Positions 1 through 64,000 of a stretch of 64,000 nt of DNA are shown piece by piece. Made by a program: the position numbers and the translations under genes. Position 1 is the first letter of the stretch. Every line of letters begins with the position of its first letter. Origin of the DNA: Solen grandis (Eukaryota > Mollusca > Bivalvia > Adapedonta > Solenidae); the NCBI GenBank assembly GCA_021229015.1, contig CM037789.1, forward strand, positions 40,088,926 to 40,152,925, given 5' to 3'. Below the pieces are notes generated by a model. That model was not told the origin of the DNA and ran no database searches. It saw only the letters and a list, made by a program, of their open reading frames with translations.

Positions 1-50
1 AAAACGAATGTTCACACATAGGATTTGGGCTTATAAGCATACCAAAAAAA

Positions 51-896
51 ACTAGAACTATCACTGAAGGTGATTCATACCCCCACCCCCTCTTTGCACA
101 CATAGGATTTGGGCTTATAAGCATACCAAAAAAAATATTATCACTAAAGGTGATCAATATCCACACCGGAAGTCTGTCATGTGTAGGAATACAGTTTCAA
201 AAGTTTGCGTGAGTGAAAGACTACATGTATGTAAGGTTTAAAGTTAGTGTGAGCAATGGTTCAAAAGTTTTGGACAATGCTAAAAAGTTTTGACAGACAG
301 ACAGATAGACAGAGAACACACATACAGACAAAAATGCAGTCTAATTATGGTTCACATCCATATTTATTGTTTGCAAAAACCTGTCTTTAAGAATTTACAT
401 TGTGGTTTTCTTATGGACTGCACTTCCTCTCATCAAGATCAATCTACATATGAAGTTTCATCAACCTAGCTACTTTAGTATTGGAGTTATGCTCCGGACA
501 AAATCAAAAGATTAAAAATGACAAAGGGCAATAACTCCTTTCAAAATACATGCAGAGTTATGGTTCTTGTGCACTGCACTTCCTCTCATCAAGATCAATC
601 TACATATGAAGTTTCATCAACCTAGCTACTTTAGTATTTGAGTTATGGTCCGGACAAAATCAAAAGATTAAAAATGACAAAGGGCAATAACTCCTTTCAA
701 AATACATGCAGAGTTATGGTTCTTAGGCACTGCACTTCCTCTCATCAAGGTCTATCTACCTATGAAGTTTCATCAACATAGGTACAGTAGTTTTGGAGAA
801 ATGCTCCGGACAAATATTTGTAGACCAACCGCCGGACCGACCGACCGACAGGGTGACTCCTATATACCCCCCCCAAATTTCATTTGTGGGGGTATA
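51..896 (+). mobile_element. Hairpin-ended repeat (family 1), with about 184-bp internal tandem repeats
   Basis: It starts ctagaactatcactgaaggtg. The body holds two and a half direct repeats of about 184 bp (ctgcacttcctctcatcaag ... agggcaataactcctttcaa). Then come a gacagg/ccgaccgacc segment and a terminal hairpin, tatacccccccaaat / atttgtgggggtata, at 862-896. No coding capacity. This build is typical of non-autonomous rolling-circle (Helitron-like) elements of bivalves; that class is inference. A short direct repeat (cacacataggatttgggctt) at 14 and 97 lies at its left edge. Confidence 0.6.
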
Positions 897-1146
897 AAAA
901 CAACCTCTTAATAGTGACTATATGATTCAATTTCAAATGAGATTTTGGAGTATGTTTGTGCAAGACTGGCAAGTATAGTAAAATTCAATGAATTGTGATT
1001 ATTACAAATTATTTATCATTTATATTAACACTGAATTATGGCTGCAAATCTCTTGAACCAATCAAAATAAACACAAAATCTCAGTGCCTCCTCTCCCCTT
1101 TTTTCCCTCTCTACTTTTCCTTCTAAACACATACACCATTTCATAC

Positions 1147-1226
1147 CGTAATATCTCTAGGATCGTCTTCAGAACTCTCCATGACGGCATAAAATCTCAG
1201 GAGCTGGTTCCATGTGTTCAGGTATA
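1147..1226 (-). CDS. PTCD3: PTCD3 exon 9 (next PPR helix)
   Basis: 80 bp. The carried-over A plus TA makes Ile, followed by YLNTWNQLLRFYAVMESSED, then DPRDIT, ending in phase 0. L-x-T-W/F-N-x-L-L is the PPR first-helix consensus (TYNxLI). The borders are a ttgcag acceptor and a gtatga donor. It is the last exon visible; the rest lies off the left edge. Confidence 0.82.
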
Positions 1227-4200
1227 CTGCAATAAAAATAGTACCAGTGCTTTATCTCACATCTTCAAGCAGTTTATCATAACCTTTACCAAAGAGTTCA
1301 TTTGAAGAATGTAACAAACTGGTCCTGGTTAGAGGTCACACTGTGACCGGGAGGTCATGCTTTGATCCCTGGTCCTGACATACCAAAGTCATTACAAATA
1401 ATCAGCATAATAAAGCTAGGTGAGGTATCATGCAATTTGTTCAGTCTGATATCTATGCCTATGTCATTTAGACATAAATCCAGAGTATGTGTGACATTAA
1501 ACCCATGCAAACAAAACAATGGCATTAATTTAGGTTTGATTCTTCACTTCCATAATTAAAGCCTGTAATTATTATCCGACTAAAGAAAAAAAGGTTACAG
1601 AAACTAAGTTTATGTTACAAGTCAGATAAACAAACCAAAAATACAAAATGATTACACTGTAACATATATTTCTTACATAAACATATGTTAGGTTTGTGAA
1701 GATCTTTTTTTTTTTTTTCAAAAAAAATCCCAAATATCAATCCATAAGGATGTAAATTGAACAGAATGGTACACTACTGGACATGAACATGTAAACAAAT
1801 AAATTTAGGAGGTCTGGAGGACAATAGGGTTTAGAGTTATGTCCCTTTGATACCATTCATTCAGTTTGGTATGTGGGGCTCTTTTGAGGGGTTTGTCTAT
1901 AGAGGGAACACTGGGGTAGCCGCATAAGTACATGCACCATTTCCTTTAACATCTGTAACACACTGGTTGAGAAACATAAATCTTTCAGGAGGCAGCCATC
2001 TTTTTTCTGTATATTGTTTCTCTGCATCGGTCACTGTATACAGCTTGATCAAAACTCATGAGAAAGACAAAAACATGATTTGCTTACTTGGTATGCCTTT
2101 CTCCTGCATCTCGTCCCGGTATATAAGGCCATCAACCTTGCCATCCTGTAAACATGTCATGTTCAGTGTCATACTAGAATAAGCTACAAGCAAATCTTGA
2201 TATACTGGGTACTGGTATATCATTACAGAGGTATTCAGTTTCCACTGTTCTTTCCATTTAAAGCCATTTCCTTTTTCATACAATGGAACTGATACATCAA
2301 AACAGCTAAATACCTAATTATTTTTAATTTTTTTAGATTTTTATTGAATAACTTACTGAGATTTATGCGTTTTGGATATTTGTAGAAATAATGATTTTAT
2401 GTTTTATAATTGTGTGTTAAACATTATAAAATAATTTTATCCCTATACTTCTTACTCAATTTAATTAATAACAAGGCAGTCCAAAGGACAGCTATATCCC
2501 CCGCCGCTGGCCAAATATTAGAATTTGTTTGGTCATAGGATTATGTTCACCTTAACCTGGCATGGTTGTAGCAGACATAGAAGATCAGTTTAAGACAATT
2601 TAACTTTCTGGAGTTATGTATGAATCTCAGAATTCGGAGGCACATATATTAAAAGTTTACTGACAAGTTTTACATGGGAAACAGTACAAAAAGTGAACAT
2701 CAATGAAGTATAGGATGTGTTAGGTAACCACAAAATACATGTGTAACTCAATTAAAAACTTTATATATCATGACATAATTTGTATGATTGTGAACATGAC
2801 ATACTATTATTTACCGAGTACAATAAATCACTGTGGAAGTGCAATCCAGGTCAAGAAGTGGTCTGTGTAAGGCGCGGACACGAAAATAACATTTGACCTG
2901 CAAGTATGACCTTGACCTTGAGCCAGCGTGACCGCCTCATGCCTTCTGCACATCAGCTCAATGAGGTTAACATTTTAGTCGAGTTTGAAGAAAATGTGTC
3001 CAAGCGTTCATGAGATATGGAGCTGACACGAAAATAACATTTGACCTGCAAGTATGACCTTGACCTTGAGCCAGCGTGACTGCCTCATGCCTTCTGCACA
3101 TCAGCTCAATGAGGTTAACATTTTAGCCAAGTTTGAAGAAAATGTGTCCAAGCGTTCATGAGATATGGAGCGGACACGAAAATGTTTCGGACACACTGAC
3201 GCACGGACGGACGGACGAAGGGCATTCCTATAACCCCCCTCCCGCTTCGCGGCGGGGGATTAATAACAGGGTAAAACTGCTACATTATTTGACTATTTTC
3301 ATCGAAACTCAATTTTTTTCGATGGGATGTGAAGCTTATCTGTACCTCTGGACATGACTGAAATTCCCTACAGAACATTCTAGCGCGTATTTCTTGATTT
3401 CATGTTGATTTTGATAATTAGCTTAACTAACAAACAAGAGGGCCATGATGGCCCTGAATCGCTCACCTGATTATAAATGAGCAACATATGTTTTCATATT
3501 GACCTACTTTTTGACATCACATGACCCACTTTCGAGCTTGACCAAGATTTATAGAAACAGACATTCAGACCAATTTTCATGAAGATTGGGCCAAAAATGT
3601 GGCCGCTATAGTGTTAACAAGGTTTTTCTAAGATTTGACCTAATGACCTACTTTTTGACCCCACATGACCGAATTTCGAACCTGTCCAAAAGGTTTTCCT
3701 AAGATTTGACCTCATGACCTACATTTTGACCCCACATGACCCAAATTCGAACTTGTCCAAGATTTTATGGAGACAAACATTCTGACCAAGTTTCATGAAG
3801 ATTGGGCAAAAAATATGGCCTCTAGAGTGTTAACAAGCCAAATTGTTGACGATGAATGACGCACGACGGACGACGGGCGATCACAAAAGCTCACCTGAGC
3901 ATGTTGTGCTCAGGTGAGCTAAAAACTGCCACTTGAGAAAATAATTTCCTAAGATCTGAACTAATTCTGCCAGACCTTTTTTTTACAAATTGTACCACAC
4001 CCTACCTGGCACATCCCCTGGACCATCCAGTTGTAGGCATCTGCTGTCTTCTCCTTCAGGTCCAAAAACAAATCTTCAGCTACATGAAAGTCACTGCAAT
4101 CAAACACAGATTGTTTTTATTTTACTACTGAGATGAAAACTTCTAAATATTTTTAAAAAAAATTCACATCTCAACTACAACTTAATGAAAAACACACACA

Positions 4201-7200
4201 CACGTAGAACTAACTTGGGTTTAACTAGAACTGCCATTGTCAAGGCGTAAATACCCCTCGCATGCCACTTTGTCACAGGGATTTTTGAAATGACTCAAAT
4301 GAGGGTTACAGTTCTTTGGCACTGCACTTCAATGAGATCTATCCACATATGAAGTTTCATATTGATTCTTTTATCCTTTTTGATTTATGGTTCAGACAAA
4401 AATTAAGTATGAAAATTTACAAAGGGCATTAACTCCAAAAATACACGACAGAGAGTTATGGTTCTTGGTCACTGCACTCCCCTCAATAAGATCTATCCAT
4501 ATATGAAGTTTCATCATGATTCCTTTCATACTTTTTTAATTACGGCCTGGACAAAAATTAAGTATAAAAGTTACATATGAAATTTCATCTTATATCTCTT
4601 ATACTTTTTGAGTTATAGCCCGGACAAAAATCCCAACAGACAGCCGGATGGACAGCCAGGCAAGCTGATGCAGTATACCACCCTTACAACTTTGTGCGAT
4701 TGGTATAACAACCAATCAACAGCAGAAATTAATAATTACAATTGAGGCATAAATAGTAAAACTTACCTAGGAATTGACAGAGAGCAATATAATGTCCTGT
4801 TGAATATGTCTTTTTTTAGTGCAGTTCCAGAATTGATTTTACGGGAGGGGTGGACGGCACATTAATCTTTTTTTATGTGTGTAGGTATCTCGACCTAATA
4901 TAATTTTATGTTTAGTGGGGTGTCTTAGTATTTCGTAATTTGGGTAATTAGGTCATTGCAAAAATAAAAATTCCGTACACCCCTTTGGATAATTACGGGT
5001 AGTTTTACTCTATGTGTGAATGACAACTTTAATCTCAGCCAATTGAGTTTCACACATCTACGTGAACTTGGGATATAATTAATCCAAGGGTTTGTTTCCG
5101 AATCGGCTCAGTCACCTCCTATTGTATGTGCATGCGCACAAGATACACAAAATGGCGTAGTCAAAATGGTCCCTTGACCAAGTTGGCAGTTGGCTGCAAG
5201 GATGTGGATTAGGCTATTTGACTGAGAGATTTAAAGGTATAAAACCTATTTCCATTGTTTTTATTTAATGCAAACTCTATTTTTTTTTTTTATCTGTCAC
5301 CCATTAACTCAAATGTTCGAAAGGAAAATCATAAAATCAGGGGGAAGGGTGTACAGGAAAAATTCATAATTGTAATTGGTTGGACACAAGGAAAATAAAA
5401 AAATGTGGGTAGTGGGGTTTCAAGAAAAGTGCCTTCCATCCCCACCCCTTTAAAATTATTCTCTGGAACTGCCCTTACCTATGTTCTTCTATTTGATTAA
5501 TTATCTTAATTTCATAATGCACAATGTATTTTTTTCAATGCAAAGGACCCTGGATAATCAAGAGCACTCATTTTATCTGTAAAAGACCCCAATTAATTAT
5601 CAAGACAAATTTACAGTCAATCTGTGTTTCCTCTCTTGTATGTGATATTTCTTAGGTCAAAGGTCAAACTAGCTTGTAAAAAAAAAAAAATCAGATTTAA
5701 GATTGGTGGAAAATAATCCATGCATTTCACAGAAGACTCATCTTAGATGTCCTCTTCACTGTAAATCCCAACTTGACTTGACTATTTGGTTTACCGTCGC
5801 TTTGACAGTATTTCAGTCATATTGCGACGTCCAGCTAATTACAGGTGGAGGAAGACCCCGAATGCATGGAGGCATCTGGGTAGAAGCACTGACCTACCAC
5901 AAGCCAGCTGGAAGGTGAGGGGCTGAGTGAGTGTTAAAGTCAGCGACTTTACCCTCTTGGCCATGGAGGCCCACCCCCTAACTTGCTTGCTGGGGGTATA
6001 ATATCAAAATATCTATATAAATGATTTTTCTGGAATGAGGCAATGAACAGATAAATTACTATTGGACCTGCTTTATAGAGATTAGCTATTTTTTCAACAC
6101 AAACAAGGTCATAACAATTGTTCACATATCAATGTTTGTGGGTAAGTTCTATTGTAAGCAGATCAAAAGGTCACTATTGGGATCTATCCATTTCAACTCA
6201 CCCAGGTTGTACCCCAGACTTCAGATTTTGCAGTATTTCCTCCGGTTCCTGCTTTTCTGGTGGGTCAATACCCCGGAACACACACAGTAACTCTAGCAGG
6301 GACAGCTTCATCTCCTCTGACAGCGACATACCTGTGTATAAAGTTAAAGTCATGGTAACAAGGAATCTACTGCAATGTTTGACATGAATGTCTTGGAGTC
6401 TGAGATATCTGAACAATTTACCTCATGACTTGACTTGACTATTTGAGTTTACCGTCGCTTCTACAGTATTTCAGTCATATAGCGATGTTCAGCTTATTAC
6501 AGGTGGAGGAAGACCCCGAATGCACGGAGGCATCTGGGTAGAACCACCCACCTACCACAAGCCATCTGGAAGGCTTCCTCACATGAAAATCCGAATGACC
6601 CTGTCGGGATTTGAACCTACGCGGTAAGGAGCTGAGTTCTTTACCTCATGAATATTCATGAACATGTACAAAAATAAAGACATGATACATATGATTTACT
6701 GAATTTTAAATAGTACATGAAACTACAATTTTTTTCTTAGCCATGCTGATTGTAAGAAATCTGCCCTACAATACTGTATAAGCAAACAGTGGAGATCCTG
6801 GGTCAGCTCTGCTTGCCAAGGTCTCAAAGTCGGTCTTAATCAGGTCAAGGCCGGTGACACAAAAATGAAGCAACATTAAACAATCATAAGGTTGGTATTA
6901 ATGTGTAAGCATGCTGACACACACAATGACATGTTCCCTGGAAAACTGGACAAGTTCATATTCAGCTGAAAATGCATGCCACAAATCACAAAATAAAGAC
7001 CACTGATGAATGAACTACAGAAAAAAAACAACTGAATGACCCCTGACCTTGCTGTTTCATTGTCTTGTACACCTCAACTGCATCCTTGACTTTCCTCTGT
7101 TCAATCCTCTCCTGCAGAGCCGGCTCCCCAGGGACCTTGTGGACGTAAGGTTTCACCTGTGACTGAAAGTCCTGCAAAACAATTTTAAATTTCCCAGGTT

Positions 7201-10200
7201 TCATTCCATATTAACCCTTTCCCTCATCGAGGACACCATGAAAAGACCTATGCGAACAGCATAAAACCAGATCAGCCTGCGAGTTACTCATAATATAACC
7301 TACATTTTAGGTGGTGCCCAGAGTAAAGATATACAAATGATTAGGTTCCATGGCTTTTCTACTAATATTGTATGTTCATAAGTGTAACATTTTTAGTATA
7401 TGATTTACACTTATTTGATATTAACAAGTGTGACAAGTGAATTCTACAGCCATTTGACAACTGTCTACTTTCAGGCTGAAGTTTGAACACTACGAGGCCT
7501 TGATGAATGTGTTCATAAACAGCAAGGAAGTGGATATGCTCTGGTATGTACATGATGGAGGATGCAAAATAACACCTACAGTAATGTGTCAGCCATTATT
7601 TTGTAACCGTTTGATTGATTTTCAGTGAGACAATTCCAAAATAAATATGCATGATATGACTAGAAACATGTGTCTGTTTGATTAAGATCAAATTAGTAGC
7701 CATAATAATATCAAGCCATAAACAAAGGATTGACAGGTTGGATAGCTTTATAAACTTTACATTCCTTGATAGATACTTTAACCCTTTCCCTCATAGAGGA
7801 CACCATGAAAAGACCTATGCGAACAGCATAAAACCAGATCAGCCTGCGAGTATCATACGCGATACAGAACATAGGAAAAAGGAAAATAAACCCCAGGAGA
7901 TATGACAGTGAAACTAACATGATAACAGGAAAATCCCTTTTGAACCCCAAATTTGCTTATTCGGACTCTAACTTAATTTAGATTTATGGGATTTTAAAAT
8001 TAGCTTGCTTTATTAACCCTTTCCCTCATAGAGGAAACCATGAAAAGACCTATGCGAACAACATAAAACCAGATCAGCCTGCGAGTAACTCGCAGGCTGA
8101 TCAGGTTTTATGCTGTTTGCTGCTCCTCAGTGGTCTGGAAATGAGGATTTTGTAATTAAATTGGTAAGGTTTAACTGTGGTTTTCTGCAGATCAGGCTTT
8201 ATGTGGTACCTATTGAGTGCGTCAAAATGAGTCTATATGAGGGAAAGGGTTAAAGATAATGCTGCCTGTTGTATAGCATAAATGTATATATATGTTGCAC
8301 CTAATAACCCAATGATTTTAGAGACTTAACAACTATTTGATTGAAATAAGGAAGTATATAATTATACAGTATGTATGGGATGTCTTTGACCCTCATTTAC
8401 CTATTGACGAGGAAAACAAAATTTATCTTATCAAAAAAAAAAAGATTCTGAGTGAAGGTAAATCTCTTTATCAAGTTATGGTATTTATCTTATTTTTTGT
8501 CTGTTTATTTTCCTACAGTATATAATCAATATTTGAAAACAATTAGATTTACTTATTGGAGAAACATGATTGGAGTGTTTCAAAAATGAGCAAACAGGAC
8601 ATCAGTCTCAAAACCCTCAATTGTCTGCTGCAAATCAGGCCTTTGTGTCATTGGTAATCGCCAGATCATTGTCCTTGGTTGCCAATTAATGACATATCTG
8701 CGAATATACAGAGGCCATCCCTCCCTTACACTATGTCCCCTTGGGTGCTTAACCCTTTCCCTCATAGAGGTAACCATGAAAAGACCTATGCGAACAGCAT
8801 AAAACCAGATTAGCCTGCGAGTAACTCGCAGGCTGATCAGGTTTTATGCTGTTCGCTGCTCCTCAGTGGTCTGGAAATGAGGACTTTATAATTAAAATTT
8901 GGTAAGGTTTACTGTGGTTTTCTGCAGATCAGGCTTTATGTGGTAACTATTGAGTGCGTCAAAATGAGTCTATATGAGGGAAAGGGTTGAAGTGTACTTG
9001 TATAAGTAAATCTCACACACCAGCGTCTAAAATGTCCTACAAAAATGTGTATTGGTATAAACTTAGTGGTAATTACTGAAAAAAAAAAAAGAACAAAAAC
9101 TTAATGCTTGAGCTGGTAGCCTTACCTTAACTGGAGGAAAGGCAGCGTCATGCTCAAATATGTGGGGGTAAGAGTCTATGATAAAACGAGCAGCTCGGCG
9201 TCCTGAGGCCCGGCTGAGACTGAATACTTTCTGAAATAAAAAAAAAAAATACATTGTCAAACATGTTTACTATTTAAATAATAAAACATTAACCAGCAAA
9301 ACCTCAGACCTCAGACCACATTGGCCCACATGTACTCTGTAGAGAATACAAAGTAATACTGAAGCCACAAATAAAACAATAACTACCATTGAAGATGATG
9401 AATACCAACAGGCGCTGCACAGTTACTGTTACCATGTCAGAGACAGTCTTAACACATTAAGGATGAAAATAAAAAAATTAAGCTCTATAACATGTATTGC
9501 AGACAAAGAAAGAGCAATAATTAAAATTAAACTGATCATAACATGCCATGGATATGTGCAACCAGAGCTGGTACATTTTAAGTTGTTATGATATATGCCA
9601 ATACATAGATTTCAAGAAGTACATCAACAAACTGGTACTTGAGTAAATTAAATATATTATTTTACTTTCATGGACAATTTACCAGTGTAAATTTTGCTTG
9701 TGATACTTAAAACAAGCCAGGATTGTTTAGTTTTGATGATGTTATTGATTATTGTATTGAAATAATCTTAGACCTGTTTTAAAAATGTTTAAGCCAAAAT
9801 TTTCATTGCCAAAAAAATTGCTAGTGGTTTAAAATGTCACTCCCAAACTTCATTTTCTACTCACATTTTGCTGAAATGCAAGTGTTAATTTTGAGCCCAG
9901 CACAGCATACAAGAGTCAACTGAACAATTTACAGCCAAGGTGCATTACTTACTGCTTCTCCTGCATGTCTTGGACGAAGACCTGGATCATCAACAAAGTA
10001 GTAATGAGTGCCAGTAGGGTCCTAAAATAAGAAAAAATCTTCATGTAACTCTTCAAAATTTTGGGTCCCTAAAAGGTACCTACTCCCAATGAGAATCCAA
10101 TGCTTTCCTGAAAATCTTAGGCAAAATCAAAACCAAAATTGAAGTAAATTTTCAGATTATTGTTGCTCTAATTCTTTTAAAGGATGGAACCAGTTTCCTG

Positions 10201-13200
10201 ACAGCAGAGGACATGGTAGACCATGGAAGATGAGATCTGAATGTGTCAAGACCGACCTGAAGCTGGCGAACATTGATCAGCAAAACAGAGATGCATGAGA
10301 GAAGATGAATACTATAACCACTTGCTGCCTTACCAGAACATGAGTCACTTGCAGCCAATGAAAATTAAATCAGGATCAAGCTAACAAATGGAAAAGAAAA
10401 TGACTAAAAAAATGATAATCATACATATAATGTCAGAATACTTACACATTTAGGTACATATATCAACAAATCCTTAATTTATTGCAATTTATCCGTTTTT
10501 TAATCTGTGAAACTTGTCATTATTTTTCCAAACTTAATGAAGCCTGGTCCTTTCCCCAAATTACTATGACAACTCACATAGGACAACATCAAGTCTCCAT
10601 CAAGTCATTCTTCTAACAGAGGAGAATGCCGAGCCCTCAAGCCTCTAGTCAGTCCAAACACAGGGCTTTTTGTGTTTGAGAAGTTTTCAGTCAGAACAGC
10701 AAAAGTTGATGGGCAACTCTGACAGAATGTTTAATTTGAAATTCTCTTCTAGGTAGATCATTCTGACGGTTACAACTGATCACAACTTTTAAATAGGAAA
10801 GGCTGTGTTAGTTGTAACATGAATTTGCTATGCATAATATTTATGATTAAACAAGAGCTGTCAGAGGACAGCACGCTTGACTATTCAAAATGCTTGTTGG
10901 TAAATCAAATGAAATCTATTTCAATTCCTGCCCTTCACATACCCTGTATATAATAATAATCAAAAATGATATTCCTTGATAGTCTGATACTCCTTAATAT
11001 TTTTTTGAAATCTAAAATCAATCCCATGCCTAGTTACTGAGACATAAGCATAATAACACTATGCATGAAAAATTTAACCAAGTATCAAGTTAGAAAAAGG
11101 CCATAATTTGTATAAAATTCAGTCAAAAGTTATCCTCCTTGGTTCTGTGATGCCCCTGAATACACTCCTTAACTTTCTGGTCAATTCCATAAACAGTTTC
11201 TGAGATATAAGCTGGATAGTAGCTGGAATGCACAAATTTAACCAAAATTCTAAGTTAAAAGGGGGCCATAATTTTTAATATATTCCATCAAGTGTTATCT
11301 TCCTTTATAGTATGATACCCCTAAACATATTAAAGATGTTTCAAATCAATCCCATGTCTGGATACTGAGATATAAGCATGAAAGTACTTTGCATGCAAAA
11401 CTTTAACCAAAATTTCTAAGTTAAAAAGGGACCATAATTTGTAAAATATTCCATCAAGAATTATCTACTGTGAAAGTATGATACCCCTAAACATATTAAA
11501 GATGTTTCAAATCAATCGCATGCCTGGAACAGTCTCCATGATGAATGACATACAATTTCTTTCAATTGGTCATTCACCTTCCACACTGTACTTAAGTAAA
11601 TTGTTGGGTGAACTGCCCATCTGCTAGCCTTTGGTGGCATTAAATAATTCAAAGAAAATCAAATAAACCAAATTCCTACTGTAGAGGCCAGTGTGTATAG
11701 ATGTAGATACTTACATGGCCTATTGCAGAAGCCAATGTGTATAGATGTAGATACTTACACGGCCTACTGTAGAAGCCAGTGTGTATAGATGTAGATACTT
11801 ACATGGCCTACTGTAGAAGCCAGTGTGTATAGATGTAGATACTTACATGGCCTACTGTAGAAGCCAGTGTGTATAGATGTAGATACTTACATGGCCTACT
11901 GTAGAAGCCAGTGTGTATAGATGTAGATACTTACATGGCCTACTGTAGAAGCCAGTGTGTATAGATGTAGATACTTACATGGCCTACTGTAGAAGCCAGT
12001 GTGTATAGATGTAGATACTTACATTGCCTACTGTAGAAGCCAGTGTGTATAGATGTAGATACTTACATGGCCTACTGTAGAAGCCAGTGTGTATAGATGT
12101 AGATACTTACATGGCCTACTGTAGAAGCCAGTGTGTATAGATGTAGATACTTACATGGCCTACTGTAGAAGCCAGTGTGTATAGATGTAGATACTTACAT
12201 GGCCTACTGTAGAAGCCAGTGTGTATAGATGTAGATACTTACATGGCCTACTGTAGAAGCCAATGTGTATAGATGTAGATACTTACATGGCCTACTGTAG
12301 AGGCCAATGTGTATAGATGTAGATACTTACATGGCCTACTGTAGAAGCCAGTGTGTATAGATGTAGATACTTACATGGCCTACTGCAGAAGCCAGTGTGT
12401 ATAGATGTAGATACTTACATGGTCTACTGTAGAAGCCAATGTGTATAGATGTAGATACTTACATGGCCTACTGTAGAAGCCAGTGTGTATAGATGTAGAT
12501 ACTTACATGGTCTACTGTAGAAGCCAGTGTGTATAGATGTAGATACTTACATGGCCTACTGTAGAGTCCAGTGTGTATAGATGTAGATACTTACATGGCC
12601 TACTGTAGAAGCCAGTGTGTATAGATGTAGATACTTACATGGCCTACTGTAGAAGCCAGTGTGTATAGATGTAGATACTTACATGGCCTACTGTAGAGTC
12701 CAGTGTGTATAGATGTAGATACTTACATGGTCTACTGTAGAAGCCAATGTGTATAGATGTAGATACTTACATGGCCTACTGTAGAAGCCAGTGTGTATAG
12801 ATGTAGATACTTACATGGTCTACTGTAGAAGCCAGTGTGTATAGATGTAGATACTTACATGGCCTACTGTAGAAGCCAGTGTGTATAGATGTAGATACTT
12901 ACATGGCCTACTGTAGAAGCCAGTGTGTAAAGATGTAGATACTTACATGGCCTATTGCAGAAGCCAGTGTGTATAGACGTATATACTTGCATGTCTACTG
13001 TAGAAGCCAGTGTGTGTTGATGTAGATACTTGCCTACTGTAGAAGCCAGTGTGTATAGATGTAGATACTTACATGGCCTACTGCAGAAGCCAGTGTGTAT
13101 AGATGTAGATACTTGCATGTCTACTGTAGAAGCCAGTGTGTATAGATGTAGATACTTACATGGCCTACTGTAGAAGCCAATGTGTATAGATGTAGATACT

Positions 13201-16200
13201 TACATGGCCTACTGCAGAAGCCAATGTGTATAGATGTAGATACTTACATTGCCTACTGTAGAAGCCAGTGTGTATAGATGTAGATACTTGCATGTCTACT
13301 GTAGAAGCCAGTGTGTATAGAGACTTGTAATACTTTAATGGCTACCCTGCAGAAGCCAGTGTGTATAGATGTAGATACTTACATTGCCTATTGTAGAAGC
13401 CAATGTGTATAGATGTAGATACTTACATGGCCTACTGTAGAGGCCAGTGTGTATAGATGTAGATACTTACATGGTCTACTGTAGAAGCCAGTGTGTATAG
13501 ATGTAGATACTTACATGGTCTACTGTAGAAGCCAATGTGTATAGATGTAGATACTTACATGGCCTACTGTAGAAGCCAGTGTGTATAGATGTAGATACTT
13601 ACATTGCCTACTGTAGAAGCCAGTGTGTATAGATGTAGATACTTACATGGTCTACTGTAGAAGCCAATGTGTATAGATGTAGATACTTACATGGCCTACT
13701 GTAGAAGCCAGTGTGTATAGATGTAGATACTTACATGGCCTACTGTAGAAGCCAATGTGTATAGATGTAGATACTTACATGGCCTACTGTAGAAGCCAGT
13801 GTGTAAGATGTAGATACTTACATGGTCTACTGTAGAAGCCAATGTGTATAGATGTAGATACTTACATGGGCCCACTGTAGAAGCCATGGTGTATAGATGT
13901 AGATACTTACATGGCTACTGTAGAAGCCATGTGTAAGATGTAGATACTTACATGGCCTACTGTAGAAGCCAGTGTGTATAGATGTAGATACTTACAAGGC
14001 CTACTGTAGAAGCCAGTGTGTATAGATGTAGATACTTACATTGCCTACTGTAGAAGCCAGTGTGTATAGATGTAGATACTTACATTGCCTATTGTAGAGG
14101 CCAATGGGTATAGATGTAGATACTTACATGGCCTACTGTAGAAGCCAGTGTGTAAAGATGTAGATACTTACAAGGCCTACTGTAGAAGCCAGTGTGTATA
14201 GATGTAGATACTTACATTGCCTACTGTAGAGGCCAATGGGTATAGATGTAGATACTTACATGTCTACTGTAGAAGCCAATGTGTATAGATGTAGATACTT
14301 ACATGGTCTACTGTAGAAGCCAGTGTGTATAGATGTAGATACTTACATGGCCTACTGTAGAAGCCAGTGTGTATAGATGTAGATACTTACATGTCTACTG
14401 TAGAAGCCAGTGTGTATAGATGTAGATACTTACATGGCCTACTGTAGAAGCCAATGTGTATAGATGTAGATACTTACATGTCTACTGTAGAAGCCAGTGT
14501 GTGTAGATGTAGATACTTACATTGCCTACTGTAGAGGCCAGTGTGTATAGATGTAGATACTTACATGGCCTACTGTAGAAGCCAGTGTGTATAGATGTAG
14601 ATACTTACATGGCCTACTGTAGAAGCCAGTGTGTATAGATGTAGATACTTACATGGCCTACTGTAGAGGCCAATGTGTATAGATGTAGATACTTACATGG
14701 CCTACTGTAGAAGCCAGTGTGTATAGATGTAGATACTTACATTGCCTACTGTAGAGGCCAATGTGTAAAGATGTAGATACTTACATGGCCTACTGTAGAA
14801 GCCAGTGTGTATAGATGTAGATACTTACATTGCCTACTGTAGAAGCCAATGTGTATAGATGTAGATACTTACATGCCTACTGTAGAAGCCAATGTGTATA
14901 GATGTAGATACTTACATGGCCTACTGCAGAAGCCAATGTGTATAGATGTAGATACTTACATGGCCTACTGTAGAAGCCAATGTGTATAGATGTAGATACT
15001 TACATTGCCTACTGTAGAGGCCAGTGTGTATAGATGTAGATACTTACATGGCCTACTGCAGAAGCCAGTGTGTATAGATGTAGATACTTACATTGCCTAC
15101 TGTAGAGGGCCAGTGTGTATAGATGTAATACTTACATGGCCTACTGCAGAAGCCATGTGTAAGATGTAGATACTTACATGGCCTACTGCAGAAGCCAATT
15201 GGTATAGATGTAGATACTTACATGGCCTACTGTAGAAGCCAGGGCTTCCAAGAGAGCCGTTGGGGACCTCTTTATCTTCTTTGGGATGGTCACCTGACTT
15301 GATGGTACAGATTCAGACCAACCGTCATCCTGAATAAATGCTGTCGAGCTCTGCCCTCTTGTGCACAGGTGACAACATCTGGAGCCAGACATTGACACAG
15401 ATGTAATGAGAGTCGAAACAGCCTCAAATATTTAATAAATATTAAAAAAGGATTCAAATCTTACTAGCTCTGGGCCAAGGCATATCAGAAGTTTCTCCCA
15501 TGTTGAGGATTATACAAAAAGTTTTTTTTCTCTGAATATCAGGAGTTAGTGAATACATGCCATCAAAAAAAATATATTACTCAATATCAGTGTCTTGTTA
15601 CATGACCAGCAAGCCTTTTTACTGTGGATAGGGAGGGGGCCTTAATAGTAAATACTGTATACACAATCACTGGCATTTAAGCCATATTTTTTTTCCAAAT
15701 AATTCAGGTTTATAAAGAGGGAGCACCGTATACAATGATATACAGGTTTTCATGTGGTTTTTTTTTCCATCACTGAGAAGTGAAATTTACCAGTATACAA
15801 ATACAATCTCAGGAAATGGATATACTGAAAGCCAATTAAAATGATATGCCGTAAAATCTATACAACACCATAATCAACAATACCAGGTTATTGTTTTTGT
15901 TTTTATTAGTAATACCCTGCGTGAGAAAGTGAAACGACATGACGGAGGCCATTTTTATGTAAATAAGTTTATTTTATGGGACATGATGTTCAGGATGTAA
16001 GTTGGGGTGACAGCTGACATTGGTCCCCAGTCTGTTATTTGAAATGTGGGGACACAACTGAGTATTGCCATGAGACTGTGTCACCCTTACCCTACCTCTC
16101 CTTAAAGTAACAGTCTACTGGTAATTTTGTACCATGTAAATAAAATGGTTCACTGTATGATCAGCCATTGAGACATATGGACAGTTGTCAGCCTGTCAAA

Positions 16201-18373
16201 ATATCTGATGGCACCAATATCAAAACAGTATTTCGCCTTAAATGACGTAATAAGTGATTTTCTAATTTCTCAAACAAATAAGTTCATCTTGAAATCTAAT
16301 GTGAGCCTTATATGACATGGCCTAATCTGCTAGTATGTATGGTACTTTATGTTGGGTAGTAATAAATAAATATAAGCACTGTTTTCTCAGCTTTAGGGGA
16401 GAGAAAAACATTGCCATTGGAATTATTGCAATTTTTTGGGAAAAGTGCATGAATTTCAGAAGGGAAGACTCCTACGAAAGGCTCCCTGATGAATCTGAAT
16501 CTAATTCTTTGTAGATCCCAATACTTGGTTTTACACAGCAGAAAGAGATCTCAGCACCATTGGCGGAGGCTCTTTAAGGCATTTTTGAATGCCTCAAGTG
16601 AGCAAGCATGCACTTTATTATCAGGGAGACGATTCAAGTGAATCACATTGTCCACAAAGAATGAATTTTCATATTATTCAGAGTTTGATGATGGTATTTC
16701 CAGATCCTTTGAATTTTTGCAAAGGCCTTTTTCTAATATATTTGATGTTTCGCAGCCATTAGACTTTTTTGTTTTTATTGTTCTTTTAGGTCTGGCGCAT
16801 TTCACAAAATCTGATGTTGGCAGATAACAATAACCCCTCAACCACCATGTCAATTAATATTAATCTGAGGCTTAAAAGTCTGTCATGTATTGTACTTTCT
16901 CTTGGTTTCGGCCCTTGCTCTAGTTTCATGACCCTATAAAAGATTTGATTTTCAGCACGTGCCATTCTCGGAAATATACGCAAATGCAAGATAGTTGTGT
17001 CGTTTGTTTAGAAACCAATTTTTAATGCAAATATTTGAGATATATAAATAATTATGCAGGTTAAAAAGGAAAACTGCATAAATATCAAATTCAATCCATT
17101 TTTTTTAAGCACAAGATTGTTCTGTGGTAGTCCGCATTTATGTTTACTGTCCCTTTTATGTTGCTGTCACATGACGTATATCGTATTTTAAGTATCTCAA
17201 CTATCTTAGTTTTCCCCGTGTAGAATGTTCTTTTCTCCTCTTCTCGTGTATTTTATGCTTTGGTTACATAATTTCTTGCTTTATAAGGCCTGCTTTTTTC
17301 TCTGTTATGGGGGAGATGTCAGTAGAGCCTATCTGGTTTTGCATCGTGCACTCCCACCTTGGTTAACTATTAATTTCTTCCTTTTCTTATTTCATGATTA
17401 TTTAAGTGAACATTTCAGCACATATAAGATTGTAATTATATTTTGGTTAAAACTAATAAAATTTTGGTTTAAAAGTTATTTATTTCGGTATTAATTTCAC
17501 ACTGCCTATGCTGTCGGCCCCGCTAAATATCAATTAGTAAGCTGCTTAAATCGTTCCAAAAAGAGAACTGTGTATTAATTCAAAGCCTCTTAAAACACCA
17601 ATAAATAAGGGCTACTACAGTTCATTAGTTTTATTTTTCAATGATTTGACACTATTTTTTGTTTTAAATCAACTATTTTCTGCACATATTTTGAGTTTCT
17701 TTTTTCTTTCATTTCATGACTTGTTACAAAGCATTAAAATCCCAATGCGCACGCATGAAAATTTAACTTAAGTGTCACGAAACTAGGACAAACCATGCAA
17801 ATGTTTCTAATTCAAGGTCTTGTTTCATTTTTCATATTATCTCGGTGTTCTGCTTGTATAATCTTTTTTATGAATCTTACTGCCCATTTTGAATTCTTTC
17901 TAGTTTGTCTATATTGTCTTTCTGGTAGGAGTTCCAGATGGTAGCCCTATATTCCATTACTGATCCTACTAGTGTAATGTAGGCTGTCCTGATAAAGTGA
18001 GGATTTTCAAATTAGATCTAGGTGTTTTAATAATTCATTTATTTTGGCTTTGTTAAAATTAAGCTATTTTCTGCATTGTCATTTATTTCATCAATATGCC
18101 TACTTTCGATAACCTTTTGAAGGCATAAAAAAAAAAGACAATGATAATTAGTTTTGACAATTTTAACCTTCACAAAATTTCGCGAAAACCCAGGTCTCTA
18201 TAAGTGTCGCAAGATTCTTATTGAAATTCAACATAAAACTTGTTGCTTTAAACGGAATACACATAAATTAACTAATATCATGCATTTTATTCTGAGACTA
18301 TAATAAATTTTCTTTACCTGTGCAAATATTGACTTCTTAGCAAGAAGCTTCTCATGCCGATGGAGGCTGCCAT
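1147..18373 (-). CDS. PTCD3: PTCD3 (mitoribosomal protein mS39), gene span, 5' nine exons, 3' end outside window
   Basis: PTCD3/mS39 is a pentatricopeptide-repeat protein of the mitochondrial small ribosomal subunit, near the mRNA entry side, and is needed for mitochondrial translation. Nine exons read on the minus strand join with consistent phases into about 289 codons: 18318-18373, 15222-15378, 9953-10021, 9126-9230, 7048-7171, 6202-6331, 4006-4093, 2088-2145 and 1147-1226. The product starts with a basic, Ser/Leu-rich presequence (MAASIGMRSFLLRSQYLH). It then shows the family's conserved blocks in order: VTIPKK...ALASTV, D-P-T...YYFVDDP, AARFIIDSYP, LQERIEQRKVKDAV, LLELLC and the first PPR-like helices (AYNWMVQGMCQ, LNTWNQLL). 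Vertebrate PTCD3 is about 690 residues, so about 40% is present. The remaining exons should lie left of position 1. Intron 2 carries a 3.5-kb array of its own splice donor. Confidence 0.93.
2088..2145 (-). CDS. PTCD3: PTCD3 exon 8 (PPR second helix)
   Basis: 58 bp, 19 codons plus one base: DGKVDGLIYRDEMQEKGIP. The pattern 'x-A/V...L-Y-x-E-M-x-x-x-G-I-P' is classic for a PPR second helix and loop. The borders are a ttacag acceptor and a gtaagc donor. Confidence 0.92.
2472..3268 (+). mobile_element. Hairpin-ended repeat, family 2, with internal 148-bp duplication
   Basis: It begins aaggcagtccaaaggacagc. A block of about 148 bp (acacgaaaataacatttgac ... agcgttcatgagatatggag) occurs twice in tandem at about 2878 and 3026. 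Then come acggacggacggacgaaggg and a 3' palindrome in cccgcttcgcgg. It is in PTCD3 intron 7. Confidence 0.6.
3436..3922 (+). mobile_element. Hairpin-ended repeat, family 3 (GCTCACCTGAGC hairpin)
   Basis: It begins acaagagggccatgatggcc and has two related sub-blocks with atgaagattgggc. It ends in gcacgacggacgacgggc and the hairpin gctcacctgagc-atgttgt-gctcaggtgagc followed by taaa. A terminal hairpin next to C/G-TAA resembles Helitron 3' ends. This family is widespread in bivalve DNA; the class is inference. Confidence 0.65.
4006..4093 (-). CDS. PTCD3: PTCD3 exon 7 (PPR helices)
   Basis: 88 bp that complete a Gly codon and add 29 residues, including DLFLDLKEKTADAYNWMVQG, then MCQ. The pattern x-A-E-x-L-F...AYNWMVQGM is a PPR helix pair and sits where the family has it. 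The borders are a ttgcag acceptor and a gtaggg donor. Confidence 0.92.
4226..4708 (+). mobile_element. Hairpin-ended repeat, family 1, second copy
   Basis: It begins actagaactgccattgtcaa, carries two diverged internal repeats (cactgcact..., atgaagtttcat...), has the cagccggatggacagcc segment, and ends near ttggtataac. It lies in PTCD3 intron 6. Confidence 0.6.
5771..5985 (-). mobile_element. tRNA-derived SINE, family A, copy 1 (internal deletion)
   Basis: It shares the tail ttaccgtcgcttygacagta, caggtggaggaagaccccga and aagccagctggaaggt with three other copies. The tRNA-like head lies at the right (ggcctccatggccaagaggg on the minus strand), so the element reads leftward. The B-box region is lost by an internal deletion after ggaaggt. 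Confidence 0.75.
6202..6331 (-). CDS. PTCD3: PTCD3 exon 6
   Basis: 130 bp. After the split Gly it reads MSLSEEMKLSLLELLCVFRG, then an acidic linker (DPPEKQEPEEILQNLKSGVQP), and ends in phase 2. LL(E/D)LLC is the family motif. The borders are a cacag acceptor and a gtgagt donor. Confidence 0.92.
6426..6645 (-). mobile_element. tRNA-derived SINE, family A, copy 2 (head truncated)
   Basis: The body and the B-box half (gggatttgaacctacgcggt) are kept, but the A-box part of the head is missing. It lies in PTCD3 intron 5. Confidence 0.75.
7048..7171 (-). CDS. PTCD3: PTCD3 exon 5
   Basis: 124 bp, 41 codons plus one base. It contains ALQERIEQRKVKDAVEVYKT, the conserved Glu/Arg/Lys helix that precedes the PPR array in PTCD3. 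The borders are a gcag acceptor and a gtcagg donor (a weaker donor, gtc rather than gta/gtg). The split Gly codon completes with exon 6. Confidence 0.93.
7211..7290 (+). mobile_element. TTAA-flanked MITE, left half only
   Basis: TTAA then ccctttccctcatcgagg, through ccagatcagcctgcgagtta, stopping at the centre of the internal palindrome. Confidence 0.8.
7788..7850 (+). mobile_element. TTAA-flanked MITE, left half only, second
   Basis: The same left half (TTAA, ccctttccctcatagagg ... cagcctgcgag), again ending at the dyad centre. Confidence 0.8.
8013..8253 (+). mobile_element. TTAA-flanked MITE (piggyBac-like), intact copy
   Basis: 241 bp with TTAA at both ends, terminal inverted repeats ccctttccctcata / tatgagggaaaggg and an internal palindrome (cagcctgcgagtaactcgca and flanking arms). 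No coding capacity. TTAA targets with ends starting CCC point to piggyBac-type transposition. Confidence 0.85.
8749..8990 (+). mobile_element. TTAA-flanked MITE, copy
   Basis: Same family. The right target copy has mutated to TTGA. It is about 500 bp from the previous copy, in PTCD3 intron 4. Confidence 0.85.
9126..9230 (-). CDS. PTCD3: PTCD3 exon 4
   Basis: 105 bp, 35 codons in phase 0, from KVFSLSRASGRRAARFIIDS to HDAAFPPVK. The borders are a tttcag acceptor and a gtaagg donor. The A-R/K-F-I-I-x-S-Y-P motif is the family signature for this segment. Confidence 0.93.
9953..10021 (-). CDS. PTCD3: PTCD3 exon 3
   Basis: 69 bp, 23 codons in phase 0 (DPTGTHYYFVDDPGLRPRHA, then GEA). The borders are a ttttag acceptor and a gtaagt donor. 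The D-P-T...YYF.DDP signature follows ALASTV directly in animal PTCD3. Confidence 0.92.
10853..11545 (+). mobile_element. Dispersed repeat, family 4, with about 180-bp internal repeats
   Basis: It starts acaagagctgtcagaggaca. Three diverged units follow, each with gagatataagca, gcaaaactttaaccaa, ggccataatttg and atgatacccctaaacatatt. The usual GAC-rich 3' end is not seen, so it is probably truncated. It lies in PTCD3 intron 2, just beyond the 44-bp array. Confidence 0.6.
11675..15242 (-). repeat. 44-bp tandem array (about 80 copies) of the PTCD3 exon 2/intron 2 donor junction
   Basis: Head-to-tail units with a 44-bp period fill the 5' two thirds of PTCD3 intron 2. On the gene strand each unit reads CTGGCTTCTACAGTAGGCCA, then T, then gtaagtatctacatctatac plus aca. 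The first 21 bases are the last 21 coding bases of exon 2 (L-A-S-T-V-G-H), and the rest is the start of intron 2. Almost every unit keeps the full GTAAGT donor. Variants include cagtaggcAAT, Gly/Cys-type point changes, 42-bp units lacking gg, and three units with gcaagt. Reading past the true donor meets an in-frame TAG after 13 codons, so only the first donor makes the normal protein. Confidence 0.95.
15222..15378 (-). CDS. PTCD3: PTCD3 exon 2 (seed of the 44-bp array)
   Basis: 157 bp encoding one split codon (Arg) plus 52 residues, ending ...VTIPKK, then ALLEALASTVGH, before a gtaagt donor at 15221-15220. The IPKK...ALASTV block is strongly conserved in animal PTCD3, and joining to exon 3 gives ALASTVGH-DPTGTHYYFVDDP, as expected for the family. 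The acceptor after ...GGCTCCAG at 15379-15380 is chosen because it alone keeps frame with exon 1. The more obvious AG at about 15413 would shift the frame and reach a stop. The last 21 coding bases are the source of the intronic array. Confidence 0.88.
15379..16479. other. PTCD3 intron 1, left part: no gene seen
   Basis: AT-rich unique-looking sequence with short T runs. No exon with family similarity and no named repeat was seen. Confidence 0.5.
16480..18010 (-). mobile_element. Fossil non-LTR retrotransposon (reverse-transcriptase C-terminal end), interrupted
   Basis: Broken minus-strand frames give AYITLVGSVMEYRATIWNSY then QKDNIDKLERIQ (17870-17980), and KKSNGCETSNILEKGL and NSFFVDNVIHLNRLPDNKVH then ACSLEAFKNAL (16560-16790). 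These match the C-terminal region of CR1/Jockey-type elements (Y-x-x-L-V-x-x-x-x-E-Y-x-x-x-x-W; N-S-F-F-x-x-x-V-x-x-W/L-N-x-L-P). Stops and frameshifts show it is dead. About 850 bp of other DNA separates the parts. It lies in PTCD3 intron 1, in sense orientation. Confidence 0.7.
18318..18373 (-). CDS. PTCD3: PTCD3 exon 1 (start codon, mitochondrial presequence)
   Basis: The ATG is at 18373-18371 in a good context (CAAG before ATGG). The exon encodes 18 residues, MAASIGMRSFLLRSQYLH, plus two bases, and ends CACAG before a gtaaag donor. Arg at 8 and 13, many Ser/Leu and no acidic residue fit a mitochondrial targeting peptide. The start is chosen because the exon lies at a CpG-rich patch and its phase fits exon 2 when that exon is entered at 15378. 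Confidence 0.85.
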
Positions 18374-18455
18374 CTTGATTATTCGGTCTCGATTAAATGA
18401 CGGTATCCGCAGGAACAAGGGACCGGCGCAACCCGGATACCGGGCGAGACGCATT
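18374..18455 (-). promoter_or_regulatory. CpG-rich 5' region of PTCD3
   Basis: About 80 bp directly upstream of the PTCD3 start are rich in CG dinucleotides (ccggcgc, ccggata, ccgggcgagacgc), unlike the AT-rich DNA on either side. This fits a 5'UTR or TATA-less promoter of a housekeeping gene. The CAAGATGGCAGCC around the start resembles a YY1-type element. No TATA box was seen; the transcription start is not determined. Confidence 0.4.
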
Positions 18456-19178
18456 AGTTGTATCAAAATAAATTGCTTTAGAAAAATAAATGAAGCATTT
18501 TAAAGATTTTAATACGATTTAATTATTTATTGTTTATACTTTTAATTTTATGGAATTTATCACAAGTGACAATTAACAATAGCAGCTACTGATACTCTTA
18601 AAATCACTAAAGTTGTCATTTCTTATAATCAGCAACAGTAGCCTCGGGTATTATAGCTCTGGCACAAATATCCATCTGCTGGTCACAATTCAACATCAGT
18701 GGTACAGCTCAGGTCTTCTGATCTATTCTGCATTTTTATTTGATACAGTAATGAAATAATTATAATTACAACATTATCCTCATAACATTAATGTCTGTGG
18801 TCTTTTAGCCACAGAAAGGAACATTAATGCAAAAAGATGCCTTGCTGTTTTTATGCAAATCAGATGTGCTGTCATTGGCATAGGTCTTCAACTCTCTTCT
18901 ATGATTTAAAAGATTAACACTAATTGCTGAAATATAAGGGGACATAAAACAGTATAGAAACCAAAATAAATTCTTTTTTAGTGTGCTAGTGTGTATATGT
19001 GCATTTCACTGGACAGCAAACTTTACTCATTTGAAAATTTAGTTATATTTGACCATGAGGCTAAATTGCATATCTGATTTGACTTAAATGTGATACTGAA
19101 ATTGTGTCATTCACTCATTTTGTCATGTGTGACTTGAGGTTGACATCATAATCATTACCAGTGCTCTGTTTATATTGT

Positions 19179-19213
<35 letters not shown>

Positions 19214-19519
19214 TCATTTCCCCTGATCTCTGACAGAACCAGCACAAGCTTGGTGCCATTGGTAATTCACAATTACATTTCCAAATGCATCATGGGAAAT
19301 AACCATTTGAATTTTTACTGTAGTAATGGTCTCAAGTCCAATGTGTCCAATGACTGTGACTGTAATATTTCAAACGTTGAAGTTTAATTTTGATTTGAAC
19401 ACTCTAACCAAAGAAAAAAATGTTTTAAGTATACGTGGTAGAGTTAAGTACTGAGCTTAGACAGTATGACCATATCTCTCTACTCGAGTGACAGATCCTG
19501 AAATATCATACACAAAACC
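18456..19519. other. Upstream of PTCD3: no gene seen
   Basis: AT-rich sequence with a poly-A tract. A short open stretch at 19210-19385 (ends NVSNDCDCNISNVEV) has no start, no splice support and no recognised family. Confidence 0.5.
19181..19209. repeat. Poly-A tract
   Basis: 29 A, in the PTCD3 upstream region; possibly an old retroposon tail. Confidence 0.9.
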
Positions 19520-19771
19520 TTAACCCTTTCCCTCATATAGACTCATTTTGACACACTCAATAGGTACCACATAAAGCCTGATCTGCAGAAAACCACAGTT
19601 AAACCTTACCAAATTTAATTACAAAATCCTCATTAAAAATTCCAGACCACTGAGGAGCAGCGAACAGCATAAAACCTGATCAGCCTGCGAGTTACTCGCA
19701 GGCTGATCTGGTTTTATGTTAATTGTTCGCATAGGTCTTTTCATGGTTTCCATTATGAGGGAAAGGGTTAA
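19520..19771 (-). mobile_element. TTAA-flanked MITE, copy in reverse orientation
   Basis: TTAA at both ends. The palindrome gatcagcctgcgagttactc is intact, and the element is inverted relative to the 8-kb copies. Confidence 0.85.
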
Positions 19772-20118
19772 TGCTAAAAAATGTAAGTTTCCTGTTTAGT
19801 ATCTGTCCATGTGAGAGTATATACTCCAGACAACCATTCTAATATGTGGGTTTTCTCTACATATTCGGATTTCTCACATGGTTGAGCATACAGCACCATC
19901 TGCAAAAACAGCAGGTTTGATTTGTTATTGAGAGCTTTTTTGGCAAGTGGTTAAAAGGAATATAGTATTCACACTTACACATAATAAATGTATATCAGTT
20001 ATGCAATTTAGATTTTGACTTTTTTTAGACTGCAAACTGTAACATCAAAGACATGTGGCTGCCATACCTATTCTTATCTTTATCCCTAGACACATGGCTC
20101 CGTGTTCTCGAAAATAAA

Positions 20119-20360
20119 TTAACCCTTTCCCTCATAGAGGACACCATGATAAGACCTATGCGAACAGCATAAAACCAGATCGGCCTGCGAGTAACTCGCA
20201 GGCTGATCAGGTTTTATACTGTTCGCTGCTCCTCAGTGGTCTGGAAATGAGGACTTTATATTTAAATTTGGTAAGGTTTAAGTGTGGCTTTCTGCAGATC
20301 AGGCTTTATGTGGTACCTATTGAGTGCGTCAAAATGAGTCTATATGAGGGAAAGGGTTAA
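20119..20360 (+). mobile_element. TTAA-flanked MITE, copy
   Basis: 242 bp, TTAA at both ends, complete inverted repeats and internal palindrome. Confidence 0.85.
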
Positions 20361-20604
20361 AAATGGTATATTAGTAAGATTTTTATACTTTTACTCAAAC
20401 TATGCCCATCAGTTTTAGTAAGGATTTGAGTATGATACTCAATTTGAGCCAGAGATTGTACTTATGGATTTTCGAGAATACAGGGCCAGAGTCTTTAGAC
20501 AGAGATAGTTCCAGCCAGACAGGTTTCTGAAAGTCATTAATATCCAGAACACCTCCAGTTGGAAGAATGTTACAAAATCCCCAGTCAAGACAAAATTTTA
20601 TGCT

Positions 20605-20790
20605 TCAGGATAGCATAGTGGTAAACATGCTTCCTGGTTCCATTAATGGTAATGTTCATGAAAGGGTACAATGGTTGCTCATCCAGGCAAGTGGGTTGTC
20701 ATATCAGTTTCCAGTCCCACAATAATGATCACATACGCCATCTCCAGTCATCGAGAGTATCCATGCCCACTACACTTAGGCCCTGAATCC
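20605..20790 (+). mobile_element. tRNA-derived SINE, family B, copy 1
   Basis: Related to 36145-36330. The head agcatagtggtaaacatgct resembles an A box. The shared body is ccaggcaagtgggttgtcat, cagtcccacaataatgatca and catcgagagt. Confidence 0.6.
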
Positions 20791-20799
20791 AACTGATGA

Positions 20800-22698
20800 T
20801 TCATCTGATGCTTAATGGACGCAGCATTATGCATAAAATATTCAAATTCCCGTTAAACTTATCTAATGTAGATATATGCGTTAAAAAAAAAAAAAATTTG
20901 TTTCCTAATGGTTCCCAGTTTTGGACTAATACTATGTGTCTTGGAAAGTCTTGATAAGTTTTAGAACCTAGTGGGGAACCAAACTTGCAACCTTTGGAGC
21001 TGCAGTTAATCATCACTACCACACCACCCTGACACCCTAAAAATCCCTCAAGTTAATGGGGTTTTTTTTACGGACAGTATTTCATAACATGACACATGAC
21101 TATATAAAATAGACTTTATTTAGCAATACCATCAAATTAGATATTAAATATTTGAAACATAAATCAATGCAATTTCATGACAAATTAAACACACTGACAA
21201 TACAGTCTTCATGCATTTACTTGTATAAAGAGAGCAGGTATTTCATCAAAAAGGAAAATTTATAGTTAAAGCAAAAAGATAACATACTGTATTATTTTTA
21301 TACGTTTAAGCTTCTTGAAGACATCATATTGTGTTAACATTTTTCATTACATGAAAGACAAAATGTTCCTTACCAATATCAGATGTAAGCATATAATCTG
21401 AAAAGGCACCCATAGACATCAGTTTTGCAAATTAAACATCAGTTTGAGTGGTGAGAGTGAAAGAGCATATATATATTGAACCACTTAGCCTAGTTTCAAT
21501 CTTACCCCTCGAATTTACTGTTCAGTAAGCAAGATTGATCAACCTAATGGAATAGTGCCGTCTTGGGGTACAGTATATCGTTAAATACAATACACATATT
21601 TACAGTTTGTAAATAATGTTTAACTATCCTCGAAATAACTAAATCTTCAAAACATTTTCATATACATCAGTAATCAAAACTTATCTGAAAGGTAACTCAT
21701 TTACTTGGAATGTGTGAGTAAAAATAAAAATCACTGATATTATGGAATGTATACTATCAAAACCAATATATAATTGGAATTTTTCATAAAATGTCTGCTT
21801 TCATTATACATATATTAGGTGATCCTATTATAGTCAGCAAGTCTTACCTTTAACTAGAAATAATCATTTTTTAAATAGATATACTGTTTTTATTGTGAAT
21901 ATTCAATGCTAAAACAAAGTAGAGAAAATGATTNNNNNNNNNNNNNNNNNNNNNNNNNNNNNNNNNNNNNNNNNNNNNNNNNNNNNNNNNNNNNNNNNNN
22001 NNNNNNNNNNNNNNNNNNNNNNNNNNNNNNNNNTTTCACAGCTTTAAATTTACCTAAATTCGCAGGTGAGATCTCCCGGATCCCCAGTCAAACCAGAACT
22101 ACACTCTTCTCACGGCTCGGGCAAAGCGGCAAGCGGCTTGCATTGTCACTGCATACATTTTTATAGCGCCCCACTCCCCTAACCTGAACTCCTGGATCCG
22201 CCACTGGATGTTAATCTCAACCACAGTGTGAAATACAAACCTGGGCCATGCGCCGGCACAATGTCTCTTCACGCTGAACAAATATTACATACGTTAAAAT
22301 TTTATATATAAAAATCCTTCAAAGTATGTCTTTCTTTCCACCTTTGACCTTCAGTCTCTAAGAATGACTTTTACCTTGGAGATATGAACCCGGGTCAAGC
22401 AACTGCATGTCGGGTCAGCATGGCTGAAAACCTGTACATGTATCAATGTCTGAGATAGTTGCACATCTCCGAAAGAGAATCTGGTTGAATCCACGGGGCT
22501 CGAAATTAGGACGAATAATATGATCGTATAATGGTAACATTAAAAAAAAGCAAGGGAGGACACCGTTTTGAATATTTTTCGTGCAAATTAGTAATGTTCA
22601 TTTACATTTGAAATTAATTAAAATAAAGAATCTAGACAGTTCCCGTGTTGTATTTACTCTTATAAATAATAAATTTGTGCTTTAAACTTCAAATCAAG
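20800..22698. other. Spacer with gap: no supported exon
   Basis: Mostly AT-rich. 22150-22210 holds a fragment seen in many invertebrate repeats (agtggcggatccaggagtt on the minus strand). The 3' exons of the NTR gene are expected somewhere between here and 24.09 kb, but none could be read. Confidence 0.5.
21934..22033. other. Assembly gap (100 N)
   Basis: Exactly 100 N, the usual scaffold placeholder for a gap of unknown size. A 3' exon of the NTR gene could be hidden here. Confidence 1.
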
Positions 22699-22975
22699 CC
22701 GGGACAGGCTACTTCCAATTTCATTTGCTGTGAATAAAAGCTTCAGTTTTCATTGGTCAATATATTAAAATTGAAATCTTGTAATTGCTGCAGAAAATTC
22801 AAAACCCGGATAAAAATGACAGATACATCGTTACGATTGCTATCCAATGTCATGGTCAATATTTCCTTTAAAATTGTTGAAATCCCTTTTCCCCATGACA
22901 ATGTGTTTTCTTTATATTCTGTTTGACCAATGAAAACTTTTATTCACTGCAAATGAAACCGGATATAGGCAGTCA
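22699..22975. mobile_element. MITE with about 60-bp imperfect inverted ends
   Basis: The left arm has tttcatttgctgtgaataaa then gttttcattggtcaa. The right arm read in reverse has tttcatttgcagtgaataaa then gttttcattggtcaa. There is no open frame inside and no clear target duplication. Confidence 0.6.
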
Positions 22976-24095
22976 CGGCCGTTGTCGATTGGAACATTTA
23001 AACCACGGTAGTATCAATATATGAGAAAGCCCGTCACAAAAACATTCAGGATGTTTTTCTTTCTCTCATTTTAAACAGACAGACAGGCAGAATATTTTAT
23101 TATTGATTTGTACAAAGTACATCATCATTTCAAATGTAAATATACATATAATTAAATATCATTACTCAATCACTTCTTTTAAACTATTTCATAAATACAA
23201 CACATGTCAGGCACAAACTTTTTTTTTTTTTGTTAAACAGAACACATTTTCTCTTTTCTTCAAGCTCCAGTTTCAAGAGGATGTGGCATCATAGAAAGTA
23301 TCGTAAATATATTCAAAAATATCTAGGATGCGAAAAAGAAAGAAAAACAAATAATCACACTTTTTGTAATTTACTTAATATAAAAATCGACGTAGGTTTT
23401 ATTTAATTATTATTAATATTTATTTATTTTTAATTAAACATGTCTTCATACTCCGGTCCCGGAATATTCATAAGCACCCCCCCCCCCCTTTCCAACCTCT
23501 TTACTCGCGTGGTTGTGTTTACTTCCGGTTTACTTTACATACACGTCCGTCTGTCTGTCTCATCTTAAACACAACTTGGTCTATTTGAAATGTCATAGTT
23601 GTGTAAAAAAGCGATTTCTCACTTTGGCCTCAAAACAGTGCCCCCTTCTATTACACGATATAATTCGCCTCATTCAACTTCGAGCCCCTGTTCTTGGTTC
23701 AAAGCATTATACACTGCGTTGAGATGATCGTGGTATTTATTTATGTGCTCGTCGGTCAAAATCCCATTAAGTCGGTTGTTTTTCGGAATTTTCAAAGTTT
23801 AAAAAATCAGAAATCCCCCCTTGACTTCCATTCAAATCTGCTGATTTTATGATTTTTTAAAATCAATTTATTATCATTACTATTTGTGGAGTTCAATATA
23901 AGTTATCATATTGTTATATTTATTAACGGAAACCCTGGGGTCAGACTTTTATTGTAATGACAGACCCAGATGGGTCGCGACAAAGAGAATAACCCATTAT
24001 AACCCAAGCACACTTTTATAATCGTTTTATTTTAAATGGTTGCATTAGAAATAAAAGCAAGCAACGTCATTTTATAGACTCATAAGAAAACTTAC
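22976..24095. other. Downstream of the NTR exon 3: nothing recognised
   Basis: AT-rich sequence, one poly-C run at 23478-23487, no exon with the needed phase and no named repeat. Confidence 0.5.
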
Positions 24096-32866
<8,771 letters not shown>

Positions 32867-33463
32867 CTGTAGAAGATGTGCCTAAAACATAATATCTAGC
32901 TTAAGCGATATGAAGAAATAGTTTCAAAAATAAATCAGCAATTGCAGTTCCTATTAATCAAGAAATAAATCACCTTAATGACAGGTTTTACATTAAATCC
33001 CACGACGAAAGAAACTATATCCATTATTTTTCCAGTGTGGAAATTAACATATTTGTACATCGAGCATTTGCACGATTTTCAGTTTCTCGACAGGCCCTCG
33101 TTTACGCCAGTTTATGCAATAAACATTTGTTTGTGGTGATCCATTGTCGGAAACCAAGTGACAAGTCGTCGGAAACCAAGTGGCACATCGTCGGAAACCG
33201 TTATTCTCCATGTAGCGCCAGTGGGGTCATTAGTTTAAACTAATTTATTGCTGTAATTTCATACAAGCATAGGATTGGGTACAAGTTGTTACAATATGAT
33301 TAAAGCCCTCTCCTTGACAATATAACAAAACATGGCGTACAGCATAAAAACAATCAATCAGTTGGAAGATATGTTAATCAAAGATGTTCACAGAAAAGAT
33401 GAAAGACTAGAGGATATTGAAGAATAAGATTTGTAGGAAAGGTTGGGTGGGGGGGAAATAAAA

Positions 33464-34290
33464 ACAAGAGGACCATGATGACCCTAGTCGCTCACTTGAG
33501 TATAGGGTTACCCAAGGAACATCTGTACTAAAGCATTTTGAAATCTGGCCAGAAGTTTTGAAGGAGATGACTTTTAAAGTTTTCATAATTCATTTATTTC
33601 CATTGCCATGGCAACCAGATTTCTACATGGATAAGTTTATTTTTGCAACTTTTGTGAAGGTTTACCCAAGGATCATCCCTGCCAACTTTTAATCAAATTC
33701 TGTCCAACGGTTTTAGAGGAGATGTCGTTTAAAGATTTCACTATATACATATAATGCAAATTAGCCCCCCCTTTTTTTACGGATCGGAATAATTTTGGCA
33801 ACTCTTGTTAGGTTTCACCCAAGGATCGTCCCTGCCAAATTTAATCAAATCCTGTCAAGCGGTGTCAGAGGAGATGTTTAAAGATTTCACATATACATAT
33901 AGTTATTAGCCCCGCAAATAGCAAATTAGCCCCGCCCCTGGCGGCCATGTTTTTTAACGGAACAGAGTACTTTTAGCAATCTTGGTAGAGAGTTACCCAA
34001 GACACATCTGTACCAAACATTTTGAAATCTGGCCATTATTTTTTAAGGAGATTTTTAAAGTTTTCATTTTTTTTTTATTTCCGTTGACAAGGCAAACAAT
34101 GTTCATAATGGATTAAGTTTATTTTAGCAACTTTTGTGAAGGTTCACCAAGAATCATCCCTGCCAATTTTTATCAAATTCTGTCAAGCAGTTTCAGAGGA
34201 GATGTCGTTTAAAGCAAACCGTTGACGACGCACGACGGACCCCGACGGACGCCGGACAGAGCGTGATCTTAATAGCTCACCATGAAAAAA
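33464..34290 (+). mobile_element. Hairpin-ended repeat, family 3, diverged copy
   Basis: It starts aacaagaggaccatgatgac and has four sub-blocks of about 180 bp (ggttcacccaaggatcatcc, tgccaa, aatcaaattctgtcaa). It ends gcacgacggaccccgacgga and atagctcacca; the hairpin is eroded. Confidence 0.6.
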
Positions 34291-34439
34291 AGAGTTGTTA
34301 AGTTTACATTCAGGTGCAATGCATAAGAAGACTTTGATAAGAAGTACCTAAGTACGTAAGTATTATCTTCGTCAGTAATTGATTTTGACTCGTGGAGAAG
34401 CACATTTGAATTTATTGTAGGAAATCGTGGACGTGACTG

Positions 34440-34980
34440 TAGCTGTCGTTCGTCGTCAACAATTTACTTTAAATAAACTCCTCTAAAACCGCTGGATAGA
34501 ATTTGATTTAACTTGGCAGGGATGGTCTTTGGGTGAAGCTTCACAAAAGATGCTAAAATAAACTTGATTCATGTAGAACTCTAGTTGCCATGGCAACGCA
34601 AAGAAAAAGGAAATATGAAACGTTAAAAATCATCTCCTTCAAAACTACTGGTCAGATTTCAAAATGATTTAGTGTAGATGTTCCTTGGGTAAACCTCTAC
34701 CTAGATTGCTAAAATTATTCCGATCCGTAAAAAGCATGGCCGCCAGGGGCGGGGCTAATTTGCCTTAAATTTATTTAGTGAAAACCATAAACGACATCTG
34801 TTCTGAAACCAGTGGACAGAATTTGATAAAACTTGGCAGGGATAATCCTTGGGTGAACCTTGACAAAAAATGCTAAAATAAACTTGAAACATGACGTAGA
34901 ACTCTGGTTGCCATGCCTCTAAGTAAATAAGGTAAAAATGGAAAAGTTAAAAATAAGAAAAAAGTTTAGCCGACCACCGA
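34440..34980 (-). mobile_element. Hairpin-ended repeat, family 3, inverted partner
   Basis: Reverse-oriented sub-blocks (acttggcagggatggtcttt, gggtgaa, ccatggcaac) match the 33464-34290 copy. The two form a large inverted repeat around about 34.37 kb. Confidence 0.6.
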
Positions 34981-35585
34981 CCCTATTTTTTTTTCGGAGA
35001 TGTTAGTGGAAACAAACTTTCATTTTCGCCGAATTCACAGATGCACTCAATTTTTTAGCCTTTTATCACAAAAGCGATGGCCATAGAACTATATAGCTAT
35101 CTTAAAGTCATTCAAAGAACAAAACAAAACTCAAAGTATACAACTTTGTAAAAATAACCTTGGAGCTAATGAGCAAAATAAAAACAGCAGTCATAAGAAA
35201 AACAATAAATTTAAACATACCATTTATCACCGATCTTCCTGATTCCCTGATTCCAAAAATGAGTATGGTTTTAGTTCGTCTGCTCTAATATCTTAGTCAC
35301 ATCCGGCTTTACGTCCATTCCACACTGAATACACCAATTGTGTTAATTTCTCCAATACTATGGCGCAATTATTTAGCAATTTACATGACATAATTGTTCA
35401 CATAATCGTGACTCTGATATTTCCGTAAAATGATAAAAAAAAAAAAAAAAACACGGTAATACCGTTCATACATGCATAACATGCATTCCAAAACCCGGCG
35501 TGAAACGACCCCGTCTTAGACCAATGCAATTAAAGTAAGAATAACTAAGCCTAAGGATTACGTATATAGGTATGTTTTTGTGGTT

Positions 35586-35628
35586 GTTTTTTTTTTTTTG
35601 GGGGGGGGGGTTGTGTTGTTTTTTTTTG

Positions 35629-35659
<31 letters not shown>
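35586..35659. repeat. T/G-rich low-complexity tract
   Basis: T runs broken by a run of G, preceding atgcctagagg. Confidence 0.85.
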
Positions 35660-35802
35660 CATGCCTAGAGGATTGGGAAATGCTTTACCATTAATCTTGC
35701 CAAAACTTTAACTCGTCTCTAAAACTCTTCTCCGAGGGTGCGTGTACATGCACAACCAATTAATTTAAGGAATTTCCATTACGGGATTTTGAAAATTATA
35801 TG

Positions 35803-36043
35803 TTAAACCTTTCCCTCATAGAGGAAACCATGAAAAGACCTATGCGAACAGCATAAAACCAGATCAGCTGCGAGTAACTCGCAGGCTGATCAGGTTTTAT
35901 GCTGTCTGCTGCTCCTCAGTGGTCTGGTCATGAGGATTTTACAATTAAATTTGGTAAGGTTTGAGTTTGGCTTTCTGCAGATCAGGCTTTATGTGGTACC
36001 TATTGAGTGCGTCAAAATGAGTCTATATGAGGGAAAGGGTTAA
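35803..36043 (+). mobile_element. TTAA-flanked MITE, copy
   Basis: TTAA at both ends, with one base change in the left end (aacctttccctcata). The internal palindrome is kept with a one-base gap. Confidence 0.85.
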
Positions 36044-36144
36044 CCCATAATAATGCCAATATAAATATTAATGATGATGACCTTAATGTGTATCTTTTAC
36101 TTATTGTTCTGCTGTTTGAAGATTATATTGTAAAATTTGCAAAA

Positions 36145-36330
36145 GGGTGCCTGGAAAGCGTATTGGTAACGCGGTTCGCTTCTCACCAATGCGTCTCGGG
36201 TCTGATTCCTTGTCACGGAAGTGAGAGGGTACGGTGGTCGCCCGTCCAGACACATGGGTTTTCTCCGGGTTTTCAGGTGTCCTCCTACAATAATGACTCC
36301 AAACGCCGCCACCAGATCCATCGAGAGTGA
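36145..36330 (+). mobile_element. tRNA-derived SINE, family B, copy 2
   Basis: The head is cctggaaagcgtattggtaa (A-box-like) with gggtctgattcc (B box). The body is acatgggttttctccgggtt, tcctacaataatgactccaa and catcgagagtg. This body is common in mollusc SINEs. Confidence 0.7.
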
Positions 36331-36419
36331 TTAAGTTGTGAGAATTTATTTCGTAATCGATGTGAAATGAATAAAGTTTAAACCTAACATTTGCAAAAAG
36401 CGAATTATAATTACAGACA

Positions 36420-37690
36420 TTTACTAATTATTTTGATATTTGGAAACTAGACGTTAACTTTGATAAAACAAATGTTACGTGTGTATGGTGACAGACCATG
36501 AGTAAAACGAAATATTACTGTAAATAACATGTTTTTGAAGTTGTTGACACTTTAAAATATTTTGGTATAGTTTTTCCTAAAAATAGATCATTTTATAAAT
36601 AAAAACATGCATCTGAACAAACTAGGAAAGCCCGTCAAAGTTTGTATACTAAAACTAGAAATTTGAATTTACCTGTTGATTGTCAACTTAAACTTTTTGA
36701 TAATACTTTTTGATAATACGGTTGTTACTGTATTATAGCATGGATGTGAGATATTGGGCTATAAAACGTTTAATTCTAGGTACATTTTAATTTCATGAAA
36801 AGAAACTTATTCCATACCTTATTTTATTTGGAGAATTAGGCCGATGTCTTTTGAGTATACAGATAAAACATGGTTAATGGTGTCTGGTATAAACATGTCA
36901 AGGTAAGTCACTGTAATGGCCCGCTACATTTTGGACCTTATGGCGGTCACAGAAATACCAAGGTTTCCAAATGTTTTATTAGAGTACATTGGTTATCTTG
37001 GTAGAGGTTAAGTTGTCCAAGACGTAGCGGAACCATTACAGGGAATTTACCTTGATATATACTTTTACCTCTCCGCTTATTCTTTAAAAGGGTTTAATAT
37101 TCCATTCCATGGAAAATAATGTATTATACCAATGGTTTAAAAAAAATAATAAAAACAGATTTGTCGAATGTGATTCAAGTTATATTTAGTATAATAATAT
37201 TCTATTGGATCTAGAAATTTTATTGCTACGAAAAAAAAAGAAATTTCTCTTCATGAAAAATCAATATGTACAAAACGGAGTAGCTGACCCCAAATTTTTT
37301 TAATTATAAAACTTTTAAAAAAACTGAATTAAAGTATGAAAATTATCTAGATGCTTAACCTGAAATATATGTTACTTTAGACTCTGAAAGAATACCTGCC
37401 AGTTTAAAAGGTCGATGGCTAAATCTAGCCCGATATGAACGTAAGTGAAACCTTTGTAACATGAATGATTTGAGACGAATCCATTACTTAATCTGCTGTC
37501 TATAATTTTGTAACGTTAGGAAAGCATTCCTCCCAAATAAAAAAACACAAAACAGAAAATATTACTTTTCAAATCTGTCTTGAGTGAGAATAGTGTTAGT
37601 AAATAAAAAACCCACCTTAGTAAATTCAATAAAGTAGTTTTAAAAACAATAAAAAAATCTAACCTGGTTAACATAATAAACTATCACCAC
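36420..37690 (+). mobile_element. Fossil non-LTR retrotransposon, C-terminal reverse-transcriptase and tail region
   Basis: Interrupted frames read as a LINE 3' end: WKLDVNFDKTNVTCVW, then YFGI, QTRKARQSLYTKTRNLNLPV, CQLKLFDN, VVTVL, YGCEILGY, GELGRCLLS, and after the inserted MITE RIPASLKGRWLNLARYERK, NLCNMNDL, HYL. The order K-T-x-V, Y-F/L-G-I, LKLFD, YGxExxG, E-x-G-R, GRW, C-x-x-C is that of bivalve CR1/L2-like elements. Several stops and frameshifts are present, so it is inactive. Confidence 0.7.
36900..37052. mobile_element. Short inverted-repeat element (MITE 2), copy 2, inside a fossil LINE
   Basis: aaggtaagtcactgtaatgg at the left and ccattacagggaatttacct at the right are inverted. 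LINE-derived sequence continues on both sides, so this element inserted into it. Confidence 0.7.
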
Positions 37691-37699
37691 CATCTCCAT

Positions 37700-40189
37700 G
37701 TTCCACTTTCTGTCATTTTTTCCGGAACTGAAATGTTCCAGTATTACTATAAAATCATATATGAAAGATATACTTATACTATACAGGAGAGGATATCCGC
37801 CATTTCATTTCTTTTTCTTATTGAAGATTCACAGTGCTTACTGCATTTTCACGATGCGTATTGCTTTTTCAAAATGTTTATTACAATCTTGTATTTATTT
37901 TTTGAAAATCACTTTTGTTTGCCATATTTACATTTAAAAGTTTCAAGTTTTGAGTTACCTTTAGCATTGTTAAAAAGACTTAAAACGTAGATTTCATATT
38001 TTAGTTTCCCAATCGACTAATATTTAATTTTGATTTACACGTTCGTTTTAATAAGAAATAAAACAGCTATCATTTTTGTAGATGAAACAAAGTTTCATTC
38101 ATGAATTAATTCTTACAGTTGATGACACAGCTTTTTTACCGACTCTCTGACGAGTATGAATAAAATCAGTGCCAAAAAAGCCGGTATAGATAACGAAAGT
38201 AAGCTATTTTCGTGTAGCTACGAAAATAACACATGGTCTCATGCGTTTAAAATAAAGGCCTATTTTTATTTCTTATTTTTTTATTTTCATTATTTTTTTT
38301 TTTCCATAAATCATTTTTTTACTGTCACGAAATTATACATTCATTATGATACTTTTCACTCAGTTTTTCTATGCATGCGTAATTTGCAACCTGCTGTGGT
38401 TATTTTTTTAGCAGAAAATGATTACGTGATTCTTTCTGTAACTATAATTGTTTATATTTACACTAAATCATTCTTTTTTGAGTGACTATAAAAATGTACA
38501 GTTAAATGTAACATCATCTGAGAAATATCTGTCACATTGATCAACTTCATTCTTTTAAACACTCAAATTAGGCAACTCGGTGTAGCAAGCACAATTCTTT
38601 ATCTAATGTTTTATACCAATTAATCAAATATTTTAAATGAGCATGCATATACATTTAACCACAGGGAATTCCCTGTGCATTTAACAGAATGCAGTGGAAT
38701 TCAGAAAAAAAAGATTATTATTTCATTCAATGAATATACAGTAAAGAACATGGAGGAATGTACATTTACAACTGAAATAATCAAGTTAGATAACTGCTTC
38801 GGAACCTCGAGAACATTTCACAATGCTTCTGTCTCTAAGAAGTGACAAATTATAAATTTGAAGGTGGCATATATAGCCAGGTACTGATACTTGGTGGAAA
38901 AATCGAGAGACTTTGGATCGTGTGGCTTGATAGCTTAGTGGTAAGGTGCTTGGGCATTGGGTTCGAATCCCAGGCGGGCCACAATTTTTTCACCACCTGA
39001 TACAATAAATATTTTGCTGAAAATATAGTGATCAGAATATAGTGAACTAAGTCATGCGCAGATCCAGACTCCCCCCTCCCCTCATTTTAAAAACGGTTTA
39101 TTTCGGAATGAGGTATGCCGCATTTGAACCATTTACAGGAATTTCTGAGTGTAAGTTCCGTGTTTTTTACAGTTACCCGGCATACAGATTTTTCTAAAAC
39201 GATCCGTTTTTGTCAGAGTAATATAAATATTTAACTCACTGCGGATATGAGCAACTATTTCCCGATTATTTTTTAAAAAACTTTACCGTGAAATCAATTA
39301 AAAACACATAAATGTTGTTACAGTGGTCACGCGATTCCTCAATGTGGCAATTCATTGAATACCTACGATGACTCCAGCTACAAGTCCGGTCCCTTGATTT
39401 AGCCCTTCTTATTCTATATAAATTTATGAGCATTCTTCAAACATGCGACTTTGGATTCCTCGAGCTCCGTCCCCATTCCCTGAATAGCATATTCTATATA
39501 ATTTTTCTGCAATTCCTCGAAGTCAATAACAAAACCTATCTGTATCTCCTTGACAAGCAAACTCCAAACCCTTTGACCACCCATCCCTGTAATTCACACT
39601 TTTTCACACATCGTCAAACCTCCGAGATTAGGTGAATCGTTATTTTCAACACGGACATGTAAAACGTATTTTCTATCTACTGATCATGTACAAACTGATT
39701 AAATCATTTGTCATTAAAGAAGCCTATTTTGTTTGTTTGTTTGTGTGTTGTTGTTTTTTCTCTGTAATCATTAATTTAGAGAACTACGGAAAAATGTTAA
39801 GTGTTTATTACAAGAATGTAAAAAATATACAACGCCGCAATTACACAAATTAAAACAAAGGGTTTCAATCAAATTATCGGAAATAAAGAATTTTTGACTT
39901 AACTTTTTCAATGAAAGTATAAACGATTTTTTTGTAAATTTTTAAAAATATTCTTGTTTAAAAGGTACTATTGAAGTCTAAACGTTAAAAATAATTAATG
40001 AAAAGAAAAGTTAAGGTATCAACAAATTAAATATATTGAATTTTGAATATAAATGATTCCTCGAATATGGCGATTCTTGAGTTTTTTTTTGCAGATGCCC
40101 GACCTCGGGGGATCGAGTGCCCACGTATATAAAAAGTCGCAAAAAAATTACACACGGTCACTGTACAGTATACATTTTGTTGTATCTTT
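37700..40189. other. AT-rich intergenic DNA, nothing but the tRNA-like pseudogene
   Basis: T-rich stretches produce chance open frames (Phe/Tyr-rich). No conserved motif, splice pair or repeat family was recognised except 38922-38982. Confidence 0.5.
38922..38982 (+). tRNA. tRNA-like pseudogene, 61 nt, anticodon arm missing
   Basis: Seven-base acceptor ends gtggctt/gggccac can pair (two G-U). The A box is tagcttagtggtaagg and the B box gggttcgaatccc. Only 61 nt lie between the ends, so there is no room for an anticodon arm. It is a pseudogene or a SINE head, not a working tRNA. Confidence 0.5.
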
Positions 40190-40615
40190 TCTGACCAAAA
40201 ATCATTTTTTTAAACCTCGAAATCCTTTTTTGGACTTGTAACTCCCCTTTTTTAAAACTTTTTTTAACTCGAAACTCATTTTTTTTAACCTTTTTTAACT
40301 CAAAACTACTTTTTTAACTCATTTTTTTATCTCGAAACTCGCGTTTTTTTAACTCGAAACTATTTTTTAACTCATTTTTTTGCTCGAAACTCATTTTTTA
40401 AAATCGAAACTCACTTTTATTAACTCGAAACTCACTCATTTTTTTTAAACTCGAAATCACCTTTTTTTAACTCGAAACACGCTTTTTTTAACTCGTAACT
40501 CACTTTTTTAACTCACTTTTTTTTACTCGAAACTCCCTTTTTTAATTCGAAACTACTCATTTTTTTTTTAACTCGAAACTCACTTTTTTTGCTGAAACTC
40601 CCTTTTAATTTTAAA
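40190..40615. repeat. Degenerate tandem repeat, about 20-24 bp
   Basis: About 18 imperfect copies of ttttttaactcgaaactcac, with variable T-run length and some two-unit variants. No coding role seen. Confidence 0.8.
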
Positions 40616-43600
40616 ATATTTTAATGTAGGAATTATATTTTGCCCGATAATTGCAGTTTTTTTTAAAATTTTTTGAGGGTTTTTTAACTCCCGGTTGGGC
40701 GGTTTAATTTTAAACCCTCGAAAACAAGTTAACCTAAAAATTTTAGTTTTTGAAGTTTTTAAAGTGTAAAAATGGTCTGTTTATTTAAAAATATGCATTT
40801 AGTATAGTTACGTAATTTTTAAATTTTTTGAACGGAAAAAATGGGAAAAAAAAACCCCAACTATAGCCTTCTATGTTTAAAAACTTTTTTATCGGTTATC
40901 TGAAAAAAAATTAAAAACCCACAAACGCATAAAAAAAATTTGCCACCCCAGTGTTTCAAGTTTTATTCATAATTACATAAAAGGGGTTTTTACTTCTTGG
41001 TAAATTTTTGATTGATTAAACCTCCATTTTTTTAAAAACGGCCCTTTCACTGAAATCTTCATATTTCGAGTCTTTTGAGTAGAAAAAAATCAGGCCATTT
41101 TTTCTTTTTCGTATACAACGCTTGCACAAAAGAGAGGAGAGAGAGAGAGGAGGTATACTCAAAATTGAAGGATCAAGTAAAAAATTTTTTATTGTTTTTT
41201 GGGGGTTTCTTTTGACGATACCTTTTTTGGGGTACCCCTTAGCTGGTTTTTTGATTTTTGGGGCAATAAAATAAACATTAAAATTTTTTTTCCAAAATTT
41301 TATTTAAAAAATTAAGGTTTGATTCAATGAAAAATAAGTGTCCTTAGCAAATTTTGAGTTATCATTTTTAGTATCACACATTTCACGTTTTCCCACTAAA
41401 ATTTAGATGAAAATCCCCAAATGATGATCTAGTAACTATTTGGATCGAAAAAAAATCGCAATGGGACAATAACCCTCTCTGGGGGAAATTGATTTTCAAA
41501 AACTCGCAAATCGACATTTTCAACTAATCGATTTTCATTTTTTGGAACAAATTCAAAAATGATTTTTAAGTGACGTAAGTTCGGCTAATGTCGCAAAAAT
41601 CAAACCTCATAGCAAAATGTCTTGCTGTTCAAGTGACAATTTATTTTTATATTTTACAAAAAAGAAAAAATCCTAAATTTCCGTAAAGTAGGGAAAGTAT
41701 CGGTTTTGCTCCTGATTTATAAGCATGGCTTTTTTAATTTTTTTAAAAATTTGGAAAAATTAAAAAAAATTAATTTTGACAAACAACCAACGCGGTTTTT
41801 TCAATATAAAATGTGACCCCAAATTAATAAACAAAGTTTTTTGTTGTCAGTAAATATGCTTTTTCAATTTTATTTTGGACAATATGTTTGGATCATTATT
41901 TTACTGCATTAATCTGACTTCGGAAACAAAGGGAAGGACCCCCAAGTACCATATAATCAAGGCCTGAAAGGGGCTGAGAGAAGGGGGTTTTTAATGTGAT
42001 GTGTCGCATTTTTCTTTTGTTTATCAATGAAAAAATTAAGGGAAAGGGGATCAAATTTTCAAGCGATGTTTTAACCCCTTAATTTTTAATGCGTTTTGAG
42101 ATCCCCTTTTAAAAGATCGTTCCCAAAAAAAGTAAACAAATAATTTGTTTCAATGGGCTCTAACAATTAGTACATCGTCTTTTATCTCCCTATTTTTTTT
42201 GTCTAAAGTTTACCCGTTTTTTTGATAGTTTTTTAAAAAAATTTAAAAAAAGGGAGGAAATTTTCAAAAAAAAATTATTTCATTTTTTTTTTTAATTTAC
42301 CCAGCAGATCTCAGCTCGTCAAAACCTTTTTCACTTGAGACACACCAACAAAGTGTTTTCGTGCTGATTTATACAAACAAAAATTTTAACCCCCTGTATA
42401 TTGTTATCCACATCCAAAAAATGCTACGACCCCCTTTGCTTTAAATTACGGGGTCGTAAAAAAGGGGGAGATAATTTTGTTGTCTGTTTGGTTTACTCCC
42501 ACCGACAGTTTTCAGTATCTGGAGGCGTTTGTCTTCTTGAGATAGGTATGTGCTCCCAAAGGCAGTATCACCCCTTTAAACATTTTGGAGACCCACATAA
42601 CCCGGGACGGGGGGCCCCAAACCCCCCCCTAAAAACCCCCTTTTTGGGGCTGGCCCCAAAAAAAGGGGGAGCTATGAAAGTACCTTTTTTACGACTTTGG
42701 TTTGTTGCCCCGGGGAAAAAAACTCACGCCTCCCGCCCCCGGGGGCGGCACTCTAACACTCGGCCACGGGGGGGGGGAAAATTTAACTTGACATTTGTGC
42801 ATAAAAACAAAAAATATATACGACCGAAAAAAGGAGTTGCGCTTGGTTTAAAAGGAAAATTTTATATGTTTTTTTAAAAAATTTAAGCAAAATGTTGGCA
42901 TATTTGGAAAAAAAATTTTAAAAAAAAAGGTTTTGAACTACAGGGGAAAATTTTTAATTGATTAAAAAATTTGATTCATTCAGAATTTCTTTTTTTAGGA
43001 AAAAAAACCCAAAGGGATAAAAAAGAAAAATTGTTGGTTTTTTTTAACGTTTTTTTTGTTTTGGTATTAGTTTGTTTCGTGCCCGTATCTTATCTGAAAT
43101 GTCCACTCGTCTACGGATAAAGTGTTTAGCGCGGGGACCTGACGTAACTTTCTTTGACGTCAGCGGGGGGGGGGGTTCCCCATTCATGTACTAAGGCTGT
43201 TTAAAATCATTGTATTGTTGATTTTAAAAAAATTTGATTACATTTTTTTTTCTTGTTTTTCCCCCCCCAAAAAAAATCCCATAAAGAAAAAATGGGATTC
43301 TGTCCAGAGAGAAAAGGGGGCCCCAAGGAAAAGACGTTAACGTTATGTTTAGCGAAAAAATTTCCCCGGGGAAGTAAGCGGTATGTGCCTTGCATTAGAC
43401 AACCAGGGCTCTGTTGAAAGGAAAGGAAATAACTGAGCGTAAAATTAATATAAATTTGGGGGTTTTAAAAATTTCCATGAATAAAAACCCAAGGGGTTTT
43501 TTTCCCCTCCCCCCCATGAACCTTAAGACCATTGCTACCCCTCAAAACATTGTTTAGAAAAGCTTGAAAAAAAAAAATTTTTTCCCCCCTATTTAAAAAT

Positions 43601-45346
43601 CCCCGAACTCTACATAGAAGTAAAAAGTTTATATCGCGATCATCATTTTAAAGAGCCCCCTTTTAGACCCATGGGGGGGGTTCCCCAACGGAAGTAAAGT
43701 GGGTCAGACCAGTCTTAGGGCCGATTTCTTTTTTTAAAAGGGCCCTGCCTAATAAGGTCCCCTAGCCTTAGGGGGAAAAAAATTTTTGGCCTTTTTAGTG
43801 TCTCAAAAACGGATCCTTAGCTATCGCGTGATTGTTGCTGTTTGAAAAAAAGACAAAGTGCGTCGCTTCAAAAATTCTGCCCTTTGACGTGGTTGCCCCC
43901 TTGGGAAAAAACCCCGGGTCGGGACGATCCCTAACGTTTATTTGGTTGAAACATTGTTGGTTTAATAATGGTTTTTTCTATGCAGTTAAACCCCCTACCC
44001 GCGTTAGAAACCCTTTAACGACGGTGCAAGCTGCACAAATGCAAAAAACTCTTTTTTTTTCCCTTAAACCCGGGGCTGGTTTTTACGAGTGACATTCAAA
44101 AGTGAAAATGTGATTTTATTTTTTTCCCTTATCGTTGAAGATTCGGTATGGTCAAGCTTTTTCTGTAATATTTGCACAGTAGCATTTAGCGAAAAGTTAA
44201 AACCCCGCCCTCAGTGGGTAAAGGGCAAAATTTTGGTTTTAAAAAAAACGGGCACCGGGTACATTGTTGGTGGAATTTTTTTGTTAAAATTTTTGGTGTA
44301 AAATCCGTAATTCTAAACTTTATTTTTAATAAAAATTTTTTGTCCAAAAAAAAAAGTTTACATTTTTTTTTTGCGTGTCAGTTTGTTTTGTTGTGTTTTA
44401 TGTCAGAGACATTTTGTATATGAATTTTTAAAAATTTTTACACAAATTGTTTTTTTAAAAATTTTTTTCTTAACTTTAGCATATTTGTTGCATAAAAGTG
44501 GATAGCAAGGATTACAAAAAAAATGATGACGTCATTGAGGAAAGGTTTTAAAAAAAATGCATGTTTCCCCAAAATTTTTAAATTTAAAAAAAAAAATTAA
44601 AAAAAAAAAAAAAAAAAAAAAAAGACCAAAAAAATTTTTTAAAGAAGCGTCAAAGAATGGGGCCCCAAGGGGGTTTTTGTTTTTTCCGGTTTTCCCCAAA
44701 ATTAGGGGGAAAAAGGTAAAAAACTGCAGTTTGAGATTAATTTAAAAGAGCACCTATTGGTTTTCAAGGAAAATTCAGCCAGTCTCATTAAAATCATATC
44801 CTAATTGTGTGCTTGTTTCCCCCGTTTGGGGGGTCTGAAAACTCGTTAAAAGGGGCACGTTTTGTTTTTTTTTTTAAGTAATTTATGCCCCTAAAAAAGT
44901 GCTCGTTTTTTAAACCCCAAACAAATTTGCGCTTTTAAAAACCCTTTAATTTTTTAGTTTTTTTCCCCAAAAATTTTCAATCAAAATCCCCCAAAAAAAA
45001 AATACAAAACACAAAACATCTGTCGCTCGAAAAAATACAGAATTTTTTTGGGGGTTTTCTTAACACAAGGGGAAAAAATCCGCCGCAGTTATTTTCCCCC
45101 CTTACAATTGTCGTAACCATGCCAAACCAAAAAGTGGATTGGGCTGATATAGGCCGGTTTTATTTTTTCCTTTTGATTTTAGTTTTGAATAACCCAAAAA
45201 AATTCATTTTTATTCGGGAAAAATAATTTCATGATTAAAAAAAAAACGAAAAAAAATAAATCAAATAACTTAATTTATAAAATGATTAGTGTATTTTACT
45301 GCTACCCCGGTAACAAAGACAACATGGGGGGAGTTTGTGCCGAAAA

Positions 45347-45397
<51 letters not shown>

Positions 45398-47344
45398 TTT
45401 TTGGGGGGGGGGGGGGGGGGTTTTAATGGGGGGATTGGTGTGGTGGTTTTGGGGGTGGTGGTTTGGGGGTTATGAAAAAAAAGCCTGGTATCATTTGTTC
45501 CCAAGCATAATGAAGAAGAAGGGACGTAAAAGAACAATTAGTGGGGTAATTTTAAAATTAAAAAACGTTTTTAAAGGGGGGAAAAATTTTAAACCCCTTT
45601 TAAAAAAAGGGCAGGGTTTTTCAGCCTACAGCTTCCATATATAGTGGCGGGGCCCCCAAATTTTTTAAACCCCGGGCAGAAAATTGTGAATGGGAAGTTT
45701 TTGGTTTATTTTGCACCCGGGAGCGCTATAAATACTGTCCATGCAGGAAGGCGGGAGTGTTTTTGGGGCACTGAAAAAAAAAAAGGGGGGAAAAGAAAAA
45801 GGGGGAAAAAAAAAACAAACAAAAAAAACCCCCACCCCTCGTCCTAATACTGTTGAGTTTTCTCTTATATTTTAAATTTTCTCTTTATATGTACATGTAA
45901 TTGTTTATCCTCCTCTTACCCCCCCTTCCCCCCTCACATTCCCATATATAAAAATATTGATTTGTCTTTGTTGTTTAAATCTTTTTTCCCCCAAATTTTT
46001 AAAATTTTTTCACCAAAATTTTAAAAACAAAAACCCTTTTTTTTAAAAATTTTTTGTATGCTGCCCGGAACTCTCAATTATGTAAAATTTATTTTTTTTT
46101 TGTACAAACCCCCCTTTGTTGCATTTTGTAGCCTGGGTGAAATAAAAAATTTGTTTTGTTCGGGTTCTGTTCAAAAATTTAAAAGTTAAAAAAAAAGGGG
46201 GAATTTGGGAAAAACTTCCTCCCTTTAAAATAATTAGAATTTAAAAAGGGGTGTTGGGCCTTTCATAAAAAAAACAAGTCAGTCAGGACTGACCGAGAGA
46301 AATGCAGAGGGGGGGAAAGTCGAGAAAAGTTCATGTTTGGGAGCTGAGCAAACCCAGTCTATGGTTTTTTTTTAGTGTAGGTGTATCCCCTTTATAGTGG
46401 AAAAAGTTTTGTGAAAAAAAACTTCCCAAACCACTTATACGATCAGTGGGGGGGTTTTGGAAATAAATTTTGTTATTAAAAAAAGATTTGGGGTTCACGT
46501 TAAAACCCCCTCCCCCTTTTTTAACAGGGCTTTTTAGTGATATGGATAAATCTTTTATCCTGTCATTGAAATTTTCTTTTATTAGATTTCAAAAATTTAA
46601 AAAAATTTTTGGATTGGGATTTTCCTCGGCTTTTTTTTTTTTTTCCCAAAACCGCCATATTTTGGTCACGGGTTTTTTAAAAAATTCTCACGTGACTTGT
46701 GTGGTAACATGGTTAAAGCAGCGTACGTTACATAACCAGTGCGCGGAGTTTGTCACGTGACTGAAAAACCCGGTTAAAATTTTAATTTTTATTTAATTGG
46801 GGACTTCCCTGGTTATACCTAACGATTCTGTTGACGTCGATTTGATGACTTAAACAAATGTCAATTGAGCGACCCTCTATACGTGTGTCAGATTCAGGTA
46901 CCCCCATGAATGAATTTTTTAAAAAAAGGGCTGAATTTCAAACTTTAAATTTCATAGAACTAAGTCGGGATTACATTTCTTGAAGGTGACGGTATTTCAG
47001 AAAAAAAATTTAAAAAATGTGCGGTGTAATCAGTTTTACAAAACCCCCGTTCCCCCAAAAAAAAATGTTAAAAATTTTTGTTGCCCAAAAAAAATGAAAA
47101 AAAGGGGGAAGAAAAAAGGGGGGAAAAAAAAGAAAAAAAAAAAAAAAAAAAACAAAAAAAAAAACAAAAACGGCAAACAAAAAAAAAAAAAGGGGAAAAA
47201 AAAAAAAAAAAAAGGGGAAAAAATTTAAACAAAAACCCTAAAAAAAAGATAAAAAAAAAAGAATTTTCGGAATTTTGGAATTTTTTTTTTTCCCCCCCTT
47301 ATTTAAAAAACAACCGGCCCGATTTTTAAAAAATGGTTTTTTTT

Positions 47345-47383
<39 letters not shown>

Positions 47384-47635
47384 TTTTTTCTTGCCCCCAA
47401 AAAAAAAAACAAAAAAAATTTTAAAAAAAAACGGATTTTTTAAAAAAAACCAAGTATTCCTAAAAATTTGAGGGGGTTTTTAAAGGGAAACCTTTTTTTT
47501 TTTTTAAAATTTTGAAAATTTTCCCAAACCCTTTTGGGTTTTTTAAATTAAAAATTTTTTTCTTTTATGAAGTTAATTTTGGGCACAGGGGAATTTTTTT
47601 TAATTTTTCAAACCCTTTCCTTTAAAAATTTTTTT

Positions 47636-47669
<34 letters not shown>

Positions 47670-49045
47670 ACTTTTTAAAAAATACATACATGGAAATGGG
47701 GTTTTTTAATTTTTCCCCCGTTTTTGTAAAATAAAAAAAATTTTTTTAAAATTTTTTTAAAAAATTTTTTTAAAAAAAAACCATGAAAACAGGCCGGGGG
47801 GAGAAAAAATTTCAAAAATTAAAAAATTTTAAAGGCCTTTTTCCCCCAAAATAATGATTTAAAAAAAAAATTAAAAAAAAAAAAAATTATATATAAATAT
47901 TTAAAAATTTTAAAGGGTTTTAAAAAATTTTTCAAAAATAAATTTTTTAAAAAAAGTTTTTTTGTTTGTTTAAATTTTTTTAAAAAAAAACAAAATGTTT
48001 ATAAATCTTTGGAAAAAAAAAGATGTGACAAAAAGGGGGGGGTTTTTTTTTTACTGTATGGGGAAAATGGGGAAAATATCTAATATAAAAATATTTTTTG
48101 GGCCTGGGGGGAAAAAAGTATCACGTTGCTTCTGGCCCCCCTTCACTAGCGTAAGGGATTTTAAAGGGGGAACTTTTTTTTAAAGGGAAAAAAAAAATTT
48201 TCCAGAAAAAATCAGTTATTATTAATTTTTTATCTTTTTTTATATCTCATTTTGTTTGATAGGTAATTATTTTTTTTAAAAAGGATATTTAAAAATTTTC
48301 CTTTAAATTTAAAGTGAAATAACCAAATTTTTTTCCCTGTTTAATGGGATTTGGTTCTGTGGGGCCCCTCTTTCTAAACCCCAAATGGTCTTTTCGTACC
48401 TTTGTTTTTAAAATTGACCGTGGGTTTTTTTTATTAGAAAAAATTTGTATCTAAAAATTTAAAAGGCAATTTTTTTTAATCCGTGGCGGGGGGGAAAACG
48501 GGTCATTTTTTTTATAATAGGGTTTTCATAAAAAAGCCTTTGTCGTTCTAAAAATCGAGGGTATTGTTAAATTTGAGGGTTCTGTTCATATGTTTTTTAG
48601 ACAGAAAAGGGAAAAAAATTTTCGCAAAATTTGGGGAAGGGGGGTTAAATTGGCCCGAAAGGGAAACACCGAAAGGGGTAGAATTAAAAATTTACCCCGT
48701 GGTTCATTTTTTTCAAAAAAGTTTTGCGTTTGGGTCAAAAAATGTTTACACTTCCCCCTTTGGGCGCGGATTATAAGAACCCCTCATGGCGTTATGAAGG
48801 ATGGGGAAACCCCTTTAAAGGAGGATCAGAAATCCCGGGAAAGGGGGAGGTTGGTTTAAACCCAAACCCAAAAAAACTCATATCTTTAAAATTTTAAAAT
48901 AAATACGTTTTCCCCCCCCCCCGGGTGTTCTTTTTTCCACATGGGGGAAAAACCAATTTCAAGTCGAGTACAAATTTTAAAATTTTTACGGTTGATAAAA
49001 GGAGAATTGGAGGATTAAAAAATTGGTGTTTTGACGATGTGCTCT

Positions 49046-49299
49046 AAAAAACCCCTTTTCCCCTTCATATAGATCATTTTGACGCAAAAAAAGGGGCCCA
49101 AAAAAAGCCTGATCTGCAGAAAACCCATTTAAAAACCCTTTCCAAATTTTTTAAATTTCAAAATCCTCTTTTTCCGGGGCCCCTGAGGAGAAGAACAGCT
49201 AAAACCTGATCAGCCTGCGAGAAAAACCGCGGCTGATTGGTTTTTTGTTGTTCGTTTAGGTCTTTTCAGGGGGGCCCCTTTTATGACGGAAAGGGTTAA
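49046..49299 (-). mobile_element. TTAA MITE copy inside the homopolymer-rich block
   Basis: It is recognisable by agcctgatctgcagaaaac, cctgatcagcctgcgag and gaaagggttaa. Many heteropolymer stretches are replaced by runs such as aaaaaaaggggccc. It serves as a ruler for sequence quality here. Confidence 0.7.
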
Positions 49300-50618
49300 C
49301 AGGGAAATTTACTTTTGGTTTTCCCACGATGTTGTTTGGCCACGCAAACCCAAAAATTTCCCTTATCCCCAAATTTAAAAATTTTTTAAATACCTGATGG
49401 GTTTAAAAAAACCCAAACAAAAAAAATTAAAAAATTAAATTTTTAATTCATATTAACAAACCCCCCAGCTTTTTTTTTCCACTTTCTCAAAGGCGTTGTT
49501 TTTATTTTTTTAATTTTTGAGCATGCGGGGTTTTCCCAATACGAGTTTTTCAGCTGTCTGTTGTACGACGGGACTGTCATAATTTTGGGGGAAAGTCTTG
49601 TTTACCTGGAATGCGGTTAAAAATTATTTGGGGGTTAGGAAACGTTGGTTACTTAATACATGGTGAAGCAAAAAAAAATTTTAAAAACATCCCCCAAAAA
49701 AAAAGGGGTTCCCCCAAAAAAAGGTCCTATGACTAACCTTCCTTTTGTACAGACCTTGGTCCCCAAAACCCCCCGGAGTGGACTGGGGGGCCCCCCCCAA
49801 ATCCCACAAAAAAATTACCACGTGACCCTGATAAAGTACCCCCAAATCACGCTGTTGAAATTTTTTGTGTTTTTCTGAATCGGCTATTTTCACATTGTGG
49901 GAGGATTGTTTCAAAAAATTTCCCCCCTTTTAGATTGACCTGGGGGCCTGTGCCGCAGAATGTATTTTAACACTGAACAATAATGCAATGCGTCAAGTTT
50001 TTGAATTTTTTTTTTCGGGGGGAAAAAACAGTAAACACCCCTATGACCCAAACTCCCCGTATTTTCCTAGGCCAAAGCCTAATGGGGACAATTGTACAAA
50101 TTATTAAAAAAGAGGGAAAATTTTTATTTGTACAAAGAAAGATTTTTACAAAAATTTTTTAATTTTATATTTTTTTTTTTATAAAAAATAAAAAAGTCAT
50201 CCGCTCTTCCCCCTTTAAAAATTTTTGGGGGACTTATGGGCCTTCTAATATTGTTAACCAGGTTTTCCGAAGGGGGAAACTCTGGTTTTAGTTTTTGGGG
50301 TTTTGGCGGCGGGGGGCGTTTTAAAAAATTTCTTCTGTGCGCAATCCTCCTAATTTTTCAACGGATTTGGGCCCCCCCCAAAAATTTCAGAAGCATAATT
50401 ACATAGTGGGGGCGCATATTTTTGGGTTTGTTTTTTGGGGACTATTTTTGAGGGGTTATGGCCCTTTGCCCCCTTTTAAGGAAATAAATTTTAAAAAGGG
50501 GAAATTTTTTTTCGTTTCACAAAAAAATTTCATTTTTAATAAATATGATGTTTCCTTGTTTTGTAAAAAATTTTTTGTGACTCCATTTACGGTTTTGGAG
50601 GGTTTCGCTTAAAAATTT

Positions 50619-50659
<41 letters not shown>

Positions 50660-51383
50660 TTTTTCTCCCCCTTTTTGGGGGTCAAAAAGGTTTAGGAGTT
50701 GTGCTTTAAGAATTCGGATTGACAGACAGACAGACAACTGGTAATTCCTATATACCCCCCCAAAAAAAAAAAGTAGAAATTTTGTTAAAGTGATGTTTTT
50801 TGTGACCCTTTTCAGAAGCAGATTTTTGCATTTATTATTATGTCTTGGTTTAAAGTTAATGTGGATAAATGTAAGTTAAAAATTTCCCTTTTTGCAAAAA
50901 TTTTTTTTATGTTTGCTTTATACAGGGAAATTTCATTAGATTTAATAGACTTGGCACAAAATTTTTTGACTGATTCAAATTTTTGTAAAGGGGCGAAACA
51001 TTGCCCAAAGAAAACCCCCTTTTGTGAAAATACCTGTCACTTTTCATGAATTATTTCACAAAAATCCTTCATTTAGCTTTTTTTTTGTTTTTTTTAAAAC
51101 ACAAAGGGCATGTATTTTGTAGGGTTCGAACACAAATGGCACGTTTTTGGGTATATTTGTGTCTTTTGAACAAAAAGGGCACGTTTTAAAAATAGATTTC
51201 GTTTTTTCCAAAATTTTAAAATGGAAATTTTTTTTGTTTTTTGTTTTTTTAGATTTCGCACATGAATGGAAAAATTTTTTTTGGGTTTAAGGGAAAAATA
51301 TGACTGACGTGCCAAGTGACTAAGATTCTCGCTCTGATGGGGCTTGAACCCAAAAAGAAACAAAAAAAGGGAAAAAATTTTAG

Positions 51384-51426
<43 letters not shown>

Positions 51427-51865
51427 GGGCCCCCCATATGGGTATCCCCTTTTTTTTCCCCGTAATAGGGGGAACGGGGTCGGGGAGCTCCTCGTTGACC
51501 GTACAATGAACTAACTTTCAATAAATTATAAAAAAATTTAATACAGAGAAAAAAAAAAAATTTAAATTTTTTTAATTTGTATTAAATTTTAACCTTTATG
51601 GGCATTTATTTTTTTTTTGGGTTGAAAATACAAACAAAATTAATAATAATGAAAAAAGAAAAAAAACTAAAGTAAATTGTTCTTCACATGTGATTAACAT
51701 TAAAAGTTTTTAATATTCAAAATTCCCGAATTGGTCAGTAGAGTATTGAATTAAAAGTTACGCCCCAACAAATATTCCCAAATTTTTTTTCCTGGGTTTA
51801 ATATTTTCTGGGGCGTAAGCAATTTTTACGCAGAGGTTATAGAATAAATATCGAGTTTTTTTTTT

Positions 51866-51921
<56 letters not shown>

Positions 51922-52435
51922 CGTTGTTGTTGTTGTTTTTGTGTTGTTTTATTTTTTTTTTTTTTTTGGTTTTTTACTTTATAGACGTGGAAATTTAACG
52001 CATACTTTTTAATTTTTAGTATAAAAAATATTTTAAAATAAAACCCGTTTTGATTTAAAATTTCACCACAAAAATCAATTACCCAAAATATGGTTTAAAT
52101 ACTTAACTGTTTTTTAAAAAATAAACCAAAAGTAATCGTACAAAAAAAATTATATACCAGTTTTTGTATATTTAAGAAGAAGTAATTTAAATTTTTCATG
52201 AAAGTAAACCCTTATGTATTTTAAAATATCAAATTTTAAATGTCCTTCTTTTTGGCTTTTTATTGACCCAGATTTTTTTACCGGATTTCAACCCAAACAA
52301 AAAATGTCAAAAATGTATCTCTAAGCGCCCCCCTGCTTTTAAAAGGGAGTGTTCTCATTGCTATTTGGGCAGGACTGGTTTATTTATTTTCACAAAAAGT
52401 TAATGGACATGAAAAAGGGACAAAGTCGAGATACA

Positions 52436-52592
52436 GGGTGTTTGCTATGTAAAGGTACCGGAAGTAGATACGATCGCACGTACAGCTAGTGACTATGTAA
52501 CGGTACGGAAGTAGATACGATCGCACGCTACGCTAGTGACTATGTAACGGGAGCGGAAGTAGATACGTTTGCACGCTACAGCTAGTGACTAA
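52436..52592. repeat. Three tandem copies of a 47-48-bp unit
   Basis: ctatgtaacggtacggaagt then agatacgatcgcacgctaca and gctagtga, starting near 52445, 52493 and 52540. No open frame of note. Confidence 0.85.
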
Positions 52593-52964
52593 GCAGCTGC
52601 CGAATTCTTTTTGAGTTTTCATTCTGATTCTCAGAATGCAGTCTCATTGCTATGGACCCGGTTTTCCGGAAAATGATAACTCAGATTTCAGTTTAATGTC
52701 CAGTTGGGTTTTTTTAAGTTTCCGTGAGTTATTGTATCTTTTTGTATTTAAATAAATGCTTAGAAAGGGGTATTTTAAAAATAGTATATTTATGGCAAAA
52801 AACCCCAAACCCGATTTAGAAATTTTTTTTTCATTCTGGTCATAAATTTGAAGATTAATTTTTATAGATTCAAGATTTTAGACAACTTTATTATCTTAAA
52901 ACGTTATAGGAAATTTTGGGCAATTGAATAAAAAAGCATTTCATGTACTTTATTGAGGGTTTTA

Positions 52965-53064
52965 NNNNNNNNNNNNNNNNNNNNNNNNNNNNNNNNNNNN
53001 NNNNNNNNNNNNNNNNNNNNNNNNNNNNNNNNNNNNNNNNNNNNNNNNNNNNNNNNNNNNNNNN
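52965..53064. other. Assembly gap (100 N)
   Basis: Exactly 100 N. Sequence character changes sharply across it: homopolymer-rich to the left, ordinary to the right. Confidence 1.
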
Positions 53065-54929
53065 GTAACAACGTTCTTTCCGAGTATACTTACAAATAAT
53101 TAGAACTACTGAACTGAATGTTTATATGTTTGTAGTACTGCTTTATCTTCATTAAATCAAGATTTAAGATAAACATTTGAGTGAGAACCTAATAAATAGA
53201 AACCAAACCAGTACTAGAGTTGTCCTTTAATTCCGCTAGCTTTACTTCGTCTCGTCATAAATACTACTTAGCCTGAAAATATACGTCAGGAATCGTCTGT
53301 TATTTATATTGTTTGCTGGGAGCGTTGTTCATGCGGTCTTGAATTAATAGCAGCTACAAGGAAAGATTCGGTATTCTCTCTTGAAGACTTTGACGGACAT
53401 TTAATCCCAGGACGCCTGATTTATTTCAGCATCAGAATCAATTGGAATAACACCCCCGGGCCTCATATTACAACAAACCATTGTCAGGCAAAACGTGCTT
53501 TCGGGTGAGAATCTGTCATTGCTTTCTTGTCGAAATCACGGAATATCTTAGTTCGTATGTCTCTTAGTTTGTATTCAGGTCTCGTGTGAAGGCAAACTCA
53601 TTCCGTTTTCTTGGTTTCTTGCTACCTCTCTCAGAATGTACCGCCAGTACCCAAGTTGTACGTGCGCAAAGAGGCATTTCTGATTGAATGGCGGATTAAT
53701 ATGTTTACTTTGGCTGGGAAGACGGCGAATGAGTATCGTTGACCGACAGAGAGGCGTATTCCGCTTCACCCTGCCTGAATCAATCATGCCTGACTGTGGA
53801 AGGGTTGAATACACCATCATTCGTTACCAGTGACTTTTTGTTCCCCTTCTCGACATAAAAAGTACCTCGCTATCGACAGATAATTTTATTTAGCAAGCTG
53901 AATGTTCCAAGAAACCCATCAACAACTTGGTAAAACATAAGTAAATTGGTGGGAAATTGCACCTAAGCATTAAGCACAAATTATACCACATCCGTCAGAT
54001 ATATATTATTCATGTATTTCTCCACAGAGGCTGCTATCTTATGAGAGGATACTTCACTTATATAGAAGTTCGTGTATTACAAGGTAAATATATAAACTTT
54101 TGCTAAATAAATAAATAAATAAATAAATAAATTAATAAATAAATGTATCAAGATATAAATATGTATATACTGTATATAGAGGATCTTACACGAGTATTCA
54201 TTTGCTATAAATATTTTGATATCAAATAAATACGGGTTTAAGATTTTTCTTATATAACATAATCACAAAACGCACATTTGCCGGTCATCTGTGCCTGGTT
54301 ATACAGGGAGACACTATGACTAATTTACACCTTGTTCCGTTAAAACGTTTAATTTTTTTTTATATATGAAATAGGTCAATCATGTTTGTATTTATAAATA
54401 TGCGTAAGAATACATTCGACTTTAGGTGCGTGGTTATAAGACTATTGCAAAGCAAAATAAGTCCCCGGCCGGAAAGCACATTGTCACACTAAATAGAACC
54501 AAAATTCAAATATTGACAATAAGTTTGCAATCGATGTTTTTTGTTAAGGATGGTATGTTTTATACAAAAGATTTTCATGTTGACAGAAAACCAGGTGGTT
54601 GCCGGAACAGTACACAGGCATGTTGGCTACGCGATAATTTCTAGCCGGGTAGTTAGTGAAGACATATCCAGGACAGATCTAAGTTCATGGTTAGGCTGCT
54701 CAACTAATTGTATGGAGCCATTGTTTGAAGCTTCCTTTACGAGGTTTTGACACTGTGAAAGACTGAGATTGAAGCCGATAATAATCAGAAAGTAGTTCTT
54801 GGAATTCATGGAATAGTGTAGGAGACAATTGAAGTCATTGGGTATGGCTTTAAGTAATATATGGTGCACAGTTGTTGGTTCTGTAGAAGTTCAAAAAAGA
54901 CTGGAAGAAAAACATTCATGAGAATAAAC
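53065..54929. other. Ordinary-looking DNA right of gap 2, no gene recognised
   Basis: Base composition is normal and homopolymers are short. Chance frames of 70-80 codons at 53575-53820 and 54426-54869 overlap on both strands and show no family motif. Confidence 0.45.
54105..54144. repeat. (AAAT)n microsatellite
   Basis: About ten copies with one interruption (attaat). Confidence 0.9.
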
Positions 54930-55411
54930 AATTTGCTATATTTCTAAGTAAAAAAGGGGCACAATTTTGTCAATAAAAAGGAAAGGGTTATGGAACGTAT
55001 TATGTAAACTAACAATAATACCAATAAAGTTTGTATAAAGTCTCAATCAAGTACATCAAAAGTTTCCAGAAAAAAATCAAGGAAATGTAGATTTTTGGAA
55101 AACTTTCAACGTGAAAAAAGGGGGATAACTTTGTGAATCAAATCAAAGTTATGGGACATGACATGTGAACCGGTCTTTTGGATATCTTTAGGGCTTCAAA
55201 AGTATATCACCATCTGTGCAATATTTCAAGTCCATTTCTAAATATAGGAACAAAATAAAATGATATGAATAATCTCCATATTGCCATCTATTAATGTTTC
55301 AAATTTCATGAAAATATACCGAGTATTTTAACTATCGCAGGACACAGTTTTTGCGGACGGACAGACGGACGGAGGGCAAGCTTATAGCCCCCCCCCCCCC
55401 GTCAGGGATTT
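54930..55411 (+). mobile_element. Dispersed repeat of the GGACGGACAGACGG class (family 6)
   Basis: Sub-blocks carry acaaagtttgtataaagtct / tcaagtccatttctaaatat. The 3' end is gcggacggacagacggacgg, then a poly-C run. A (AAAT)n tract follows at once. Non-coding. Confidence 0.5.
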
Positions 55412-55412
55412 A

Positions 55413-55451
<39 letters not shown>

Positions 55452-55455
55452 ATAC
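55412..55455. repeat. (AAAT)n microsatellite at an element end
   Basis: Eleven copies of AAAT/AATA directly after the family 6 end. Confidence 0.9.
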
Positions 55456-55944
55456 AAGAACATAATTTTATATATCTGGACATCTACTCAAATACTCGTG
55501 AACATTCTCTGTACATTTGTCAACCCACTGTAATACATTGGTATCAGATTTCCTATGACTCATCCAATACCTGCAAACATGATGTAGAAGTGTTTAACAT
55601 ACAGTTTCAACAATACTTACCTCTCAAGTTTGGTTTAACACATAATATATCGTAACACGACACGAGTCACGTGCAGATGAATTGCACGTGCAAAACGTGC
55701 ATCATATACTGTCTGCTCATGCAGTGTGAGCAGATTATCAATTTATGATCAGATTTTAATGAAGCCGTCCTTCGATGATTAATAAGTATCAAGAATCAGT
55801 GTTAAGTAGTCCAGGGTATTTGCTGCAGCACGCCCTATATCTTGCCATGCATAGCGATATTTAATACTTTGTGTTGGCCTAAATATGCATCTATGAGAAG
55901 AACCAAATTGTACGTAGGTGCATTTAAATACACTGTGTTACCTT

Positions 55945-56020
55945 TGTTCCATGGTCGAATGGATAAAGCATTCGCATAATGAGCGGGAGGTCGTGTGTTC
56001 AATCCCCAGCCGCAACATGC
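55945..56020 (+). mobile_element. tRNA-like SINE head
   Basis: tccatggtcgaatggataaa (A-box-like TGGTCGAATGG) and tcgtgtgttcaatccccagc (B box). It is not foldable into a full cloverleaf by eye. Confidence 0.45.
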
Positions 56021-56866
56021 CAATGTCTTCAAAACACATGTCATTACTGGTAACTTCCTGCTTAGCGCTCACATAAATGTTCAACCTGTTTGGACCTATG
56101 ACATTTTATGTGTGTTTTACGCATGTATACTTGCTCATTACCATACTTTGAATGTCAAGATATTCACGATCGCTTGCAATCTTCACCGTCCGCCTTCGGG
56201 ACATGCTTTTGGGACGTCAGCACTTTTGGCTTATCTGTAATGCATGCATCTTTTATCATCTAAGCATAAGAGAAGACTTTGTAACCAGAAACCGCACATC
56301 TCTGATTCTTAGGTTAATGATATGTTTATTTTCTATTTAGTATTTAAAGCTCACACGTTTTTCTCCAGTTGTTTCCTGTACAAAACAGCTGGTCTAACAA
56401 CTACAATAAGATGATATTTTGTAACAGAAAGTAAATTAGCCATGGCCAACCTACAGCCTGAACTTAAGAGTAATTCTGACATTAAGTGAATATTAGACTA
56501 GCAACATTGAAATCAAATATAAATATTTCAATGATCAGACTGGTGGCTATTCTACAATATCGCATATATACTCATGTTGGGCATAAGATCCACAGTTTCG
56601 ACTCATTTCTTTACCTAATAAACGTGTGTATTTGATAACACTAGATTAAACATAGCAGTATTACCGATAATCTCGTGGTATATCAACCATAAATACGTAT
56701 AACCGAAATGTACTTCCGGCCTTACGTAACTACGGGGTGTTCAAGTAAAATCTCTCAGGTAACCAGCGATACTCATTTTATATTTATATCTTCGATTGAA
56801 TGCATACTTAAGTATCCTAAACGAAAGAAAAGAGAAGTGCAGGGTAGCAAAGAAGTAAGATATTAC

Positions 56867-56965
56867 CATCTAACTTTGCTGTCAACAACATATGACCAGT
56901 CCCCGCACAATCTTCTTTTAAAGCATTTTTTGCGGGATTATAAATACCTTTATAAAATAATTTAA
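56867..56965 (-). CDS. Possible exon, NTR-like (unconfirmed)
   Basis: A 99-bp minus-strand segment between a cgttttag acceptor and a gtaata donor is open and reads KLFYKGIYNPAKNALKEDCA then GTGHMLLTAKLD. The F-Y-K-G ... C-x-G ... L-L-x-x-K-x-x-G spacing recalls the NTR core. Its phases (in after one base, out after one base) equal those of the combined second and third exons of the NTR gene at 24-33 kb. No flanking exon was found, and chance is a real possibility. Confidence 0.22.
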
Positions 56966-57419
56966 CTAAAACGACATAAAAATTACACGTATATTGCGTT
57001 TCTTTTTCCCTACAGTATATATTTTGAGTCATCTGATTTAAACAGAAAGACCGAGTTGTGAAAGAATGAAAACAAGAAAGAAACAAGAAGACCAAGCTGA
57101 CCAAGAGGACGCTTTCCAAAGAACCATTACCTCTATTGCCTTCACAAGTTACTATACCAGACCCTTTTTTCAGATGTTGGGGAAGGGGCCTTCATATCAC
57201 ATTTTTGGGGGAAAATATTGCCATTTTTCTTGGGGAAAGAAAAACCCTGGAGTAAGATGCAAATATGAGGAAAAGTTCATAAATTTAAAGATTTTTTTTC
57301 AAAGGGGAGGATACCTATGAATGGCCCCTGAGAAAATAAGGGGGAAAAGCCCTGTATAATACTATAGTTATGCTGAGTACATAATCCATGCAGAAACAGA
57401 GCAAGTCCATTACAATTTC

Positions 57420-57800
57420 ACAAATCGATCAGTACCATGGTCCAAATTAGGAGGTCGTGGCTTAAAAATGTAGAAGTAGGTCACTGGGCCATGATCAAGG
57501 GTTGTCATAGCTACCTCATATAAGAATGTTACTTAATAATTGCAGATGTCAGATTGTAAACAAACATGATATCTTTGTATAATTCAAGGGCCAAATTCCT
57601 CACCGAACTGGCCGATAGCAGCCATAATCGACATTGTTCGAGAGATTATGGCCATTAACATGATGATAAAGTTTAAAGATGATTACTTCAGAAATGAAGA
57701 CACACTTTTTGTGGATGACGGACGGACGACGGACATTCAACGATCCTAAAATTCACCCTGAACACATGTGCTCATATGAGCTCAAACAAATAAAAAGAAC
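57420..57800 (+). mobile_element. Dispersed repeat remnant (family 7)
   Basis: It ends in ggatgacggacggacgacgg, then attcaacgatcctaaaattc and gctcatatgagctcaaa, a short palindrome like those of families 1-3. Confidence 0.45.
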
Positions 57801-58247
57801 ATCACGATTTCTTATTACAACACTGTTAAACGTTTCCCTATCACATAAATTTACAAAAAAATGCATATAATTCCCGATTCATCTGTACGGGAACCAGTAA
57901 TGCTTTTGTTATCCAGCGACACGCTCCTGGGTCGGGTATTAAGTTACCGGATATAATATTACTTAGGAAGAAACATGTCTATTTTTGCATGTTTTCATTG
58001 TAATGCAATCATGTTTTCCCTCCAGGTTTTATATAGAATCCCATCAATCATGCCAGAAATAATAAGAAAAGATTGGATATATTTTTTATCATTTAGCGTG
58101 GAAATGATAAATTTAGTATTTCACAGTAAACATCCCTCCAGCGGCATGAAGCGTTGAAGTACATGTAACGTGTACCTGCTTCAAGGCTCGTCTGAAACGT
58201 TCTTTACCATTCAAAATGAATTTATATATGGACTGGTAAATACATAC

Positions 58248-58343
58248 CTGTACTACATCAAAGGGATATCCGAGATTTTCGCGAGTTAGCGTGACGCACT
58301 CGTTTTGCCTCCTGTCAATTTTATTTAAAATGGGTTCTGCCAT
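58248..58343 (-). CDS. Possible first exon of an unrecognised gene
   Basis: ATG at 58343-58341 (CGAATGG context), 32 codons MAEPILNKIDRRQNECVTLT then RENLGYPFDVVQ, ending in phase 0 at a strong gtatgt donor. Charged/hydrophobic alternation looks protein-like, and CpG-containing DNA lies just upstream (cgggcgacgac). No further exon was identified between here and 53 kb, and the family is not recognised. Confidence 0.3.
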
Positions 58344-58951
58344 TCGAGTTTAGTAACGATTAGGCAGTCGTCGCCCGTATCAAGAACCAGTTAGATTTTA
58401 TAATGAGAGAACAAGGTCTTATGGTTTTGCTCGAGAAAAGTGAGGGCTATATAAGAACATGGCCACCTTGGGTTAGGAGAATATTTGCGGTGGTATACAT
58501 TCACGCGATGTCATTATGTCACCACGTGATCGGGTTTAGTCTGTTACACCCAGACACGTGCCTTATTGTCAATAAGGTTTTGTCTAGAAAAAATGTCGTG
58601 TAATTCAAATTAAAGTTGATCTTTTGGTTGACATTCTCGCATCGCCGCTGATGTTCACTTTCTTATGGGAAACTCAGGTTTTAATAGACAATTTGAATGA
58701 CAAATCACGCCTGTAGTATACAATGACATAGTAGTTGAGGGAAACTGTATCGGATAAATAGAGGCTGATATAAAGGGTAAGGAAAGTTCAGTTTTGACAT
58801 AATTGTTCATGCGCGATTCATCTGTAACAAATAAAAAATGCCGAACTACAGTTTAATTTAGTTGAATGTGTTATTTCAGGCCTAACGAAGGCGCCCAAGG
58901 GCTTCCAAATAATTCACTTTGTGTCTGAAGTAAGAAGTTCATATTTTCTCA

Positions 58952-58954
<3 letters not shown>

Positions 58955-58989
<35 letters not shown>
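58955..58989. repeat. (GA)n microsatellite
   Basis: About 17 copies. Confidence 0.95.
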
Positions 58990-58991
<2 letters not shown>

Positions 58992-59756
58992 GTTCACTGA
59001 AAGCCAGAAGGACTTATCAGTCTTCTTTTTCTATTTATGCTAATGAGCCTGTCTGGTTGCCAATGGACAATATATATTATGAAATGTAAACAAGATCTGC
59101 GATTCCGAGAAAATGCAGAAAAACGCCCTCGAATGTTTAGACGAAGATTGCTTTAAGAGATGTAACATAAATTTCATGTAAATAATATAATCAAGACTCG
59201 AACCAAAGAAAACCTAGAATTCCAAGCTTTATCAAGTATTCACTTCTATGACGCACGTTGCAATATTATTTTGACCTTTACCGCAGCAGTTTATGATTTT
59301 CTTTCGGTAGCTCAAGCTCTGATACGTCAGGATGTATAGAAATGTAGATAATGCCTGGCCTCGATCAAGCTGCCGCGTGTCAATGTCTGGGGTATTTTCA
59401 GACACACCCTTCCTCCACCCTATCACATGACGGTATAGGAAACTTGACCTTTTCACCAGTATGTGCATTAGAGAAGCAGTGTAAGTTAGCACCTTAAGTA
59501 ATAACATACTGCTCATTAGAAAATGCATCAATGCGTATGTTTCTGTATCTATTAATGTGTCCTTGCGTGATTTATTAATTTCTTTCTTATATATCTATCG
59601 ACAATTTTCCGATGTTTTACAGCTTTCATACCAATTTGTGCAGCAATCATCTTCAGTATGAAACAAGTTCAATGTTTTATCATGTATTCTAGGGATATTC
59701 TTTAGTAATTATGAAGTCCCTTGGCGCCGTATAGGTTGCGTTAAAGGCGTCTATTG

Positions 59757-60050
59757 AGTCGCCAGTACCTTGTTGTCAACGTATATGAGTCAACATTTAT
59801 TTCTGTGTCATCAACGTTTCTGTCGTCTTCAACGTTGTCATTAAGGTCTTTGTTGTCAACGCTTTTGGTAGCAACGTTTTTTTTGTGTGTGTTTGTCAAC
59901 TCCTTGTTGTCAGTTCTATTGTTATCAACGTTTGCGTCGTCAACATTTTTGCTGACTGTTTCAACAGCAATGCCTCTGTTTGTTGCTGTCAACGTTTCTG
60001 TCATCAACGTCCTTCTTGTGTCCGTCTTTGTCGTCAACGTCTTCGGGTCG
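59757..60050. repeat. Degenerate repeat with core GTCAACGTYT
   Basis: About a dozen irregularly spaced copies of tgttgtcaacg / tcgtcaacgtt over 290 bp. The minus strand is open for 110 codons (Asn/Asp/Val-rich, e.g. NVDDANVDNNRTDNK) and the plus strand is also open, so the frame gives no clear evidence of coding. Confidence 0.6.
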
Positions 60051-60746
60051 ATCCCATGGCCTCCAGCTTCCACAGCACCCGACCAACTAACATTTCACCA
60101 TGCAGTAACACCTGTCTAAATCGGCCAATAAAGGGAGGTAAGGCTGATTGACTCAGATGGCTGCTAAATGGCGACCAGCTATATAATGAAACGTCTGGAA
60201 GAGTAGAGGTTTGAACTTCGCTGGTTGCTTAGTACAGGCGGCCACTGCCACATGTGTTTTAACTGTACATACTCCATACAACAAGGATGTAGACAGGCTT
60301 TAACGATCGTCATTTTAATGGGACAATGGTTTATTGGATAGATGCATGACTAGTCTGCCAATTTCCACAAGTATAAAGACTGGGATATCATCAGCAAACT
60401 AATCACGTTTTACTGATTCTTCAGGAGAGGCTGGATGTATACTTATATTACAAACACACAGCGAGGGTTAGACAAATGTTTTATCCGGAAATCAATTACT
60501 ATCGTCTCGCTAGATTAATCAATCACACTATATATGAAGAGGGACTATTAAGGTAGTTTGGTCGTCCTGTCTATTTGGACAAAAGGTTAAAAGAACAAAC
60601 AGAAAACAAAAGTAACAATACAATGTTTAAACTCTGTCAGTCGTCACATCCTTTGAGCAGCCATTTGCACATACATCTATCTAGCCTTGACTTAGGTTTA
60701 TTTCATAATTTGATGAAATGAAATAAAAAAAATCAATGGCCAGCTG

Positions 60747-60779
60747 AAAACAACAACAACAAAAACAACAACAACAACA
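60747..60779. repeat. (AAC)n microsatellite
   Basis: caacaacaacaaaaacaaca and more; interrupted. Confidence 0.9.
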
Positions 60780-61394
60780 TACTTTGCTTGCGTGTGTTCT
60801 TGTCCACAGATTTTGCTGCAAACTGGTTTAATGTATTTATTTTCCGATCAGCATCTCATCGTGTAACAGTTCCAGAAACTGCAAGTATCATGATAAATAT
60901 CTCGGACTGGAAAAATTAATTATTTACAAGTCCAGGAAAATTCGTTCTGAAACTCAATACCTTGAGAATCAAAGCACTTTAATCTTTAACACTCCTTTAT
61001 TCATTCGATCTTGCTGATTGCGCGGATTATATACAAACCTAGATTAACTTTACGTCAGTTTATGAATATGAAATATCTTTGTTCAAGATCCGAGCAAACT
61101 GTGACAAAGTGTTACATCTTAGTATCATGATATCAATATAAAATCAGGAATCTTTCTGTTACTAAAGGCCACTTCCATCATAATTTTGGATGGCGGTTGT
61201 ATACGCGTTTGACATTTAACGATCACCACAAGACACTAATTTAATTAAATCCTATATGACGTTGTAATCGTGTTCCTTATTTCTTCATCGTCAATTTAGT
61301 CCACATTATCTTCCTTTTTTTTTCTTTGTTCAGGTTATATTTGTCACTGTGTTGGACTTACGTTTAGCACCTGATATGGTCTTTAAGGAATCGT

Positions 61395-61645
61395 TGTAGC
61401 GTACATGACTTCAGACCCGAAGGCGGTGGGTTCGAACCCCTTTTGGAAAGCTCTGAGGGTAATAATATTTCATAACCTTCCCAGGTTCTAAAGAAACATT
61501 CGAGAGAGATTTGTATATGGTGTAAGGCCATTTTCCTAATCATTTTAAAAAAGATATTAGTTTTAACTAAATTACATTGTTCGAACCCACGACCTTCGGA
61601 CCCTGTAGACAATATACATTACCACTCGACCACAGGGCTATTTAC
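61395..61645. mobile_element. Two facing tRNA-like heads (SINE pair)
   Basis: On the plus strand gaaggcggtgggttcgaacc at 61420-61440. On the minus strand from about 61645 ccctgtggtcgagtggtaat (A box) and ggtcgtgggttcgaaca (B box). Probably two SINE fragments in opposite orientation. Confidence 0.45.
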
Positions 61646-62482
61646 AATTACTGCACGAAATAATCAAATAAAAACTACACGTTGAAAAAGACAGACTGCA
61701 TTTATTAATATATACATGCTTTGACCTACTTCATTTCAAGAATGACTGTAATCGGTAATACTGTTGTTTCATTTAAGTGGCAACTTCAATCGTAATCATT
61801 CAGTTATTTTTGACTCCGAATCCGAGCATTGCCGAGAGAATCCTTAAAGGAAGGTAGGCGAAGTCATCTCATTGACATGTTTGATGTAGATTATGTCAGT
61901 AAGGAAAAAAAGGACCAGGAGATTCAACAAATGATTAAATTCCCGTGAGTATTATGGGATTTAGATAACATTTTATCGCAGTTTACAACCTATCATTCAT
62001 CGGAACTTGTATATTAGGATCCCAACCAAACTTTTTATTTACAAGCCATGCCCAGTTTAAAGATAACGATAATAGAATATGCACGGGAAACCTTTGTTAT
62101 TTTTTTTTCATTTTTCTTCTTGATATAACAAGTGAGTGATACACATTAACTGTTAAAGATGTTGAACAATTTCGATACGGATTCATGCGGCAGAAACAAT
62201 GATCGCATCAAGTGGTATTTTTACTGTACATTTGCCAGGCACTTCGGCAATTCCTTGTTGTTTGTCGATTTGTTGCGCTCAGATGCTCAATATGTAATTT
62301 GTATTCTATTGTTTGTCACATTACTTTGCAGTTTGGGTAAAATAAATCAAATGCAGCTTAGAGGTGTAAACTGGAAAAGTTTGTATTCCATTGTTATTTA
62401 TATTCATTCATTTATTTATTCCTCCCTTGGTTGGCGGTGAGCATATAAGGGTAGTTGCAGGACTGATTGGCTCGGTGACGGG

Positions 62483-62555
62483 GTTCATTCATTCATTCAT
62501 TCATTCATTCATTCATTCATTCATTCATTCATTCATTCATTCATTCATTCATTCA
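62483..62555. repeat. (ATTC)n microsatellite
   Basis: About 17 perfect copies, followed by aatcaatg. Confidence 0.95.
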
Positions 62556-62755
62556 ATCAATGTAAAGCTACACACTCTATTTTTCAACTACTTTTTCCAG
62601 TTTGCAATTTGTATTTTGTCAAAAAATGTATAACAAGTTGATGCTGATTTATTTATTAACACGTAGAAAAACATCATGATATATTTCATGTATTCAGCAT
62701 AGTTCGAATGATTAACGTGTCTCATAAAAGTGTGACTTACTTTTTAATTGTTGTT

Positions 62756-62775
62756 CCTCTCTCTCTCTCTCTCTC
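62756..62775. repeat. (CT)n microsatellite
   Basis: Ten copies. Confidence 0.9.
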
Positions 62776-62924
62776 ATGCATATACATTTATATATTTGTT
62801 TGTATAAACATGACTACTGACATTAATATTTGTTTAACGTGACAAACATGCTCAGAAAAGATCATCTGGCTTGATAAAAACTACAGCGTGTGGCCCGTCA
62901 TTATCTGATCTACGCATTCCTGCA

Positions 62925-63107
62925 ATGCAAAAATACAGCCCAGCTCTGAGAGCTATTTCATGCATTTTTCTCCTTGCATGTCTTCTTTTTGAAATTCCCC
63001 ACCTCTATATTGTAGGAAAAACACCAGACTTAACGTATCATAAGTTAAAAAATGCCATGTTATATCGTTCAAAGCAATTAAAAAGAAGGGAAAAACAAAT
63101 CGAGTAG
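62925..63107 (+). CDS. Possible small single-pass membrane or secreted protein ORF
   Basis: From ATG at 62925 the frame gives about 60 residues: MQKYSPALRAISCIFLLACL then LFEIPHLYIVGKTPDLTYHK and a basic end (RSKQLKRREKQIE). One hydrophobic stretch could be a signal anchor. No family is recognised and there is no supporting splice or promoter signal, so this is weak. Confidence 0.15.
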   Translation: MQKYSPALRAISCIFLLACLLFEIPHLYIVGKTPDLTYHKLKNAMLYRSKQLKRREKQIE

Positions 63108-63290
63108 AAGGAAAGCAGGACATGCGTGAAGCAAAACATTTTATGTGTGATGATATGAGCTGGTAATCTCATTTTCTATTTATGATGGAAGAAATGTCGT
63201 TTATATTTTTTTCTGTTACTAGACGATGAGCAATGACTAACATGATAAGGTCGTTTGGGTATTGGAAGCACAAATTGTGATAGAGGTAGC

Positions 63291-63336
63291 TAGTAGTAGT
63301 AGTAGTAGTAGTTGTTGTTGTTCTTGTGGTGGTGGT
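63291..63336. repeat. Compound (AGT)n (TTG)n (GGT)n microsatellite
   Basis: tagtagtagtagtagtagta then gttgttgttgttcttgtggt and ggtggt. Confidence 0.9.
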
Positions 63337-63492
63337 AAACGAAATATCATAAGGAAGGGCGTTGCAAACAAGGAAAAAGTAAAGGATAAAAATGGTTATA
63401 AATAGGGAGATGAAGGAGAAGACGAAGAGAAAAAACAAAACAAAAAAAATATAGAGCTGAAGTAAAAATGAAAGTAGAAGGAGCAGAAGACA

Positions 63493-63746
63493 TGACTTGA
63501 CTATTTGAGTTTACCGTCGCTTCGACAGCATTTCAGTCATATAGCGACGTCCAGCTAATTACAGGTGGAGGAAGACCCCGAATGCACGGAGGCATCCGGA
63601 TAGAACCACCGACCTACCGCAAGCCAGCTAGGAAGGCTTCCTCACATGAAAATCCGAATGACCCTGCCGGGATTCAAACCCACGCGGTGTGTGGCTGAGT
63701 GAGTGTTAAAGTCAGCGACTTTACCCTCTCGGCCACGTAGGCCCCA
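63493..63746 (-). mobile_element. tRNA-derived SINE, family A, full-length copy
   Basis: The complete copy shows the head on the minus strand from about 63745: A box tggccgagagggtaaagtcg and B box gggtttgaatcccggc. The body (caggtggaggaagaccccga) follows, then the tail tgacttgacta. The A box (TGGCCGAGAGGG) is tRNA-Ser/Leu-like. Confidence 0.8.
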
Positions 63747-64000
63747 GAAGGAGCAGAAGAAAATAAAATTTACCTTGTCCAGTATATGTTTAATGATAAC
63801 GTGAAATTTCAACTGGTGTCCAGGTTATGTTCATTGATTAAGAATCTCAAACTAAACTAAAACGTTTCCATATTGAACATTTTATTTCCCCCATTTAAGT
63901 TAAACACTACAGAAGGCCTCTTTTCTCAAATAGACATCATATGGGCCCGAGCAATCATGATGATAGCGATATTTGAGAGTTAGAATAGAGCCCAATTATC

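Follow-up and report, generated by a model that had tools for sequence, protein, structure and literature searches.

A tandem array of 5′ splice sites in a PTCD3 intron of Solen grandis as a probable junction-seeded minisatellite

Introduction

What is a run of some 80 near-identical 5′ splice sites doing at the head of an intron of PTCD3, and how did it come to lie there? We addressed this question in a 64,000-nt stretch of the Solen grandis genome (hereafter the window; GC content 34.3%), in which the gene is carried on the minus strand. The locus represents a very long natural array of near-identical competing 5′ splice sites, set in a housekeeping gene, and it lends itself to testing how the donor nearest the exon prevails. 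The evidence assembled below makes it very probable that the array is a minisatellite seeded at the exon–intron junction, of the type known as mirages, and that it is tolerated because the donor next to the exon is preferred.

Results

The PTCD3 junction and its array

A sequence-only reading of the window had assigned the gene to PTCD3 from its translation, and this identity was confirmed on three sides: 13 mS39/PTCD3 chains of solved mitoribosomes in the PDB were matched (best E = 2.3e-07), seven joined exon pieces matched the Pfam family Rib_mS39_PPR (PF22330, E = 6.5e-42), and a nematode mS39 homologue was recovered as the sole match of a search for relatives. The exon that borders the array ends in ..TALLEALASTVGH, the intron opens with gtaagtatctac at 15221 on the minus strand, and the acceptor ..ttttag lies at 10023-10022, where it had been placed before, with the next exon starting at 10021 in phase 0. 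Protein homology crosses this junction without a gap in the three alignments listed of the 13 matched PDB sequences, and the conserved LASTV..D.T spans it. The earlier description of LASTVGH as a conserved block held only in part: LASTV is identical in those three listed PDB alignments (of 13 matched), and the nematode homologue, which reads IKRSPTALLEALASTVGTDPT at the junction, includes LASTVG, whereas in those three PDB chains GH is replaced by NR or HR.

Table 1. Features of the PTCD3 junction and its array, in coordinates of the window
Feature	Position	Strand	Basis or remark
Minisatellite	11675..15242	minus	TRF and wrap-around alignment; units mostly 44 nt, each of 21 exon-derived and 23 intron-derived bases
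Units 70-81, distal	11692..12219	minus	9 of 12 identical to consensus
Units 44-52, holding all 5 units without GTAAGT	12968..13359	minus	Wrap-around alignment
Exon-proximal donor gtaagt	15216..15221	minus	Sole one of 80 G[T/C]AAGT sites whose reading frame remains open in the following exon
PTCD3/mS39 exon ending ..TALLEALASTVGH	15222..15422	minus	Translation, splice context and PDB mS39 chains; the 5′ end at 15422 is a guess
Remaining intron to acceptor ..ttttag	10022..11674	minus	
Next PTCD3 exon, DPTGTHYYFVDDPGLRPRHAGEA, phase 0	9953..10021	minus	Aligned with mS39
Following PTCD3 exon, KVFSLSRASGRRAARFIIDSYPHIFEHDAAFPPVK, donor gtaagg	9126..9230	minus	Within the Pfam Rib_mS39_PPR match

Across the whole window, TRF reported the array with a period of 44, 81.4 copies, 93% matches and a score of 6210, and wrap-around alignment resolved it into 81 full units plus one truncated distal unit, in agreement with the roughly 80 copies counted at first. 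Unit length is exactly 44 nt in 65 of the 81 units. As had been proposed, and as the homology across the junction bears out, each unit joins the last 21 coding bases of the exon to the first 23 bases of the intron, and the array abuts the exon with no spacer. Unit 1 is the exon end itself: its exonic half is the last 21 bases of the exon (15242-15222), so that 15222 is the last coding base and the donor begins with the one after it. Together the full units account for 68% of the 5,200-nt intron.

Origin of the array

Several features support the view, already put forward in the first description, that the array arose from the exon and not the reverse. The exon-derived part of the unit represents ancient coding sequence, since the nematode homologue keeps that stretch at the same place. 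The copies, in turn, are non-coding and free of coding constraint, as their exonic halves show no excess of changes at third codon positions (60/15/21 at positions 1/2/3; 50/14/18 for substitutions alone). Moreover, the 21 bases in the exon itself are identical to the unit consensus, which would fit an exonic source combined either with a fairly young array or with continuing exchange between array and exon.

The reverse order of events, in which a pre-existing satellite or transposon-borne repeat was inserted and the exon end was derived from it, has some precedent in the abundance of other tandem arrays in the window, and MITEs bearing tandem repeats have reportedly been found in a clam. Even so, we consider this order highly improbable, because the exonic half, being common to the mS39 chains and the nematode homologue, predates the array, and because none of the ten inverted pairs detected in 9900-17500 (16-27 nt, 70-88% complementarity) sits at the array's two edges. 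In the nearest flanking pair, 11277-11293 is matched to 15297-15313, which lies in the exon. A transposon origin was rejected on the same search, in which the flanks were taken both apart and together. Pattern scans of viral_contigs returned 0 matches, a result of little weight for an animal genome.

On the reading we prefer, a 44-bp segment across the PTCD3 exon–intron junction would have been duplicated in tandem, and the duplicate would then have expanded to about 80 copies, presumably by unequal exchange or slippage. Because the copies sit on the intron side, the genuine end of the exon is still provided by the first of them; what has grown is an intron already present, and no new intron is evident. 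The locus is likewise suited to asking how introns are extended by junction minisatellites with no obvious harm. One feature counts against this reading: the distal edge of the array falls within the exon-derived part of a unit, so that the founding duplication is not reconstructed.

The internal order of the units bears on how the array grew. Thirty-eight distinct unit types occur in non-periodic order among the 81 units, and 23 of the 81 equal the consensus, 9 of these within the last 12 units, which suggests that distal units 70-81 are probably the most recent expansion. Mean pairwise differences per block of nine units range from 2.4 to 4.6 in units 1-54 and from 1.1 to 1.5 in units 55-81, and the blocks that make up units 64-81 stand at just 1.1-1.2, making the distal end the most homogeneous. 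Uneven diversity along the array is what local expansion predicts, and the blocks do differ, with the lowest values distally. A shared-run test gave no higher-order repeats, the best shared run comprising three units with two non-consensus members.

The same 38 types in non-periodic order would be hard to obtain from a mis-assembled single copy, and they make it very unlikely that the array is an assembly artefact concealing a real genome with one or a few junction copies. Parts of the window do look badly assembled (a 349-base run of T in another array, six more homopolymers of at least 30 bases and two gaps of 100 N), and the number of copies may yet be wrong.

Donor sites and reading frame

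Within the 81 full units the donor hexamer is GTAAGT in 76, GCAAGT in 3 and TAAAGT in 1, and in the remaining 1 its first two bases are lost, in line with the original remark that nearly every unit keeps GTAAGT. All of units 1-43 carry the exact hexamer. A plain scan for G[T/C]AAGT found 80 sites (76 GT and 4 GC); three of the four GC sites are aligned donors, and the fourth we take to arise at the deletion. When each site was spliced in silico to the exon that follows, a single frame remained open, that of the donor at 15221, and the other 79 of the 80 all ran into one common stop, a TAG that is the 13th codon after the junction, exactly as had been claimed for every donor but the proximal one. 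Since only one donor is readable, mis-splicing would be easy to score. A CAG also precedes the donor by 8 nt in 77 of the 81 units, and an 8-nt microexon is therefore conceivable; it would begin with TAG and stop at once.

Most likely, then, the spliceosome would use the donor at 15221 nearly always, and the other copies would be removed with the 5.2-kb intron. A later donor, if used now and then, would lead to the early stop, and the transcript would probably be destroyed by nonsense-mediated decay (NMD). The array may accordingly be close to neutral, given that such rare transcripts are probably lost to NMD, and it is most likely a tolerated by-product.

The shared stop also lends itself to a regulatory account, in which the donors from the second unit onwards compete with the first, each use of them ends in a stop and NMD, and copy number sets the dose by which PTCD3 output is lowered or tuned. 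That 79 of 80 donor-like sites reach the same early stop is what this account would expect, but the donors show no trace of having been selected against, units 1-43 being GTAAGT throughout, and amphioxus mirages are reported, in the accessible parts of two papers, without disturbance of splicing (PMC3087553, PMC3902484). We hold dose tuning to be unlikely.

Variation between the exonic and intronic halves

If the array recruited U1 snRNP to the nascent transcript, selection should keep the intron half of the unit, above all positions +3 to +8, while the exon half drifts. U1 pairing extends to +8, and in such a putative platform the 76 perfect GTAAGT sites within 3.5 kb would protect the intron from premature polyadenylation or aid elongation. 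Several observations agree with this expectation. Cells differing from the consensus number 96 of 1,701 in the exonic half and 25 of 1,863 in the intronic half, and among the 44 possible rotations none gives a stronger contrast than the one that cuts at the true junction (site permutation, P = 0.006; rank test, P = 0.045). Plain neutrality does not predict this contrast, which counts against the preferred reading of a tolerated minisatellite. Positions +3 to +8 (AAGTAT) are invariant in 81 of 81 units, the longest stretch of the unit to be free of change, with a permutation value of 0.023 for a six-base run within +1 to +8 and of 0.26 for one anywhere in the unit. Poly(A)-signal hexamers, finally, number four in the rest of the PTCD3 intron and one in the array.

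Other counts point the opposite way. The two halves hold similar numbers of distinct variant types (17 exonic versus 15 intronic; rank test, P = 0.25), positions +1 and +2 do vary, and the GTAAGT hexamer has 7 changed cells, so that 12 of the 44 circular hexamers, itself included, vary equally little or less. Furthermore, these tests were chosen after the data had been seen, and the units share descent and hence are not independent. We therefore regard the constancy of the intron half and its invariant +3 to +8 run as weak hints of constraint on that half, and a U1 platform as distinctly unlikely. Conservation of the donor half between species, if found, would point to a function of arrays of this kind.

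Predicted folding of the array

Local RNA folding offers one reason why the proximal donor may win over its copies. In all eight settings (8/8) the exon-proximal donor was predicted to be more accessible than any other among the 76 GTAAGT donors (for example, a computed accessibility of 0.046 against a median of 0.0055), and in a homogenised array the first donor again ranked 1 of 81. When the upstream sequence was shuffled, 21 of 30 trials placed the first donor above the interior ones; the ratio had a median of 1.9 and a minimum of 0.19. This accessibility is a computed tendency only and may partly reflect an edge effect, the first unit having no upstream unit to pair with. RNA structure as a signal in its own right was tried and rejected: a 646-nt stretch folded much better than 20 dinucleotide shuffles (z = −8.1), but against the fairer control of tandem copies of shuffled units, 54 of 200 folded equally well or better. 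As single-strand DNA the unit showed nothing special (z = 0.00 and −0.06), and a two-unit piece gave z = −1.96.

Relation to known boundary repeats

Comparable repeats have been described in amphioxus, whose GC content of about 41% differs from the 34% found here, and in the human gene IFI6 (6-16), whose minisatellite has a 12-bp unit; Canestro et al. 2002 is said to be the original paper on the amphioxus Adh mirage, and Turri, Cuin and Porter 1995 reportedly described the IFI6 minisatellite with its multiple splice donors. The sequence-only reading had set the PTCD3 array in the context of intron gain and left both of these unnamed; the framing is not new, as the accessible text of the sources already describes the class. 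In the Rogers model of intron gain by AG/GT-bearing duplication, as discussed in part of PMC3087553, splice signals are likewise duplicated in tandem beside the exon, but here it is an existing intron that has grown.

Amphioxus mirages are tandemly duplicated exon–intron boundaries, reported in the available sections of PMC3087553 from Adh3 and from the globins BflGb6 and BflGb9, with units of 10-72 bp in Adh3 and of about 150-160 bp in the globins. The PTCD3 array shares with them, as they appear in those sections, a repeat that crosses the boundary, splice signals within many units (GTAAGT in 76 of 81) and an authentic boundary kept beside the copies, and its 44-bp unit lies inside the described size range. 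RT-PCR there suggested that regular splicing was undisturbed, although the authors also noted that AG/GT-bearing mirage repeats could act as cryptic sites, a point that counts against the preferred reading (PMC3087553, accessible text). A second source, again as far as its accessible text goes, states that Adh and TnC mirages make no aberrant mRNAs and mentions similar imperfect repeats in PGBD5 (PMC3902484). Length and somatic instability of mirages are noted as well, and homogenisation is uneven in both systems (1.1 to 4.6 mean differences over nine blocks here), with the distal edge the most homogeneous part here and the boundary units left out of homogenisation in amphioxus (PMC3087553, in part). 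The difference in scale is considerable, BflGb6 haplotypes having 6 and 3 units on the acceptor side against 81 full units on the donor side here; beside these globin numbers, taken from part of PMC3087553, the PTCD3 array is a known kind of repeat of unusual length.

IFI6 provides a parallel on the donor side, being a minisatellite at an exon end whose units carry splice donors. According to a statement in PMC4526556, two downstream repeat units are used there as donors, giving three mRNA species. This use of repeat donors argues by analogy against the preferred reading, whereas in PTCD3 every donor but the first leads to a stop in silico, so that no downstream donor (79 of 79 beyond the first of 80) would yield a readable mRNA of the IFI6 type. 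Literature searches turned up no mollusc case of a boundary-spanning array, which is no proof of absence.

Other repeats in the window

Minisatellite growth appears to be common in this region, as two other long arrays lie in the window and nearly adjoin each other, at 24164-27092 (55 bp × 53) and 27191-28779 (33 bp × 48); three stretches at their edges, read by eye, contained no evident exon junction. A run of 349 T at 25588-25936 inside the 55-bp array may be a biological insertion or an assembly fault. Homopolymers of at least 30 bases number seven in the window, six of them at 45347-51921, with odd ORF letters at about 42-52 kb; this part resembles long-read data with insufficient error correction. 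Two tracts of exactly 100 N, at 21934-22033 and 52965-53064, mark scaffold gaps. Nine other ORFs of the window, hand-picked among the long ones, gave no Pfam family at E 0.01 (0 of 9). Shortly past the array, the PTCD3 intron contains a second tandem repeat, at 10959-11528, with a period of about 165 bp and partial copies (TRF row 11200-11528). A dispersed repeat element is suggested by translated motifs that recur at 7660-7956, 8583-8843 and 20118-20357 (TRRLIWFYAVRIGLFMV.SMRERVK on the minus strand and NPFPHRGHH.KTYANSIKPD on the plus strand).
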